DNA of 64,000 nucleotides, taken from positions 1 to 64,000 of the forward strand of contig CAJXRP010000016.1 in assembly GCA_913060495.1 (NCBI GenBank). The letters are read 5' to 3'. Positions 1-64,000 of the stretch are shown here, piece after piece. A program made the translations under genes and the position numbers. The notes below the pieces were generated by a model, which worked only from the letters and a program-made list of their open reading frames with translations, had not been told where the DNA came from and did not search any database. The stretch is from an uncultured Gammaproteobacteria bacterium. GTDB lineage: Bacteria > Pseudomonadota > Gammaproteobacteria > Pseudomonadales > Pseudohongiellaceae. Every line of letters begins with the position of its first letter. Position 1 is the first letter of the stretch.

Positions 1-20
1 AAAAGAATGTAAGTAACAGA

Positions 21-56
21 AAACCCACGGAGCAATAGCTTGCGTGGGTTTTTTTT
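21..56 (+). terminator. Rho-independent terminator of an upstream gene outside the window
   Basis: A 9-bp perfect stem (AAACCCACG at 21-29 pairing with CGTGGGTTT at 43-51) encloses a 13-nt loop and runs directly into a T-tract on the + strand. It would end a rightward transcript that enters from before position 1. It also lies just past the 3' end of the leftward kinase gene, but the T-run is stronger for the + strand. Confidence 0.75.
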
Positions 57-122
57 GATTCCAATTTGGATTCTTATTATGTTGAACCTGAGAAACTAAC
101 GAAGTGAACAGTCTTGGCTCCC

Positions 123-2441
123 CTAGCTTGCGATGGCCTTGCCGTTAGCGAGCATCGCGTTGATGAGTTCGGGTAGCTTGTCGGTATCGTAGGGCTTCGA
201 TATACAAGTGATGTTTTCCGACTCGTCGATCTTGTCCTTGAGGATTTGCTGCGTATAGCCTGTCGCCAGAAGAATTGGTGTGGCTGGTTTCTCTAATAGA
301 ATGCGCTTTGCCATATCGATTCCATTCATGCCGCCAGGCATCATGATGTCTGAAAAAACTAGATCGATATTCGGGTTGTTATTAAACCGCTCCAAGCCTG
401 AGTTGCCATCGTTAGCGGCTATTACTTCAAAGCCAGCCTCCAGCAACATCTGTGTGGCAACGTCTCTTACACCGGAATCGTCCTCGACCAAGAGAATGGT
501 GCCGGTGTATTGTTCCGGCGCTTTCCCATCTCCAGTATCCGTGTGTTGGGACTCGGCTATTCCCTTCGTCAGTGGTAGATGCAGAGTGAATGTTGTCCAC
601 TCGCCGCTGCGGCTTTTTACCGATATGTTGCCACCCGATTGTTGCAAGAACCCGAACGCAGTACTAAGACCGAAACCGGATCCTTCGCCCATTGCTTTGG
701 TCGTGAAGAAGGGGTCGAATATTTTGTCTTGGATTTCGGCAGGGATGCCCATGCCGTTATCGGTAACTGTTAGTTCGACATAGTCGGTCTCGCCCCCATG
801 TGAAGTTGCATCGGCGATCGAATCGCTGAGTATTACGCGCCTTGCCGCGATTGTGATTTGACCACCCTCAGGCATCGCGTCTTTTGCGTTTACGCACAAA
901 TTTACGATAACGTTCTCGAATTGAGTTCTGTCGATCTTCACCGTATTGCTGTCTTCACTCAGCAATAGTTTTAGGTCGATATCTTCGCCAATTACGCCGT
1001 TAAGAAACGATTCCATATCGGTAAGAACTTCATTGATATCTTCGGTCTTGCTTAGCAGAGCCTGCTCTCTCGAGAAACTGAGTAATCTCTTGTTCAAGTC
1101 GGCGCCGTTTTTTGCGGCCTTTACTAAATTATCGATTATCTCTATCTCGCCAACACGTCCATCGCTAGTCAGGCGACGCTTGAGAAATTGTAGATTGCCC
1201 ATGATGACGGTTAGCATATTATTAAAATCGTGTGCTACACCGCCCGTGATTCGACCTATCGCTTCCATTTTTTGCGACTGCAGAAGTTTCGATTCCATCT
1301 CCAATTGATTCGTCATATCAGAGAAACTCACCACCGCACCGATAAGGCTTCCTACCTCAGTAATAGGCCTGCAGGAGAAACTCACAGGGAGAACTACCTG
1401 GTCTTTTCCGCAGAACACTCCGGTTACACTTTGCACTGACTGGCCTTGAAGTAAACAAAGATTTAGCGACTTGCGTGTGGCAGCCTCTTTGCCTGTTTCC
1501 GTGGTGCTGCGACAGATGATGTCTAGTGCATTCTCGCCGATGATTTCGGATTGCTTGAGTTGCAATAGCTGCAATGCCATCGCATTGACGAAGGTTATAT
1601 TGCCGATGTTATTGATGCCAAAAATGCCCTCACCCACCGCATCGAGTAACAGTAATTTTTCCTTTGCAGCCATAGCCAATTTGTTATCACTGTCCTGCTT
1701 TTCTGCTAGAAGGTCCTCTTCGCGTTTGATGCGTGTTATGAGTTCCTCTTCTCGTTGCTTGAGAGTCTCGGCTTCGTTACCTAACTCTATATCGAGCTCA
1801 GTGTTGCGCAGGCGCAGTTTAATGCTTCGGTTTAGGTCTCGGCCAATACGCATTGCCATGAAATAGGCGAAGATAAATATTGTGGCTAGCGAACTGGCAA
1901 TCTGTATGTCTTGCTGTGAACCCATATAGATTGAAAAGGCGATATTCAAAGAGACAGCGGGAATAGCAAAAGTCAGGAACAGTTTTCGGTTAACAGACAG
2001 GACGATGGTGGCGTTCGCAACCATCAAGCAGAACCAGATCAGCGTCGCTCCCTTAGGAGGGACGACTAACTCCGCCGCACTAACTGGTGCGAGCAACCAG
2101 GTTGAGCCCCAGATCAGTCCTGAGAGCAATACCATGGCGAGTAGGAAGCGTTCTCGAGACTTTATATTCTCAGATGTCGAGGCTACGCTGACTTGTGAGC
2201 GCCCGAGTAGGTAGAACAGACCACAGCTGAGGAGAAGTACGCCGATCCAAAAATAGGTGCCGAGATAGATTTTTTCAGCGAAAGCGAATGCAAACAGCAC
2301 GAGCATGGTGCCAGCAGCGGCATCTACGCCGAGAATAACGGGGAGTTGCCGAAACACCGAGTCGATCTGCGCGCGATGTACGACCTCGCCTTGAGGGTCT
2401 GTGGTGCTAGTGCTTTTTGAGCGCTCCATCATACTAGTCAT
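123..2441 (-). CDS. Hybrid sensor histidine kinase/response regulator with membrane sensor and PAS domain
   Basis: The 772-residue protein has an N-terminal block of about six hydrophobic segments (residues 35-200), a charged coiled-coil-like stretch (205-260), a PAS-like domain (about 262-385), and a HisKA helix with the phospho-acceptor H404 in GGVAHDFNN. The HATPase domain shows N-box residues N514/N518, the DNGMGIP box (561-567) and a G-rich GEGSGFGLST lid. A C-terminal receiver domain carries acidic residues near 653-655 and the acceptor D698 in FSDIMMPGG. The protein would autophosphorylate at the membrane and pass phosphate to its own receiver. No DNA-binding output domain or partner regulator is adjacent, so signal and target are unknown. 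The initiator has no strong Shine-Dalgarno; a start at the following ATGs (residues 4-5) is possible. Confidence 0.9.
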   Translation of the reverse strand: MTSMMERSKSTSTTDPQGEVVHRAQIDSVFRQLPVILGVDAAAGTMLVLFAFAFAEKIYLGTYFWIGVLLLSCGLFYLLGRSQVSVASTSENIKSRERFLLAMVLLSGLIWGSTWLLAPVSAAELVVPPKGATLIWFCLMVANATIVLSVNRKLFLTFAIPAVSLNIAFSIYMGSQQDIQIASSLATIFIFAYFMAMRIGRDLNRSIKLRLRNTELDIELGNEAETLKQREEELITRIKREEDLLAEKQDSDNKLAMAAKEKLLLLDAVGEGIFGINNIGNITFVNAMALQLLQLKQSEIIGENALDIICRSTTETGKEAATRKSLNLCLLQGQSVQSVTGVFCGKDQVVLPVSFSCRPITEVGSLIGAVVSFSDMTNQLEMESKLLQSQKMEAIGRITGGVAHDFNNMLTVIMGNLQFLKRRLTSDGRVGEIEIIDNLVKAAKNGADLNKRLLSFSREQALLSKTEDINEVLTDMESFLNGVIGEDIDLKLLLSEDSNTVKIDRTQFENVIVNLCVNAKDAMPEGGQITIAARRVILSDSIADATSHGGETDYVELTVTDNGMGIPAEIQDKIFDPFFTTKAMGEGSGFGLSTAFGFLQQSGGNISVKSRSGEWTTFTLHLPLTKGIAESQHTDTGDGKAPEQYTGTILLVEDDSGVRDVATQMLLEAGFEVIAANDGNSGLERFNNNPNIDLVFSDIMMPGGMNGIDMAKRILLEKPATPILLATGYTQQILKDKIDESENITCISKPYDTDKLPELINAMLANGKAIAS

Positions 2442-2637
2442 AATATTGCTCTTGAGAAGAGAAATTTGTTATGCAAAGCGTAGCTGGTAGAGACCAAAGC
2501 AGTAATTAGGGGTGAGCCGTGAGTCTCGCTTGGGCTAGACTACCACGAAAAATAGGGGATGTGAGTAGTTGACGGCGAATTGTAGCGCTATAGCTATCGG
2601 GCGGTGGGGGTATTGTGGCGAAAATTCTGCTCTGGAG

Positions 2638-2688
2638 AATAAAAAGGGCCTCACTGCCTAGCTTGTGAGCTAGTCGGTGAGACCCTTT
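2638..2688 (-). terminator. Terminator of the leftward alpha/beta hydrolase gene
   Basis: A long imperfect hairpin (AAAGGG with CCCTTT, CTCAC with GTGAG, and an inner CTAGCT/AGCTAG stem around a TGTG loop) lies 24 bp past the stop of the gene ending at 2712. Read on the minus strand it is followed by a T-rich run. Confidence 0.75.
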
Positions 2689-2711
2689 CAATTTACGAGC
2701 ATAGCGCGAAA

Positions 2712-3749
2712 TTACTTCCAGGCGCTGGCTGCTGCGTTTGGATCGGACTCGAGGAAGCGAATCAGGTCGGCGTGGAATAACTCAGGTATCTCTATCTGAG
2801 GAGCGTGCCCTACATTTGGATAGAGCAAAATGGTTGAGTTCTGTAGCTCATTATTCACATTGTGCGCGAGTGCTGGGAAGTCATCGACTAGACCGTCTTC
2901 CTCACCGCCTACAACCAGTGCTTTCGTCGCAATATGCTGCCAATCATAGACGACTGGATCGTCATACAGCATCTGGCCCTGCAATCTGCGAACCTGGGCT
3001 AGACGAGGCCATGCGCCACTCATAGTCTGGCCGAATTGGCGACGCACAAATTCTAAATGCTCAGGTGGCCAGCGTAGCGGAAAGTAGCGCTGATGCCCGC
3101 GCAGGATAGATTGGTAAGTAGTGGCTCCGCCACCGACGAAGGGGTCGCTCCAGGGTCGGCTCTGACGTTGATCGGTAAGACCGATCTGATTCACCATAAC
3201 AACGTGAGTCGTAACGTCTGGATACATCATCGCGAAGCGGCTAACAGTCATTCCGCCCATAGAATGGCCAACGATGGCGACTTCATCAATTTCAAGTTCA
3301 TCTAGCAAGGCCTTCATATTTGCTGCGACGAAATTGAAGCTATAAGGAAGAATTGGCTTAGATGATTTGCCGTAGCCGATTCTATCTACGGCGATGATGC
3401 GAAATCCAGCCGCGGACAATGCCTTGAAAGTGGGTGTATAGGCTTCGGAATAGAAGTTCATGCCATGCTGCCAAAACACCGTCTGACCGTTTGAGCGGCC
3501 ACTAGGAGGCACATCCATATAGGCCATGCGGATATCTTGCTGAAAGCGATTTAGTTCCAGAAAGTGCACGGGGTAGGGATAGGGGATCTCTTCGAAATTT
3601 GCGGAAACAGAGCCCCAATGTGCTGGAGCCTCTGCGGGCGCTACCTCTGGCCAATCTGTCTGAGCCAGGCTGGCGGATGAGGCCAGACTCAGCAAAAACG
3701 CGCCAATTGATAGGATTACTCGTTGTTTTAGCTTGAACATATTCAACAT
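2712..3749 (-). CDS. Secreted alpha/beta hydrolase
   Basis: The 345-residue protein starts with a signal peptide (hydrophobic residues 10-29, likely cleaved after SLAQ), so it acts in the periplasm or outside the cell. The alpha/beta hydrolase fold is shown by an oxyanion-hole HG (about 95-96), the nucleophile elbow GHSMGG (S163), an acidic residue in the GGEEDGLVDD region and the C-terminal histidine in VGHAPQ. The likely reaction is hydrolysis of an ester or related bond; the substrate cannot be told. ATG at residue 4 is an alternative start. The gene stands alone, with its own terminator downstream. Confidence 0.85.
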   Translation of the reverse strand: MLNMFKLKQRVILSIGAFLLSLASSASLAQTDWPEVAPAEAPAHWGSVSANFEEIPYPYPVHFLELNRFQQDIRMAYMDVPPSGRSNGQTVFWQHGMNFYSEAYTPTFKALSAAGFRIIAVDRIGYGKSSKPILPYSFNFVAANMKALLDELEIDEVAIVGHSMGGMTVSRFAMMYPDVTTHVVMVNQIGLTDQRQSRPWSDPFVGGGATTYQSILRGHQRYFPLRWPPEHLEFVRRQFGQTMSGAWPRLAQVRRLQGQMLYDDPVVYDWQHIATKALVVGGEEDGLVDDFPALAHNVNNELQNSTILLYPNVGHAPQIEIPELFHADLIRFLESDPNAAASAWK

Positions 3750-3953
3750 ACCTAAGTTATGAAAAAAGTTATGAAAATAATTTTTTATAGGGCACTGATA
3801 CTTATGGAGCGGTAGAGTATTCCAGATTGCGGGGAATGTTTCAAAAGGTGTTGTGTATCAATTGCATCAATCGAGGGGAGCGGCGGCGAATCTGCGCCGA
3901 AGCGATGGCTGCCGATTCCAGGGAACCGGTAGCCTCGCCGACTAGCACAGAGG

Positions 3954-4505
3954 CTAATCTTCTTTCATGCAGCGGGGGTCGGTGTTCTGGATGTTGGCAA
4001 TAGTTTCACGGTCGATTGGAAGCGGGGCGCAGCCATGACCTGTGCCACAGATCAGATCCCATTCGGGTGTTGCTAGCATGTGACATCCGAAGCAGTTGCC
4101 GCCGAAACGATTTACCACTTCAGTTGTGCCACGAACGGCGATCTCGGAACCGGCTTCAGAGACGGTAAGCTCAAAGAATTCCCAGTCGTTTGTTTCCTCA
4201 TTCCAGCCTTCCTGATGCTTGATCATCACCTCGGTAGGGACCAATGAGACAACCGAGCCTGCTGGATAGTCTCCACCGGTTTCGGAATTTGCAACGGCGA
4301 CTGTGGCGTCAAGGTCCCCGAGCATATTGTCCACGAAGAAGGCGCCAGTTGACGATTTGGTCATTTCAGTAAGGCACTTAAAAAGAGCGTCTGTCACGTC
4401 AAGCTGCTTGTCAGCGTCTTGGGAATTACTTTGGCTTATGGCTGTTAGCGAAAAACAGAGTAGTAGAGCCATCTTGATGGACTTAAATGGTACCAGGGAT
4501 TTCAT
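3954..4505 (-). CDS. Periplasmic monohaem c-type cytochrome-like protein
   Basis: The 183-residue protein has a signal peptide (hydrophobic residues 11-25) and one haem-attachment motif, CFGCH, at 138-142. Additional cysteines follow (C153, C159, C179). The layout, with a beta-rich N-terminal part and a single CXXCH near the C-terminus, resembles cytochrome P460-like or related periplasmic haem proteins, but I do not recognise a definite family. The start is supported by a purine-rich stretch (GGAGAAAGAA on the minus strand) just upstream. It lies between two hydrolase genes, with no partner oxidase or reductase next to it. Confidence 0.7.
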   Translation of the reverse strand: MKSLVPFKSIKMALLLCFSLTAISQSNSQDADKQLDVTDALFKCLTEMTKSSTGAFFVDNMLGDLDATVAVANSETGGDYPAGSVVSLVPTEVMIKHQEGWNEETNDWEFFELTVSEAGSEIAVRGTTEVVNRFGGNCFGCHMLATPEWDLICGTGHGCAPLPIDRETIANIQNTDPRCMKED

Positions 4506-4691
4506 TTCTTTCTCCTAAATTTTTTATCGAGCGCTTGTTCGAGCTGCATGGTATTGGGTCTGACCTGATCTTGCAAAGGAAAGCGCAGCGCAGGCGAGAG
4601 TAGCGGCTATGAATTGTGTATGGACTCTATGCCTAGCTGCGCCTATTCTTCACCAAAGAAGAGGAGCGTCCAGCTCACTGGGAGAATGTTT

Positions 4692-5618
4692 ATGTCAAAG
4701 TTTACTGTTGTGTCTTTTATGCTGTCGATGCTGCTGACAGTCCAAGTCAATGCTCAGGTCGATGCCGACGATCTCTATGATCTTGTGGAGCATAACTACG
4801 CTGACAATGATGGCGTCAATATTCACTACGTGAGTCTGGGGGAAGGGCCCCTGCTTATCTTCATTCACGGTTTTCCGAATCAATGGTATGACTGGCGCTA
4901 TCAGATGGCGGCGCTGGCGGATGACTACCAGGTGGTTGCGATCTCGCTGCGCGGTTACAACCGCAGCGATAAGCCAGAAGGTGTCGAGAACTATGAGTTG
5001 CCGCATTTGACGTCGGATGTGGTGGCGGTGATGGATGATCTAGGAGCGCAGAGCGCCACCATAGTCGGTCACGATTGGGGAGGCATCATCGCCTGGAGCT
5101 TCGCCGAGACCTATCCAGAAAAGACTGAAAATTTAGTGATCTTTAATCGGCCACATCCGCGCTCACGCAAGCGTGAGATGGCACTCAACAATGAGCAGAA
5201 AGAGCGCAGTGCCTATATAGCTAGGTTTACCAACAGTGAGGGGGACCTTGGTGGCATGGACGCGGAGCGTCGCGCACAGAGTCATCAGGGTACGGTGTGG
5301 TACGAGCGCTATCTCGGTGCTTATCAGCGATCAGACTACGAAGCGATGCTGAACTACTACCGAGCCTACTACCCGAAGCCGCCTTGGATGGTGGATGAAT
5401 CGCCGATCGTACCTATTCAGGTCGCGGTGTTGGAGTTTCATGGATTAGAGGATGGTGCCTACGTTAACGAGTCGCTCAACGACACTTGGGAATCCATGGG
5501 GCGCGACTTCACATTGGTTACGCTGCCGGGTATAGGCCACAACTCACAGAATACCGGTGACATTCAGTTCGTTACTACCATGCTGCGCTCTTGGTTAGAG
5601 ATGCAGAAAAGTAGGTAG
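4692..5618 (+). CDS. Secreted epoxide hydrolase/haloalkane dehalogenase-like alpha/beta hydrolase
   Basis: The start chosen is the ATG at 4692, 7 nt after a GGGAG ribosome-binding site and directly before a signal peptide (residues 3-22, ending VNAQ). A longer frame from 4614 would place 26 unlikely residues in front of the signal. The 308-residue product has HGFP (oxyanion hole, near residue 59) and GHDWGG, in which the nucleophile is aspartate (D128). This is typical of soluble epoxide hydrolases and dehalogenases rather than esterases. The catalytic histidine is in GIGHNS near the C-terminus, and a tyrosine-rich NYYRAYY stretch in the cap could hold the epoxide-activating tyrosines. The substrate is unknown. 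It faces ppc, tail to tail. Confidence 0.85.
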   Translation: MSKFTVVSFMLSMLLTVQVNAQVDADDLYDLVEHNYADNDGVNIHYVSLGEGPLLIFIHGFPNQWYDWRYQMAALADDYQVVAISLRGYNRSDKPEGVENYELPHLTSDVVAVMDDLGAQSATIVGHDWGGIIAWSFAETYPEKTENLVIFNRPHPRSRKREMALNNEQKERSAYIARFTNSEGDLGGMDAERRAQSHQGTVWYERYLGAYQRSDYEAMLNYYRAYYPKPPWMVDESPIVPIQVAVLEFHGLEDGAYVNESLNDTWESMGRDFTLVTLPGIGHNSQNTGDIQFVTTMLRSWLEMQKSR

Positions 5619-5648
5619 TGAGTGTGGCGCGTGTCTTTACAGTATTGA

Positions 5649-8219
5649 TTAGGCCGAATTTTTCGACGCGTTAATATTGCCGTAGAGTGAGCGCACGACC
5701 ATCTTCTCGAAGTCTTCGATACGCGGATCATCTTCATCCTTGCGTCTCAGTTCGTTGATTTTCATCAAGGCGAACTGCTGAGTAACTAGAAGTGGTAGCA
5801 CAATGCGCTCGCGTAGTTCGATGCTGAGTCTAGCTCGAGGGTTATCCTCTAGCAGGAAGTCTTGTTCGGCCACTTTTAGAACCATCTTATTAGTAAGCTC
5901 ATGCTCCGCGTGAATCATCTTCCAGAAATCGCCGAAGCGTTCATCATTGATCATATAACGGGTCAAATGAAAGTTGGTTTTGGCGAGGTTTTGCATTCCG
6001 TTAGCGATCAATGCGCGAAAGAACCCCGAGTCTTTGTAGAGCTGGATGCAGTTGTCGAGTTGTCCCGCTTTTTCCTGTGCGGCTAACGCGGTGCCTAGGC
6101 CATAGTAACCGGGCACGTTCTGTTTTAGCTGCGCCCATGCTCCAACGAAAGGTATCGCTCGAAGGTCTTCGAATTTCAATTCGGAGCTATTGCCTCTCTT
6201 CGCCGGACGACTGCCGATGTTAGTCATATTGTAGTAGTGCAGCGTACTCATCTCTTCCAGATAGGGAAGAAACAACTCGTGTTGCTTCAAAGATTCATAT
6301 TTTTTCAGGCTTGCAGTGGCTAGCGACTCGATCAGACTGCTTTGGCCTGCGTTCAATTCTCGCTCAGGGCGATCATAGAGATTGTTTTCCAAGCCGGCAG
6401 CGAGCAGCAGGCTCAAGTTGTGCTGTGCCGCAGGTTTCACACCATAGTTAGAGCTTATAGTCTGTCCCTGCACGGTCATCTGAATTTCGTTGCTTTCAAT
6501 CTTCTTACCCAGCGCTGCATAGAATAGATAAGCGTTGCCGCCGCCACGCGCCGTAGGGCCGCCGCGGCCATCGAAGAATATGACTTCGATGCCTGCTTCT
6601 CTAGATACAGCCGTTAGGTCTTCTTTGGCTTTATAGATAGCCCAATTTGCCATCAGGTAGCCGCCGTCTTTTGTGCCATCGGAGAAACCCAACATGATTG
6701 TTTGTCGATTGCCGCGATTGGCTAGGTGTTTCTTGTATACCGGGTTGCTATAAATACTGCGCATGGACTCGCCAGCATTATCCAGATCGTTAATCGATTC
6801 AAATAAGGGCACGATGTCGACGTTGAGCGCCTTGTCTTGCCAACCACATAGTTGGAAGAAGGCATAGACTCGTGCCATATCAATCGGTCCGTGGCAGTTG
6901 CTAATAATATAGCGGTGGCATCCCTGCTCTCCGTTGAGAGTTTGAATGTCATCGATCAGCGCGAACGAGCCAATAGTATCCAGCAAGACGTCATCATCGA
7001 GTGAAGGGACTTCAGCAGTTCCAGATACGTTCAGCAATTTCTCTACCTGCTCGGCCTCGCTAAGAGTATCTAAGCCGACTAAAAGTGACGAATTCTCTGC
7101 AATGACTGCGTCGAATGCGCGGGAAATAACGCGGCTATCCTGACGAATATCGAGGCTCGCGAAATAGAAACCGAACAGAGTTACCTTGCGTCTAAAGGAA
7201 CGGAGCTGGTCTATGAATAGACTCTGATTTTGCTTTACGAGGATAGTCTCTATCTCATCAAGCTTCGTGATCAAGGCTTCGGCATCGAGCGTGTAGACAG
7301 GCTTGCTCTCGGACATTTCGTCGTGCAGTTGTTTCTCGATCTCATCGAGAATCTTGTAAGTCCCCTTGAAGGTTAGGCGCCGCTTAAGCTCGCGCACATC
7401 ACGGTGGTAGCAGCTTGCTATGCTGTAGCGAAGCTTTGCGGCGACACGATGCGTTGTGTCGACATTCACGAAGGGGTTGCCGTCACGATCGCCGCCGGGC
7501 CAGAAACCAATGGTCATAAGTTTCTGATTCTCGAGCACATCGCGTTCATAGCGGCCCGCGAACTTATCGATTATCTGCCCCATTACTGGGTAGAAAATAT
7601 TGCCCAAATACCAGCTGAGTAGCACGGCCTCATCATAGGGAGAGGGCTTGGTCTTGCGTGAGAATGGAGTGTTGCCTAACTGCTGCAGAAGCTGTCTCAC
7701 CTCGGAATTGTCGTTGCGAGCGATAGCGCGCGTTAAATCATTGATGATTGCGAGAACTGTGCCGGGATAAAACTGTGTGGGATGTGCGGTTAGCGTTACG
7801 CGTATGCCAAATTTTTTGAGAATCTCCGAGAACTGTTCGCTAAGGTTTTCCGATTCGACTTTCTCAACCACGGTCTGCAGAATTTTAAGCTTGTCCACCT
7901 GATGCATTTTTCGATACGCCGCATCTTCAATAGCATCAACTAGAACTACCTGCCTTTCAACGTATTGAATGACTTTAAAGAGAAAGTTATTTTTATCAGT
8001 ATCAGAGAAATGCGGTTTGTGTAGGTCGAAAAATTCTTCGATGATTGCGTCTGGGCTCTTCCCCTCGATAAGACCCTGCTGGCAGGCGGCGTCCAGCAAA
8101 GGTAATAGCAGTCCAGTCTTTTCTACGGCATCGAGTGGCAGAGTGAGAAACAGGCCGTTATACAGTTGGTAGTTTAGGCCAATCAGTTCTTCGAATTTGT
8201 TGGATAGTGAATCAGTCAT
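5649..8219 (-). CDS. ppc: Phosphoenolpyruvate carboxylase, divergent type
   Basis: This cytoplasmic enzyme of 856 residues would convert PEP and bicarbonate to oxaloacetate, refilling the TCA cycle. Family motifs are visible: TAHPTQ with the catalytic histidine H146 (TAHPTE in E. coli), GFSDGTKDGG, the GRGG loop within FFDGRGGPTARGGG, QGQTISSNYG and GSRPAKR. The loop has aspartate where the E. coli and plant enzymes have histidine (FHGRGG). From memory, FFDGRGG-PxARGGG is the form of Bacteroidetes-type PEPC. The protein is somewhat shorter than the E. coli enzyme (883 residues), and the C-terminal tail is not the usual QNTG but ends NINASKNSA. Identity is firm. An origin by transfer is inference. 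Confidence 0.93.
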   Translation of the reverse strand: MTDSLSNKFEELIGLNYQLYNGLFLTLPLDAVEKTGLLLPLLDAACQQGLIEGKSPDAIIEEFFDLHKPHFSDTDKNNFLFKVIQYVERQVVLVDAIEDAAYRKMHQVDKLKILQTVVEKVESENLSEQFSEILKKFGIRVTLTAHPTQFYPGTVLAIINDLTRAIARNDNSEVRQLLQQLGNTPFSRKTKPSPYDEAVLLSWYLGNIFYPVMGQIIDKFAGRYERDVLENQKLMTIGFWPGGDRDGNPFVNVDTTHRVAAKLRYSIASCYHRDVRELKRRLTFKGTYKILDEIEKQLHDEMSESKPVYTLDAEALITKLDEIETILVKQNQSLFIDQLRSFRRKVTLFGFYFASLDIRQDSRVISRAFDAVIAENSSLLVGLDTLSEAEQVEKLLNVSGTAEVPSLDDDVLLDTIGSFALIDDIQTLNGEQGCHRYIISNCHGPIDMARVYAFFQLCGWQDKALNVDIVPLFESINDLDNAGESMRSIYSNPVYKKHLANRGNRQTIMLGFSDGTKDGGYLMANWAIYKAKEDLTAVSREAGIEVIFFDGRGGPTARGGGNAYLFYAALGKKIESNEIQMTVQGQTISSNYGVKPAAQHNLSLLLAAGLENNLYDRPERELNAGQSSLIESLATASLKKYESLKQHELFLPYLEEMSTLHYYNMTNIGSRPAKRGNSSELKFEDLRAIPFVGAWAQLKQNVPGYYGLGTALAAQEKAGQLDNCIQLYKDSGFFRALIANGMQNLAKTNFHLTRYMINDERFGDFWKMIHAEHELTNKMVLKVAEQDFLLEDNPRARLSIELRERIVLPLLVTQQFALMKINELRRKDEDDPRIEDFEKMVVRSLYGNINASKNSA

Positions 8220-8313
8220 CGTTGTCCATTGTTAGCTAGTGCGTGGTTCTCAATAAAGATCTATTTCTGTTCGGCATGTGCCTGAATAAATTTTGTTGTG
8301 AGCGAGCTGTCAT

Positions 8314-9573
8314 TCAATCGAACAGATCGAGTTCGATGATATTGGCCATAGCGGCATAACCGGCATCATTGGGGTGCAAATTGTCTTCGGTAAATTCGGG
8401 AAGAATGCGACTCGGATTGGCGGGATCCTGCACTGCCTTCTCAAAGTCGATAACGCCATCGAACTCGCCGCTGCGAATGAAGGCATTGACTTGCTGCCGC
8501 ACGAGTTCGCCCTCGGGCGTGAAGTAGGCTGCGCCTTCATAAGGAGTGAGAGTGGCGCCAATAATTTTAATTTCTCTGGTATGAGCGCGGGCGATGATCT
8601 GCTGATAGCCGGCGATGATTTCTGCTGCAGATATTAAACTGCCACTGGGTGACATACCGATGTCGTTAATGCCTTCCATTAGAACCATATGAGTTACCTT
8701 GCTAAGTGCTAGCACATCGCGCTCGAAGCGTGCCTGCAGGTTTTCACCGAAACGTGAATTGCCTTCTGTAGTAACCCTATTGCCACTTATGCCTGCATTA
8801 ACAACGGCAAATTTTTGCGTGTCGTTGTCTGCGAAGAGTCTTCTCGAGAAATGATTTGGCCAACGCTGATTAGCGCTTGTGGTAGATCCCCAGCCATCGG
8901 TTATGGAGTCTCCCACCACTGCTATTGCGGAAATTGATTCAGAGCTTATTACATCGATGGCGGTCAATAGAGGCCATGCGACGGTCTCTGTTTGATTGCT
9001 CAATTGCTGCGAGCGGGTTTGATCGCCATTGCCGGATATATAGTTGGTTTGATTTGATAACGCGTGGGCTGTTAGAAATCCATTGTCCTCTGGAAGATAG
9101 AGGCTAATGCTTAGGTTAGTCATCTCGGGTAGCTCGTAGTTGAGTGGGTCGCTAAAAACTACAGCTCCCTTAGGTATCGTTACCGAGGATTGACCGGCGA
9201 ACTGCAGAGATTCAACTGTGCTGGGCTGGATTGAACTTTCTTCAGATTGCAATGCAATGCTGGCGGCACCAATAGTTATCGTTTCATTACCGTGAGTATT
9301 GCTTAGGCGGATGCGCACACTGTCGCCCCCCACACTGCTGTGGACGATCAAGCGTAGCGTTTGATCCTGTGGACTGTTGTCGGGGTTATCTTCTCCGGGT
9401 AGGGTGCTCGGCGAAGTGCTCCAGGTCGTCACCCAGCGTGGGTCGCTTTGTTCCTGCGCTAAGGTGAATGGGGCAGAAACAAGAGTTGTGAATAGCAGGA
9501 AGGCTGCGAGTAAGGAAAAAGGGGTGTGCCTAGATTTTGTTAGGCTATTTGTTTGTTCCGATATTTTCATCAT
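8314..9573 (-). CDS. Secreted SGNH/GDSL-family esterase
   Basis: The 419-residue protein has a signal peptide (hydrophobic residues 19-39), a beta-rich N-terminal region (about 45-205) and an SGNH hydrolase domain. Block I is VVGDSITDG with nucleophile S223, block III is EGINDIG and block V is DNLHPND with the catalytic Asp/His. The two-part layout resembles lipase/esterase proteins that act on carbohydrate esters or lipids, but the substrate cannot be read from sequence. The gene is transcribed toward ppc, with no obvious terminator of its own in the 94-bp gap before the ppc start. Confidence 0.88.
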   Translation of the reverse strand: MMKISEQTNSLTKSRHTPFSLLAAFLLFTTLVSAPFTLAQEQSDPRWVTTWSTSPSTLPGEDNPDNSPQDQTLRLIVHSSVGGDSVRIRLSNTHGNETITIGAASIALQSEESSIQPSTVESLQFAGQSSVTIPKGAVVFSDPLNYELPEMTNLSISLYLPEDNGFLTAHALSNQTNYISGNGDQTRSQQLSNQTETVAWPLLTAIDVISSESISAIAVVGDSITDGWGSTTSANQRWPNHFSRRLFADNDTQKFAVVNAGISGNRVTTEGNSRFGENLQARFERDVLALSKVTHMVLMEGINDIGMSPSGSLISAAEIIAGYQQIIARAHTREIKIIGATLTPYEGAAYFTPEGELVRQQVNAFIRSGEFDGVIDFEKAVQDPANPSRILPEFTEDNLHPNDAGYAAMANIIELDLFD

Positions 9574-9783
9574 CTTGTACCCAGCAAAAATTAACTATTA
9601 TTGTGCGACTAGACTAATAGACGCGACCGATTCGCAATGAGTAAAGCACAGAATCCTAAAGATGAAAATCGCAATTCATGAGTTGCGAGACGATACTGCG
9701 CCTGCTATAAACCTGATCAGCCAAACGCCTGAGCACTATGCTGGCGTGTATCTGAAAGACATTAGAAAGGGAATAAAGTCGCT

Positions 9784-10449
9784 ATGGGATTACTACCTGC
9801 AATTGAGATGGAATCGCCGAATGGTGCTGATGTGAATGCGTCTATTATTTGGCTGCACGGTCTTGGTGCTGATGGCAGTGACTTTGCGCCGCTCGTGCCG
9901 CAATTGAGTTTGCCTGAGAGCTTAGGAATACGGTTTATTTTTCCCAACGCGCCATCTATTCCGGTATCGATCAATAATGGTTTTGTAATGCCTGCCTGGT
10001 ACGACATCAAGGAAATGGATATCGACCGACATGTCGATGAAGAACAGCTGCGGCAATCAGCGACCGGTGTGCACGCGCTCATCGATAGAGAAATCGAACG
10101 GGGCGTAGACAGCAGTCGGATTATCGTTGCGGGCTTCTCCCAAGGTGGCGCCGTTTCCTTTGAGGCCGGACTGACCTATTCAAAGCCGCTGGCTGGCATT
10201 ATGGCGCTATCTACCTATTTTGCTACGGCAGACAGCATCAAGGTGAATCCTATACACGAAGGCATGCCTATACTGATCTGCCACGGCAGCATGGATCCGG
10301 TAGTGCCGGAGGCATTAGGAAAGAAGAGCGAGGCGACCTTGCAAGGTCTGGGTTTCGCGCCGGAGTATCGCAGCTACCCCATGGAGCATTCCCTATGCCC
10401 GCAGCAGGTTGTGGATATCTCTGACTGGATGGGTCGTGCGCTGAGCTGA
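9784..10449 (+). CDS. Cytoplasmic carboxylesterase/phospholipase family hydrolase
   Basis: The 221-residue protein has no signal peptide. The EstB/acyl-protein-thioesterase fold is shown by LHGLGADGSDF (oxyanion region, 24-34), the AWYD stretch, GFSQGG with nucleophile S119, HGSMDPVVP with the catalytic aspartate, and MEHSLCPQ with the histidine. Family members hydrolyse short acyl esters; a Pseudomonas homologue is annotated as carboxylesterase. A weak AAGGGA element lies about 12 nt before the ATG. The gene is monocistronic in appearance: the following ORF has its own regulated promoter. Confidence 0.88.
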   Translation: MGLLPAIEMESPNGADVNASIIWLHGLGADGSDFAPLVPQLSLPESLGIRFIFPNAPSIPVSINNGFVMPAWYDIKEMDIDRHVDEEQLRQSATGVHALIDREIERGVDSSRIIVAGFSQGGAVSFEAGLTYSKPLAGIMALSTYFATADSIKVNPIHEGMPILICHGSMDPVVPEALGKKSEATLQGLGFAPEYRSYPMEHSLCPQQVVDISDWMGRALS

Positions 10450-10485
10450 GTTTTGGCTCGCAAAACAACTACTTTGAATTGCTCA

Positions 10486-10516
10486 TTGACCTTAGAGTTA
10501 ACTCTAAGCTTATAAT
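10486..10516 (+). promoter_or_regulatory. MerR/ZntR-type promoter-operator with 19-bp spacer
   Basis: A -35 TTGACC (10486-10491) and a perfect -10 TATAAT (10511-10516) are separated by 19 bp, the over-long spacing typical of MerR-family activated promoters. The spacer is filled by the perfect 18-bp palindrome CTTAGAGTTAACTCTAAG (10491-10508), whose core GAGTTAACTC is close to the GAGTCGACTC core of the E. coli zntA operator. It lies 45 bp before the regulator gene and would drive regulator and permease together, making the operon autoregulated. Confidence 0.88.
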
Positions 10517-10561
10517 TGCCCCAAGTTTCAGCAAATAAGCCGTAATTTTGGGATCTAGAAC

Positions 10562-11011
10562 ATGTTAAAAATTAGTGAACTCTCAGCGCAGACGGGGCTT
10601 TCAGCCCATACTCTACGTTATTACGAGAAGCACGGTCTAATTCATGCCAGCAATAGAAGTGAGGCGGGATACCGCTTTTATACCGATTCTGACGTGCGTC
10701 GCGTAAAGTTTGTAAAGACTGCGCGTAATACCGGATTCTCCCTCGAAGATATCGGTCAACTGCTCTCCATTCGTGTAGACAAGCAAAGTCACAGCTGTCA
10801 GGAAGTTACTGATATCACCGAGAAGAAGCTCCATGAGGTAAATGCCAAATTGGCTGAGCTGCAGTCCATACAACAGACGCTGGAGCTGTTGCTGGAAAGC
10901 TGCTGCGGCGGGCCTGAGAATGCTACCCACTGCTCGATCATTGAGGCTCTGGATGCGGGCATGTCCTTAGAAGGCGAAAACGAAGGCGAAAACGAAGGCG
11001 AGGACTCTTAA
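10562..11011 (+). CDS. zntR: ZntR-like MerR-family metal-responsive activator
   Basis: The 149-residue protein has the MerR N-terminal winged helix (ISELSAQTGLSAHTLRYYEK) and a long dimerisation helix (about 80-112). Cysteines C79, C114, C115 and C124 fall at the same numbers as the metal ligands of E. coli ZntR. Position 119, histidine in E. coli, is glutamate here, and a histidine sits at 123 instead. It would bind Zn(II) or a related divalent metal and untwist the 19-bp-spacer promoter upstream. The C-terminal tail is an acidic repeat (EGENEGENEGED) encoded by a 12-nt DNA repeat, absent from E. coli ZntR. The stop is 1 nt before the GTG of the permease. Metal specificity is inference. Confidence 0.88.
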   Translation: MLKISELSAQTGLSAHTLRYYEKHGLIHASNRSEAGYRFYTDSDVRRVKFVKTARNTGFSLEDIGQLLSIRVDKQSHSCQEVTDITEKKLHEVNAKLAELQSIQQTLELLLESCCGGPENATHCSIIEALDAGMSLEGENEGENEGEDS

Positions 11012-11012
11012 A

Positions 11013-12071
11013 GTGAATTTACTGACAATCTTCTGGAATCTAGTTATCGAGAGCGCGCCTTGGCTGCTCATCGGCTATTTGTTGGCGGGCATTATTAAGC
11101 AAGTCATTCCTAGCGAGTGGGTGCACAAGCAGCTGGCAAAGCCAGGCTTTGTTTCTATTGTGAAGGGCGCGTTCATAGGAGCGCCACTGCCGCTGTGTTC
11201 CTGTGGAGTCATCCCCACTGCGTTAGCGGTGCGTAAGGCGGGAGCATCTAAAGGTGCCACTTCTTCCTTTTTAGTGGCCACTCCAGAAACTGGGGTTGAT
11301 TCGATCTCGTTTTCCTACGCGGTCCTCGGGCCTGTGTTTGCCATCGCGAGGCCAGTCGCGGCGCTTACCAGCGCGATTATCGCCGGAGTACTGGTAAATA
11401 GTTTTGATAAAGAAGATGCGGTAGTAGAGCCGGTTAAGGCTGCGAGTAGTTGCTGCCACAGTAAGCAGCAAGAGCCAGCCGAAGACGAGCGGAGTCTAGG
11501 TGAGAAATTAATCAGCGCGGTGCAATACGGCTATGGTCGAATGATTTCCGATACCGCGAAATGGTTGCTAATAGGTTTAGTGGCGGCGACCATCATTACA
11601 GCAGTAGTGCCACAGTCTTTCTTCCTGCAGTGGGGAGATGGCTTGGCGGCTATGATCGTGATGGTGATCGTAGGTCTACCTATGTACATCTGCGCAACAG
11701 CTTCGACTCCCGTCGCCGCCGGATTGCTCTTCGCTGGTATTTCACCGGGTGCTGCTTTGGTGTTCATGTTGACTGGCCCTGCCACAAACATTGCAACGAT
11801 GGGCGTGATCAAGGAGCAGCTGGGAACGCGCTCGCTAATTGCCTACATGGTAGGCGTAATTGTGACTGCAATAGCCTGTGGTCTCATCTTGAACCAATTC
11901 TACGCAGCCTACGGTTGGCAGTTGCAGATTTCGATGATGGAGCACGGCGAGAGCTATCCGCTGTGGAGACAGTTAGCCGCGGTGTTGTTGGCTGCGCTGT
12001 TAGCGAGAGTTTGGTTGCAGCCTCTATTTGCGGGTAAGGCGAGCAAGCCGGAGATGGTCGAGGCGACCTAG
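11013..12071 (+). CDS. Permease of the SO_0444/YraQ (DUF318) type, probable Zn/Cu exporter
   Basis: The GTG start is 1 nt after the regulator stop, so translation is likely coupled. The 352-residue integral membrane protein has about eight hydrophobic segments in two halves. The first half carries APLPLCSCGVIPTA and the second GLPMYICATASTPVAAG, paired cysteine motifs of the SO_0444-type permease family. A cytoplasmic or loop segment near residues 145-152 contains a CCHS cluster that could bind metal. Being co-operonic with a ZntR-like sensor suggests efflux of zinc or another soft divalent ion across the inner membrane. Arsenic or other substrates handled by related permeases cannot be excluded. 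Confidence 0.82.
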   Translation: MNLLTIFWNLVIESAPWLLIGYLLAGIIKQVIPSEWVHKQLAKPGFVSIVKGAFIGAPLPLCSCGVIPTALAVRKAGASKGATSSFLVATPETGVDSISFSYAVLGPVFAIARPVAALTSAIIAGVLVNSFDKEDAVVEPVKAASSCCHSKQQEPAEDERSLGEKLISAVQYGYGRMISDTAKWLLIGLVAATIITAVVPQSFFLQWGDGLAAMIVMVIVGLPMYICATASTPVAAGLLFAGISPGAALVFMLTGPATNIATMGVIKEQLGTRSLIAYMVGVIVTAIACGLILNQFYAAYGWQLQISMMEHGESYPLWRQLAAVLLAALLARVWLQPLFAGKASKPEMVEAT

Positions 12072-12078
12072 TTCAGGG

Positions 12079-12957
12079 TTAGCTTGAATGGATGCGGTGA
12101 TCGCTATCGAGGCGAAAAACTCGATCCGCCGAGTCTGGGAGTGTCTCTAGGCAGTGCCGCGTTAGACGCTCAAAATGTTGAATGAAACGTTCGATGGCGC
12201 TTCGATCCATCAGCCCGCTGGCACCGTCCTCCGCGTGTTTCCGCAGTTTTTCTTCCTGCAAGCTGCGCCACTGAAGCACCGCTTCGAACCCCGGCGCTTG
12301 CAGCATAAGCAGCATATTAAGTTTTCCGAACAGAGACTGGTAAGCACCCGCTAGCTGTTGATTGACGTGTGTGCGCCATCGACCATCACTATCTTCAGTT
12401 TTCTCTAAATCGTTGATGGCCTGGGTGAGTTCGTCTGCGGTCTGCGGCTTCACCCCGATGAACCAGCCTTCGAGGATTACAATGTCTATAGGCCCGCTTA
12501 GTTGTTCGCAAGCATCGATGGGCCGGCAATCATCCCGTGACTTGTCGAATCCGGGAAGGGTGATCTGTTGTTCGGGCCCTGCTGCACTTAGCTGTTCAAG
12601 CAGGCGCAGCGCGAGATCCACATCGTGTGTTCCGGGCACGCCGCGCGAAGCGAATAGTGGATGAACCCTGTCCGCCATTTCCTGCCGCTTTGCCTTGGAA
12701 TAGTAGAAGTCATCGATGGAGAGATTCGCCACATTATATCCGCTACTTGTAAGCAGAGAGCTTAGCAATTTCGCCATTGTAGATTTCCCCGTACCCTGGG
12801 CGCCGTTGATGCCGACGAAGAAGGGGCGAGGGGAGGTGGATTGAAGCTGCGCTTGTATGTCGTGAACGAGAGGCAAGAAGCACTGCGTCGCATCCAGTAA
12901 ATAACTCGATGGTAGATGCTCCTGTTGGATAAAATCTTTAATAAGCTGTTGATACAT
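12079..12957 (-). CDS. P-loop kinase, D-glycerate 3-kinase-like
   Basis: I place the start at the ATG at 12957 (MYQQLIKD); a longer frame adds a 24-residue hydrophobic, cysteine-containing stretch that does not fit a cytosolic kinase. The 292-residue protein has Walker A GAQGTGKST (52-60), then SIDDFYYSK and the RGVPGTHD stretch, both typical of the plant/yeast-type D-glycerate 3-kinase family related to phosphoribulokinase and pantothenate kinase. ILEGWFIG is the Walker-B-like strand. The likely reaction is glycerate plus ATP to 3-phosphoglycerate. It converges on the permease with a 7-bp gap and no clear terminator. Confidence 0.78.
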   Translation of the reverse strand: MYQQLIKDFIQQEHLPSSYLLDATQCFLPLVHDIQAQLQSTSPRPFFVGINGAQGTGKSTMAKLLSSLLTSSGYNVANLSIDDFYYSKAKRQEMADRVHPLFASRGVPGTHDVDLALRLLEQLSAAGPEQQITLPGFDKSRDDCRPIDACEQLSGPIDIVILEGWFIGVKPQTADELTQAINDLEKTEDSDGRWRTHVNQQLAGAYQSLFGKLNMLLMLQAPGFEAVLQWRSLQEEKLRKHAEDGASGLMDRSAIERFIQHFERLTRHCLETLPDSADRVFRLDSDHRIHSS

Positions 12958-13149
12958 TGTGTGTAGATTAACAGTTAAGAAAAAGCAAAGGCAAAAATTG
13001 ATTCTGCGAACACTGTTCGGTGTGTTCACAAAACATCCTGTGTTAGCATCGAATCAGTAATTCAACTTCTACGCAGGCGGCGCGACCTTAGCTTTTTACG
13101 CCTAGCGGTTAACACCCAGTTTTTATCACGACAACCGATTCTACTCGAA

Positions 13150-14325
13150 ATGAAATCTTCACTGCTGCCAGAACGACCCATGATTATATCGCCCACACTA
13201 GCGGCGACCATAGGCTTGGAAGAGGCGGTCATGCTGCAGGTATTGGCCGAGCTCATCCACGGCAAGGAAATCTGCCGACGCTCCTCTAAGCCGAACCTCG
13301 ATTGGGCAACCCTAAGCGAAGGTGATTTTCAGACAGCTTTTCCTTTTTGGGAAGCCGTAGATATTCGGCGAGTGCAAAACAGCCTACAAAATTTGGGGCT
13401 CATAGTTGTTGACCCAATTGCAGAATCAGGCAGTAGTTTCTATGCGATAGACGATCCCACTAACGAGTCGGTAGATAGCAAGCCGAGAGCTATTCAGGCA
13501 GCACCTAGCAGGCAGCCTGAAACACCTAGAGCGACAGCTGTGAGCCCTGCTCACACTATTCCGAATAGTGGCAGTGCCTCGTTGATAGCAGCTAATTGGT
13601 TGCCTAGTCAGGATTGGGTCAAGAAGTGTCAGCAGCACAACGTGCCCGAAGCATTTATCAATGACCTCGTTCCCGAATTCGTTAGCTATTGGCGCGATCG
13701 CGGCCAGGCACGCTTTTCCTGGGGGAATGCCTTCTATAAGCATGTATTAAAAGAATGGCGTAACGAACAAACTCGAAAAGGAGCCTTCGAACTGGCCACC
13801 GAGATGTCCTCCACGTGGCGTCCTAGCGAAGACGCGGTTGGCATCCTCGAGATTTCAGGAATTAATAGCAGTTTCATAGAAGATGCGATTCCTGAGTTTG
13901 TGCTCTACTGGCGTGAACGCGGCATGGTTAACGGTGCTTGGAATACGAAGTTCATCGAGCATATACGCAGACAGTGGGCCAAATTTTCGGCATCCTTTGG
14001 CTACGACGATACACCGAAAGCGATCCAGGCAAATTGGCAGCCTAGTAATGATTGTTTCGAGATATTGCAGTTAGCCGAGATCGATGAAGAGTATGCTAGA
14101 AGTAAGATTCCCGAATTCGTCATGTATTGGAAAGACAGTCAGCAGGTTAAGTCATCTTGGAATACGGTGTTTCTTCAATTCATCAAACAAGACTGGGCGC
14201 GACAGCTGAAACAAATCGAGAGTGCAGATTTAGGTTATGCGGAAAATCAATCCCTTGTTGGATCAAGCCAGCAAAGAGTTAAAGAACGGTTCCAGCGAAT
14301 CGCCGACAGAAGCTGGGCGGAATAG
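13150..14325 (+). CDS. DnaT-like replication protein with three tandem DnaT ssDNA-binding domains
   Basis: The 391-residue protein has an N-terminal domain (about 10-105) resembling the DnaT/helicase-loader N-domain, then a Pro/Ser/Ala-rich linker (107-145) and three homologous units at about 149-205, 222-277 and 295-350. Each unit follows the pattern W-x-P-S-x-D, a short helix, I/VPEFVxYW, then (S/A)W(N/G)xxFxxxxxxxW, the DnaT C-terminal DNA-binding pattern. E. coli DnaT has one such unit in 179 residues. DnaT acts with PriA/PriB at stalled forks to deliver DnaC-DnaB. The next gene looks like a lambda-P/DnaC-type loader and overlaps the end of this one. The start could also be the ATG at 13180; neither start has a clear ribosome-binding site. 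Confidence 0.75.
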   Translation: MKSSLLPERPMIISPTLAATIGLEEAVMLQVLAELIHGKEICRRSSKPNLDWATLSEGDFQTAFPFWEAVDIRRVQNSLQNLGLIVVDPIAESGSSFYAIDDPTNESVDSKPRAIQAAPSRQPETPRATAVSPAHTIPNSGSASLIAANWLPSQDWVKKCQQHNVPEAFINDLVPEFVSYWRDRGQARFSWGNAFYKHVLKEWRNEQTRKGAFELATEMSSTWRPSEDAVGILEISGINSSFIEDAIPEFVLYWRERGMVNGAWNTKFIEHIRRQWAKFSASFGYDDTPKAIQANWQPSNDCFEILQLAEIDEEYARSKIPEFVMYWKDSQQVKSSWNTVFLQFIKQDWARQLKQIESADLGYAENQSLVGSSQQRVKERFQRIADRSWAE

Positions 14326-14950
14326 AACCGCTGCAGTCGTTAGCGAAGGAGTGGCGGAACCTACTGGCGCATTTAACGATGACGCCAAGCTCGACCGTGT
14401 CGATGCGATAAACCAGATCTTCGCAGAATTTGAGTTCGCCTATCACAACCAGTTTCACAAGGCCTTTAGCGATGCGGAAAGCCTGATGATCGCCAAGAAG
14501 TATTGGCTGGGCAGTCTCGAACAATATTCCCCAATACAGATCGTGCACGCGGCAAAGCAGGTAATTCGAACACAGGATTATCTGCCGTCGATCGCGGCCT
14601 TGGTGAAGGCCTGTGAACAGGGCTTGGATTTGTTTGGGTTGCCGTCACCAAGGCAGGCCTATATTGAAGCCTGCAGCGCATCTTCCCCCAAGCGTGATTT
14701 CCCTTGGAGTCATGAGGCGGTGTATCTGGCAGGGCAGGCTGCAGGTTGGTTTGTTCTCGCTAACGAAGCTGAAGCTCGTGCCTTACCTCTGTTTGAATAT
14801 CACTATCAGCTGCTGTGCCGACGAGTGATCAATGGAGAGCGGCTAGAGGCGGTAGTAGCTACGCCGCTTCCCGAAAAGATCGCGCGCCCACTCAGTAGGG
14901 TTGAAGCGAAGGCGCGTCTGGCGAAAATGAAAGAAGAGCTTGGGCTTTAG
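14237..14950 (+). CDS. Lambda replication-protein-P-like helicase-loader candidate
   Basis: The 237-residue protein lacks a P-loop. Its middle region (about 55-150, with FAYHNQFHKAF, WLGSLEQYSPIQIVHAAKQV and YLPSIAALVKACE) matches what I remember of chromosomal replication protein P homologues in Pseudomonas and relatives, which recruit the replicative helicase. The C-terminus is basic and helical (ARPLSRVEAKARLAKMKEE). As written, the frame overlaps the DnaT-like gene by 89 bp in another frame. The first 45 residues are low in complexity, so a downstream non-ATG start just after 14325 is possible. Overlap and order suggest the two proteins are made together. Confidence 0.68.
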   Translation: MRKINPLLDQASKELKNGSSESPTEAGRNRTAAVVSEGVAEPTGAFNDDAKLDRVDAINQIFAEFEFAYHNQFHKAFSDAESLMIAKKYWLGSLEQYSPIQIVHAAKQVIRTQDYLPSIAALVKACEQGLDLFGLPSPRQAYIEACSASSPKRDFPWSHEAVYLAGQAAGWFVLANEAEARALPLFEYHYQLLCRRVINGERLEAVVATPLPEKIARPLSRVEAKARLAKMKEELGL

Positions 14951-14966
14951 TCTGCCCCAGCTAGGC

Positions 14967-16637
14967 TTAGCCATTTAACTTCTTATACTTCACTCGAGTT
15001 GGCTCGTTAGAATCGCCAGTGCGTTTCCTGCGTTCAGCCTCATAATCCGTGTAGTTGCCTTCATGCCAGATGACTTCGCTGTCACCCTCGAACGCTAGAA
15101 TATGAGTACAGATACGGTCAAGAAACCAGCGATCGTGGGAAACCACGATGACGCAACCGGGATAGGCTAGTAGGCCTTCTTCGAGCGCGCGTAGAGTTTC
15201 TACATCGAGATCGTTAGTTGGCTCATCCAGCAGCAGAACATTGCCGCCGCGCTTCAATAGCTTCGCCATATGCAGGCGATTGCGTTCTCCGCCCGATAGA
15301 TCTTTTACAAATTTCTGTTGATCGCCGCCCCTGAAATTGAAGCGGCTGGCGTAGGCTCTGGACGAGACCTCATACTTGCCTATCTGCAAGAGTTCCTGCT
15401 CATCAGAGATTTCCTGCCAGACGGTGTTATCGCCATTCAGGTCGTCGCGGCTCTGATCGACATAAGCGAGATCAACCGTCTCTCCTAATTCAATGGAACC
15501 ACTATCCGGTTGTTCGGTTCCAACGAGCATGCGCAAAAATGTCGTCTTACCAGCGCCGTTTCCGCCGATGATGCCGACGATGCTTCCCTTGGGTACAGAG
15601 AAGCTCAGGTTCTCTATCAGGCTCTTATCCGCGAAGCCCTTGCAGAGGTCTTTCACCTCGATGACCTTGTCTCCCAGTCGATTGCCGGGGGGGATATATA
15701 GCTCGGAAGTCTCATTACGTTTCTGGAAATCTTGTGAATTCAGTTCCTCGAAGCGTGCGATACGGGCCTTGCTCTTAGATTGTCTTCCCTTCGGGTTAGC
15801 TCGCACCCATTCCAGTTCAGATTTAATGGTGCGTTCATGGGCGGCTTCTTTTTTGGCTTCTGATTCCAGACGCTGCTCTTTTGTTTCAAGCCAGTTGGTG
15901 TAGTTGCCTTCGTAGGGAATGCCATGGCCGCGGTCCAATTCGAGAATCCAGCCCGCCGCATTGTCGAGGAAGTAGCGATCGTGAGTGATGGCGACTACGG
16001 TGCCGCTATAGTCCTGTAGGAAGCGCTCTAGCCAGCCTACGCTTTCGGCGTCTAAATGGTTGGTGGGTTCATCCAGAAGCAACATGTCTGGCTTGCTGAG
16101 TAGTAGCCGGCAAAGCGCTACCCGGCGCCGCTCTCCACCTGACAATTTGCTCACATCAGCATCCCATGGCGGCAGGCGCAGGGCGTCTGCGGCTCGCTCC
16201 AAAACCCGTTCAATCTCCCAGCCATCGCAAGTGTCGATCTTGGTCTGCAGCTCACCTTGTTTCTCCAGAAGCTCGGTCATTTCTTCGTCGCTCATAGGCT
16301 CCGCGAATTTGTCGCTGATCGCGTTAAAGTCTTCGACCAGACCGATGATCTCCTGTACGCCTTGCTGCACGTTACCGCGCACATCCTGTTCTTCATCTAG
16401 CTCCGGCTCCTGGGGCAGGTAGCCTATATTGATGTCAGATTGCGCGCGTGCCTCTCCATTAAACTCCGTGTCTACACCGGCCATGATTCGCAGCAGGGTC
16501 GATTTGCCGGAGCCGTTCAGTCCTAATACGCCGATCTTTGCCCCCGGGAAAAAGGAGAGTGAGATGTCTTTTAGAATTTCTCGTTTCGGCGGGACGATCT
16601 TGCCAACTTGATGCATGGTGTAAACAAATTGTGCCAT
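14967..16637 (-). CDS. ettA: Energy-dependent translational throttle protein EttA (ABC-F)
   Basis: The 556-residue protein is almost the same length as E. coli EttA (555). It has two ABC ATPase domains without membrane segments: GLNGSGKST and LSGGERRRVALCRLLL in the first, GGNGAGKTT and LSGGERNRLHMAKLL in the second, each followed by a LLLDEPTN Walker B. The start MAQFVYTMHQVGKIVPPKREIL is diagnostic. Between the domains lie the P-site tRNA-interaction linker and an arm insertion. EttA binds the ribosomal E site and gates the first peptide bond according to the ATP/ADP ratio. It converges on the replication gene pair and diverges from glyA. Confidence 0.95.
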   Translation of the reverse strand: MAQFVYTMHQVGKIVPPKREILKDISLSFFPGAKIGVLGLNGSGKSTLLRIMAGVDTEFNGEARAQSDINIGYLPQEPELDEEQDVRGNVQQGVQEIIGLVEDFNAISDKFAEPMSDEEMTELLEKQGELQTKIDTCDGWEIERVLERAADALRLPPWDADVSKLSGGERRRVALCRLLLSKPDMLLLDEPTNHLDAESVGWLERFLQDYSGTVVAITHDRYFLDNAAGWILELDRGHGIPYEGNYTNWLETKEQRLESEAKKEAAHERTIKSELEWVRANPKGRQSKSKARIARFEELNSQDFQKRNETSELYIPPGNRLGDKVIEVKDLCKGFADKSLIENLSFSVPKGSIVGIIGGNGAGKTTFLRMLVGTEQPDSGSIELGETVDLAYVDQSRDDLNGDNTVWQEISDEQELLQIGKYEVSSRAYASRFNFRGGDQQKFVKDLSGGERNRLHMAKLLKRGGNVLLLDEPTNDLDVETLRALEEGLLAYPGCVIVVSHDRWFLDRICTHILAFEGDSEVIWHEGNYTDYEAERRKRTGDSNEPTRVKYKKLNG

Positions 16638-16975
16638 TGAACTGTTTCCTAGAACGACGTCTTAAATAGTGTGCTTCGGCGCTGACGGCTTACTGTCTGC
16701 GCACTGAACTGCGTCTCTGCTGAGGCCGCAACATTGTTTGCACCTTGGGGGCGTTATTATGCCACAAGCGTAGTGCAGTTTTCTTCCCATTCAGATCCCA
16801 CAATTGCGTGAGAATACGCAGAATATTAATGCCGAAAGAAAGCTCATCATGTAGAATAGCGCCTGCAAAAATCCTGATCAGCGAAGTTATCCGCGAAAGC
16901 AAATCTGGCGCAGTTCGGGAGAAGAATACACATTCAAACATGACCTTCATTATCAGTAACCCTTCGGAGTAGCAG
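16638..16975. other. 338-bp divergent intergenic region between ettA and glyA
   Basis: No conserved gene is visible here. Reading frames on both strands have unlikely composition and no recognisable motif. It must hold the divergent ettA and glyA promoters. The glyA side is AT-rich and has a GGAG ribosome-binding site about 8 nt before the ATG at 16976. I could not identify a confident PurR or MetR operator. Confidence 0.5.
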
Positions 16976-18229
16976 ATGTTTAAGAGCGATACTAATCTTT
17001 CAGAATTTGACCCAGAAATTAGCGCGGCCATTGAAAAAGAGAGAAGTCGCCAAGAACAGCATATCGAGCTGATTGCATCCGAGAATTACACCAGTCCGTG
17101 GGTTATGGAAGCGCAGGGTTCGGTGCTAACCAATAAGTACGCCGAGGGCTATCCCGGGAAGCGCTACTACGGTGGCTGTGAGCATGTTGATGTTATCGAG
17201 AATTTGGCAATTGCCCGTGCGAAGGAGTTGTTCGGGGCAGACTATGCGAATGTGCAGCCCCATTCAGGCTCACAGGCAAACGCCGCTGTTTACATGGCGC
17301 TGCTGAAGCCTGGCGATACGGTATTGGGCATGAGTCTCGCCGACGGTGGCCACCTGACGCATGGAGCCAGCGTCAGCTTCTCCGGAAGAATCTACAATGC
17401 GGTGCAATACGGTCTGCATAGTGAAACCGGCGACATCGACTATGAGCAGGTGAACGCCCTTGCTCAGGAGCATAAGCCGAAAATGATCATGGCAGGTTTC
17501 TCCGCATTTTCTCGTGTTGTCGATTGGCAAAAATTCCGCGATATAGCGGACAGCATCGGTGCTTACTTCGTGGTCGACATGGCTCATGTCTCTGGGCTGA
17601 TCGCGGCCGGCGTTTATCCAAGCCCTGTAAACATCGCCGATGTCACTACCTCTACCACCCACAAAACTTTGCGCGGACCGCGCGGCGGAATAATTCTTGC
17701 TAAAGCGAATCCTGAATTGGAGAAAAAACTCAATTTTTCAGTATTTCCAGAGAGCCAGGGCGGGCCGTTGATGCATGTCATTGCAGCGAAGGCGGTGTGC
17801 TTTAAAGAGGCAATGAGTGACGATTTTAAGACCTATCAGGCGCAGGTAGTTGCCAACGCAAGAACTATGGCTAAGGTGTTCATCGACAGAGGCTTTGACG
17901 TCGTGTCCGGTGGCACAGACGATCACCTGTTCCTACTTAGCCTGATCAAGCAGGATATTACTGGTAAAGATGCCGATGCGGCTTTGGGCCGAGCGAATAT
18001 CACGGCGAACAAGAACGCCGTTCCAAACGATCCCAAGCCACCATTCGTAACGAGCGGCCTGCGTCTAGGCTCTCCAGCAATCACGACGCGCGGCTTCGGT
18101 GAGGCTGAGGTTGCCGATCTAACTGGCTGGATGTGTGATATTCTCGATGATATTGAAAATGAAGCGGTGATAGCCGAGGTTCAGCAGAAGGTAATTGAGC
18201 TCTGCTCTCGCTTCCCCGTGTATCAATAG
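16976..18229 (+). CDS. glyA: Serine hydroxymethyltransferase
   Basis: The 417-residue protein equals E. coli GlyA in length. It shows the PLP-lysine motif [15 protein letters not shown], the N-terminal [20 protein letters not shown] stretch, [15 protein letters not shown], and the substrate-binding [14 protein letters not shown] near the C-terminus. It interconverts serine and glycine with tetrahydrofolate, supplying one-carbon units in the cytosol. It is the first gene of the rightward housekeeping run that continues with nrdR and riboflavin genes, but a gap of 87 bp separates it from nrdR. Confidence 0.97.
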
Positions 18230-18316
18230 TAATACCGAGTGCTGGCCGGCTCCCTAGACGAGCTGGCGAAATAGTCTCGCTACACTATTAGAATATTAGT
18301 TGAATGAGTGGTTTTT

Positions 18317-18778
18317 ATGCATTGTCCTTTTTGTGGCGCGATTGACACCAAAGTAATAGATTCTCGGTTAGTGACCGAGGGCAATAACGTTCGCCGTAGA
18401 CGCGAGTGCATTACCTGCGAAGAACGATTTACCACCTACGAGTCAGCCGAATTAGTGATGCCTAGAATCATCAAGACGGATGGCATACGCGAGCCTTTCA
18501 ACGAGGATAAGTTGATGGCCGGCCTAACCAAGGCCTTGGAGAAGCGTCCCGTAAGTATCGAGAAAGTAGAAGAGGCGATTACCCGTATCAAGGCAAATCT
18601 GCGCTCTACTGGAGAGCGAGAAATCCAATCCCGAGCTGTCGGTGAGCAAGTGATGAAAGAGCTGCGCAATCTAGATGAAGTAGCCTTCGTTAGATTTGCC
18701 TCGGTGTACCGAAGCTTCAAGGATCTTGATGAGTTCCGCGCGGAAATTGATCGCCTCTCCGAAGACAATTCTCAATAA
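18317..18778 (+). CDS. nrdR: Transcriptional repressor NrdR
   Basis: The start is the ATG at 18317 giving MHCPFC; a GTG 9 nt upstream is in frame but would displace the zinc ribbon. The 153-residue product has the zinc-ribbon cysteines C3, C6, C31 and C34 and then an ATP-cone domain (about 49-139) with [17 protein letters not shown]. NrdR senses ATP/dATP and represses ribonucleotide reductase genes. Its place between glyA and ribD is the classic gammaproteobacterial arrangement. Confidence 0.96.
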
Positions 18779-18805
18779 GCCTAGATCATTAACCAGTTTC
18801 GCATT

Positions 18806-18829
18806 GGTGGCAACTGCCTCAAAGCCACC
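18806..18829 (+). repeat. Inverted repeat downstream of nrdR (possible weak terminator)
   Basis: GGTGGC (18806-18811) and GCCACC (18824-18829) form a 6-bp stem with a 12-nt loop between nrdR and ribD. A short GAAC-TTCG-GTTC element followed by CTTTT lies about 10 nt further on. It may attenuate read-through into ribD, but neither part is a convincing terminator alone. Confidence 0.35.
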
Positions 18830-18869
18830 TTTCGAGAACTTCGGTTCCTTTTAAAACACAGCCTTATTC

Positions 18870-20036
18870 ATGAAGACCATGAAAAAAATTCGCAACGATG
18901 AGTTAGATCCAGCAATTATTGACTGGCCAGTCTATATGCGTAGAGCAATAGATCTGGCTGGGAATTCTATTAATGCATCACCGAATCCTAGGGTCGGTTG
19001 TGTTCTCGTTATGAATCAGGAAATTGTAGGCGAGGGTTGGCACGTTGCTGCCGGCGAGGCTCATGCCGAAGTGATGGCGCTGCACCAGGCTGGGGATAAG
19101 GCGAAGTCTTCGATAGCCTTCGTTAGTCTGGAGCCTTGCTCCCATACTGGTCGCACCGGGCCCTGTAGTGACGCACTGATCGCTGCAGGAGTCTCGCAGG
19201 TTGTCATCGCCTGTATCGACCCCAATCCTGAGGTTGCAGGTAGCGGTGTTGAAAAATTACTAGAAGCAGGGATAGCTGTCACCCAGCTAACAGATTTTGA
19301 ATCCTTGGGCCGCGCGGTAACGCCCGGTTACTTCAAGAGGCGAGAGCAGGGTGTTCCTTATGTTCGCTGCAAGCTTGCTATGAGTTTGGATGGTCGAACC
19401 GCTCTGGCGAATGGCGAGAGTAAATGGATAACCGGGCCTGCATCACGAAGTGATGTGCAGAGTCTTCGCGCCGCAAGCAGTGCGGTAATTACCGGCATAG
19501 AAACTGTGTTAGCTGATGACCCTTCCTTGAATGTTCGTAGCGATGAGCTGAATCTGCATCAGGAAGACCTCGCTCGAAATAAACTGGCTCTCTCAAAACA
19601 GCCTCTGCGGGTGATTCTGGATAGCCAACTCCGCACTCCTGCAGGGTCTAAGATTCTCGCCTTGCCGGGCGAAGTTAAGATATTTTCCATTGGACCTTTA
19701 CAGGGCGCTAAAAACCCTGCATCGAATGTGGAATACCTGGAGGCTGCAGCGAGCGGAAAGAGAGTAAGTCTGCATTGTGTGCTAGAATCGCTGGCCTCCG
19801 ATTTTGACTGCACCGAAGTGCTGGTAGAGGCAGGCGCCACGCTAAGTACAGCGTTTATACGGGCGGGCTTGGTAGATGAACTGATTATCTATATTGCGCC
19901 AAAGCTGCTTGGCAGCGATGCGCGGTCTCTGCTTAATATAGCGGGCATAGAGTCGATGTCGGATAGTCTGGATTTTGAGATTACCGATCTGCGGCAGGTC
20001 GATAGCGATATTCGCGTCGTACTGAAGCCGATCTGA
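18870..20036 (+). CDS. ribD: Bifunctional riboflavin deaminase/reductase RibD
   Basis: The 388-residue protein has an N-terminal cytidine-deaminase-like domain (about 15-160) with the zinc motifs HAEV and PCSHTGRTGPC, and a C-terminal NADPH reductase domain (about 165-385) starting PYVRCKLAMSLDGR. It catalyses the second and third steps of riboflavin synthesis: deamination of the pyrimidine intermediate, then reduction of the ribosyl chain. It opens the rib gene run; ribE follows after 42 bp. No FMN riboswitch is seen upstream. Confidence 0.95.
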   Translation: MKTMKKIRNDELDPAIIDWPVYMRRAIDLAGNSINASPNPRVGCVLVMNQEIVGEGWHVAAGEAHAEVMALHQAGDKAKSSIAFVSLEPCSHTGRTGPCSDALIAAGVSQVVIACIDPNPEVAGSGVEKLLEAGIAVTQLTDFESLGRAVTPGYFKRREQGVPYVRCKLAMSLDGRTALANGESKWITGPASRSDVQSLRAASSAVITGIETVLADDPSLNVRSDELNLHQEDLARNKLALSKQPLRVILDSQLRTPAGSKILALPGEVKIFSIGPLQGAKNPASNVEYLEAAASGKRVSLHCVLESLASDFDCTEVLVEAGATLSTAFIRAGLVDELIIYIAPKLLGSDARSLLNIAGIESMSDSLDFEITDLRQVDSDIRVVLKPI

Positions 20037-20078
20037 ACTCTGGTCCACAGAAATTAATTCAACAAAGCGATTAGTATA

Positions 20079-20726
20079 ATGTTTACCGGAATAATCGAGG
20101 CTGTTGGTTCAGTAGCCAGATTACAACAGTTAGGCTCCGACTGGCGCCTCACTATAGATAGTGGAAAACTCGATCTAAGCGATGTCGTTCTTGGTGACAG
20201 CATTGCCGTAAACGGTTGCTGTCTAACCGTTGTTGAGCTACAGGAAAATTTCTTCGGCGCAGATGTTTCCAATGAGTCAATGCGCTGCACAGCTCTTGGA
20301 GACTTCAAAGACGGCACTCGTGTAAATTTGGAGAAAGCCATGTTAGCTAGTGGCCGTCTCGGTGGACACATCGTTAGCGGTCATGTTGATGGCGTAGGCA
20401 GTTTGATCGAATCGTCTGCAGACGGTGCCAGTGTGCGTTTGGTCTATGAGGCTCCGAAAGAAATAGCGAAGTATATTGCCGCTAAGGGCTCTGTCTGTAT
20501 CGATGGCACTAGCCTGACTGTGAATGAGGTGAGCGGTCAAAAATTTACCGTTAACGTAATTCCTCATACACAAATAGAAACAATAATCGGCGACTATATA
20601 GTGGGTCGGAGCGTTAATCTGGAAGTCGACCTTATAGCTCGGTATCTTGAAAGGCTTCTACAGGGCGCTGATTCCGACAAAGATGGAATGAACAAAGAAT
20701 TTTTGGCAAAGCATGGTTTTGGTTAG
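20079..20726 (+). CDS. ribE: Riboflavin synthase alpha chain
   Basis: The 215-residue protein starts MFTGIIEAVG, the family signature, and contains two lumazine-binding barrels, each with its own copy of the pattern (the second near KYIAAKGSVCIDGTSLTV). It dismutates two 6,7-dimethyl-8-ribityllumazine molecules to riboflavin and the pyrimidine intermediate. The E. coli counterpart is named ribC/ribE depending on nomenclature. Confidence 0.95.
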   Translation: MFTGIIEAVGSVARLQQLGSDWRLTIDSGKLDLSDVVLGDSIAVNGCCLTVVELQENFFGADVSNESMRCTALGDFKDGTRVNLEKAMLASGRLGGHIVSGHVDGVGSLIESSADGASVRLVYEAPKEIAKYIAAKGSVCIDGTSLTVNEVSGQKFTVNVIPHTQIETIIGDYIVGRSVNLEVDLIARYLERLLQGADSDKDGMNKEFLAKHGFG

Positions 20727-20792
20727 ATCGGCGCTGCTTTGGTTGGTTTTTTAGAGTGTTGTTTAAAAGTTTAAAAAGAGTTTGAAGAAATT

Positions 20793-21905
20793 ATGAAGTT
20801 GAATTCGATAGAAGAGATCATCGATGATATTCGCCAGGGAAAGATGGTGATATTGATGGACGATGAAGATAGAGAGAACGAGGGCGACATCATTATTGCC
20901 GCGGAACGTGTGCGTACCGAAGATATTAACTTCATGGCGACTAATGCACGTGGCTTGATCTGCCTCACGCTCACACATGAGCGCTGCGCGCATTTGAAAT
21001 TGCCGCTCATGGTGAACGAAAATAATACTCCTTATAATACAAACTTCACTGTCTCTATCGAGGCGGCGACAGGTGTAACCACTGGAATTTCTGCCGGTGA
21101 TAGAGCCCGGACTATTCAAGTAGCTGTAGGCCGCGATAGTGTCGCCGAAGACATTGTGCAGCCAGGACATATATTCCCAATCATGGCGCAGCCGGGTGGC
21201 GTGCTGCGTAGGGCGGGTCATACCGAGGCAGGATGCGACCTCGCTAGACTGGCTGGATATTCCCCCGCTGCAGCGATCGTTGAGATCATGAACGAAGACG
21301 GTTCGATGGCTAGACGGCCCGATCTCGAGAAGTTTGCAGAGAAACACGGCATTAAGATCGGCACCATCGTAGATCTGATTCATTACCGGATTGCTAACGA
21401 GCATACAGTTACCAGGGTTTCTAGCGGCAAGGTGGAAACTAAGCACGGCGAGTTCGACGTGCATTCCTACAAGGATTCTATTAGTGGCAGTCTGCATCTT
21501 GCTTTTAGCAAGGGAGAAATTGATTCTAATGATCCTCTATTGGTAAGAGTCCACATACCGAATACGGTGCGCGATATCTGCGAAGTGCATAATGCAGATC
21601 GCACCAGTTGGTCGTTTAGCAGTGCCTTGAAGAAAATCGCCGAAGAGGGCAAAGGTGTAGCTGTGCTATTATCCGGTGAAGATTATGGGCAGGATCTCGA
21701 GCAGAGTATTGCGAATGTCCTAGACGATGGCTCTGAGGCTACTTCAGCTAATCGTAACGGCAGTGACCTTACCATTGGAACTGGCTCGCAAATACTAAGG
21801 GATCTAGGCGTCGGCAAGATGCGTTTGTTGAGCTTCCCGGCAAAATTTAACGCAATCTCAGGCTTCGATCTAGAAGTAGTTGAGTTTGTGGAATTCGAGA
21901 AATAG
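20793..21905 (+). CDS. ribBA: RibB-type DHBP synthase with degenerate GTP cyclohydrolase II-like domain (RibBX type)
   Basis: Residues 1-200 are a full 3,4-dihydroxy-2-butanone 4-phosphate synthase: [12 protein letters not shown] metal/substrate motif, THERC, and [31 protein letters not shown] in parts. Residues about 205-365 resemble GTP cyclohydrolase II in outline but lack the zinc cysteine set and the [10 protein letters not shown] and RQEGRGIG motifs seen in the separate ribA of this window. The second half is therefore probably not catalytic, the arrangement known as RibBX in gammaproteobacteria. It supplies the four-carbon unit for lumazine synthase, whose gene follows. Confidence 0.92.
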
Positions 21906-21964
21906 ACGCGGCGGGAAATACGCACGCCGAATTGAGTCATAGAAAGAGAGTGGTAGGAAAAGCA

Positions 21965-22438
21965 ATGGGTATAAAGACAATAGAAGGTAATTACAATAAC
22001 GCTCAAGCGAGATATGTTATTGCAGTGGCGCGATTTAATAGCTTTATCGTGGATCATTTGGTTGAAGGTGCGATAGATGTGCTGCGTAAGCACGGCGTCA
22101 TGGACAAAGACATCACGATCATTAAAGTGCCAGGTGCGTTTGAATTGCCATTGGCCGTGAAGCAAATCGCAAGCGGCGATGACTGCGATGCCGTTATTGC
22201 ATTGGGCGCGGTAATTCGCGGTGGTACTCCACATTTCGAATACGTGGCCGGTGAATGTGTGAAAGGTTTGAGTCAGGTTAGTCTTGATAGCAGCAAGCCA
22301 GTAGCCTTTGGCGTACTTACGGTTGATAGCATTGAGCAGGCGATAGAGCGTGCCGGCACGAAAGCTGGCAACAAAGGTGCCGAGGCTGCAATCACAGCGA
22401 TTGAAATGGTCAGTCTTCTAAGGCAGCTGGAGAAATAA
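21965..22438 (+). CDS. ribH: 6,7-dimethyl-8-ribityllumazine synthase
   Basis: The start is taken at the ATG at 21965 ([10 protein letters not shown]), with AGGAAAA about 6 nt upstream; a longer frame from 21932 adds an unlikely 11-residue basic tail. The 157-residue protein shows the ARFN substrate loop, [10 protein letters not shown], the [16 protein letters not shown] catalytic region and the C-terminal [14 protein letters not shown] helix. It condenses the RibD product with the RibB product and forms icosahedral or pentameric assemblies. The nusB GTG begins at the base after its stop codon. Confidence 0.95.
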
Positions 22439-22939
22439 GTGGCGCCTACTAAGGCCGAAGCGAAGAAAAATCCTTCGGCTCCCAAAAAGAACAAGCCGCA
22501 AGCTAAGAGTAAAATTCCACTAGCGCAGCGGCGCAAGGCCCGCACACTCATCGTGCAGGCTCTATATCAGTGGCATATTAGTAAATCCGAGCCTTTGGAT
22601 ATAGAAGCACAATTTCATGAGCAGAACGGTGGAAAGATTGACTGGGAATATTTTTCAGAGGTCTTTCTGGAAATTCCTAAACAGCAGGAAGCTTTGGATC
22701 AGCATATAAGCCCCCTGTTAGACCGTGAGTTGAAATCATTGGATCCGGTTGAAAGAGCGCTTTTGTATCTTGGCGCTTTCGAGCTGGCGAATCGTATAGA
22801 TATCCCTTACCGCGTTGTTATCAATGAATGTGTTGAGTTAGCGAAAACCTTCGGTGCGACTGAGAGTCACAAGTACATCAACGGTGTATTGGATAAGCTG
22901 GCTAAGACTCTGCGCCCCGTAGAATTGTCGGCTAAGTAG
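22439..22939 (+). CDS. nusB: Transcription antitermination factor NusB
   Basis: It starts with GTG immediately after the ribH stop, so it is translationally coupled. The 166-residue protein has a Lys/Pro/Ala-rich N-terminal extension of about 33 residues absent from E. coli NusB (139 residues), then the helical core: RRKARTLIVQALYQW, LDPVERALLYLGAFEL and the RVVINECVELAKTFG/HKYINGVLDK ends. NusB with NusE binds boxA RNA for rRNA antitermination. The extension resembles disordered RNA-contacting tails; its role is inference. Confidence 0.95.
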   Translation: MAPTKAEAKKNPSAPKKNKPQAKSKIPLAQRRKARTLIVQALYQWHISKSEPLDIEAQFHEQNGGKIDWEYFSEVFLEIPKQQEALDQHISPLLDRELKSLDPVERALLYLGAFELANRIDIPYRVVINECVELAKTFGATESHKYINGVLDKLAKTLRPVELSAK

Positions 22940-22989
22940 TTAGTTTAGGATTTTATTAAGAAGCGATCGCCTCTCCCTCCAGTGCGGTT

Positions 22990-24045
22990 GTGAATCAAGC
23001 AGTAGTATCGGACGTCATGCGTAAGCCAAGCAGCCACTCAGAATTTGAACTCATTCACCGCTTTTTTGCGTCACCGAATCTGTCTTTCCCGCGGGAAGGA
23101 ATCGAATTGGGAATAGGCGATGATGCGGCGCTCGTCGACGTGCCGTCGAACAAACATTTGGCGATGTCGATGGATGTGTTGATATCTGACATACACTTTC
23201 CAGCTGAGGCTGACCCATCCTTAATCGCTAATCGTGCGCTCGCGGTGAATCTAAGCGATCTCGCTGCTATGGGTGCTGAGCCTTACTGTTTTACATTAGG
23301 TTTGGTTCTCCCGCAGAACGATGAGGCGTGGTTGGCAGATTTTAGTGGGGGTCTTGAGCATCTAGCAAAAAAATACAATTGTCCTCTAGTGGGTGGCGAT
23401 ACGAGCCGAGGTCCACTGAGTATTAGTATTCAGGTACAAGGTTTAGTAGATCGAGATCGAGCCGCACGTAGAAGTGGTGCCAAAGAGGGAGACAGGATAT
23501 ACGTCAGCGGTACACTTGGCGACGGAGCTATAGCCCTGCTCGCGTTAGGCTTAGACTCACATCTAGGTAGCGAGTTTTCCTTGACCGTGAACGAGCCCAA
23601 TGCGGCGTGCCTGCAGTTTTTTGAGGACGCTTACTTCAAGCCGCAGCCGCAGATTGAGTTTGCATCAAATGCTGCAAAACTATTTTCTAGCTGCATCGAT
23701 ATCTCCGATGGATTGCAGGGCGATCTACAACATATCCTCGATGAGAGTGAAGTGGCCGGCAACATTAGATTGGGCGATATACCTTATTCCAAATCTGCGA
23801 TGTGTTGCGTTAATCCAGAAAATAGATTGTTAGCAGCCCTGTTTGGTGGAGATGACTATGAGTTATGCTTCACTGTCGCCGAGAAAGATTGTGTCGAACT
23901 GGAGTCTATCGCCGATCAGCTAGGGATTCGTGTCACTTGTGTTGGGGGCATAACTGCAGGCGAAGGCATCGAATACTTAGATGCCGATGGGTCACCAGTT
24001 GGACTGAACCCACAGGCTTTTCAACATTTCAGTGCCCAAGCGTAA
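22990..24045 (+). CDS. thiL: Thiamine-monophosphate kinase
   Basis: The 351-residue protein shows GIGDDAAL, the SMDVLISDIHF metal-binding stretch, NLSDLAAMGA, GGDTSRGPL and DISDGLQGDL, all ThiL motifs. It phosphorylates thiamine monophosphate to thiamine diphosphate. The frame opens with GTG at 22990; an in-frame ATG at 23017 is an alternative and would still include the whole domain. nusB-thiL-pgpA is the common gammaproteobacterial order. Confidence 0.95.
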   Translation: MNQAVVSDVMRKPSSHSEFELIHRFFASPNLSFPREGIELGIGDDAALVDVPSNKHLAMSMDVLISDIHFPAEADPSLIANRALAVNLSDLAAMGAEPYCFTLGLVLPQNDEAWLADFSGGLEHLAKKYNCPLVGGDTSRGPLSISIQVQGLVDRDRAARRSGAKEGDRIYVSGTLGDGAIALLALGLDSHLGSEFSLTVNEPNAACLQFFEDAYFKPQPQIEFASNAAKLFSSCIDISDGLQGDLQHILDESEVAGNIRLGDIPYSKSAMCCVNPENRLLAALFGGDDYELCFTVAEKDCVELESIADQLGIRVTCVGGITAGEGIEYLDADGSPVGLNPQAFQHFSAQA

Positions 24046-24071
24046 ACTCATGGTAGTAGACTAGAGTGACT

Positions 24072-24545
24072 ATGAACTCAAACAAAGCGATATTAGCTAA
24101 CCCGATACACTTGTTAGCCTTTGGTTTCGGGGCGGGGCTTTCCCCTAAAGCTCCCGGTACTGTGGGTACCGTTGTTGCCGTGCTGATCTATTTAGCGCTG
24201 CCTAGCATGCCGCTCACCATCTATGCTGGATTAATAGTGCTTAGTTTCGTTTTTGGCGTCTGGCTTTGTGGGAAGACAGCAGAGGATCTGGGCGTTCACG
24301 ATCACGGTGGAATAGTCTGGGACGAGTTTGTAGGCTACTGGATTACCATGTTTATGGCGCCAAGCGGTCTAATATGGGTGCTTCTGGGCTTTGTATTGTT
24401 TCGGCTGTTGGATATTTTTAAGCCCTGGCCCATTAAATGGGCCGATAAAGAGCTCGCTGGTGGATTGGGAATCATGCTTGATGATGTTTTAGCGGGTATA
24501 ATGGCCGCCCTGTGTATACAGGCCCTGGTCGTACTAATAGGCTAA
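24072..24545 (+). CDS. pgpA: Phosphatidylglycerophosphatase A
   Basis: The 157-residue inner-membrane protein has four hydrophobic segments and the family motifs GAGLSPKAPGTVGT near the N-terminus, the D-HDHGGIVWDEFVGYW region, and FRLLDIFKPWPIKW with LDDVLAG. It removes phosphate from phosphatidylglycerophosphate to make phosphatidylglycerol. ATG 24072 is preferred over an in-frame GTG 6 nt upstream, since AGAG then lies 5 nt before it. Confidence 0.94.
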   Translation: MNSNKAILANPIHLLAFGFGAGLSPKAPGTVGTVVAVLIYLALPSMPLTIYAGLIVLSFVFGVWLCGKTAEDLGVHDHGGIVWDEFVGYWITMFMAPSGLIWVLLGFVLFRLLDIFKPWPIKWADKELAGGLGIMLDDVLAGIMAALCIQALVVLIG

Positions 24546-24572
24546 GGTTTGACGGAATTAGAGGAAAGTTTT

Positions 24573-25163
24573 TTGACAGTTTCATTTGTAGCATCGGCAG
24601 CTTTACCCACACAGTGGGGGCAGTTCACAATTCATGGTTTCGAAGACCAGTCAAATGGCAAAGAGCATGTGGCTTTGGCGTTCGGTGATTTAAGCACAGA
24701 TCAGCCAGTACTGTGCCGAATTCACTCCGAGTGTTTGACTGGCGATTGCCTCTTCAGTCTACGTTGCGATTGCGGACCGCAGTTGCAATATGCGATGGAA
24801 AGCGTTGCAAAAGAAGGACGCGGCATAATTCTCTATTTGCGTCAGGAAGGTCGTGGTATTGGTTTGTTAAACAAAATCAAAGCCTATTCCTTGCAAGATT
24901 CTGGTGCCGATACTGTGGAGGCAAATGTGCAGCTCGGCTTCGAGGCTGATAGTCGAGGGTATGAAATCTGCAAGCCTATGCTGGACCATTTTGGTATTTC
25001 GAGTCTGCGTATCATGACGAACAATCCCAGAAAAATAGATGCTCTTACCGAGATGGGTGTCGATGTTGCCGAGATTGTTCCAATCCATACCGGCGCCAAT
25101 CCTCATAACGAGAGTTACTTGGCGGTTAAGTTTGATAAATTAGGTCACAAAAAACCCATCTAA
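24573..25163 (+). CDS. ribA: GTP cyclohydrolase II
   Basis: I place the start at the TTG at 24573, 8 nt after GAGG; this gives 196 residues, the same length as E. coli RibA. The protein contains [20 protein letters not shown] with the zinc-binding cysteines and [13 protein letters not shown], the catalytic loop, followed by the [14 protein letters not shown] substrate region. It opens GTP to start riboflavin synthesis. This intact copy explains why the RibA-like half of the ribBA-type gene can be degenerate. Confidence 0.95.
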
Positions 25164-25166
25164 CCA

Positions 25167-25850
25167 GTGTCCTCCTCAAAAAAACAGATCACTGTTGATT
25201 TTCTCCGTCACGGAGAACCAGTCGGCGGTGATGTACTTAGAGGCAGAGTCGACCATCCTTTGAGTGATTTGGGTTGGTTGCAAATGCAGAAAGCCGCGCA
25301 ACTGAACACCGCTCGAGAACTGTCTCCTACGACGCCTAGCTGGACCCATCTGATTTCTTCACCACTGCAACGCTGCCGTGTTTTCGCTGAGCATCTTGCG
25401 CAGCTGACTGCGCTTCAGCTTCGGGTGCATGAAAAGTGGCAGGAAATAGACTACGGCGATTGGGATGGCATGCTGCTTAGTGACTGGCGAGAATCGGCAG
25501 GTCCGCAGTTCAAAGAATTTCGTAAAGATGTGTCGAAGTTAAATCCGCCGAATGGTGAGGCGTTTCTTTCCTTCAGGGACAGAGTGTTGGAGGCAATGAA
25601 TGAGCTGGCCGAGCTGCCGGATGGCAGTCACGTATTGATCGTAACTCACGGCGGTGTGCTACGTGTTGTGCTTCCTACTGTATTGGGCATGCCGCTTAAT
25701 CGCAGTTACCCACTGCATATTCCCTTCGCATCATTCAGTCGAATTACTCTTTCCGTTGCCACACATTCAGAGAAACAGAACAGCGGCGACGATCAAAAAT
25801 TTGCAGCGAGCCTGTTGTTTCACAATGCAGCGGAGTATGAGGGAGGCTAG
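25167..25850 (+). CDS. Histidine phosphatase family protein, possible alpha-ribazole phosphatase
   Basis: The 227-residue protein starts with GTG 3 nt after the ribA stop. It has the phosphoglycerate-mutase-like catalytic motif DFLRHGEPVGG (catalytic His in RHGE), GRVDHPLSDLG, SSPLQRC with the second arginine, and VTHGGVLRV with the second histidine. The pattern suits CobC-type alpha-ribazole-phosphate phosphatases, and the two genes on the opposite strand are for cobalamin uptake and adenosylation, which supports that role. The general family call is secure; the substrate is inference. Its last 4 bases overlap the end of the facing gene. Confidence 0.85.
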   Translation: MSSSKKQITVDFLRHGEPVGGDVLRGRVDHPLSDLGWLQMQKAAQLNTARELSPTTPSWTHLISSPLQRCRVFAEHLAQLTALQLRVHEKWQEIDYGDWDGMLLSDWRESAGPQFKEFRKDVSKLNPPNGEAFLSFRDRVLEAMNELAELPDGSHVLIVTHGGVLRVVLPTVLGMPLNRSYPLHIPFASFSRITLSVATHSEKQNSGDDQKFAASLLFHNAAEYEGG

Positions 25851-26737
25851 TTACTTACTAATTTCGCTCTAGTCTGATCCAATTGCTCACACATGCTTTC
25901 TGCACCCATAAGCGCACGTGGCGTATGGCGTTGCAATAATTCAGGTGGCACAAAGAATAGCGAACTAGTGCTAACGGCACTGAGTTGTTCCCACTTGAGC
26001 CACTCATCTAACCATTCCGGGCGTTCTATATCCATGCCACTGGCTACAATCGCTTCGGGGTTTCTGGTCAACACGGCCTCGATGCTTACTTTCGGTGCGA
26101 GCAGTTTGATGTCGGCGAATATATTCACGCCACCACACAACTCAATAATGTCATTGATCAATTCATTGCCACCGGCGCTGATTAGCGGTCTATCCCATAC
26201 TTGGTAGAAGGTTCTAACGGCTGTCTTGGTTCGGTAATTCTCCGAAAGAGTCGCCAGTCTGCTTTCAAATTCATCGATTACTAAAGTCGCGGTAGTTTCG
26301 GTGCCCGCCAATATTGCCAGTCTTCGAATATGACTGGGGATCGACTCTAGCCGTTTCGGCTCGGCGATGTAGACGGTAATGCCTAACTCACGCAGTCGAT
26401 TGACTGAGGCTTTGGGGTTTCCTGTCTGCCAGGCGACCACTAAGTCGGGCTGCAGCTGCAGAATTTTCTCCATATCTAACATATCGTAGCGACCGATGAT
26501 CGGCAACGCCTGTGCAGCAATCGGATAGTCGCTGTATTCCACGACGCCTACCAGCCTGTCGCCCGCACCAGCGGCATACAGCAGTTCGGTGAGCGAGGGG
26601 GCGAGACTAATAATGCGTTGCGCATTCTCATCGAGTTGCACTAGCGAACCTTCGTCGTCACGTACTTCTATAGAGAACCCGGTCTGACTTACCCCAAGAG
26701 TAACCAGCAGCAACAGTAGCGCCCACTGAGTTCTCAT
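25847..26737 (-). CDS. Cobalamin-type ABC transporter substrate-binding protein (BtuF-like)
   Basis: The 296-residue protein has an N-terminal signal peptide (hydrophobic residues 5-22) and a single periplasmic-binding fold of the helical-backbone type: RIISLAPSLTELLYAAGAGD, GVVEYSDYP, DLVVAWQTGNP and GGNELINDIIELCGGVN. It would bind corrinoids in the periplasm. No BtuC/BtuD permease or ATPase is adjacent. Its ATG overlaps the stop of the adenosyltransferase gene (TAATG), so the two are coupled. Confidence 0.85.
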   Translation of the reverse strand: MRTQWALLLLLVTLGVSQTGFSIEVRDDEGSLVQLDENAQRIISLAPSLTELLYAAGAGDRLVGVVEYSDYPIAAQALPIIGRYDMLDMEKILQLQPDLVVAWQTGNPKASVNRLRELGITVYIAEPKRLESIPSHIRRLAILAGTETTATLVIDEFESRLATLSENYRTKTAVRTFYQVWDRPLISAGGNELINDIIELCGGVNIFADIKLLAPKVSIEAVLTRNPEAIVASGMDIERPEWLDEWLKWEQLSAVSTSSLFFVPPELLQRHTPRALMGAESMCEQLDQTRAKLVSN

Positions 26738-27345
26738 TAGTAATCGATGCCTTTCTGAACTTTTACGCCGTCGTAGAATGCGTGTTTGCTTTCACCTAGT
26801 TCAGTCACCGTGTCCGCTAGCTCTATGAGCTCCTTGGATGCGTTGCGTCCGGTTATAACTACGTGCTGACCTTCGGGGCGATTCTCCAGAGCCGAGAGCA
26901 CCATCTCCTTGTCGAGGTAGCCATAGGTCAGCATGTAGGTAAGTTCATCCAGAATCACCACATCGAAGTCTGGGTTTTTCATCATTGCTGCGCCTTGCGC
27001 CCAAGTCTTTTCAGCTGCAGCGATGTCCGTGTCGCGGTCCTGAGTCTCCCAAGTGAAGCCAGTATTCATTACATGAAATTCAACGAGTGGATTGTCGGCG
27101 AACAGCATCTGCTCTCCGCATTCCCATTGGCCCTTTATAAATTGAATTACACCACAGCGTAGTCCGTGCCCAACACTGCGTGCCAGCATGCCGAAGGCAG
27201 AAGTGCTCTTGCCCTTGCCATTACCGGTGAGGACTACCAGCAGACCTTTGTCGATTGTGGCTTCCGCAATGCGGCCGTCTATGTGTTCCTTCTTTCGCTG
27301 CATTGCCTTCTTATGGCGTATTGCTCTCTCTTCGCTAGTCGACAC
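26737..27345 (-). CDS. cobO: Cob(I)yrinic acid a,c-diamide adenosyltransferase
   Basis: The 202-residue protein has a P-loop TGNGKGKSTSAFG near residue 40, then QFIKGQWECGE, a DVVILDELTYM Walker-B-like strand and VVITGRNA, all as in CobA/CobO-type adenosyltransferases. It transfers the adenosyl group of ATP to cob(I)inamide or cobalamin in the cytosol. With the binding protein downstream and the phosphatase opposite it forms a small salvage set rather than a full de novo pathway. Confidence 0.93.
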   Translation of the reverse strand: MSTSEERAIRHKKAMQRKKEHIDGRIAEATIDKGLLVVLTGNGKGKSTSAFGMLARSVGHGLRCGVIQFIKGQWECGEQMLFADNPLVEFHVMNTGFTWETQDRDTDIAAAEKTWAQGAAMMKNPDFDVVILDELTYMLTYGYLDKEMVLSALENRPEGQHVVITGRNASKELIELADTVTELGESKHAFYDGVKVQKGIDY

Positions 27346-27425
27346 GTTGTACTCCGGTGTTGGTTAGATAAGTAACCGATAGGGATAGTGGTGATGGAAT
27401 TATTGCCTTAGAACTCTAGGGAGTC

Positions 27426-29366
27426 TTAGACGGCTTCCGATTGAATTTTGCAGTCTTGCAATTTTTTCTTAATAGCTGTGCTAATACTTGTGGCATCGAG
27501 GCCTACGTCCGCTAACATTTGCGGTACTTTACCATGTTCCAAGAATGCATCCGGCAGTCCTAGGTTCAGTACAGGTATCTGGTAGTTAGAGGCGAGCAGG
27601 AATTCGTTCACGGCAGACCCGGCACCGCCCATCAAAGAGTTCTCTTCGATAGTTACCAGTAGCTGGTTTTTTTCCGCCATATCGCCGATGATTTCCATAT
27701 CTAATGGCTTGACGAAACGCATGTCCACTACGCTTGCATCCAACTTTTCAGCAGCTTCCAATGCAGGGTTAACCATACTGCCAAAGGCAAGAATCGCGAC
27801 TGCATTACCTTGTCTGCGAACTACGGCTTTACCAATCTCAACCGGACTCAGCCCGGTCTCTATTTTTTGCCCTGGACCTTTGCCCCGTGGGTAGCGAATA
27901 GCCGATGGCCCTTCGAAGTGATAGCCAGTAGACAATAGCTTATGGGTTTCATCTTCATTACTTGGCGCCATTACAAGCATGTTTGGGATGCAGCGCAGAA
28001 AACTTAAATCAAAACTGCCTGCGTGGGTGGGCCCGTCTTCACCGACGAGTCCGGCTCGATCGATGGCGAACATCACATTTAAATTCTGTAAGGCGACATC
28101 ATGTATCAACTGATCGTAGCCGCGTTGTAAGAAAGTTGAGTAGATGGCAACGATAGGTTTAAGCCCATCGCAGGCCATGCCTGCTGCAAATGTTACGGCA
28201 TGTTGTTCGGCAATGGCTACGTCGTGGAAGCGATCTGGATACTGTTCAGCAAACTTACGCATGCCTGAACCTTCACCCATGGCGGGTGTTATGCCCACCA
28301 TGAGTTCATCTTGCTGTGCAACTTCACACATCCAATTGCCAAACACTTCTGAGTAACTTGGTGAGGAGGAGGTCTTCGCTGTTGGCTGTTCTTTTTCTTC
28401 AGTCTCATCAGAAGGTTCTGCCTGTGGAGCAGGGCCGGGGTCTATCTTGCTGAGCGCATGCATGCCAAAGGGATCGTTCTCGGATTCAAGGTAGCCCTTG
28501 CCCTTTTGCGTAACGACATGCAGAAGTTGCGGACCACGCAGCGTCTTTATGTTGTTCAGTATATCGACGAGCCCATTAGTATCATGCCCATCTATTAAAC
28601 CGATGTAGTTGAATCCAATCTCTTCGAATAAAGTGCCGGGTGACACCATGCCTTTCATGTATTCCTCTGCGCGATGCACTGCCTTCAATGCGGGAGGAAT
28701 TTTGGAGAGTACGCGTTTGCTGCCGGTGCGAATAAAGTTGTAGGGCTTGCTTGCCCACATGCGAGCAAAATAGCTGGAGAGTCCGCCAACATTGTTGGAT
28801 ATGGACATATTGTTATCATTAAGAATAACGAGAACATTGTCATCGAGATGACCTGCGTGATTCAGTGCTTCGAAGGCCATGCCCGCCGTCATCGCACCGT
28901 CACCAATGACTGCAATATTGTGCCGTTCTTTATTTTGTATTCTCGCGGCAACCATCATGCCCAACGCTGCGCTAATGGACGTGCTGGAGTGCCCAACACC
29001 GAAGGTGTCATATTCGCTCTCGCCACGATTAGGGAACGCAGCAAGGCCGCCTGCCTGGCGCATGGTTAGCATTTGGTCTCTGCGACCGGTAAGAATCTTG
29101 TGTGGATAGGCTTGGTGACCGACATCCCAGACTAGCTTGTCGTTTGGTGTTTCGAATACGTAGTGAAGCGCAATGGTTAACTCGACTACGCCAAGCCCTG
29201 CACCGAAATGCCCACCGGTCTGGCCCACCGAATAGAGGAGAAACGCGCGCAGCTCTTCCGCCAACTGTGCTAGTTGATCTAGCTCCAGCAGTTTTAGGTC
29301 AGAAGGATTATCTACCTTGTCCAGTAACGGCGTGTCGGGCCGTGACAGGGGTATTTCATTAAGCAT
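27426..29366 (-). CDS. dxs: 1-deoxy-D-xylulose-5-phosphate synthase
   Basis: The 646-residue protein has the thiamine-diphosphate motif [18 protein letters not shown] through NDNNMSIS, the [12 protein letters not shown] region, [15 protein letters not shown], and a C-terminal transketolase domain. A linker at about residues 315-345 is rich in Glu/Pro/Ser. It condenses pyruvate and glyceraldehyde-3-phosphate in the first step of the MEP pathway. It follows ispA on the same strand (118-bp gap), the usual xseB-ispA-dxs order. Confidence 0.96.
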
Positions 29367-29484
29367 AGCTGTATTTCAACTCCAGATACCCTTGGATACC
29401 TCAAACGTCTGCAGTGTAAAGTCTTAAGGGGCGAAAACCGGCGTAAGTTAAAGCACTGCCACCGAATCGTCAATTATACCCTGA

Positions 29485-30387
29485 TCAGTGAAATCTACTC
29501 ACCACAAACGCGGCGAGTTCGCGCAGCGGATCTGCGCTGCCCGGAAATTCTTGTAGAGCGGCGATAGCCTTATCCGAGAGTGAGTTGGCTAGAGCCTTCG
29601 CTTCATCTAGGCCCAAGAGCGATACATAGGTAGGCTTGTTCTTATCGCTGTCTGAGCCCTGCGGCTTACCTAATTGTGAGGTGTCTCCGATCACATCTAA
29701 AATATCGTCCTGCACCTGGAAAGCCAGTCCTATATTGTCTGCATAGGCCGCCAATGCGGTCATCTGAGAATCGCTTGCAGATTCACAGCTCATACCGCCA
29801 AGTAGCACGGCGCAGCGAATTAGGGCGCCAGTCTTGAGGCTATGCATCTGCTCAAGCTGCTGAATGTTGAGCTTTTCGCCAACCGCTTCGAAATCCAGGC
29901 TTTGGCCGCCAACCATGCCGGTGGCGCCCGCTTTCTGGCTCAGTAACTGCACCATGGCAAGTCGGTTGTTTGCACAGAGCGTGTCGCGATCGGTGCTTAT
30001 AATTTGAAAGGCTAGTGACTGCAGGGCATCGCCCACCAGTATTGCTGTGGCCTCGTCGAAGGCCTTGTGGACAGTCGGTTTACCACGGCGAAGGTCGTCA
30101 TCATCCATCGCGGGAAGGTCGTCGTGCACTAGAGAATAGCTATGAATAAGCTCGATGGCAGCGGCAGCATTGTCTGCCGCGGCTAATTCGCCGCCCACGG
30201 CGAGTGCGCTGCCATAGGCCAGGACCGGACGAATGCGTTTACCACCGCCCAGGCAGGCATAGCGCATAGCTTCAAGAAGTTGCGTACTAGCGATCTCAGC
30301 ATCAAGTGCAGTGCCCAGACGCTCGTCGACGCGTTGTTGGCATTGCTGCAGAAAATCATTCAGCGCAGAGGTATTCGATGTGCTCAT
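29485..30387 (-). CDS. ispA: Farnesyl diphosphate synthase
   Basis: The 300-residue protein has GGKRIRPVL, the first Asp-rich motif in DDLPAMDDDDLRRGKPT, and the second in QVQDDILDVIGD. It adds isopentenyl diphosphate to dimethylallyl and geranyl diphosphate for quinone and undecaprenyl synthesis. It lies 9 bp downstream of xseB and probably shares its promoter. The C-terminus (LAAFVVSRFH) matches the family. Confidence 0.95.
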   Translation of the reverse strand: MSTSNTSALNDFLQQCQQRVDERLGTALDAEIASTQLLEAMRYACLGGGKRIRPVLAYGSALAVGGELAAADNAAAAIELIHSYSLVHDDLPAMDDDDLRRGKPTVHKAFDEATAILVGDALQSLAFQIISTDRDTLCANNRLAMVQLLSQKAGATGMVGGQSLDFEAVGEKLNIQQLEQMHSLKTGALIRCAVLLGGMSCESASDSQMTALAAYADNIGLAFQVQDDILDVIGDTSQLGKPQGSDSDKNKPTYVSLLGLDEAKALANSLSDKAIAALQEFPGSADPLRELAAFVVSRFH

Positions 30388-30396
30388 CGGCTTGGC

Positions 30397-30639
30397 TTAT
30401 TCTTCGACATCGTCGAGATCTAACTCTTCGGTATCGCCGTTCTCGTTCAGCAATACTTGTACTTTTTGTTCGGCATTCTTGAGTGCAGTCTGACACTCGC
30501 GGGTAAGTTTAATGCCCTTCTCAAATGCCTGTAGGGATTCCTCGAGGCTGAGCTCACCGTCTTCCATAGAGGACACTAACTCTTCCAGCTCTTCTAGAGC
30601 TACCTCAAAATCAAATTTTGCTTGTTTCTTCTTGGTCAT
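30397..30639 (-). CDS. xseB: Exodeoxyribonuclease VII small subunit
   Basis: The start is the ATG at 30639 (MTKKKQAKFDFE), giving 80 residues, the normal family size; the longer frame adds 24 residues unlike any XseB. The helical core FEVALEELEELVSSMEDGELSLEESL and KGIKLTRECQ is diagnostic, followed by an acidic tail. XseB binds XseA to form the single-strand exonuclease VII; xseA is not in the window. Confidence 0.93.
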   Translation of the reverse strand: MTKKKQAKFDFEVALEELEELVSSMEDGELSLEESLQAFEKGIKLTRECQTALKNAEQKVQVLLNENGDTEELDLDDVEE

Positions 30640-30872
30640 GATCCTATTCCGGCATTCAGAGCTATGGGTGATGAGTATTGCTACTGCCGAGGTGAGGCTA
30701 ATTTTCGGCACGTTAGTCGGTCGAGCAGCGATTATACGCCAAGTGCATCGAATTTCATGCCAAAACGGCCCGATAGGGAGATATTAAGTAGTGGCTCAGT
30801 TTGAATTTTCACTCTCTCTAGAAGGCAGCCCATCACGAATCTCTGAAAAGAACCATTACTCGATACTGCCAT

Positions 30873-31817
30873 TTGTTGATCATCCCTACGCTTTCTGCTG
30901 GAATAGGAGCCATGAGGTCATATCTTCACGATAGGAGGGTTCAACAGTTGTCGAATTGTTTATCAAGCATTCGCCATGCTGTTTCGATTCGGCTAACGCT
31001 GGGCTGGATTCTCGCTCTATGCCTTCCTTCGTCGCTTCTGGCCCAGCAAGACAGCGTTGCTAATGCAGTAGTAAAAACCTTAGGCGCCATCGACTATGTT
31101 GAGATCAATACAGCTTCTGTAACGGCTCAATCGAAGCAGCTAATCATATTTGTTCATGGTACACCTGGCTCTTATTCGGCGTTTCGAAGCTATTTGAATG
31201 ATCCTGTTATGCAGGAAAAGTTTCATATGATCTCGGTCACCCGACCCGGATGGAGAAACGATGAGGATGCAAAGGTGCCTTCTCTGGACGAGCAAGCAGC
31301 TGCATTACGGCCTCTGTTAGAGATGGACCAGTCCGGTAAGGGCGCGTTGCTGATGGGACATTCCTATGGTGGGCCGGTAATAGCGCGCACCGCGATGAAC
31401 TATTCCGATTTGATTGCGGGCCTTATATTTGTTGCGACGACTGGAGATCCGGAGCTAAGTGGCCCGCGTTGGTATAATCGTTTTGCAGTCGCCTTGCCGC
31501 GCTTTGTGCTGGGAGCAAGTCTAAAGGGGGCGAATGCAGAGATCATGCCGCTACGCCCACAGCTAGAAGCTATGCGCCCTCGTTGGCAGGACCTCACCAT
31601 GCCGGTTCTCATCGTGCAGGGGAGTAAGGACAGATTAGTGCATCCAGGCAATGCGCTGTTTATGCAGCGGATGCTTGTGAATTCAAAGGTTCGATTTCTC
31701 AATCGAGAGGATCAAGGGCATTTCGTGCTGTGGGAGGAAGCCCCATTGATAAGAGATAATCTCATCGACATCTTCGTAGGGAGCAGCGCTCCCTCGCCAG
31801 CCTTCTCGGCCAACTAA
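30873..31817 (+). CDS. Exported alpha/beta hydrolase
   Basis: The 314-residue frame (TTG start) includes a hydrophobic export signal around residues 42-58 ending SLLAQQ. In-frame downstream starts, such as the ATG at 30912 after an AGGAG, are plausible and the true start is uncertain. The hydrolase core has FVHGTPGSYSAF (oxyanion HG), GHSYGGPV with the nucleophile serine, GSKDRLVHPG with the acidic residue, and EDQGHFVLWE with the histidine. It lies divergent from xseB. Substrate unknown. Confidence 0.8.
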   Translation: MLIIPTLSAGIGAMRSYLHDRRVQQLSNCLSSIRHAVSIRLTLGWILALCLPSSLLAQQDSVANAVVKTLGAIDYVEINTASVTAQSKQLIIFVHGTPGSYSAFRSYLNDPVMQEKFHMISVTRPGWRNDEDAKVPSLDEQAAALRPLLEMDQSGKGALLMGHSYGGPVIARTAMNYSDLIAGLIFVATTGDPELSGPRWYNRFAVALPRFVLGASLKGANAEIMPLRPQLEAMRPRWQDLTMPVLIVQGSKDRLVHPGNALFMQRMLVNSKVRFLNREDQGHFVLWEEAPLIRDNLIDIFVGSSAPSPAFSAN

Positions 31818-31870
31818 ATACGCCAAGGAAGTAATTGACCCATCCCAGCTAGCGCTTTACTCTAGCCTCC

Positions 31871-32644
31871 ATGAAATCCTATATCCCTAAAGACTGGCGC
31901 ATCTGGTTTGCTCTTGCCGTCACTTTTCTCTGGTTCTGTTTTCTTGCCCTCTACATAGCACGAAACGTTGGCTGGGGCTCCTTTCTCGATTTGCCTATAG
32001 AAGAGATGGGCACCTTCCTAGAGGGAGCGTTCGCGTTTCTCGCATTTCTCTGGTTGGTAGTCGGCTTGTTCATTCAGCAGTCGGTGCTAGCTGAGAATAA
32101 TGAGGAGCTGCGCCGTAATAATCTCCACTCTGAGAAGCAGACTCAGGCCATCGCCGCTACAGAGATGAATGCGCGACAGGAGACCTTCTTTAAGATCGCA
32201 GAAAATACGCGAAGACAGCTGGGTTCGGTAATAGGCCTGTTGTTTATCTCCTCGCAGAGTCCGATCGGTAATAATAACTATTCATCTGAAGAAACCGCGG
32301 AATTCTGGACGCAGTTTGCGGGAGGGGATACCGAGCTTTTTTCCCGCCTGTTCCTAACGATGGGCGGGGGGGATGATGTGGATTACGCCGACCTCTACTA
32401 CGGTACCGAAATTCGTAGGCGCCATACCGAGAATTTTATAGTGGGCTTTGATCGCCTCGTAGCATTAGCAAAGGGTTGCGACACAGACAAAATTATTCTG
32501 GATACATTGCTCAATTCGGCACACGGGATGCTAAATGGCAGTATGAGAGGCCTACACCCGGACATTACGTTCGAGCCAATCGTCGGCACTGATTCGATCG
32601 AGTATCTGGATCGCATGATCAATTCTAGGATAGAGAGCAGTTAA
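31871..32644 (+). CDS. Hypothetical two-helix membrane protein
   Basis: The 257-residue protein begins with a basic/aromatic segment (KDWRIWF), then two hydrophobic helices at about 11-32 and 46-70, a helical charged stretch (75-105, likely coiled coil) and a soluble C-terminal domain of about 150 residues. Topology suggests a hairpin anchor with both termini in the cytoplasm. I do not recognise a family. Length, codon use and a clean stop before the next gene support a real gene. A small hairpin lies just downstream (32660-32677). Confidence 0.65.
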   Translation: MKSYIPKDWRIWFALAVTFLWFCFLALYIARNVGWGSFLDLPIEEMGTFLEGAFAFLAFLWLVVGLFIQQSVLAENNEELRRNNLHSEKQTQAIAATEMNARQETFFKIAENTRRQLGSVIGLLFISSQSPIGNNNYSSEETAEFWTQFAGGDTELFSRLFLTMGGGDDVDYADLYYGTEIRRRHTENFIVGFDRLVALAKGCDTDKIILDTLLNSAHGMLNGSMRGLHPDITFEPIVGTDSIEYLDRMINSRIESS

Positions 32645-32688
32645 ATATTTTAATAATAAACGCTGCATTCGCAGCGTGGGGGAGAGTC

Positions 32689-33075
32689 ATGGAATTAGTA
32701 GCATTAGTTATACTTTTATCAATCGTGGAATATCAGTTCTTCAGTTTTAAAGTCGGTATGGCAAGAGGAAAATACGACATTAAGGCGCCAGCGATAACCG
32801 GTCATGAGATTTTCGATCGCTACTATCGTGTACACATGAACACCTTGGAACAGCTGATAGTTTTTATTCCAGCCATTCTAGTCTTTGCCTACTTCGGTGA
32901 TCCCACTTACGCGGCAGGATTAGGCGCGTTCTTTCTTGTGGGTAGAATCATGTACTTTGTGTCCTACGTGAAAGACCCAGCTAAACGTGGCATGGGCTTC
33001 ATAGTAGGCTGGATTCCTATGGTGCTGTTGGTGTTGGCAGGTCTTGTATCGGTTGTGATGCAGATAGTACGCTAG
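32689..33075 (+). CDS. MAPEG family membrane protein
   Basis: The 128-residue protein has four hydrophobic segments and the MAPEG pattern: an N-terminal helix followed by charged residues, then RYYRVHMNTLEQLIVFIPAIL, and GRIMYFVSYVKDPAKRGMGF. Eukaryotic relatives are microsomal glutathione transferases and eicosanoid enzymes; the bacterial roles are mostly unknown. A good GGGGGAGAG ribosome-binding site precedes the ATG. A 7-bp hairpin (ACGCTGC/GCAGCGT, 32660-32677) just upstream could end the previous transcript or shape the leader. It converges on the ligase gene with a 4-bp overlap. Confidence 0.85.
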   Translation: MELVALVILLSIVEYQFFSFKVGMARGKYDIKAPAITGHEIFDRYYRVHMNTLEQLIVFIPAILVFAYFGDPTYAAGLGAFFLVGRIMYFVSYVKDPAKRGMGFIVGWIPMVLLVLAGLVSVVMQIVR

Positions 33076-34592
33076 GCTTTCTCATCCATCACGCGGACGA
33101 TCTCGGTAAGAGTGCGAAAGTCTGTCTTGCCGCTGCCCATTCTTGGAAATTCGGGCACGTGTACGTACTTCTTAGGCAAGGCCAGGTTAGGCAATGCCTT
33201 CGAAAGACGCTTATTGAGATCCTGTTTGTCTATTTCGGTATTTGTGACCGCTACTATCTTCGAGCCACGCTTGGCATCCGGTAGTTCGACGGCACAGCAT
33301 TCGACGTCTATTGCTGTTAGCTCATTCATGGTCTCCTCGACCATGACTAGCGACACCATCTCTCCGCCAATCTTCACGAAGCGTTTGAGCCGGCCCTTGT
33401 GCCATAGATAGCCATCTTCATCGAGATATCCCAGATCTCCCGTGTCATACCAGCCGGACTTGAGCCTTAGAGACGATTCTTCTATGTCATTGAGATAGCC
33501 TTGCATAACTCCGTCACCCTTGACGAGAATCTTCCCAGTCTCACCTGTTTCGCAATCTATGCCCGTGTCTAAATTCTGAATTCTTATCTGCGTGCCAGGG
33601 ATTGGCGTGCCAATGCTGCCAGGCTTGTTGTTACCACGCGGGTTGGCGGAGATCACCGGTGAGGTTTCAGTTGTGCCATAACCTTCGATGATCTCGATGT
33701 CATGTTTCTCTCTATACAAGGCCCGCAGACGGTCGGGGCATCTATCGGCACCTGAAACTGCTAGCTGGATACTAGCAAAATCACCAGGCTTAGATTGTTT
33801 GACATAACCTTCAAGGAACAGTGGCGTTCCCACGAGAAGTTCCGGCTTGTCCTCTCGAATAATCTTTGCGATAGTTTTGAATTCGAGAGGGTTCGCGTAA
33901 GTAATAGTGGTCATGCCGAGACACATCGGCGTCCAAAGATTGATTGTTAGGCCGAAGACATGAAAGTAGGGGAGAACTGCAAGTAGATTATCCATCTCAT
34001 AGATATCCATCATCTCTGAGAAGGAATCGATATTGGAGATTATGTTGCGCTGCGTTAGTTGTACAACTTTAGGCTCTTTCTCGCTACCACTCGTGAATAG
34101 AATCACTGCGGCTGATTCAAGGTTCGATTTTCCGACTGTTCGTTTAATCAATGATCGTGGGAGTTTGGATTTTGCGAACGCGAGTGTTTTCTCAAAGTTT
34201 CCGAGTGCGTCGAGTATGTCTTCGATGAATACCATGTGCGGAAGTTTTTTGCAGCCGGCTTTCTCAAGTAGTGCCTTGGCCGTGATTATGACTTGAAAAT
34301 CGCACTGCTCCTGCGCATACAGGCAGTTCTTCTCGGCGCCGGTCGAGTAGTTAATCATCACAGGTGTGCGTCCGGCCATCAGTGCACCGATTATTGCGAG
34401 TCCGCCAGCAGACGAGGTGGGTAGCATGATACCGATGCGACCTCGCTCCATTTTTCTGATGCGTCGAGCAAGAATAAGTGAGGCGAGCAATGCTTCAGAG
34501 TAACTGATATTGCGCCCGAGGCTACGATCGATGAAGGCTATCTTATCGGGGTTTTTTAAAGCGGAATCGATGAATCGGTGCTGGAGCATCAC
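33072..34592 (-). CDS. Acyl-CoA/acyl-ACP synthetase-like AMP-forming ligase
   Basis: The 506-residue protein is an adenylate-forming enzyme: the AMP-binding loop reads LFTSGSEKEPKVVQLT (near residues 165-180), then GYGTTETSP, GWYDTGDLGYLDEDG and the C-terminal catalytic lysine in GSGKTDFR. The TSGSE variant and overall length match the acyl-ACP synthetase half of Aas more than classic FadD. It likely activates a fatty acid for phospholipid remodelling or CoA esterification; no acyltransferase domain is attached. The substrate is inference. Confidence 0.82.
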   Translation of the reverse strand: MMLQHRFIDSALKNPDKIAFIDRSLGRNISYSEALLASLILARRIRKMERGRIGIMLPTSSAGGLAIIGALMAGRTPVMINYSTGAEKNCLYAQEQCDFQVIITAKALLEKAGCKKLPHMVFIEDILDALGNFEKTLAFAKSKLPRSLIKRTVGKSNLESAAVILFTSGSEKEPKVVQLTQRNIISNIDSFSEMMDIYEMDNLLAVLPYFHVFGLTINLWTPMCLGMTTITYANPLEFKTIAKIIREDKPELLVGTPLFLEGYVKQSKPGDFASIQLAVSGADRCPDRLRALYREKHDIEIIEGYGTTETSPVISANPRGNNKPGSIGTPIPGTQIRIQNLDTGIDCETGETGKILVKGDGVMQGYLNDIEESSLRLKSGWYDTGDLGYLDEDGYLWHKGRLKRFVKIGGEMVSLVMVEETMNELTAIDVECCAVELPDAKRGSKIVAVTNTEIDKQDLNKRLSKALPNLALPKKYVHVPEFPRMGSGKTDFRTLTEIVRVMDEKA

Positions 34593-34839
34593 GCCATACT
34601 AGCGCAGAAAAGCAGGGCGTGGAACCATGTCACAGCTAATGCTAAAGCGGCGAAGCGCTTAATTGAGCCAAGAGGGGTTAATGACCCAATCAGCCGATGT
34701 ATTGCCGATAGTCACTGATGAGCTGTAACAATAATCATGGGGGCACATGAAAGCTTGCGCCAACGCCTTTGCGGTCCTAAACTCCTTCTTCTTCAATAAA
34801 ACCATAGCTCAGCCTTAATAACATTTTTTTGGAATTTCT

Positions 34840-35403
34840 ATGATCAAGCACCTCAACACCGTCTGGCTTGTCGTGGTGGCCATGATTTTAGGAATGATAG
34901 TTATTTATCCTGAGTGGTTGACTCGCGAATCTATATCGCAATTGCTCAATCAATTGGGCTCAATGGCACTTATCATCTATGTATTGATGTCGCTGACCCG
35001 TTCGCTGTTATTGATCCCATGTACGCCGTTTGTCTTGGCTGGAGCCATTTCCTTTCCGCAATGGCCCTTCTTGGTGTTCGCGATATCCCTCGCTGGAGTT
35101 GTGGTTGGGGCATTCCTAGTATACAGTTTCCCCTCTTTTGGCAGCTACGATAGCTTGCTGGAAGAAAAGTACCCAGAAAAGATCGCTAACTTGAAGTCTA
35201 AAATGCAGCATAAGAATGCATTTTGGTTTGTAGTTGGTTGGTCTTTTTTTCCTTTGGTGCCAACCGACGCAGTTTGTTATGTAGCAGGGGTTGCTAAGAT
35301 GTCCCTGAAGAAAATGCTGACAGCACTGTTGCTGGGCGAACTACCTTTAGTAGCAATGTATGTTTTTCTCGGTGCCGAAATTGGCGAGTGGCTTAGAATA
35401 TGA
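34840..35403 (+). CDS. VTT/TVP38-TMEM64 (DedA-like) membrane protein
   Basis: The 187-residue protein has about five hydrophobic segments and the SNARE-assoc/VTT pattern: RSLLLIPCTPFVLAGA, a G-rich helix (ISLAGVVVGAFLVYSF), then FWFVVGWSFFPLVPTDAVCYVAGVAKM, where the conserved phenylalanine/proline helix and the charged residues of the family lie. Such proteins are proposed lipid scramblases or transporters of the inner membrane. Its stop overlaps the start of the methyltransferase gene by 4 bp (ATGA), so the two are coupled and may act on the same lipid. Confidence 0.8.
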   Translation: MIKHLNTVWLVVVAMILGMIVIYPEWLTRESISQLLNQLGSMALIIYVLMSLTRSLLLIPCTPFVLAGAISFPQWPFLVFAISLAGVVVGAFLVYSFPSFGSYDSLLEEKYPEKIANLKSKMQHKNAFWFVVGWSFFPLVPTDAVCYVAGVAKMSLKKMLTALLLGELPLVAMYVFLGAEIGEWLRI

Positions 35404-35960
35404 GTGCAAGACTAAAATTTAGTGACTCACTTAATCTGATCAAGAGCTTTAAGACGTCTGGGACAATTACCCCTAGCTCTAAAGTGTTGGTTAAGACGCT
35501 TCTTGCTCCGATAGATTTTACTTCAGCGCGCTGCATTATTGAGCTGGGTCCAGGTACTGGATGTGTTACAACCTCGATTCTGGAACGAATGCACGCCGAC
35601 TGCGTTTTGATTTGTTTCGAGGTGAATAGCGACTTCATCGCTCAGCTAGAAGCGTTGCAAGATTCTCGGTTACGCGTAGTCAATGCCTGTGCTTCATCGA
35701 TTCGAACAATACTCGATGATCTTAATATCGAGGAAGTGGATCACATCGTTTCCAGTCTGCCGCTGTCGCTGATCGATGACGAAGTTGTTACACGAATTCT
35801 CGAATCGGTTAGATCGAATTTGCGAGAAGGTGGGCGCTACCTACAATTCCAGTACAGTTTAAGTAACTACGCAGAATTGAAACCAATCTTTAAGAAAGTG
35901 AGATTGGATTTCACGTTTCGAAATATGCCACCGGCGTTTGTCTATGAGTGCACAAAATAG
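35400..35960 (+). CDS. SAM-dependent methyltransferase, phospholipid N-methyltransferase-like
   Basis: The 186-residue protein has the motif I of class I methyltransferases (IIELGPGTGCVTTSIL, about 46-61), a GTITPSSKVLVKTLL N-terminal segment and IVSSLPLS as motif IV. These features match PmtA-type phosphatidylethanolamine N-methyltransferases and related KsgA-fold enzymes. Coupled translation with an upstream VTT membrane protein supports a lipid substrate. Substrate assignment is inference; a small-molecule methyltransferase is the alternative. Confidence 0.75.
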   Translation: MSARLKFSDSLNLIKSFKTSGTITPSSKVLVKTLLAPIDFTSARCIIELGPGTGCVTTSILERMHADCVLICFEVNSDFIAQLEALQDSRLRVVNACASSIRTILDDLNIEEVDHIVSSLPLSLIDDEVVTRILESVRSNLREGGRYLQFQYSLSNYAELKPIFKKVRLDFTFRNMPPAFVYECTK

Positions 35961-36000
35961 ACTCGACTGATTGCCGCAGTAAAGACTCTATTTAGAAATT

Positions 36001-36036
36001 AAAAAGCTGACGCGCAGAGCGCGTCAGCTTTTTTTT
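36001..36036. terminator. Strong bidirectional terminator
   Basis: The perfect stem GCTGACGCG/CGCGTCAGC (36006-36014 and 36020-36028) with a 5-nt loop is flanked by five A on the left and eight T on the right, so it works on both strands. It ends the methyltransferase transcript and the leftward PQQ gene, whose stop codon (36035-36037) lies within the T-tract edge. Confidence 0.92.
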
Positions 36037-38086
36037 ATGGCAGTTTGAAAGCGACGAGTTCGGGGCTGTACTCTCGGTCACCGATCGCGACAAGTATGTA
36101 CTGTTCGCCTTCATGTAAGTAGCTGATTGGAGGCCCGGATGTGCCCGCTTCCAATTCGACTTCCCAAACGATATCGCCAGACTCCTTGTTGTAGGCTCTG
36201 AACATCGGACCGCCACTGTTGGTGGCAATCTCGACTGGCATTTCCCTAGGGATACGCCCGCCAGGTCTCTGATTGGTAAGGCCCTCACCGAGGAACAGTA
36301 GAGTCTTAGTAAGCAGCGGCGATGGTCTGCCCGGTAAGCCCAGTTGACCGAGTTCTAGGTCCACCAGATCAGGATGATCGGTAGGGCCGTCTCCATTAGG
36401 CACCATCCATACATGTTCGCCGGTGTTCATATCGATAGCCGTAATGCGTCCATAGGGAGGCTTAAATAGCGGCAGCCCACGAGGGCCCGCGATCCAGCGT
36501 CTGGCGCCTTTCACATAACTGAGGTTCGTGACTTCAGGATCACCGGGCAAAATATCGGCGACGAAGGCAGATGTTATGGAGGGTATGTACAAGTATCCGG
36601 TTTCGGGATCGAAGGCCGCACCCTGAACGTCAGCACCACCTTGTGAGCCGGGTAATTGAATGGTGCCCTGAGTGCCGTTTGGATCATCGCTGCGAATCGA
36701 TGGCGGCGTGAAAAGAGGGCCTGTCACGTAGCTATTGAAAATCTCCAAGGCTTCGGCGCGTAGCTCCGGCGTAAAATCGATCAAGTTATCAACCGTTGCC
36801 CCCTGACGATCGAAAGGTGCGGGTCGAGTTGGAAAGGGTTGCGTAGGAGAGGTGACTTCACCAGGTACATCGGACTGTGGTACCTCTCGCTCTTCGATTT
36901 CCCAGATGGGCTCGCCTGTTTCGCGGTTAAAAACGAAGGCGAAGGCCTGTTTGGTTAGTTGCGTAACGGCCTTTACTGGTTCGCCATCGACGGTGATATC
37001 CATCAAGATTGGTGCAGCGGGTGGATCGTAATCCCAAAGTCCATGATGAACCGTTTGGTAGTGCCAGACACGATCGCCGGTCTCGGCATCGACTGCTACT
37101 AAGGACTGACTAAATAGATTGTCGCCAATGCGATGGCCGCCATACATATCATTAGTAGAAGATGAAATAGGCATATACACGAGGCCTAGCTCTTCATCGG
37201 CACTGAATAGTGCCCAGACCGGAGAGTGCCCTGTGTAGGACCAGGATCGGTCTTGCCAGCTTGCCGTGCCGAACTGCCCTTCCTGTGGAATGGTATTGTA
37301 GGTCCAGCGCAATTCGCCGGTGCGTACATCGAAGGCATGTACATCGCCGCGGAACGCCTCTTTATTAGAGAATGTGTCCGACATGGATTGGCCGATGAGG
37401 ACTACGTCTCGCACAATAGTCGGCACGCCGCCCCAGCGGAATCGCTCGGAACCCTCAGGCATCAGCTGCAGGCTGGTGCGGCCTTCGACTCCGAAGCCCT
37501 CAATGGGCTCGCCGTTGTCGGCATTTAGGGCATATAGATAGACACCACGTTGCACTAGAATGCGTCGGTCGTCGCCTTCGCTCCAGTAGGCAACGCCGCG
37601 GGTATTCGCTCCAGGCAGTCCGTCCACTCCATCGTGTGGCTCCTGAACCCAGATTGTCTCTCCAGTACCGGGATTGAATGCTTCCACCAAGCCTACGCCG
37701 TTCGGTACATAGGCGATGCCATTCTTCACTATGGGGGCAGATATCCAGTTCGACGTGTAGCGCTGGGCTGGATTCATGGTGGAGTAATAGGCATCTAGTG
37801 CAGGCCTTCTCCAGGCGATTTCAAGCTCCGCTACATTACTAGCATCGATTTGGTCGAGGCCGGTGTATTTGGATTGTCCATTGTCTGCGGCGTAGGCTCC
37901 CCATTCACCCTCTGGAGATGGCTCGGTTTGTGCCGCTGGTGGCTCCGGAGCGGCACTAGCCACGGGGGCTGCAGGCGCTTCAGGGGCAGGCTCTGGGCTG
38001 CAGCTCAGTAACAGAGCGGTGAGAGTGACTAGGCTGAGAGTGCGAAGTGAGTGCGAAGGCATTGTTATTGTAGTTGGCCAGCTCAT
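36035..38086 (-). CDS. PQQ-dependent dehydrogenase lipoprotein (quinoprotein glucose dehydrogenase family)
   Basis: I place the start at the ATG at 38086 (MSWPTTIT), 8 nt after GAGG; the longer frame adds 10 residues. The 683-residue protein has a lipoprotein signal with lipobox LLSC (C29) followed by a Pro/Ala/Glu-rich linker (about 30-60), so it is membrane-anchored in the periplasm. The rest is an eight-bladed PQQ propeller with WGAYAADNGQSKYTGLDQI, many Ala-x-Asp-x-x-T-G-x-x-x-W-type blade motifs and VWHYQTVHHGLWDYDPPAAP. There is no cytochrome domain and no pqq synthesis gene nearby. It probably oxidises an alcohol or sugar and passes electrons to quinone or a cytochrome. Confidence 0.85.
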   Translation of the reverse strand: MSWPTTITMPSHSLRTLSLVTLTALLLSCSPEPAPEAPAAPVASAAPEPPAAQTEPSPEGEWGAYAADNGQSKYTGLDQIDASNVAELEIAWRRPALDAYYSTMNPAQRYTSNWISAPIVKNGIAYVPNGVGLVEAFNPGTGETIWVQEPHDGVDGLPGANTRGVAYWSEGDDRRILVQRGVYLYALNADNGEPIEGFGVEGRTSLQLMPEGSERFRWGGVPTIVRDVVLIGQSMSDTFSNKEAFRGDVHAFDVRTGELRWTYNTIPQEGQFGTASWQDRSWSYTGHSPVWALFSADEELGLVYMPISSSTNDMYGGHRIGDNLFSQSLVAVDAETGDRVWHYQTVHHGLWDYDPPAAPILMDITVDGEPVKAVTQLTKQAFAFVFNRETGEPIWEIEEREVPQSDVPGEVTSPTQPFPTRPAPFDRQGATVDNLIDFTPELRAEALEIFNSYVTGPLFTPPSIRSDDPNGTQGTIQLPGSQGGADVQGAAFDPETGYLYIPSITSAFVADILPGDPEVTNLSYVKGARRWIAGPRGLPLFKPPYGRITAIDMNTGEHVWMVPNGDGPTDHPDLVDLELGQLGLPGRPSPLLTKTLLFLGEGLTNQRPGGRIPREMPVEIATNSGGPMFRAYNKESGDIVWEVELEAGTSGPPISYLHEGEQYILVAIGDREYSPELVAFKLP

Positions 38087-38162
38087 GGGAATTACCTCTT
38101 TGGGTAGTAATTTCAATCGTTGTCTCGATTCTAACCAATTTCTAGTTTTTTTACTTCTCTAG

Positions 38163-38188
38163 TGATCCAGCCATCTAACAGTTGCGTA
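38163..38188 (+). promoter_or_regulatory. ECF (ChrR-partner type) sigma-factor promoter
   Basis: TGATCC (38163-38168) and CGTA (38185-38188) are separated by 16 nt. This is the -35/-10 combination of promoters read by RpoE/ChrR-type ECF sigma factors of Rhodobacter (ECF11). It lies directly upstream of a sigma/ChrR gene pair, so it implies autoregulation. Its start point near 38195 argues against translation starting at 38199. Confidence 0.75.
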
Positions 38189-38267
38189 TTTAAGGGCTAT
38201 GTACAGAAATTATGCAAAACAAGATGTCTTTAGCAATGAGGTGGGGCTAACTGTTAGACTTGCCTCT

Positions 38268-38873
38268 ATGAATACCTCCACTACAAGCTTAGACACCGAA
38301 GAGGCTGAAGACTCAGCCGTCTCTGATGAATCCCTGTTAATAGCAGTTGGAAATACTCAGGATATTAACGCCTTCAATCAATTGTTCGAGCGCTTCTCGA
38401 AGAAGATCTTCGCGTTGGGCATGAAGCTCACACGCAACGAGCAGTTAGCCAACGACCTTATTCAAGAAGCCATGTTGAATGTTTGGCAGAAAGCACCGTT
38501 GTATGACCTAGATAAGGGGTCGGCAAAGGGCTGGATATTCACGCTGAGTCGCAACCGCTGTTTCGATATGTTGCGTAAGCAGAAACGTCAACCAAGCACT
38601 ATCAGTGCTGACGATATTTGGCCGCTCGAGTCTGGGGCTGAACCTGCCTCGGTTCATGATGATATGGCAGGGCAGCAAGTTGAGTTAAGTCTGATTGAGG
38701 GCTATTTCGATCAGCTCTCTGATCCACAGCGAGCTGTGGTTGAACAAATATATATTAAAGATCGCACACATGAAGAAGCGGCCGCTTATCTACAGATTCC
38801 TCTAGGAACTCTGAAATCGCGTCTGCGCCTTGGTGTGGCGAAACTCCGAAATTTGATTGGCGTCGACCAGTAA
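38268..38873 (+). CDS. ECF-family RNA polymerase sigma factor, ChrR-linked
   Basis: From ATG 38268 the protein has 201 residues; a 224-residue frame opens at 38199, but the ECF promoter would start transcription only a few bases before that. Sigma region 2 is visible (AFNQLFERFSKKIFALGMKLT, NDLIQEAMLNVWQKAPLYD, GWIFTLSRNRCFDMLRKQKRQ) and sigma region 4 (DPQRAVVEQIYIKDRTHEEAAAYLQIPLGTLKSRLR), with a charged linker. The WQKAxLYD...WIFTLSRNR pattern is that of the RpoE-ChrR singlet-oxygen group. It would be held inactive by the product of the next gene, which overlaps it only in non-coding extension. Ribosome-binding site weak. Confidence 0.85.
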   Translation: MNTSTTSLDTEEAEDSAVSDESLLIAVGNTQDINAFNQLFERFSKKIFALGMKLTRNEQLANDLIQEAMLNVWQKAPLYDLDKGSAKGWIFTLSRNRCFDMLRKQKRQPSTISADDIWPLESGAEPASVHDDMAGQQVELSLIEGYFDQLSDPQRAVVEQIYIKDRTHEEAAAYLQIPLGTLKSRLRLGVAKLRNLIGVDQ

Positions 38874-38958
38874 AAATAACCCTGTAGTGTCTATTGAGAC
38901 AGTGCTTGTTACTGAGTTCACGAAAAATTGTAAAAGAAATTTGAGAAAGAGGAATGCA

Positions 38959-39666
38959 ATGAATACCGAAGTAAAACTGCACCCATCCACTGAATTGCTG
39001 AACCAGTTCATTCAAGGCGAACTGGTTACAGGAAAGAGCGTAGTCGTATCCGCGCATATGGAGCTGTGCAAATCATGCCGCGCCAAAGCTGAAGAACTGC
39101 AGGCTCATGCGGTTTCCTCATGGGTTGATCCTGGTAGCGCATTGCAATCTGATCAGCCTAGCGAAGTTGACTATTCGAGCATGCTTGCGAGTATCGTAAA
39201 GTCACCACAAATAAAGTCTGAGCCGATTGAAGAATTGGTTGAGATTGACATCGATGTGCTAAACCACAGCATTAAGTTACCTAAGGTTCTAGCCAAGGCT
39301 GCATCCGAAGGTCTGCAATGGAAGAAGGTTGCCGGTGGAATTAGTGAGGCACATCTGTTCCTGGACAATGAGACTCTTTGTGAATTTATTTACATGGCCC
39401 CTGGATGCCAGGTGCCTGTGCATACCCATCAGGGTAGTGAATCAACTCTGGTATTGGATGGTAGCTTTGAAGATGAGTTAGGCGAATACAAGGCTTCAGA
39501 TTTCATTATTCGAGACGGACAGCACAATCATCAGCCGCGCTCTAAAGAAGGTTGTCTCTGTTTTGCCGTGTTGGACAGCCCATTGAAATTCACAGAGGGC
39601 TTGGCCAGATTGATGAATCCTATTAATAGCTACAAATTCAAGAAGGCGACTTCTAGATTAGCTTAG
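38959..39666 (+). CDS. chrR: ChrR-type zinc-binding anti-sigma factor with cupin domain
   Basis: The ATG at 38959 has GAGGA 5 nt upstream and gives 235 residues. Anti-sigma zinc ligands H8, H33, C37 and C40 are spaced exactly like H6, H31, C35 and C38 of Rhodobacter ChrR. A linker (about 50-95) leads to a cupin domain with H155, H157 and E161 (PVHTHQGSES) and a histidine near 189-191, the second metal site. In Rhodobacter ChrR releases sigma-E on singlet oxygen or organic hydroperoxide stress. The same logic is inferred here. It is cytoplasmic: no signal or membrane segment. Confidence 0.88.
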   Translation: MNTEVKLHPSTELLNQFIQGELVTGKSVVVSAHMELCKSCRAKAEELQAHAVSSWVDPGSALQSDQPSEVDYSSMLASIVKSPQIKSEPIEELVEIDIDVLNHSIKLPKVLAKAASEGLQWKKVAGGISEAHLFLDNETLCEFIYMAPGCQVPVHTHQGSESTLVLDGSFEDELGEYKASDFIIRDGQHNHQPRSKEGCLCFAVLDSPLKFTEGLARLMNPINSYKFKKATSRLA

Positions 39667-39678
39667 CACCACTTCCTT

Positions 39679-40353
39679 TTAGGCTTGAGATTTGCGCTGC
39701 GCATCGATATTCATAGCGATAGAGATGCGCTCTCGCTTTCCAGTATAAGGCCTTACTCCGTGGCGTAACCACGCCGGAAAAACCACTAGATTGCCCCGCG
39801 CGAGTTGCAGCTCCACCTCGTAATGTTGGGGCTGGCCATCGATTCCCATCATGCGAACCGCCGGGTTATGCATAGCCGCCATGGGAAACCTAGGATCCTC
39901 GAGGTAGAAGGCCCCACCGACATCTTCGGAACAGTCTGTTTCATCTCCCATATCCAGATAGAGCACCGCCGCCCAAAGGTTCCCAGGATGGGCATGCATG
40001 TGATTCAAGCCTCCAGCGGAGCTTATGTTAGCCCACATGCGTAGCTGCCATTGGTAACTATCCGGGCTTGCTTCCTGAAAATGAGTCATGCGTTTGGCGA
40101 CATTGATCGCAGCTTCTGCGAGCTTGTTTGCTGCATCGCCTCCCCACTGCAGCATATCGGTGTCCGAATGCCAGCCGCCGAAGTTTGAACGTTTCAGACC
40201 TGAGTTTTGTTGCTGGTTCTTCCGAACACTCTTTTCCAATTCCTGCATCAGAGAATCGCCGTCCTTTAATCGGCAATACGCTATCGGAGTCTCGAAAAAG
40301 CCGACCTGTTGGGCTTCAATTCGAAGAGGGACTTGCTGTAGGGGATTCGTCAT
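39679..40353 (-). CDS. Putative 2-oxoglutarate/Fe(II) oxygenase (TIGR02466 type)
   Basis: The 224-residue protein has a double-stranded beta-helix core: NHMHAHPGNLWAAVLYLD supplies the first metal histidines (H118/H120/H122 region) and VVFPAWLRHGVRPYTG...RISIAMN supplies H198 and the C-terminal arginine for the co-substrate. This fits the small TIGR02466 family of predicted Fe/2OG dioxygenases. Substrate unknown. It converges on chrR with a 12-bp gap and diverges from the Pho-controlled gene on the right. Confidence 0.75.
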   Translation of the reverse strand: MTNPLQQVPLRIEAQQVGFFETPIAYCRLKDGDSLMQELEKSVRKNQQQNSGLKRSNFGGWHSDTDMLQWGGDAANKLAEAAINVAKRMTHFQEASPDSYQWQLRMWANISSAGGLNHMHAHPGNLWAAVLYLDMGDETDCSEDVGGAFYLEDPRFPMAAMHNPAVRMMGIDGQPQHYEVELQLARGNLVVFPAWLRHGVRPYTGKRERISIAMNIDAQRKSQA

Positions 40354-40461
40354 AACGCTTGTGATGGTAGAACAGCAACCATTACAGAATTATGACGAGG
40401 CTTTAGAAAAAGCGCCTGTTGGTCTTGGATGACGCGCTGACTAGTTCAGCACAGGCAGAAA

Positions 40462-40517
40462 CTGTAAAAAAACTGCAATCAAATCGTCGCATAACTGCAA
40501 CATGGCAGTTCTATCAT
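40462..40517 (+). promoter_or_regulatory. PhoB-box array and -10 upstream of the beta-helix gene
   Basis: Seven-base half-sites recur every 11 bp: CTGTAAA (40462), CTGCAAT (40473), a degenerate TCGTCGC (40484) and CTGCAAC (40495), separated by A/T-rich tetranucleotides (AAAA, CAAA, ATAA). The PhoB consensus is CTGTCAT-N4-CTGTCAT. A -10-like TATCAT (40512-40517) follows exactly 10 bp after the last half-site, the spacing of PhoB-activated promoters. No good -35 is present. Confidence 0.72.
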
Positions 40518-40573
40518 TGCTGCACTTAATTAATTTCTTAATTTACATCTGACTAGTAGACGAAGGAGTCTAA

Positions 40574-42334
40574 ATGAAATTTAAGCGCACGAAAATGAAT
40601 GCTATTGCCAGCGGTGTTGCTCTAGGACTTGCGGCGATGAGTGCACAGGCCGCAGATCAACCAACTTTAACAACGGCAGGCGCCCAGAGTAGCGCGGTTT
40701 TCACAGGAGGAGCGACGATCAATGGTGGCGCCAGTTTTCTTGCGGCCGTTCCAGCTGACTCCGCAGTAGACTTGTTGGTAACTATCAAGCCGGCGGCAGC
40801 GGATGTGGGTAAGGCTGGTAACTTGGTAGTTATTATTAATGTGCCCGGCGCGGGATTCTTCATTCAGGATTCTTCAGGTGCTTTCGCGCCGTGGACGCAA
40901 GCTGACCCAATCGTTGCCGCTAGCTCTAAGACGCTTTCGGCTTCTGAGCCACTTACTATTTTCTCTGGCCTGGTTGGTAGCGCAGTTGGTGCGACAGGCG
41001 TCGACGTACAGGCCTTCGTAGGCTACTACACTGACTCGATTGCAAACCTGACGTATTCATCGACCCCTGCGAGTTTCTCAATCGCGGCGCCAGCGTCTTC
41101 GAGTTGTCCTGCAAACACCACTGCGATCTCCGGTACGTTCAAAGACAAAGCAGTCTGCTCGCTAAGTGGCAGAATCGAATCCGATACACATCTGACCTCC
41201 AACTTCTCCTATATTTTGGACGGTGCCGTATTCATCGGAGCGGACGAGGTGAGTGGTTCTAAGACTAAGCTAGTAATAGATGAAGGCACTTACGTCTTTG
41301 GTCAGCAAGGATTAAATTTTCTGACTATTGCGCGTAACGGGCAACTGCATGCGAACGGCAGTGCGAGTAAGCCGGTGATCTTCACCTACGAGGGTGACGA
41401 TACCGCGACCGCTACTACAAGTGGGCAATGGGGCGGCATTATCCTGAACGGCAACGCGCCTCTGAACGTGGGCGGCGGAACAGCCGAGGGTGAGGGCTCA
41501 ACTGGACTGTACGGTGGTTCCAATTCTGCTGATAGCAGCGGTGTACTGACCTACGTACAGGTTAAATATGCAGGACAGAATATTACTGAAGACAATGAGC
41601 TGAATGGCATCGCGTTTCAGGGTACGGGTTCCGGTACCCTCGTTGACTATGTGCAGGTTCACAACAATTCTGACGATGGCATCGAATTCTTCGGCGGCAC
41701 TACGAATGCGAAACATATCGTCTTGACTGGCAATGAAGATGACGCGCTTGATTGGACCTTCGGTTGGACTGGCAAGGCGCAATTCATTGCCATTAAACAA
41801 AACACTGCCAGTGAGCATTGTATCGAAGCAGACAACAATGGTGATAATAACGACGCGCTACCACGCTCGAATCCCACGATCTCTAACCTGACTTGTGCGG
41901 GTGCGAGCAGTGGTGGCGATGCAGGATTTAGATTGCGTGAAGGTACATCCGCGAAGATATCAAATGTAGTTATGTCTGCGCACAATGCCTATTGTCTCGA
42001 CATCGACCAGACAGCAACGTTCGCCAATGCCGGCGGCTCAATTGCTGCTCTGAACGGTAACCTGACTCTGACGAACTCACGTTTAGTCACCGGTTGTCCG
42101 TTTAGCGCTAGTGATGGAGATACCTTTTCGGTGGCGGAATTCTTCACGGCGCAAGCTGGAAGCTCCTTGGGCGAGGTCGATCTGATGGGTTCTAGCGGAT
42201 GGATGAACGGACCGATCTTAAACGCGATAAGCCCTTCGATTCCCACAGACTCTTTCTTCGACCAAGTCGACTACATCGGCGCGGTGAAAGATAGCAGCTC
42301 TGATTGGACGGCAGGCTGGACTTATTCTGACTAG
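40574..42334 (+). CDS. Secreted parallel-beta-helix protein, Pho-controlled, partner of a TonB receptor
   Basis: The 586-residue protein has a signal peptide cleaved after AQA (about residue 26), a beta-rich N-terminal domain (about 30-170), a short Cys-containing junction (SSSCPANTT, KAVCSLSG) and a long right-handed beta-helix (about 185-550). It shows VIDEGTYVFG, FLTIARNGQLHANGSASKP, GQWGGIILNGNAPLN, GVLTYVQVKYAG, GSGTLVDYVQVHNNSDDGIEFFGGT and DDALDWTFGWTGKAQF. These repeats match proteins found beside TonB receptors in marine bacteria and Bacteroidetes; I know no assigned function. An AGGAG-like GAAGGAG precedes the ATG. The PhoB boxes suggest a role in phosphorus acquisition, for example binding or processing a phosphorus compound at the cell surface. 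Confidence 0.75.
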   Translation: MKFKRTKMNAIASGVALGLAAMSAQAADQPTLTTAGAQSSAVFTGGATINGGASFLAAVPADSAVDLLVTIKPAAADVGKAGNLVVIINVPGAGFFIQDSSGAFAPWTQADPIVAASSKTLSASEPLTIFSGLVGSAVGATGVDVQAFVGYYTDSIANLTYSSTPASFSIAAPASSSCPANTTAISGTFKDKAVCSLSGRIESDTHLTSNFSYILDGAVFIGADEVSGSKTKLVIDEGTYVFGQQGLNFLTIARNGQLHANGSASKPVIFTYEGDDTATATTSGQWGGIILNGNAPLNVGGGTAEGEGSTGLYGGSNSADSSGVLTYVQVKYAGQNITEDNELNGIAFQGTGSGTLVDYVQVHNNSDDGIEFFGGTTNAKHIVLTGNEDDALDWTFGWTGKAQFIAIKQNTASEHCIEADNNGDNNDALPRSNPTISNLTCAGASSGGDAGFRLREGTSAKISNVVMSAHNAYCLDIDQTATFANAGGSIAALNGNLTLTNSRLVTGCPFSASDGDTFSVAEFFTAQAGSSLGEVDLMGSSGWMNGPILNAISPSIPTDSFFDQVDYIGAVKDSSSDWTAGWTYSD

Positions 42335-42346
42335 CCCTGCTGTTGA

Positions 42347-42386
42347 GCTCAGTAAAGCAAGGCGGTATAGGTCTGCTTTACTGAGC
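42347..42386 (+). terminator. 13-bp perfect stem-loop between beta-helix and receptor genes
   Basis: GCTCAGTAAAGCA (42347-42359) pairs perfectly with TGCTTTACTGAGC (42374-42386) around a 14-nt loop, 13 bp after the beta-helix stop. No T-run follows at once, but a U-rich stretch begins about 20 nt later. It is either a terminator or an mRNA-stabilising hairpin that lets the abundant partner be made in excess of the receptor. Confidence 0.55.
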
Positions 42387-42499
42387 CCACGAACAAAAAT
42401 CTCGATTTATTCTATTTTATTTCTTGGGGGCGCTCGTCGTCCCTATTTTTTTGCCAACAATTTCAGTTCCTCTAAGAAATCATCGCAGAAAGATTACTA

Positions 42500-42555
42500 T
42501 TGAAATATTTCTGCAATGTAACTGAAATATCACTGTCACAGAGTCGCAATAAACT
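42500..42555 (+). promoter_or_regulatory. PhoB-box array and -10 upstream of the TonB receptor
   Basis: Four consecutive half-sites at exact 11-bp steps: TTGAAAT (42500), CTGCAAT (42511), CTGAAAT (42522) and CTGTCAC (42533), with spacers ATTT, GTAA and ATCA. The last pair, CTGAAAT-ATCA-CTGTCAC, is the best Pho box in the window. A -10-like TAAACT (42550-42555) follows after exactly 10 bp. The receptor start is 38 bp further on. Confidence 0.82.
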
Positions 42556-42593
42556 ACCTGCTTCAAAACAATTTACTAATTGGAGCAAACCAA

Positions 42594-45119
42594 ATGACCA
42601 ATCAAAGGGCGCCACTAAAACTCCTGACTATCGCCATTACTTCAGCGCTCAGTGCTGCGGCTATGGGGCAGGATGCGCCTCAGATCGAGGAGATCGCTGT
42701 TATTGGTCAGTTTGTTCCCGATGAAAAGCGTGCTACATCTTCGGTCTCTAATGTCGTCGGCTCCGAGCAGTTTCAGCGCTCTGGTGATACCAATATCGCA
42801 GAAGGGCTAAAACGCGTCTCTGGGCTGAGTACAGTAGGTGGCAAGTTCGTCTATGTGCGTGGCCTTGGCGAGCGCTATTCGACCACTCTTCTTAATGGAG
42901 CAATTCTACCGAGCCCTGAACCGATTAACCGCGTTGTTCCTCTCGATTTATTCCCGACAGCGATACTCGACAGCGTGTTAGTGCAGAAAACCTATTCCGC
43001 ACAATTTCCCAGCGAATTCGGTGGTGGTGTGTTGCAGTTGCGTACCAAGAAGTCGACTGACGAATTTTTCTGGAACATGTCTTCGTCGGCAGGCCTACAG
43101 CAAGGTGTGAACTTCAATGATGGTTTCACCTCATCTGGCGGCAGCAAGTCTTGGCTGGGCTATGACGATGACTACCGAGGTTTACCAGATACGCTCAAGC
43201 AGGCGACCGCAAACGGACAGGAGCTGCGCAGAGAGAGCCAGTTTTTAGGTAGCGGTGGCTATTCTCCAGAGGAGCTGCAAATTATTGGTCGCAGCATACG
43301 AAACGATTACAGCGCGGATTCAGAGTCTCTGCCCGCCAATTTCAAATTCGCCACATCATTCGGCAATTATCATGAACTTAATAACAAGGGTGCACGGGTA
43401 AATTACCTGGCTGCCATCAACTATTCAAATTCATGGGATACGAACGAGATTGAGCGCAACAACTACCGAACAAGTAACGCGGGGCTGGAAATAGGAGACG
43501 ATCTAGACTTCGTGGGCACCGAGCATAGCGTGGACATAAGCAGTATCTTCACCGCCGGCATAGACTTCAACGACAATCACAATATTCGGACTACCAGCGT
43601 AGTGCTACGTAAGACCGACGACACCGTCTCACAAACTAGTGGTAATCTCGCAGAGGAAGACTTTATTCGATTGACGCAGCTGGAATGGGTTGAACGTGAG
43701 TTGTTTTCCAACCAAGTGCAAGGGGATCACTATTATCCTGACTTTAATGAGCTAGTCGTAAACTGGCGTTATAGCAAGGTGAAGGCTGAGCGCGACGCAC
43801 CGGACGATAGGGTGTACCGCTATGATCAAGAATCCGATGGCAATTTCAGATTCTCTACTCGTGCCGATGGCAATGTAAGACGCTTCAGTGTGTTGGACGA
43901 TGATGCCGAAGACTTCGCTGTTGATCTAGCCATGGTTTTCTACGGGCCGATGGATTCTATAATCACTACCAAGGCGGGCTACGTTCACAATGAGAAGCAG
44001 CGCGAATCAGAAGTGCGTCGCTACTCTTTCTTCGATCAGGGCAGTCTCGCATTCAATGAAGACTTATTGACGTTGCCACTGGAAGAGATTCTGGCGCCAG
44101 CGAATATCGACCCCGATGGTTTCGAGCTGAGGGAATTTACTCGACCCACTGACAACTACAATGCAACAAATGAATCTGATGCTTTCTATGGCGAAGTCGA
44201 ATTCAACTTCGATGACAGGTTCCGTATTAATCTTGGAGCTCGGCAAGAAGACTTCACTCAGAATGTTAGAACGTTCGATCTGTTTCGAGATGTAGAGGTG
44301 AATGCCGCGCAAGAGAATAAAGATATTCTTCCTGCATTTACGGGCACTTATATCAACGGTGATCATCAGTTTCGAATAGCTTACAGCGAGACCTTGTCAC
44401 GGCCTGACTTTCGTGAGCTGTCACCGGCTGCGTTCACCAATCCAGTTACTGGTAGAGAGGTTGTGGGAAACCCCGACCTGAAGATTGCCAACATAACCAA
44501 CTATGACTTTCGTTGGGAGTGGTATTTCGGCTTCGGCGACTCAATGTCTCTCGGTTTGTTCTACAAGGAATTCGAGAATCCGATCGAATCAGTAGTGCAG
44601 CCTGGTGCGGAAGCAAGGCAGACATTTGCTAATGCCGCGGCGGGTGAGAATGCGGGTGTAGAATTTGAGATATCCAAACGTCTCGGTTTCCTCGGCGATC
44701 GCGGGGAAGACTTCTACGTTCAGACTAATATCGCCTTTATCGATTCCGAAGTAACTATTGCCGAGAAAGACCGCGGCATTCTTACTAGTACATCTCGTGC
44801 ATTACAGGGGCAGTCGGATTGGTTGTTCAATGCTCAGATAGGCTATGAGCCGTTCACGGGCACCACGGCAACACTGCTTTACCACTATTTCGGTGAGCGT
44901 ATCAGCGAGGTGGGCATTGAAGGCGCTCCTGATCTAATTGAGCAGCCTTTCGGTGAGCTAAATACCGTCTTCATGCACGAGTTCACTGAGAGCTGGAGAA
45001 TGACACTCAAGGGCAAGAACCTTCTGGATGAGAAGAGTGAGGTCACGCAGGGCGGCTTCATCACTACCGGGTTTAATCGCGGCAGAGAGCTTAGCCTACA
45101 GGTGGACTATCGCTTCTAG
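42594..45119 (+). CDS. TonB-dependent outer-membrane receptor, Pho-controlled
   Basis: The 841-residue protein has a signal peptide (residues 1-25, AAAMGQ) and a TonB-box region (IEEIAVIGQF). A plug domain (about 45-160) follows with GLSTVGGKFVYVRGLGERYSTT, NGAILPSPEP, LDLFPTAILDSVLVQKTYS and EFGGGVLQLRTKK, and then a 22-strand barrel ending in the aromatic YRF. It would bring a ligand across the outer membrane using TonB-ExbBD energy. The PhoB boxes and the neighbouring phoB point to a phosphorus-containing ligand; the beta-helix protein upstream is the likely partner. Ligand identity is inference. Confidence 0.88.
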   Translation: MTNQRAPLKLLTIAITSALSAAAMGQDAPQIEEIAVIGQFVPDEKRATSSVSNVVGSEQFQRSGDTNIAEGLKRVSGLSTVGGKFVYVRGLGERYSTTLLNGAILPSPEPINRVVPLDLFPTAILDSVLVQKTYSAQFPSEFGGGVLQLRTKKSTDEFFWNMSSSAGLQQGVNFNDGFTSSGGSKSWLGYDDDYRGLPDTLKQATANGQELRRESQFLGSGGYSPEELQIIGRSIRNDYSADSESLPANFKFATSFGNYHELNNKGARVNYLAAINYSNSWDTNEIERNNYRTSNAGLEIGDDLDFVGTEHSVDISSIFTAGIDFNDNHNIRTTSVVLRKTDDTVSQTSGNLAEEDFIRLTQLEWVERELFSNQVQGDHYYPDFNELVVNWRYSKVKAERDAPDDRVYRYDQESDGNFRFSTRADGNVRRFSVLDDDAEDFAVDLAMVFYGPMDSIITTKAGYVHNEKQRESEVRRYSFFDQGSLAFNEDLLTLPLEEILAPANIDPDGFELREFTRPTDNYNATNESDAFYGEVEFNFDDRFRINLGARQEDFTQNVRTFDLFRDVEVNAAQENKDILPAFTGTYINGDHQFRIAYSETLSRPDFRELSPAAFTNPVTGREVVGNPDLKIANITNYDFRWEWYFGFGDSMSLGLFYKEFENPIESVVQPGAEARQTFANAAAGENAGVEFEISKRLGFLGDRGEDFYVQTNIAFIDSEVTIAEKDRGILTSTSRALQGQSDWLFNAQIGYEPFTGTTATLLYHYFGERISEVGIEGAPDLIEQPFGELNTVFMHEFTESWRMTLKGKNLLDEKSEVTQGGFITTGFNRGRELSLQVDYRF

Positions 45120-45236
45120 CGCTCCATTTGCTGCTTAGCACGCTTGGAAATTCTGCGATCTTTGTATAAAAAACTTGTAGAAACAATGGGTTATGGGCAG
45201 TTTTAGTGCGTAAATAAATCTTGAGTCGGTGCCTGA

Positions 45237-45270
45237 CCGTCACGTAATTGTAATATACTACTGGTTAAAT
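45237..45270 (+). promoter_or_regulatory. PhoB box and -10 upstream of phoB (autoregulation)
   Basis: CCGTCAC (45237-45243), spacer GTAA, TTGTAAT (45248-45254) form an 18-bp Pho box; TTAAAT (45265-45270) follows after exactly 10 bp and resembles a -10. phoB starts 45 bp downstream. The same box-to-hexamer spacing occurs at the two upstream target genes. Confidence 0.78.
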
Positions 45271-45314
45271 GAAGGTAGTTTTACCGCTCATTAAATAAAG
45301 TTATTGGTATCCAG

Positions 45315-46025
45315 ATGCCCGAATCCACAATATTGATCGTCGATGATGAAGCTGCAATACGCGATATGGTCGGCATTACTCTCGACCTAGCAGGTTTTAG
45401 CAGCATCAGTGCCGCAAATGCCCATGATGCGCACGTATCAATAATCGATAAGAAGCCAGACTTGGTGCTCCTCGATTGGATGTTGCCGGGGGGCAGCGGT
45501 ATCGAATTGGCACGCAGACTGCGTCGCGATGAGATCACCACAAACCTCCCTATTATTATGCTCACGGCGAAAACCAGCGAGGACAATAAGGTGCAGGGCC
45601 TCAGCGAGGGTGTTGATGATTATGTAACGAAGCCTTTCTCCCCGCGGGAGCTGGTCGCACGCATCAAGACTGTGCTGCGCCGCGTGGATGGCAAGCAGAA
45701 GAATAAGGTGCTTCGTGTTTTTGATCTGCAGCTCGACCCCACTAGCCACCGTACCTCCATCGAAGATCAGCCTATAGAAATGGGCCCTACGGAGTTCCGT
45801 CTTCTGAAGTTCTTTCTCTTGAATCAGGAGAAGGTGTTTAGCCGCGATCATATACAAAACGCGGTGTGGGGCGGTAATGTCTATCTGGAAGAGCGGACTA
45901 TCGACGTGCACATCCGTCGGCTGCGCAAGGCTCTATCTTCAATCGAAGGCACCTCAATCGATTACGCCAAATTAGTACAGACTGTGCGCGGGGCGGGCTA
46001 TCGCTTCTCCGTACGTCAGTCTTAG
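45315..46025 (+). CDS. phoB: Phosphate regulon response regulator PhoB
   Basis: The 236-residue protein has a receiver domain (1-120) with acidic residues D10/D11, the phospho-acceptor D54 in LLDWMLPGGSG and TKPFSPRELVARIK. A winged-helix DNA-binding domain (about 130-235) follows with LDPTSHR, MGPTEFRLLKFFL and NVYLEERTIDVHIRRLRKAL. These stretches are nearly the E. coli PhoB sequence, so I call PhoB rather than a general OmpR-family regulator. No phoR kinase follows: the next gene is a TonB receptor after 441 bp. A Pho box in front implies positive autoregulation, and the boxes upstream of the two preceding genes are its likely local targets. Confidence 0.93.
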   Translation: MPESTILIVDDEAAIRDMVGITLDLAGFSSISAANAHDAHVSIIDKKPDLVLLDWMLPGGSGIELARRLRRDEITTNLPIIMLTAKTSEDNKVQGLSEGVDDYVTKPFSPRELVARIKTVLRRVDGKQKNKVLRVFDLQLDPTSHRTSIEDQPIEMGPTEFRLLKFFLLNQEKVFSRDHIQNAVWGGNVYLEERTIDVHIRRLRKALSSIEGTSIDYAKLVQTVRGAGYRFSVRQS

Positions 46026-46466
46026 CCCTCCTTTTTATACCCCGTAAGTAAGATCAGCCATTTTAAAGCGTCGCTCCATTCGCGCTGAGGTAGCTCTGCC
46101 TGCGACCTTGCTCACCCTTAATTGAAGGGAATAGTGGCAGATAGGACGCAACCCACCCTAGAATTTGACGAGATTTTACTGAGTAATTCTCTGCAAAGTC
46201 TGATACAGAACCCGCAGAATACTCCTACAACGCCCTACTTTTGGGCAAATTTTAGTAACTGAATACTGAAAGAGCCAAAAAAGGGCGAAAATGGCCTAAA
46301 TTTATCAAATTGTTACAGGTGTTACTGTTTGTTTCTAAGTAACAGGTGTAGAATCCGCGCCACGTAATTCATAGTCTATGAATTGCATAAATCAAAATAA
46401 GAAATCTGGATACGGAGCCTCGCGGTTTTGGTCTGGATTTTCACTTATCTAAGGGGGAACATTTAA
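46026..46466 (+). promoter_or_regulatory. 441-bp non-coding region with repeated TGTTAC operator-like motif before the large TonB receptor
   Basis: No open frame of note is present. The right part (46300-46360) holds TGTTAC at 46311 and 46320 in direct orientation and its complement GTAACA at 46339; equivalently GTTACAGGTG (46312) and GTAACAGGTG (46339) are 9/10 identical. TAGAAT (46349-46354) could be the -10, leaving a leader of about 105 nt before the ATG. An imperfect inverted repeat (GAGTAATTCTCTGC with GCAGAATACTC) lies around 46193-46228. No Pho box was found here. Confidence 0.5.
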
Positions 46467-49463
46467 ATGTTCAAACTAAACCAAAAGGCATCTGCCTGGG
46501 GCATGGCTTTCGCAGCTGTCGCAACAGCAGCGTCAATCGGCACAGCTCCCACAGTGTACGGCCAAGAGCAAGCAGTAGAGACAGTAATCGTGACGGGTTC
46601 ACGTATTCGTCGCCCTGGTCTTGAATCTGGTAGCCCAATTAATTCTATTAGCTTAGAAGAAATTGAACTTCAACAAAACGTTGAAGTAGAGCAAATCCTT
46701 CGTCAGTTACCCGGTACTATCCCTGGTGACAACGAAAACGTTAACAACGGCACAGACGGTGTATCTACTGTCGATCTACGTGGCTTAGGTCCGAACCGCA
46801 ACTTGGTACTATTAAATGGTCGTCGTATGACACCAGCTAACTACCGCGGTCGTGCCGATATCTCCAACATCCCAACAGCTCTAATCGAGCGCATCGACGT
46901 TATCACTGGTGGCGCTTCTGCGGTATACGGTTCTGACGCGATTGCGGGTGCGGTAAACATCGTTACTAAGACTAATTTCGAAGGGTTCGACTTGTTGATC
47001 AACAATCAAACTACTGCAGATAACGATGCTGACTTAGATAACATCTCTTTGACACTTGGTTCTGCTCTAGAAGGTGGTCGCGGTAACGTTTCCATGAACA
47101 TCAGCTGGTCAGAGCGCGAGTCACTTCTACTAGGACAGCGTCCTTACGGAAACTTGGGTATCCAAACTAGCAACGGTGCTGGTCTAGATAACTTCAATGC
47201 TGGCATAAGCCCTACATTATCTCCAATCGCGGGCTGTGTTGGCCCAGACGCAGTAGCAACTGGTGGTTCAACTACTAGTATTCCTACTCGTGTTGCGATC
47301 GTTGGTGCTGGCGGAGTTGGCCAATTTCTAGAAGATCGTACATTATTTACTGGTGATGCTGGAACTGGTCTAGGTGCTGGCGGTGGTTGTTCACTGTTTA
47401 ACTTCAGCCCATACAACTACTTCCGTACTCCACAAGAGCGTATCAATACGTTTGCGATGGCGAACTTTGAATTCAATGAGAACCTAGAAGTTTACTCAAC
47501 GATTCAATACAACAACATTACTGTTGAACAGCAAGTTGCTCCATCAGGTACATTTGGTGCGCAGTTTAACGTTCCTCTAGCTAATCCATTGATTGGTGAT
47601 GCAGCCCGTGCTGATATCATTTCATTCGCTAACAACGCTGCGGGTCTTGGTAACTTGACTGCCGGCGGTCCAGGCACAAACTGGAATGATGTGAATGGTA
47701 ACGGCGTTGTAGATTCAAGTGACTATTTGAAGATGCAGCTTCGTCGTCGTACTTTAGAGCTTGGTACTCGCTCTGAAAACTATGACAGTGACTACTTCTC
47801 TTTCCTAGCTGGCGCACGTGGTCAGTTGTTAGGTGATTGGAACTACGATGTGTCTTTTCAGTACGGTGAATCTAACCGAACTACAGTTCGCGATGGTTAC
47901 ACTAACCTAACTAACATCCAGAACGCTTTGGATTCAGTTGATGGTGTTAATTGTGCGAACGGTGACTCAACGTGTGTGCCTATCGATCTATTCGGTGGCT
48001 TCGGCACAATTACTCCTGCAATGGCCGGCTATGCTCGCGCTATCGCCATCCAGCAGCAGAAGTATGAGCAGTCAATTGGTCAGATCATTCTTGATGGTCC
48101 TGTAGCGTTCGCACAGCTTCCTTCAGCTGCGACTCCTTTAGCATTAAGCGTTGGTTTTGAAACTCGCGATGAGCTTGGTTCACTAGAGCCAGACGAATGT
48201 TTAAAGCTTGCTCCAGCTTCTTGTCAAGGTGGTGCCGGTGGTAACCTTCTGCCAATTTCTGGTGGCTTCCGCGTAGACGAGTTTTTCATCGAAGGTTTCA
48301 TGCCTTTAGTTGATGGCATGGATTTCGTTGAAAGTCTTAATCTCGAGTTTGGTTATCGCGATGCGGAATACGACACTGTTGGTAACGTTGATTCTTGGAA
48401 AGTTGGCATCAACTGGACAATCAACGATCAACTTCGTTTCCGTGTAATGGAGCAGGAAGCAAATCGTGCTCCTAATATCCAGGAATTGTTCTCTCCAGTA
48501 ACAACTGGCTTGAGCAACGCGACAGGCGATCCATGTTCAGTGGCAAATGCGGCTAACATTGATGGGCGACTTCGTGGTCTTTGTGAATCAACAGGCATGT
48601 TGCCTGGGCAAGTTGGTGTTCTTCAGGACATCGTAGCTCGTCAGATCAATGATCTACGTGGATCTAACCCTACAGCTCCACCTGCTGCTGAAACTGCTGA
48701 AACTTTTACAGCTGGTTTCGTATGGACTCCAACATTCGACTTCGTCGAGAATGTTGTTCTATCAGTAGACTACTACGACATCGATGTTCAAGACGTGATT
48801 GGTCAGTTCTCTGCTCAGCAAATTCTTGATCAGTGTTACGTAGTTGGTTCAGCTGCTGCTTGTTCGAACGTTGTTCGTTCTAATGGTGACTTAACTAGCC
48901 CCGCTTCTGGTATCCAGCGATACACTACTAACCTTTCTTACCTTCAAGCTGAAGGTATCGAAGTTGGATTTGGATTTGGATTTGATCTAGGCGAATTTGG
49001 TGACTTGTCTTTCACAGGCGACATCAACCACTACCTAACTCAAGAGTCTCAGTCTGATTCATTGACTCCAGTTATCGATTGTAATGGTTTCTACGGCTCT
49101 AGCTGTGATCCAACTGCAACAACTAACTGGGTTCAGCGCACAACTTGGAGCTGGAACGACTTGCAAGCTTCATTGCAATGGCGTCACACAGACTCTCTAG
49201 ATATAGAGCGTCCTGAAGTAGCAACAACATTTGCTGCTTTCCGAACTGTTGATGCATACGACTACCTGGATCTTTACGTAGGTTACAACCTATGGGAAGA
49301 CCGTGTTCGTCTAAGCCTAGGTATCGATAACATCACTGACGAGCAACCACCAATTCTTGGTAATGGTGCTGCTGATACTTCGTCAAACGGTGGTAATACG
49401 TTCCCAAGTAACTACGACGTTTATGGTCGTCGTTTCACAGCAGGTGTACGCTTAACTTTCTAA
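46467..49463 (+). CDS. Large TonB-dependent outer-membrane receptor, probably highly expressed
   Basis: The 998-residue protein has a signal peptide (about 1-33), a TonB box (ETVIVTGSR), a plug domain with VSTVDLRGLGPNRNLVLLNGRR and ITGGASAVYGSDAIAGAVNIVTK, and a long barrel ending in LTF. Surface loops are unusually long and contain paired cysteines. One loop contains DVNGNGVVDSSD (from D408), a dockerin/EF-hand-like calcium loop. Codon use is visibly more biased than its neighbours (CGT, GGT, AAC and ACT preferred), as expected for an abundant protein. Substrate unknown; such receptors in marine bacteria often take up peptides or glycans. It ends at a strong terminator. Confidence 0.92.
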   Translation: MFKLNQKASAWGMAFAAVATAASIGTAPTVYGQEQAVETVIVTGSRIRRPGLESGSPINSISLEEIELQQNVEVEQILRQLPGTIPGDNENVNNGTDGVSTVDLRGLGPNRNLVLLNGRRMTPANYRGRADISNIPTALIERIDVITGGASAVYGSDAIAGAVNIVTKTNFEGFDLLINNQTTADNDADLDNISLTLGSALEGGRGNVSMNISWSERESLLLGQRPYGNLGIQTSNGAGLDNFNAGISPTLSPIAGCVGPDAVATGGSTTSIPTRVAIVGAGGVGQFLEDRTLFTGDAGTGLGAGGGCSLFNFSPYNYFRTPQERINTFAMANFEFNENLEVYSTIQYNNITVEQQVAPSGTFGAQFNVPLANPLIGDAARADIISFANNAAGLGNLTAGGPGTNWNDVNGNGVVDSSDYLKMQLRRRTLELGTRSENYDSDYFSFLAGARGQLLGDWNYDVSFQYGESNRTTVRDGYTNLTNIQNALDSVDGVNCANGDSTCVPIDLFGGFGTITPAMAGYARAIAIQQQKYEQSIGQIILDGPVAFAQLPSAATPLALSVGFETRDELGSLEPDECLKLAPASCQGGAGGNLLPISGGFRVDEFFIEGFMPLVDGMDFVESLNLEFGYRDAEYDTVGNVDSWKVGINWTINDQLRFRVMEQEANRAPNIQELFSPVTTGLSNATGDPCSVANAANIDGRLRGLCESTGMLPGQVGVLQDIVARQINDLRGSNPTAPPAAETAETFTAGFVWTPTFDFVENVVLSVDYYDIDVQDVIGQFSAQQILDQCYVVGSAAACSNVVRSNGDLTSPASGIQRYTTNLSYLQAEGIEVGFGFGFDLGEFGDLSFTGDINHYLTQESQSDSLTPVIDCNGFYGSSCDPTATTNWVQRTTWSWNDLQASLQWRHTDSLDIERPEVATTFAAFRTVDAYDYLDLYVGYNLWEDRVRLSLGIDNITDEQPPILGNGAADTSSNGGNTFPSNYDVYGRRFTAGVRLTF

Positions 49464-49493
49464 GCTGCATTAGCTAGGGTAAAACCTACTGAT

Positions 49494-49523
49494 AAAAAGG
49501 CGAACCTCGGTTCGCCTTTTTTT
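49494..49523 (+). terminator. Strong terminator of the large TonB receptor gene
   Basis: The stem AAAAAGGCGAAC (49494-49505) pairs with GTTCGCCTTTTT (49510-49521) around a CTCG tetraloop and continues into T. The A-run on the left makes it usable on the minus strand as well, where the BKACE gene ends at 49576. Confidence 0.92.
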
Positions 49524-49575
49524 ATGCCGCAGATTTGTATTGAGCGGCTCCATAACTAGAGCCCAGTTAGATGAG

Positions 49576-50400
49576 CTATCGCATGCCGAGTAGTTTTCTC
49601 GCCGCATCTGCTGATGCGACCTTCTTGTGGAGTGTAGTTGCTGCGTCACTTACCGCCCTAACCAGTGCTGAGTTGTCTTTGGCAGTCGTGCCGTCCGCTA
49701 GTAGCAGATTGTTCTCAAAGCCGACACGGCAATGACCGCCATGCCGTATAGCCTCAATCATGCAGTTAGCCTCGCTAGAGCCGAATGCGCACAGAGACCA
49801 GTGTTGCACATCTGTAAGAGGCGATAGGAGAGGGGCAAGATCTTCCACATCTGATTGCTGGTTCTCTGCATATCGACCCAACACTAACAATATGGAGACG
49901 TTTTCGTGTGGGATTATTCCGCGCTTTAACAGCTCATTGAAATGCAGGATGTCTTGTCTGTCGTAGAGTATGTACTGTGGTGCGATATGCTCTCTCTGCA
50001 AGAAACTAAAAAAATCGGCGGAAACTTTTTCATCAACTCCAATGGGGCTTATCTCTCGAATGGCGAGTGATACGGCTTCTGGTCGAAGTTGGGTGACCAT
50101 TTGAATCTGTTGCTCTCTGTTATAGATCCCTACTGCTTCCGTCGTAACCTGAATGATGAGTTCTTCACCCACCTGTCGACGAATAGCTTGAATAGCTTCA
50201 CGGTAGCGTTCAACATCGAGACTGTGCAGGAGCTTTTCATCGCGAACGTGTAGATGCAGCATGCAGGCCCCGGCGTCGTGACAGGCTGCCGCGGTGAGAG
50301 CGAGTTCCTTCGGGGTGATAGGAATTTTAGGATGATCCTGCCGCGTCTTTCTGGCGCCGTTCGGCGCTACTGCAATCATCACTGCATCGTTTTGAATCAA
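49576..50400 (-). CDS. BKACE-family beta-keto acid cleavage enzyme
   Basis: I choose the TTG at 50400, 8 nt after an AAGGA site, giving 274 residues; the open frame from 50445 has no ribosome-binding site, and an internal ATG at 50379 would cut the first strand. Motifs fit the 3-keto-5-aminohexanoate cleavage enzyme family (DUF849): APNGARKT, the zinc-binding HLHVRD, the VTTEAVG strand, and GGHCRVGFENNLLLADG. The family cleaves a beta-keto acid with acetyl-CoA to give acetoacetate and a CoA ester. The substrate is not clear from sequence; there are no lysine-fermentation genes around it. Confidence 0.83.
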   Translation of the reverse strand: MIQNDAVMIAVAPNGARKTRQDHPKIPITPKELALTAAACHDAGACMLHLHVRDEKLLHSLDVERYREAIQAIRRQVGEELIIQVTTEAVGIYNREQQIQMVTQLRPEAVSLAIREISPIGVDEKVSADFFSFLQREHIAPQYILYDRQDILHFNELLKRGIIPHENVSILLVLGRYAENQQSDVEDLAPLLSPLTDVQHWSLCAFGSSEANCMIEAIRHGGHCRVGFENNLLLADGTTAKDNSALVRAVSDAATTLHKKVASADAARKLLGMR

Positions 50401-50561
50401 TGCGGCATTCCTTATAAAATTGTGACTAGACTCGCATAGTCTCAAAGCCGCAGTGCTTCTACAAGGCAGGCAACTGTCGTATGCTTGCGTTAAGTTATAT
50501 CAAGAGCGGCTAGTTTCTGTCTTTTCAGTACATAACTGAGCTGTCGACTCTAGGAGAGAAC

Positions 50562-51269
50562 ATGATTATGACTCAACAGTTAATCAAACTATCCATCGCA
50601 CTAACGCTATGCGTCACCAGCTATTCCTTTGCGGTTGACGACGATGCCGGCTGGGAGCTACAGAGGGATAGGGACGGCATACAGGTGCATACACGCTCCG
50701 TCGAGGGCTCGCCTTATGATGCCGTACGCACAACGACGCGAATGACGGATGTGCGTCTGTCCTCTCTGGTTGCCCTTATCGAAGATGCACCAGCTTGCTC
50801 GGAGTGGGCAGATAGCTGCGCGGAGTCTTATCTAGTGGAACGTCTCAGCGACTCCGAGTCCCTTGTCTATACACACAATGATTTGCCGTTTCCGGCGCAG
50901 GACCGGGATGTGCTTGCGCAGGTTGAGTGGACTCAGAACCCTCTTTCTTTGGAGGTGGAGATGAATAGTTTTGCTACCGTGGGCAAGATGGAAGAAGTGC
51001 GTGGAAGGTTGCGGTTGACGGAGGCAGAGGCTAGTTGGACTTTCGCTCCTCAGATGGATGGTTCTATTCTTATACGCAATGAGGCCCATATCAGCCCTGG
51101 TTCCGCGCTACCGGGTTGGTTGACGAATTTGTTGTTAGTCGATGCCCCCTTCGAGACTATGAATTCCTTTGTGGACGCAGTAAGAGATCCAAAATACGTC
51201 GATGCGCAGCTGAATTTTATTGAAGAGCCAGCTGAGCATAGCGATCAACAATTTAGCGGTCAGGATTAG
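50562..51269 (+). CDS. Exported START-domain protein
   Basis: The 235-residue protein has a signal peptide (residues 5-25, ending SYSFA) and a single START-like lipid-binding domain (about 30-220): [30 protein letters not shown] in parts, [36 protein letters not shown], and [12 protein letters not shown]. An AGGAGA site lies about 6 nt before the ATG. It would bind a hydrophobic small molecule in the periplasm. The nitrile hydratase alpha gene begins 4 bp after its stop, so it heads that operon. Confidence 0.83.
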
Positions 51270-51273
51270 CAGC

Positions 51274-51906
51274 GTGCCCCACGACCACGACCACGATCAT
51301 ACCGAACCACCCTCTGACCTTGAGCTTCGAGTGAAGGCTCTGGAGAGCCTACTGGTTGAGAAGGGCTTGGTGAAGCCAGAAACTCTTAACACCATCATCG
51401 AAACTTACGAGCATAAGGTAGGCCCGCGCAATGGCGCACACGTGGTCGCCAAGGCGTGGGTAGATGAAGAATTCAAACAAGCACTGATGAATGATGCGAC
51501 AGAAGCGGTAGCGAACCTTGGTTACTGTGGGCGTCAGGGTGAACACTTAGAAGTGGTTGAGAATACCGCCGAAGTTCACAATCTGGTTGTGTGTACGCTG
51601 TGCTCTTGCTATCCATGGACGGTCCTAGGTCTGCCGCCGGCTTGGTACAAGTCGGCACCGTATCGATCGCGAGCCGTGAGCGACCCTCATGCAGTACTGA
51701 AAGAGTTTGGTACCGAGTTAGATGAGCAGCAGAAAATCAGAGTATGGGATTCTACTTCCGAGATGCGCTATTTGGTCTTGCCGCAGCGTCCCGAAGGAAC
51801 CGAGAACTGGAGTGAGCTACAGTTACAACAGTTAGTCAGTCGCAACTCCATGATTGGGGTAGAACTGGCGCGTTCGCCACGACAGCTTGAAGAGAAAGAC
51901 AAGTGA
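51274..51906 (+). CDS. nthA: Nitrile hydratase alpha subunit, cobalt type
   Basis: The start is the GTG at 51274 with AGGA 8 nt upstream, giving [10 protein letters not shown] and 210 residues. The metal site is [10 protein letters not shown], with C107, C110 and C112; threonine at the second position is the cobalt-type signature (serine in iron types). In mature enzyme C110 and C112 are oxidised to sulfinic and sulfenic acid. The His-Asp N-terminal run could bind metal. It forms a heterodimer with the next gene product and hydrates nitriles to amides. The gene's stop overlaps the beta start by 4 bp. Confidence 0.94.
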
Positions 51907-52568
51907 AGGGCGGTCATGATCTAGGCGGGCAACTGGACATGGGCCCGATTAATCCAGAGCCCGAGTCCCAGGAACCGGTTTTTCATTTCGAGTGGGAACG
52001 ACGGGTGTTTGGCCTTACGCTGGCGACGGGCATGTTAGGTAAATGGAACATCGACGAGTCTCGTCATGCGCGAGAACGTCAGGATCCGCTAGTCTATGTA
52101 CAAAATAGCTACTACGAGAATTGGTTGGAAGGCATAGAGACGCTGCTAGTTGAGAAGGGCTTGATAAGTGCTGATGAATTAAAGCAGGGGACTGCAACTT
52201 CAGCCCAGATCGAACAAGTGGTTTCTGCGCCTAGCCCCGAAGTGGCTAACAAGATACTCGCGTCCGGCGCGCCTAGCACTATGGAGTCGGATAGCGAGCC
52301 TCTGTATAGCAAGGGTGAGCGTGTCGCAGTAAAGGCCAGCGAAGCAGTTGGGCACACGAGAGCGCCAAAGTATGTACAGGGCAGGACCGGAGTCGTTACC
52401 GCTCTGTTGGGTTGTCATAGCTATCCTGATAGCAATGCAAGCGGCGTACATGAGGGACAGCATCTGTATAGGGTATCCTTTGCTGGAGACGACCTCTGGG
52501 AATCTCGCTCGGAAGCCGCAGAAGTACTCATCGATCTCTGGGAGCCGTATCTAGAGGCGTCGAGATAA
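51903..52568 (+). CDS. nthB: Nitrile hydratase beta subunit
   Basis: It starts with GTG inside the last codon of the alpha gene (GTGA overlap) and has 221 residues: [16 protein letters not shown], the helical part [19 protein letters not shown], and a C-terminal SH3-like barrel with [20 protein letters not shown] and [11 protein letters not shown]. These match the beta chain of the heterodimer. The gene order alpha-beta-small activator follows the arrangement known from Pseudomonas putida nitrile hydratase. Confidence 0.93.
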
Positions 52569-52918
52569 TGGAAAATTTCCCCTATCAACCACAGGACGAG
52601 GAAGGCCCAGTATTCAACGAGCCTTGGGAGGCGCAGGCATTTGCCCTGGTGCTGGCTTTGCATGAGAAGGGTCTATTTAGCTGGCAGGAATGGGCCAGCG
52701 CACTCAGCGAGCAGATTACTGCGGCGCAGGCCAGCGGCGACCCGGATCTGGGTAATACCTATTATCAGCATTGGTTAGCCGCGCTGGAAACGATCTCGCA
52801 GCAGAAGAACCTCTCCAATGAAGAGGAGCTGACGAGCCGAAAGTCTCTGTGGCGTGCAGCCTATCTAAATACGCCCCATGGACAACCGATTGAGCTCTCG
52901 GCGGGGGAAGTCTCCTGA
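52568..52918 (+). CDS. Nitrile hydratase activator/accessory protein
   Basis: The 116-residue protein begins with an ATG overlapping the beta stop (TAATG). It resembles the N-terminal half of the beta chain: FNEPWEAQAFALVLALHEKGLFSWQEWASAL and YYQHWLAALETISQQKNLSNEEEL. Small beta-like proteins of this kind (P14K, NhlE) load cobalt and swap alpha chains during maturation. The activator role follows from length, similarity and position. Confidence 0.88.
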   Translation: MENFPYQPQDEEGPVFNEPWEAQAFALVLALHEKGLFSWQEWASALSEQITAAQASGDPDLGNTYYQHWLAALETISQQKNLSNEEELTSRKSLWRAAYLNTPHGQPIELSAGEVS

Positions 52919-53054
52919 TGATCGCTAATGATAAGGCTGATTAAAAGAATATTCGTATTGATTACTGCAATGGCCGTTCCCTAAACGAATACAGTTATGC
53001 TTCTATACTCTGTTAGTCGCACTTAAAAAATAGCAACGCTGTCTAAGAAAATAC

Positions 53055-53747
53055 ATGACAAAGTTTGAGAAGATTAAAGAGCGTGCCGAGCACCGAAAGG
53101 GTGGAGGTGTGCAATTGAAGAAACTATTGCCTAAAGTCGCTAGTAAAAAAACACTAGTTGCGTTGGGTGACGATCGCTATCTCGCTATGATGACCAAGTG
53201 CATCAATCAGGCGGGCTTTAGTTGGAAGGTGATCGAGAACAAGTGGCCGGAATTTGAAGAGGCCTTCTTCGGTTTTGATCCGAGAAAGCTTGGCTTTCTT
53301 TCGGCTGAGCAATGGGAGGCTTACGTTAGTGATAGACGCGTGGTGCGTAACTGGCAGAAGATTAAGGCGCTGCAAGAGAACGTATTTTTTGTGCAAGAAG
53401 AATCACGCAAGCACGGTGGTTTCGGCAAGTTCATCGCCGAGTGGCCCGCCTCCGATCAGATCGGCCTAATGGCCTATCTGAAGAAACATGGCTCGCGATT
53501 GGGTGGTCAGAGTGCACTGTGGTTCCTGCGTCGTACCGGCAAAGACTGTTTCATACTTTCTAGAGACGTAGTGGTGACGTTGCGTGGCAGCGGCTTGGAA
53601 ATAGCGGAGCAACCGACCAGTCAGCGTGACTTAAAGAAAGTTCAGGCACAGTTCAATGAGTGGCATGAAGAAACTGGGCTGCCCTATAGTCATCTCAGCC
53701 GCATCGCTGCCTGCTCGGTTGGCGAGAATTATTTGCAACAGGCCTAG
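53055..53747 (+). CDS. DNA-3-methyladenine glycosylase I family protein
   Basis: The 230-residue cytosolic protein has the helical Tag-family core: DDRYLAMMTKCINQAGFSWKVIENKWPEFEEAF, VSDRRVVRNWQKI and a C-terminal GENYLQQ. The N-terminal 30 residues are basic. It would excise 3-methyladenine from DNA. The Tag zinc cysteine and histidines are not all evident, so it may be a family member with a different lesion range. It ends one base before the facing OsmC-fusion gene. Confidence 0.72.
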   Translation: MTKFEKIKERAEHRKGGGVQLKKLLPKVASKKTLVALGDDRYLAMMTKCINQAGFSWKVIENKWPEFEEAFFGFDPRKLGFLSAEQWEAYVSDRRVVRNWQKIKALQENVFFVQEESRKHGGFGKFIAEWPASDQIGLMAYLKKHGSRLGGQSALWFLRRTGKDCFILSRDVVVTLRGSGLEIAEQPTSQRDLKKVQAQFNEWHEETGLPYSHLSRIAACSVGENYLQQA

Positions 53748-54968
53748 CTACACTTCCTTGGTTACTATCTTCGGATCGTTCTCCAGTGTTAAGTGCACCG
53801 GACAGCGATCGGCAATTTCCAGTAGTCGCTTTCGCTCAGCGTCAGTAAGATCACCTTTCAATGTAATATTTCTCTCAATCACATCGACAAATTTACTCTT
53901 GCTCTCACAGTCCTCACAGTCTTCAGCATGACTGCGAGAATGACTCAGTTGCACTTCAATATCATCCAGTGCTAGCTTCTTGCGGTTCGCGTACATGCGC
54001 AGCGTCATTGAAGTGCAGGCACCCAATCCGGCTAGCAGGTGTTCGTAGGGGTCGGGCCCCAGATCATGACCTCCGACTGATACTGGCTCATCGGCGATCC
54101 AGATATGATTGTCGGTCTGCACATCGCGAGCGAAGTGCTTATTGCGTTCATCCACCTGCACATGGCCCTTACTGAGTTTAGACTCACTCTGCTTTATTAC
54201 CTCCGCCTGGGGCAGGAAGCGACTCGCCCAGGCGCTGATGCAGGCGGCGACGTATTCAGAGTCCTCGGGGCGACTCAGCAGATGATCGGCCTTATCCAGA
54301 CTAATAAAACTCTTCGGATGCTTAGCCTCTAGATAAATTTTCTCCGCCTCGGCAATGTTCACAGTCTCATCGATAGGGGAGTGGAGTATCAGCAGTGCGC
54401 GTCGAAGTTTGCCGATGTGATCATTGTTCTGGTTGCGTATATCATCGACGAATTGTTTCTTGATCTTGAATTTACGACCCGCGAGATCTACTTCTGCTTC
54501 GCCTTCGCTGGATATTTTTTGCAGATCATTCTCGAGTTGTTTACTGACGTGCTGTGCAGTGAAGGGAGCACCGATAGTTGCTATGGCGGTAACCTCATCA
54601 ATACTCGCCGCGGCCTTCAGTACGGCGGCGCCGCCTAGACTGTGGCCGATCAGTAGTTGTGGCGCGTGATATTCGCTGCGAAGAAAATCTGCTGCCGCTA
54701 CGAGATCTTCAACATTGGAGGTGAAGTTGGTGTTAGAGAAGTCACCATCGCTGTTTCCGAGGCCGGTGAAGTCGAAACGCAGGACAGCATATCCAAGTGC
54801 CACTAGAGATCGAGAGATACGTGACGCGGCTGCAATATCTTTGCTGCAGGTGAAGCAATGTGCAAATAGCGCATAGGCGCGCACGGCTTCCGAGTCTGAC
54901 GATTCCAACAGTCCGGCTAACTTGATGCCATTGCTTTCGAATTCAACTTTACTGCGTTTTACGGCCAT
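53748..54968 (-). CDS. Fusion of alpha/beta hydrolase and OsmC-type peroxiredoxin-like domain
   Basis: The 406-residue protein has an N-terminal hydrolase (about 1-255) with [19 protein letters not shown] (nucleophile serine) and DKADHLLS, and a C-terminal OsmC domain (about 265-405) with [15 protein letters not shown] and DRCPVHLTL carrying the two reactive cysteines. Both halves look complete, and this architecture is known in several proteobacteria. The pairing suggests hydrolysis of a peroxidised or thioester compound followed by reduction, but the exact substrate is unknown. Confidence 0.9.
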
Positions 54969-55170
54969 CGTTATGGCTCCTAAGCTTTGTGATAATTAGT
55001 AGTTGGACGTTAGCAGCAAATCTATCAAATAGCTGCTTGGGGCTTCTGGATGGACTAGACCCGATTACTGCGCTTTTAGTTCAAACCCATTTACTAAAAG
55101 GCAGCAGCCCAATGCTCAATGCCCCGGAAATAGCCCTGACAGACTGTCAGCTCTGTGCAATAATTTCGCC

Positions 55171-56706
55171 ATGCTCACTCGACGCCGCGCTATAAAATCT
55201 CTAGGAATTGGTCTAAGCGCCGCTGGATTGGGTTTCAGTCCTTTGCTGCGAGCTCAGGGCAATGTCGCTAGTCGACAGCCTCTTAATATTCCAGCGTTGG
55301 AGTCGGGCACATTTTCTGCTGGCACCACTAACTTCGATCTAAGCTTACAACGTGGCAGCCATAGCTTTCTGCCTGGGCTTAGCACCGAAACCCTCGGCAT
55401 CAATGGAAACTATCTTGGTCCGACGCTACGCTTCAAACGCAATCAAAAGGTCGCTCTGCAAGTCAGTAACAAAATTGGCGAGCCTTCCACTTTGCATTGG
55501 CATGGTTTCCACCTGCCTCCTACCGCGGATGGTGGGCCGCATCAGGAAATCGCTGCTAACCAAGTCTGGAATCCCTCATTCGATGTAGTGCAGTTCGCCG
55601 GTACGTATTGGTATCACTCTCACGTCATGCACAAGGCAGGCTCTCAGGTTTACAAGGGGCTGGCCGGCATGATCATCTTAGAAGACGACGAGCAGGATGT
55701 CGCACTGCCGAGCAATTATGGTGTAGACGATATTCCGGTGATTCTTCAAGACCGACGTTTCGGCGACGATGGATCTTTTTTGTACATGAATCGCTATGAA
55801 GATCAGGTCATGGGAATGATGGGGGATACAATCCTGGTGAACGGCACGGTGAACCCTGTCGTAACTACGGGTACTAAGTTGCTGCGACTACGGTTGCTGA
55901 ATGGATCTAATGCACGCACCTACAATTTGGGCTTTAGCGATAACCGCGAGTTCTATCAGGTCGCTAGCGATGGCGGATTCTTGGAATCGGCCGTTCCATT
56001 AACGCGCCTCACACTTGCCGTTGCAGAGAGGGCAGAGATTCTTGTTCAGTTCGACCCGGGTGAAGAAGCGACACTGGTAAATGTCGCCTTGCCTCCAGCC
56101 TTTCCGGAATTTCCCGGCGCAATGAGCGAGATGATGCGCGCACAAAATGCCCAAACATTTGATGTCCTGCATTTCCGCGCCGAGGCAAGCTTGCAGGATA
56201 ATGGCAAACCACCTTCATCACAATTGACAGAAATTTATAGGTTGCCAGAGTCCGCTGCAACCAATGTACGAACCTTCAGACTCGGCATGGGTAATGGCAT
56301 GCGTAGTGGAGATGATGCTGGTCCTGGTCGTGGTGCACGCAATGGCCGTGGCGGTGGTTTTGGTGGCGGACAGTTTTCCATCAACGGCAGGCGCATGGCC
56401 GAGAACTACATTAACGAGAGAATACAATTCAATACAACGGAGATTTGGGAGTTGACTAACACTTCTCCTATGATGCATCCCTTTCATGTGCACAACGGAC
56501 AGTTTCAGGTCCTGGACCGTAACGGCAGTCCGCCACCCGAGAATGAGATGGGTTGGAAAGACACGGTTCAAGTTGGGGCAGACGAGATAGTGCGTATCAT
56601 CATGCGCTTCACAGATTATAGGGACGAAGAGAACCCTTATATGTATCACTGCCATATACTCGAACACGAGGACAGAGGCATGATGGGGCAGTTCGTGATC
56701 GTCTAG
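55171..56706 (+). CDS. Tat-exported multicopper oxidase
   Basis: The 511-residue protein begins with a twin-arginine signal (LTRRRAIKSLG, cleaved near RAQG), so it is exported folded. Copper ligands are all present: HWHG (H109, H111), HSHVMH (H149, H151), HPFHVH in the third domain, and HCHILEHEDRGMM (H493, H495, H499 and an axial methionine, with C494 as type 1 cysteine). Between about residues 365 and 405 there is an insertion rich in Gly, Arg, Met and Asp (GMRSGDDAGPGRGARNGRG), which may bind metal or be flexible. Such enzymes oxidise phenols, Cu(I), Mn(II) or similar donors with oxygen. It precedes a PQQ dehydrogenase and a cytochrome c. Confidence 0.9.
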   Translation: MLTRRRAIKSLGIGLSAAGLGFSPLLRAQGNVASRQPLNIPALESGTFSAGTTNFDLSLQRGSHSFLPGLSTETLGINGNYLGPTLRFKRNQKVALQVSNKIGEPSTLHWHGFHLPPTADGGPHQEIAANQVWNPSFDVVQFAGTYWYHSHVMHKAGSQVYKGLAGMIILEDDEQDVALPSNYGVDDIPVILQDRRFGDDGSFLYMNRYEDQVMGMMGDTILVNGTVNPVVTTGTKLLRLRLLNGSNARTYNLGFSDNREFYQVASDGGFLESAVPLTRLTLAVAERAEILVQFDPGEEATLVNVALPPAFPEFPGAMSEMMRAQNAQTFDVLHFRAEASLQDNGKPPSSQLTEIYRLPESAATNVRTFRLGMGNGMRSGDDAGPGRGARNGRGGGFGGGQFSINGRRMAENYINERIQFNTTEIWELTNTSPMMHPFHVHNGQFQVLDRNGSPPPENEMGWKDTVQVGADEIVRIIMRFTDYRDEENPYMYHCHILEHEDRGMMGQFVIV

Positions 56707-56782
56707 CCGACAATATGTTGGACAAGGCGAGTAATTAAAGTGACACTTTGTTCACACTTGAAAACTGGCAGGCAACATTACA

Positions 56783-58570
56783 ATGATAATAAAAACTGCA
56801 AAGCCTCTCGACTACCCTGTACTAAGGGCACACTCTATCTTCCTCACGCTAGCCTTCGTGCTATCGTCTTCATTCTCTGTAGCGCAGATCGAAGATTTCA
56901 CCGAGGTTACTGATCAGATGCTAAGCAATCCACCTACGGGTGAGTGGCTGAGCTGGCGTGGCACACCTGCGGCATGGGGCTACAGTCCCCTCGATCAAAT
57001 CAACAACGAGAACGTCGATCAGCTCCAGCTCAAGTGGTCTTTTGCGCTAGATGACACCGGCGCGGTGCAGGCAGCGCCCTTGGTGCACGATGGCATCATG
57101 TTCATCCCATCCGCCAGAGGCGTGATTCAGGCGCTAGACGCTGTTAATGGCGATCTTCTTTGGGAATACCGACCCACACCACCGACAGAGGAATTCATCA
57201 ATTCCGGAGCAGGAACCCGTGCAGCGGTTCTGCCAGCTGGCGCCTTCGCTGGCGTGGGCAGGGGTGTGCAGAAGAACATCGCGATCTTCGGCGGCATGAT
57301 CTACGCGGCGACAGAAACAGCAAGTATTCGCGCGATCGATGCGCGCAGCGGTGTATTGGCCTGGGAGACGCAGGTTGCCGACCCTACGCTTGGCTATTTC
57401 TACACGGCAGGCCCAATAGTCGCCAATGGCACCTTAGTTACCGGCATCACCGGCTGTGATCGCTACAAAGATGACGTCTGCTTCATCACCGGTCACGATC
57501 CGCTTACCGGAGAGGAGAAGTGGCGCACGTCTACTGTCGCCCGACCCGAAGATCCCGGTGGTGATACCTGGGGTGATTTGGAACTACGCTTTCGTGCGGG
57601 CAGCGATGCCTGGGTAGCAGGGTCTTATGACCCAGAGGCGAATCTCATCTATTGGGGAACCGCACAAGCGAAGCCCTGGGCGCGAGTCGTGCGGGGTACC
57701 GATGGCGATGCGCTGTACACAAATTCAACGCTGGCTCTAAATCCAGACAATGGACAGATGTCGTGGTACTTCCAGCACATCCCCGGCGAGACACAAGACA
57801 TGGATGAGGTATTCGAAAATATCCTGATCGATGTTGATGGCCGTAAGTCTCTTTTCAAGATGGGCAAGCTCGGTATCCTCTGGCAGCTTGATAGGGAGAC
57901 GGGCGAATTCATCAAGGGCACCGACATCGGCTATCAGAATATTGTTAACCTCGATCCAATTACAGGGAAAATCACCTACCGCGATGGCATGATTCCTCGC
58001 CTCGGCGAAGAGTTAAACATGTGCCCTAGTACATCAGGTGTAAAGAGTTGGCGTGCGATGGCCTACTCACCCGATACCAGCGCCATGTATATTCCCATCA
58101 CACTCAACTGCGCATTGACTACCTTCGGCCCCACAGAAAGGCAGTTAGGCGGTGGTGGCACAGGTCCGGTCCGGCGCAGTAACTACCATCATCCGCAATC
58201 CGATGGAAACATGGGCGAAATTCTTGCGTTGGATATTCCTAGTGGCGAAGTGAAGTGGCGCCATAGGACGAGGGCGCCTTTCAATACGGCTACACTAACT
58301 ACTGCAGGGGGCTTGGTCTTCGTTGGAGATTGGAATCGCACCATGTCGGCGCTGGATGCAGAGAACGGCGATGTGCTCTGGCAGGTAAGACTCGCTACTT
58401 CGAATCAAGGCTTTCCTATTAGCTACAGCGTCGATGGAAAGCAATATGTTGCTATGCCAGTCGGCACGGGTGGTGCTAGTTGGTCCGGCAGTCTGCCTCG
58501 CGACCTTGCGCCGGAACTGAGTCGCCCGCGCAATGGCAGTTCTATTAACGTATTCGCGCTTCCAGAATAA
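56783..58570 (+). CDS. PQQ-dependent alcohol dehydrogenase-type quinoprotein
   Basis: The 595-residue protein has a signal peptide (about residues 15-35, SFSVAQ) and an eight-bladed PQQ propeller, with repeated (A/Y)LDAxxGxxxWxxR-type blade ends and WLSWRGTPAAWGYSPLDQI at the start. No adjacent cysteine pair (the vicinal disulfide of methanol dehydrogenase) is seen. It would oxidise an alcohol or similar donor in the periplasm. The next gene, a cytochrome c, starts within its stop (TAATG) and is the probable electron acceptor. Confidence 0.87.
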   Translation: MIIKTAKPLDYPVLRAHSIFLTLAFVLSSSFSVAQIEDFTEVTDQMLSNPPTGEWLSWRGTPAAWGYSPLDQINNENVDQLQLKWSFALDDTGAVQAAPLVHDGIMFIPSARGVIQALDAVNGDLLWEYRPTPPTEEFINSGAGTRAAVLPAGAFAGVGRGVQKNIAIFGGMIYAATETASIRAIDARSGVLAWETQVADPTLGYFYTAGPIVANGTLVTGITGCDRYKDDVCFITGHDPLTGEEKWRTSTVARPEDPGGDTWGDLELRFRAGSDAWVAGSYDPEANLIYWGTAQAKPWARVVRGTDGDALYTNSTLALNPDNGQMSWYFQHIPGETQDMDEVFENILIDVDGRKSLFKMGKLGILWQLDRETGEFIKGTDIGYQNIVNLDPITGKITYRDGMIPRLGEELNMCPSTSGVKSWRAMAYSPDTSAMYIPITLNCALTTFGPTERQLGGGGTGPVRRSNYHHPQSDGNMGEILALDIPSGEVKWRHRTRAPFNTATLTTAGGLVFVGDWNRTMSALDAENGDVLWQVRLATSNQGFPISYSVDGKQYVAMPVGTGGASWSGSLPRDLAPELSRPRNGSSINVFALPE

Positions 58571-59001
58571 TGAATAATATTTTCACAAAATGTAAACCGG
58601 CAATACTGCTCTATTCAAGTTTGTGTGCTCTAAGCATAAGTTATGCTCAGAGTGAAACAGTCTGGGATGGAGTCTATTCAAGTCTACAGGCAGAGCTTGG
58701 AGAGGGTGTTTATAACAATGCTTGTATTTCTTGCCATGGGAAAGACTTGGGCGGTAACAGTAACTCGCCAGGCCTAGTGGGGATGGGTTTCATGTTCCTG
58801 TGGGAAGGAAGAACGCTGGGTGAATTCTTTGAAAAAATCCGAGAAGAAATGCCGACTGACAGGCCTGGCCAATTGCCTGTTCAGGACTATGTTGATGTGA
58901 TTGCCTATATCATGAAAGCGAATTCATTTCCCGCTGGTGATAGAGAGTTGCCCCTCGAAGTGGAAGCATTAACAGCCATTGCAATAGCGCCAAAGCCCTA
59001 G
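58570..59001 (+). CDS. Small periplasmic cytochrome c
   Basis: The 143-residue protein has a signal peptide (hydrophobic residues 10-26, ending SYAQ) and a haem motif CISCH followed by GKDLGGNSNSPGLVG; a methionine suitable as the sixth ligand lies in REEMPTDRPGQL. It fits a class I cytochrome c. Translational coupling to the PQQ dehydrogenase suggests it carries electrons from PQQ to a terminal oxidase, and possibly also serves the multicopper oxidase upstream. Confidence 0.87.
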   Translation: MNNIFTKCKPAILLYSSLCALSISYAQSETVWDGVYSSLQAELGEGVYNNACISCHGKDLGGNSNSPGLVGMGFMFLWEGRTLGEFFEKIREEMPTDRPGQLPVQDYVDVIAYIMKANSFPAGDRELPLEVEALTAIAIAPKP

Positions 59002-59030
59002 GCGCTACAATTCAAAAATTCCTAAGGCTT

Positions 59031-59795
59031 CTAAGCAGTTGGAGGCTCATTCATTTGCTTGTTCTGTGCAAAATGAAACTCTTCAAGCTTGATATCGTCT
59101 AGGCCAATCTGATCAAACGGGTCTTCCATAGCGCTTTGCACGTTATAGAGGGAGATCAAAATAAAACCATGTATAAGGCTCAAGCCGTAGACAATTATGG
59201 CGTGAGAATCGCCGAGGTCGCTAACTAGCGTCGGTATAAAAATTAAGGGAAAGATATAAATAAACACTAGGCAATAAGCCCTCAGGCTAATCGGTGTGCC
59301 GTGCATCTTTAGCCCAACAGTGTTCTCAATACTTTCGTGAACATCTTTCAAGAACCTAATTATTTTCAAGCCTGTACCGTTGGAGATCGTATCGCTGTTG
59401 TCATTCAGGAAATTATAAATTTCATCTAACCTATTGCGTACTAAGCTAGAGTCATACACGTCCTGGGTAAGAGCGTCGAAGAACAATTCGGATATGGACT
59501 GTAGTCTTTCGCCAACGTATGTCTTTTTCTCATTTGATAATTTGCCGTTGTTGGTAAAGCAGTAGTAGACGGCGTTAAGTGACGATTTAAAGACACTTAG
59601 CAAATTAATTATCCTATCCCGCCGCTTGAAAGATTCGCGAATGGTAAAAACCAACGGGAAAATCACAGCGATGCTAAACAGGGTTATATTGAGATTAAAA
59701 CCGAAATCATAAAGTAGGCAAAGATAGGTAACGATCAAGCAGAGCAACAAGACGTAAGCGGTATGGTGGTTAATGGTGGCGAGGTACTTTTGCAT
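59031..59795 (-). CDS. Hypothetical membrane protein, weakly bestrophin-like
   Basis: The 254-residue protein has two hydrophobic segments near the N-terminus (about 10-30 and 35-52), a long soluble helical middle (about 55-165), two more hydrophobic segments (about 170-190 and 200-218), and a charged tail with MEDPFDQIGLDDIKLEEF. The four-helix layout and the EDPF...DDIKL tail recall bestrophin-like channel proteins, but the match is weak. It is AT-richer than its neighbours. Confidence 0.6.
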   Translation of the reverse strand: MQKYLATINHHTAYVLLLCLIVTYLCLLYDFGFNLNITLFSIAVIFPLVFTIRESFKRRDRIINLLSVFKSSLNAVYYCFTNNGKLSNEKKTYVGERLQSISELFFDALTQDVYDSSLVRNRLDEIYNFLNDNSDTISNGTGLKIIRFLKDVHESIENTVGLKMHGTPISLRAYCLVFIYIFPLIFIPTLVSDLGDSHAIIVYGLSLIHGFILISLYNVQSAMEDPFDQIGLDDIKLEEFHFAQNKQMNEPPTA

Positions 59796-60025
59796 AGTTG
59801 CCTATTCTTATTCTTATTATTGAGTTGAGGTCATTACTATAGAGTCATGCTAATCAAGTAATGCCGTAATGTAAATCTGCACAGGAGTGGCGTTGGTTGC
59901 GGTACTTTTCTCAGGGAGGTAAACTCAAGAATAGAAAATAAAAGTAATTCATTTAAATCAATGGCTTACAGAAACTGAAGTTAAGCCCTAGGCCTTTATA
60001 CACAGCGTTAGGAGTGTGAAACTAT

Positions 60026-61078
60026 ATGAGTATGTTGAGTCGGTGTCTGCCTGTATCCCTTGTTATGGTCTGGATGATGACAGCCAGCGCACAAACGGCT
60101 GAGCCCGATCCGCTCTTTCTGACCGATACCCCGCTGAATATAACCTTCGAAGCACCCTTCGCGCAGATTGATAGGGAGCGTGATAAGGAAGCAGAGTATG
60201 AAGGTGTTATGCATTACACCGATGCATCTGGTGAGGAATTCAGTTTTGATATCGGCCTCGAAGTGCGCGGTAACTGGCGTTTACAAAAAAGTAATTGTAG
60301 ATACTCACAGCTGTGGATAGATCTAAAGCGTGGGCAGGTGGTGGATACTCTTTTCGCCGAACAAAACCGTTTGAAGCTCGTTGTTCAATGCCGCGCACAA
60401 GATAGATATAGAGACTATTTGGCTAAAGAGCAGCAGTTATATAAGGTCTTCGCGTCTATGTCCGACCTACATTTTGGAACTCGACTTGTCAACGCTACCT
60501 ATATGGATTCTGATGACCCAGATAGTAGCCGAACGCACTTGGCATTTTTCATCGAACATCAACGACGCCTTAAAGATCGTTTCGAAATGGAAGATGTAGA
60601 TCTCAATAGTATTTCTTACACAGAGCTCGACCCCCCGCAATCCTCTCTTGTCGGGATGTTCATGTATCAAATAGGTAACACTGACTTCTCCATGATAAGT
60701 GCGGCGGAAGGCGACGAATGTTGCCACAATACAAAACTACTAGTGGACAAGGTTGGGAGATACTATCCCATCCCCTATGATTTTGATTCATCCGGATTTG
60801 TTGATGCCAGCTATGCTGCTCCGCCAGTCCCCTCCTTTGGTATTCGCAGCAATAAAGCGCGACTGTATAGGGGTTTTTGCACTGAAGCAGGACAGCTCTC
60901 GGCAACGGTATCTCAGTTCACCTCAATGCGAGAGAGTATTAATGCAATAATTTCCGATACAAGCTATTTAGGAGAGCGGGCTTCAAAACGGAGCGTAGCG
61001 TATATAGATGATTTTTATGAAGTGCTAGAAAATCAGCGGCGTTACCAGCGAGACATAGTAGAAAAATGCCGAGGCTAA
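60026..61078 (+). CDS. Hypothetical secreted protein, distantly CotH-like
   Basis: The 350-residue protein has a signal peptide (about 5-24, ending ASAQ) and then EAPFAQIDRERDKEAEYEGVMHYTDASGEEF in parts, GLEVRGNWRLQKSNCRYSQLWIDLKR, YLAKEQQLYKVFASMS, HNTKLLVD and YYPIPYDFDSSGFVDA. The RGN...LWIDLK and PYDFDSSG patterns resemble CotH-kinase-like or related secreted proteins, but I cannot assign a family firmly. It overlaps the metallophosphoesterase gene by 13 bp, so the two products are probably linked in function, for example as kinase-like and phosphatase partners outside the cytoplasm. Confidence 0.65.
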   Translation: MSMLSRCLPVSLVMVWMMTASAQTAEPDPLFLTDTPLNITFEAPFAQIDRERDKEAEYEGVMHYTDASGEEFSFDIGLEVRGNWRLQKSNCRYSQLWIDLKRGQVVDTLFAEQNRLKLVVQCRAQDRYRDYLAKEQQLYKVFASMSDLHFGTRLVNATYMDSDDPDSSRTHLAFFIEHQRRLKDRFEMEDVDLNSISYTELDPPQSSLVGMFMYQIGNTDFSMISAAEGDECCHNTKLLVDKVGRYYPIPYDFDSSGFVDASYAAPPVPSFGIRSNKARLYRGFCTEAGQLSATVSQFTSMRESINAIISDTSYLGERASKRSVAYIDDFYEVLENQRRYQRDIVEKCRG

Positions 61079-62241
61079 GATTTAGAATGTGTTGCTTTTC
61101 ATTATTGGGCGCAAGAAAAAACTCACGTTCCAGTGTTGGTCTGTTTTGGGCGGGATTTCTATTTCTACAAGTACTAATTTCACAATCCATTTTAGCGGCC
61201 GAGAACCAATGGCAAGACGTTGAGCGTGTAGTTGCAGTTGGGGATATCCATGGTGATTACGATAACTTTCTAGAAGTTCTCAAAGGCGCAGACATAGTTA
61301 ACCGACGAGGTAACTGGATCGCTGGTGAGACTCATCTAGTGCAACTCGGTGATGTGCCCGATCGCGGGCCAGATACTAGTAAGATAATAGAGCTGCTCAA
61401 AAAGTTGGAGAAGCAAGCCGAGCGAGAAGGAGGCAAGGTACATGTCCTGATCGGAAATCATGAGGCTATGAATATATATGGCGATTTACGCTATGTTGAT
61501 CCTGGTGAATACGCAGCATTTCGTACCCGCAATTCGCGCCGAATCAGAGACAATTACTATGAGCTGGATGTTGCTAGGCGCAAGCAAGCTAATCCCGAGT
61601 TCGTAGCCGACAAAGCATTTCGCCAGCAATGGGAGCAATCTATTCCCTTGGGCATGCTAGAGCATCGAACAGAATGGAGCGCTGAGGGTGAAATTGGTGA
61701 ATGGGTGCGACAGCACAATGCGGTAATCAAGATCAATAGAACGCTCTTCTTGCATGGAGGCATAAGCGAGGAAGACTTAGGTCTAAGTATTACCGAAATG
61801 AATGAACAGATACGCCATGAATTGAATGGCGGCCTGGGCGAAGAACCAGGATTATCGGAGAAAGAAACCGGGCCCCTGTGGTATCGCGGACTAGCTTCAA
61901 ATGATGAAGAAGTCGAGAGGCCCCATCTAGAAAAAGTACTCGCAAGCTACGATGTTGACCGCGTCGTGCTTGGCCATACGCCCAGCTTGGGAACGATTGT
62001 TCCTCGTTTTGAAGGCAAGGTGCTTGTCATCGATGCCGGCCTTTCTAGTTATTACGGTGGTTTTCTCGCCAGCCTCCTGTTAGAAAACTCAGAGGCATTC
62101 ACAATTCAGCGAGAACAAAAAGTCCCGTTACCAGATTCCAAAGAGGGGCTGCTTGCCTATTTTGAGCGCATTGCTGAATTAGAACCGAATGCGAAAGCCT
62201 TGCAAGCTCGCATCAAGAGTCTAGCCGCGCCTGCTAATTAA
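61066..62241 (+). CDS. Exported calcineurin-like metallophosphoesterase
   Basis: The 391-residue protein has an N-terminal signal or anchor (about residues 25-45, LFWAGFLFLQVLISQS) and the full metal set: VGDIHGDYDN, LGDVPDRGPDT, LIGNHEAMN and VLGHTPSLGTIVPRF. This is the serine/threonine-phosphatase-like group of the superfamily and looks catalytically complete. Location is periplasmic or membrane-facing. An alternative start at the ATG at 61087 would remove the overlap with the preceding gene. Substrate unknown. Confidence 0.85.
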   Translation: MPRLRFRMCCFSLLGARKNSRSSVGLFWAGFLFLQVLISQSILAAENQWQDVERVVAVGDIHGDYDNFLEVLKGADIVNRRGNWIAGETHLVQLGDVPDRGPDTSKIIELLKKLEKQAEREGGKVHVLIGNHEAMNIYGDLRYVDPGEYAAFRTRNSRRIRDNYYELDVARRKQANPEFVADKAFRQQWEQSIPLGMLEHRTEWSAEGEIGEWVRQHNAVIKINRTLFLHGGISEEDLGLSITEMNEQIRHELNGGLGEEPGLSEKETGPLWYRGLASNDEEVERPHLEKVLASYDVDRVVLGHTPSLGTIVPRFEGKVLVIDAGLSSYYGGFLASLLLENSEAFTIQREQKVPLPDSKEGLLAYFERIAELEPNAKALQARIKSLAAPAN

Positions 62242-62457
62242 ATTTCTGTCCAGCTCAATCCCGAGTGTTACACATAGCACAAGGATGGGAGTGCTTATGG
62301 TGTCTATCTTCTATCGAGATTCAGAATTTGCTTGTTTATCTGACGCCAATTTTCTATATCGCTATTGCCAGCACGCTCTCATCGGTAGAAATAGGTTTAG
62401 TGCTGATTTGGCAGTCACTGTGTGATTGGGAGGGGACCATAGCTCGCTAGTTGGCAT

Positions 62458-63513
62458 CTAGAAGGTGGCCAACGCGTTAAATGGGCTTGCGGTGCCACCC
62501 TTGATAGGGTTGATTTGAATCGATGTCATGAACTCCCAGCGCTGCAATCGCGCTGCGGTTTCGGCAACCTCCTTCATGTACCCATTGTCTACTATTGGCA
62601 AGCCTAAGTTCACTTGCGTTAGCTGATGAATGGGCCTATTGATTCCTTCTACGCCGGAAGGTTGCACATCATTTACCGCATCGCCTATGAGTATTGCCAC
62701 GTCGCGCTCACGCAAAAAGGGCAGGACTGATGCATGCAAGCCTGCGCCGGCTTGGCCATATTGCCACGGGCCCTCTGCATCGCGCATGGCCCAGCGTCCA
62801 GTGCGAACAAATAGCGCGTCGCCACTGCTAATAGTTACACCTGCGAACTCTTCCCAGGCGAGCAGATCGTCTACGTAGATAGGCGTACTTGGGTCCAGCC
62901 AATCGACGCCGCGCATCAGAGGTATATCCACCAAGATTCCGCGGGTCACATAAGAGGTGCCCATGCGATCGATACCAAGATCCTCACAGCCGGTGGCGGT
63001 AAGGTTTTGTGGGTAACCATTGAAGATGATGTATTCGCCATCGATCTCGGTGCGGTAATGACATAGGGCGTCTAGGTGAGACAGCATGCCATCGTGCAAT
63101 GAAAACTGAATCTCATCCAGAGCGAAAGATGGCTCGCCAGTGACCGGGTCTATCCGACTCATCCAATGATCGGTTGGACCGAAGGCGGCGCTATCTATTG
63201 CGGGCGGTTCCGTGGTGACGAAGTGTTGCAGGGTCACGGTCTCGCCTACTTGAACAAGCGCTGCCGCTTGTTTGGTTTTCTCCGCCGTTATTAGATTCAG
63301 TGTGCCGCGCTGATCGTCGGGCCCCCAGCGGCCCCAATTGGAGAGTTCCTGTTCCCAGTTAGCCAGTGTTTCCAAGGTTACCTTAACTGTCTCATCCTGA
63401 GTTGAAGGATGTGCCTGAAACGGCTGTGCTTGAGCCGCACCAAGTGCAAGCATGGAGACACAGACACTGCCTATTCGCGCAAGTGATTTTCGTGAAGTGA
63501 GGGTGTTGTGCAT
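62458..63513 (-). CDS. Exported cyclase-family (kynurenine-formamidase-like) hydrolase
   Basis: The start is the ATG at 63513 after an AGAGG site, giving 351 residues. A signal peptide (about 8-29, ending GAAQA) precedes a domain with HDGMLSHLDALCHY (the zinc-binding HxGxxxHxDxxxH pattern of cyclase/KynB enzymes), GILVDIPLMRG, DALFVRTGRW and GDAVNDVQPSG. Related enzymes hydrolyse formyl-kynurenine or cyclic amides and lactones. The substrate here is unknown, and the signal peptide is unusual for kynurenine metabolism. The larger open frame back to 63588 adds only upstream sequence. Confidence 0.8.
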   Translation of the reverse strand: MHNTLTSRKSLARIGSVCVSMLALGAAQAQPFQAHPSTQDETVKVTLETLANWEQELSNWGRWGPDDQRGTLNLITAEKTKQAAALVQVGETVTLQHFVTTEPPAIDSAAFGPTDHWMSRIDPVTGEPSFALDEIQFSLHDGMLSHLDALCHYRTEIDGEYIIFNGYPQNLTATGCEDLGIDRMGTSYVTRGILVDIPLMRGVDWLDPSTPIYVDDLLAWEEFAGVTISSGDALFVRTGRWAMRDAEGPWQYGQAGAGLHASVLPFLRERDVAILIGDAVNDVQPSGVEGINRPIHQLTQVNLGLPIVDNGYMKEVAETAARLQRWEFMTSIQINPIKGGTASPFNALATF

Positions 63514-63639
63514 GGGAATACCTCTGGAAAGGTGAGTGAGTTTTAAACCAGAATAAAGAGCTTGTGCGAGAGAGTCTAGCGCTATCAAGCAGGAGAGTAG
63601 TTTTCTTGTAGGGTTTTCTTATGCTTCGCCTTGCTAGAG

Positions 63640-64000
63640 CTAACGCAAGTACTCGAGGGTGACGGCACGCACTGCCTGCCTAACACCTCTAGACATCGCC
63701 TTGACCGAGATGGTGGCCTTCACGATGCCGTCTATGTCGTTGTCAATCTGGAATCGTTGCTCTGCGCGCTTGCCGATAAACTGATCTTCATAGCCATCCC
63801 ATGAAAAGAAATCTCCCCAAGTGTAGCGCAAAGATTCCTTGTAATAGACGACTTTTAAACCAGTAATATTGCCTTCTAGATCCATGCCGATCAGGCTATC
63901 AATCTCGGCGCTATAACCGCTAGGCTCTGGATGGGTGTCGGAGGTGACAAAGGCATAGCCGACCAGAGTTTTCTCGCCGCTATCTGGATCAGTCTTGTAG
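63640..64000 (-). CDS. FMN-binding domain protein, 5' end outside the window
   Basis: The frame stays open from the stop at 63640 to the window edge, so the gene begins beyond position 64000 and the 120 visible residues are its C-terminal part. Visible: GYSAEIDSLIGMDLEGNI, VVYYKESLRYTWGD, and the C-terminal DGIVKATISVKAMSRGVRQAV. The last stretch is in the position of the FMN-attachment (S/T)GATxS motif of NqrC/RnfG/NosR proteins, but reads KATIS here, so covalent flavin attachment is uncertain. Confidence 0.7.
   Translation of the reverse strand, partial: YKTDPDSGEKTLVGYAFVTSDTHPEPSGYSAEIDSLIGMDLEGNITGLKVVYYKESLRYTWGDFFSWDGYEDQFIGKRAEQRFQIDNDIDGIVKATISVKAMSRGVRQAVRAVTLEYLR

Follow-up and report, generated by a model that had tools for sequence, protein, structure and literature searches.

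We propose that the gene at positions 40574 to 42334 of the window (the whole 64,000-nucleotide stretch of DNA analysed here) encodes an ElpS-like protein of the Pho regulon that works outside the cell as the capture partner of the adjacent TonB-dependent receptor for phosphorus compounds, a role to which we give about even credence. The proposal draws on a predicted beta-helix fold, pairing of the helix gene with a receptor gene, Pho-box-like sites in front of both genes, one close PhoB in the genome and an invariant ladder of acidic residues; for ElpS of Caulobacter, phosphate-starvation induction and surface exposure have been demonstrated by others. Combined with the receptor, the Pho-type sites and the TonB motors of some loci, the ladder suggests that phosphorus compounds are captured and then imported by a TonB-driven route. 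In our view, little is understood of how the outer membrane is crossed by phosphorus compounds that do not fit through porins.

The features of the window are as follows.

39679 to 40353, minus strand: 2OG-Fe(II) oxygenase, divergent to the helix gene (PF13759/TIGR02466)
40462 to 40500, plus strand: Pho-box-like array of 11-bp repeats (CTG at 40462, 40473 and 40495), upstream of the helix gene at −112 (motif scan)
40574 to 42334, plus strand: beta-helix protein, ElpS-like family, 586 aa (ORF, orthologs, AlphaFold2 model)
40574 to 40651, plus strand: signal peptide, aa 1-26, ending ...AQA/A (by-eye reading; AlphaFold2 pLDDT <50 at aa 1-23)
40658 to 41101, plus strand: N-terminal Ig-like beta-sandwich domain, aa 29-176 (model, and matches in five other proteins of the genome)
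41105 to 41158, plus strand: two-cysteine junction, C178...C195 (AlphaFold2 model)
41120 to 42283, plus strand: right-handed beta-helix, aa ~183-570 (AlphaFold2 model, VIA-align)
41672 to 41752, plus strand: acidic ladder on consecutive coils, DDxxE (aa 367/368/371) and DDxxD (aa 389/390/393) (alignment and AlphaFold2 strand register)
42500 to 42538, plus strand: four 11-bp Pho-box-like repeats (42500, 42511, 42522 and 42533), upstream of the receptor gene (motif scan)
42594 to 45119, plus strand: TonB-dependent receptor, 841 aa, directly downstream of the helix gene (PF07715 and PF00593)
45315 to 46025, plus strand: PhoB response regulator, downstream of the receptor (TIGR02154, above cutoff)

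The helix protein and its acidic ladder

The helix protein is real and conserved. The open reading frame put forward in a preliminary description of the window has a near-full-length ortholog in 29 of 48 other genomes of the same genus, and one more genome has a match in two pieces. The protein opens with a Sec-type signal peptide (read by eye), and its AlphaFold2 model, built from 51 sequences (mean pLDDT 92.3, pTM 0.91), contains the N-terminal beta domain, the two-cysteine junction and the right-handed beta-helix that had been claimed. The two motifs quoted in that description lie at residues 284 to 295 (GQWGGIILNGNA) and 367 to 376 (DDGIEFFGGT). They had been called repeated, but WGG and DDG each occur only once in the protein, and the motifs are family signatures, not internal repeats.

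Fold comparison, which the same description had suggested, places the right-handed helix in the pectin-lyase fold. The best 50 rows of VIA-align (Z 17.6 to 22.3) are mostly pectin-lyase-fold chains, with NosD, tailspikes, alginate epimerases, polygalacturonases and pectate lyases as neighbors (best Z, 22.3). Foldseek by itself yielded just four weak matches at E ≤ 0.001, all to GH87. Because VIA-align gives a generic pectin-lyase fold and Foldseek is weak, we left the enzyme family unassigned. Phytases and phosphodiesterases are absent as relatives among the 50 best rows of either fold search with the full model, which is no proof against them. At the sequence level, Pfam and NCBIfam give no match for the helix protein up to E 1, and among the 51 relatives no Pfam family recurs beyond two members: a methyltransferase family (two relatives, E 0.0085) was dismissed as irrelevant, and PF12708 (E 0.014) and PF13229 (E 0.042) are matched once each. 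A sequence search of the PDB returned nothing meaningful (best match GlmU, E 0.015), and viral contigs scanned with the helix protein yielded four pattern matches and no relative.

Six acidic residues of the helix (D367, D368, E371, D389, D390 and D393) are invariant in 51 aligned rows, and the strand register of the model puts them at the same place on consecutive coils. The same six are invariant in all 61 further helix domains, tandem copies included, that were taken from 40 survey loci and had no part in defining the ladder pattern. E307 and D320 are conserved in 60 of these 61 domains and E342 in 59, while E418 (56/60) and D420 (44/61), invariant in the first alignment, are variable in the survey domains. 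As modeled, the ladder would be fit for metal ions or a ligand, or for catalysis.

The helix domain is present in 51 of 398 sampled genomes of the phylum (E ≤ 1e−10), many of which encode two tandem helices per protein. For the survey loci, 39 of these 51 genomes were drawn on (the 12 left out include the window's own, and L118 and L119 share one genome). A scan of named genomes yielded 48 loci, which include Alphaproteobacteria, Deltaproteobacteria, Acidobacteria, Bacteroidales, Saprospiraceae, Crocinitomicaceae, Pseudoalteromonas and Pseudoxanthomonas. Two Pseudoalteromonas proteins of 1366 aa (L057 and L082) carry three helix copies, as judged by WGG motifs. In 15 of the 21 plasmid records found, the gene is labeled "hypothetical protein." The close loci L036 to L051 overlap partly in genomes with L007 to L035, and L081, which has no helix ORF, was excluded from locus counts. 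ORFs were called by our own script, which is unreliable in GC-rich loci. Neighbors were labeled by blastp to 23 reference proteins, and a locus "without phosphate label" is one with no match to the PhoB, PhoR, PhoU or Pst references.

The N-terminal beta-sandwich also matches five other proteins of the genome (L002 to L006): two metalloproteases (M10 and M12), two DUF1592-type proteins (one of which falls short of the Pfam cutoff) and one MauG/CCP protein. No Pfam match falls on the domain in the helix protein or in these carriers. Predicted alone (pLDDT 94.7), it weakly resembles Ig-like adhesin repeats and Wzt sugar-binding domains (best VIA-align Z, 8.4), and Foldseek gives no match at E ≤ 0.001. 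A regular-expression search detected no lipobox in the window's protein or at the N-terminus in the 16 close loci (a match in L047 sits before the true start and was rejected). Matches to the same expression occur in 25 of the 31 distant loci and in 38 of the 40 from the survey, with ORF starts uncertain; the match in L127, at residue 136, is not a signal. We infer that in the window's clade the mobile beta-sandwich replaces the lipid anchor. The helix proteins of L118, L119 and L127 have no lipobox near the N-terminus, and their N-terminal stretches are unlike that of the window's protein; in these proteins the lipid anchor may have been replaced in parallel.

Receptor pairing and predicted phosphate control

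As the preliminary description had held, the helix gene is paired with a receptor gene. Of 87 gene neighborhoods counted, 80 have a receptor gene immediately beside the helix gene and on its strand: 15 of the 16 close loci, 26 of the 31 distant ones and 39 of the 40 from the survey. Three of the seven exceptions are cut by a contig end (L045, L080 and L055), and in three others (L053, L054 and L059) the receptor ends a run of helix, TtpC, ExbB/D, TonB and receptor genes. The only true receptor-less locus is L118, in which PhoD lies 1.7 kb downstream with one ORF between. Given that the 3.6-Mb genome of the window has 28 TonB-dependent receptor matches, the pairing is not due to chance. The receptor itself has no second relative in the genome at E ≤ 1e−10, and it scores 233.5 bits against TIGR01782 (TonB-Xanth-Caul), below the curated cutoff of 310. 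Nine of the 40 survey loci and nine of the 31 distant loci have, close to the pair, at least three parts of a TonB motor (DUF3450-TtpC-ExbB-ExbD-TonB-TPR); the window's own pair has no such motor beside it. In L126, the gene order is PhoB, PhoR, PstS-like, oxygenase, helix, receptor, DUF3450, TtpC, ExbB, ExbD, TonB and TPR.

The PhoB encoded downstream of the receptor is the genome's sole close match (510.8 bits versus 114.4 for the next protein, which is 33% identical); phoR, phoU and the pst genes are on another contig of the same genome. Among the 16 close loci, PhoB comes next in 13, and PhoR with PhoU/Pst is present in 3. Outside the close loci, PhoB, PhoR, PhoU or Pst labels occur near the pair in 7 of 40 survey loci and 1 of 31 distant loci.

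All 34 close regions have a Pho-box-like motif in the 200 bp ahead of the helix gene, where shuffled sequences would give 0.4. The loci behind this count are related and not independent events, the regular expression was drawn after inspection of upstream regions, and the shuffles preserve base composition alone. Identical upstream regions and those shorter than 150 bp were dropped, as was L013, which has too little upstream DNA. The motif lies at −98 to −144 in 32 of the 34 regions; L027 has it solely at −157, where it reads better on the opposite strand, and L028 solely at −185. Similar arrays precede the receptor gene in 15 of 17 loci (0.2 expected). Across both strands of the whole window, the relaxed motif occurs eight times, four of them before the helix or receptor gene, and all three occurrences of the strict motif in the 64 kb are before one of these genes. 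Elsewhere in the genome, the motif stands 89 bp before a PstS-like gene (PF12849). When upstream regions were instead scored by the Escherichia coli consensus, several loci were no better than shuffles (up to 46 of 100 as good).

Sixteen of the 40 survey loci have a canonical TGTCA-type site ahead of the helix gene, versus 15 of 464 control ORFs. It is rare at the close helix genes (1/16, versus 5/99 control ORFs), because their second half-site reads TGCAA, and in distant loci (2/30; controls, 1/391 ORFs). These counts led us to reject a universal Pho box across the family. The phosphate control that the preliminary description had assumed is thus borne out in silico by the arrays within the genus and by the canonical sites outside it, and in the window's clade control of the helix gene by phosphate, as read from promoter DNA, is well supported. 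As a trait of the whole family it has partial support: the distant loci rarely have the site, and the 14 Bacteroidales loci lack phosphate labels. Consistent placement beside non-phosphate genes without Pho boxes, the outcome named beforehand as fatal to a phosphate role, was not observed, and the Bacteroidales loci come nearest to it.

The oxygenase gene divergent to the helix gene is present in 14 of 16 close loci, and the other two are cut by contig ends. Pho-type sites face the oxygenase in 9 of 27 such regions (0.1 expected), and the window itself has none; in some relatives, the oxygenase may be a further member of the Pho module. PF13640 oxygenases adjoin the helix gene in L120 and L126. 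Just upstream, at 38199 to 39666, is a pair of genes for an ECF sigma factor and a ChrR-like cupin, which is kept in many close loci.

Capture or another role

Under the proposed mechanism, phosphate starvation would lead PhoB, presumably by binding the upstream arrays, to activate the helix and receptor genes. The helix protein would be exported by Sec via its signal peptide and, like ElpS, would come to lie outside the outer membrane. Its acidic ladder would bind a phosphorus-containing ligand, probably via a metal ion, and hand it to the receptor for TonB-driven import, and periplasmic and secreted phosphatases and the Pst system would handle the remaining steps.

Several observations count against capture. 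In Caulobacter, deletion of elpS was reported to leave phosphatase activity unchanged, the CC_0171 receptor was reported to be constitutively expressed, and ElpS is shed into the medium (PMC2996285). The Flavobacterium relative FI makes up 18.7% of the low-phosphate exoproteome (PMC8115612), which exceeds the needs of a stoichiometric lid on a receptor. None of the survey loci linked to a type II secretion system (T2SS), nor any of the 14 Bacteroidales loci, carries a PhoB, PhoR, PhoU or Pst label, and a copy on a Marinobacter plasmid has no annotated receptor adjoining, in a gene table that is incomplete.

Some of these observations would suit the main rival, a secreted pectin-lyase-fold enzyme in which DDxxE and DDxxD are catalytic and cut a phosphorus-rich or phosphate-decorated polymer, the pieces being imported by the receptor. 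The fold is common to polygalacturonases, lyases and epimerases, six invariant acidic residues on adjacent coils could form an active site, and both the abundance of FI (PMC8115612) and the release of ElpS (PMC2996285) are in keeping with an enzyme, as is the finding that 16 of the 40 survey loci have T2SS genes close to the pair (2 of 31 distant loci also have them). None of the window's 59 ORFs matches the GspC-G references, and no T2SS was found in the 16 close loci. The lack of an enzyme family in Pfam or NCBIfam up to E 1, and of any recurring among the 51 relatives, argues against this rival, for which no activity is known; purified ElpS was reported not to be an alkaline phosphatase (PMC2996285). 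We consider such an enzyme unlikely, though not strongly so. We favor capture over catalysis on two grounds, a receptor link that is nearly universal and the absence of a match to any enzyme family, with the enzyme reading close behind.

The protein could instead activate or stabilize a secreted phosphatase, as was proposed for ElpS, in which case its link to the receptor would be indirect. Overproduced ElpS raises secreted phosphatase activity (PMC2996285), PhoD neighbors the receptor-less L118, and the window's genome encodes PhoD and PhoX-like proteins. The link to the receptor is nevertheless consistent, and the 25 most frequent of 99 Pfam families in the neighborhoods include no phosphatase (19 loci, from which 83 ORFs were picked and 78 scanned), making this role improbable. 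We give equally little credence to a general binder of glycans or surface matrix that serves many substrates, with phosphate control specific to certain lineages and saying little about the ligand: the structural neighbors mostly act on glycans and the Bacteroidales loci lack phosphate labels, the pair following a gene for a NamZ exo-muramidase in the sampled loci L062 and L068 (in L068, a serpin gene precedes too), but phosphate links recur in unrelated groups (Pseudohongiella-like and other Gammaproteobacteria, with weaker matches in L053 and L060) and agree with the published Caulobacter and Flavobacterium data.

If capture is the correct reading, the family would tentatively represent an additional kind of TonB importer built of two parts, with a right-handed beta-helix as the extracellular partner where other importers have SusD, BtuG or TbpB. 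Such importers would be dedicated to phosphorus compounds in several phyla, sometimes with their own TonB motor or T2SS, the lipid anchor being swapped for a mobile beta-sandwich in the window's lineage. No Pfam model recurs in the family. Its published relative FI dominates a low-phosphate exoproteome (PMC8115612). Now that the family, its receptor and its Pho-type promoter sites are described, together with precise residues for mutagenesis, the 2010 observation on ElpS becomes a testable uptake system.

Comparison with known systems

The family is already named in print, as ElpS, with few papers and no database model. The preliminary description rightly noted similar proteins next to receptors (ElpS, FI and FII are published), but its statement that they have no assigned function was too strong, as there are phosphate-starvation data for ElpS (PMC2996285) and for FI, FII and FIII (PMC8115612). 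Beyond the papers cited here, the matches listed by a literature search, with most subscription journals outside it, include no later work on the structure or function of ElpS. A 2024 review of TonB-dependent uptake discusses SusD and, in the available portion of its text, mentions neither ElpS nor BtuG (PMC11658791).

ElpS (CC_0170) is a Caulobacter surface lipoprotein made under phosphate starvation and released into the medium in a T2SS- and protease-dependent manner, and homologs were named in Xanthomonas, Shewanella and Bacteroides (PMC2996285). The PhoB regulon of C. crescentus was reported to include the T2SS and several TonB-dependent receptors (PMC11208175). The published gene order, elpS (cc0170), cc0171 and gspC onward (PMC2996285), has a counterpart in L139, L115 and L052, where helix, receptor, GspC, GspD, GspE and GspF follow one another (Pfam confirms the T2SS for L052 and partly for L139). 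Synteny and shared features appear to tie the window's protein to ElpS. Both have an adjacent TonB receptor, and the starvation control of ElpS is paralleled in silico by the Pho-box-like arrays. They differ in that ElpS carries a lipobox and is encoded beside T2SS genes, whereas the window's protein has the beta-sandwich instead of a lipobox and is encoded near PhoB.

The Flavobacterium johnsoniae lipoproteins FI, FII and FIII (Fjoh_3856, Fjoh_0546 and Fjoh_4889), which we compared by description, share 31 to 36% identity with the Caulobacter lipoprotein at 50 to 54% coverage and were modeled by their authors on a polygalacturonase (PMC8115612). Low phosphate strongly induces all three; two of them, FI and FII, adjoin TonB-dependent receptors induced by low Pi, FII within the phoBR operon (PMC8115612). 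In FII, the receptor precedes the helix gene; in the window, a helix gene without lipobox comes first.

GH28, PL1, PL6 and the alginate epimerases share the predicted right-handed parallel beta-helix but not a sequence-level family match (up to E 1). The SusCD and PusCD systems likewise combine a receptor with a co-regulated extracellular partner, under phosphate control for PusCD (PMC8115612), but the partner there is a SusD protein (PF07980/PF14322), while that in the window is a beta-helix with no such Pfam match up to E 1. Finally, the motor near some helix-receptor pairs matches the parts of Vibrio TonB2 (TtpB2-TtpC2-ExbB2-ExbD2-TonB2-TtpD2), of which TtpB2, a DUF3450 protein, and TtpD2, a TPR protein, are essential for the V. 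vulnificus TonB2 system (PMC6957404). Vibrio TonB2 was described for iron uptake, whereas the motor near helix loci is sometimes linked to PhoBR.
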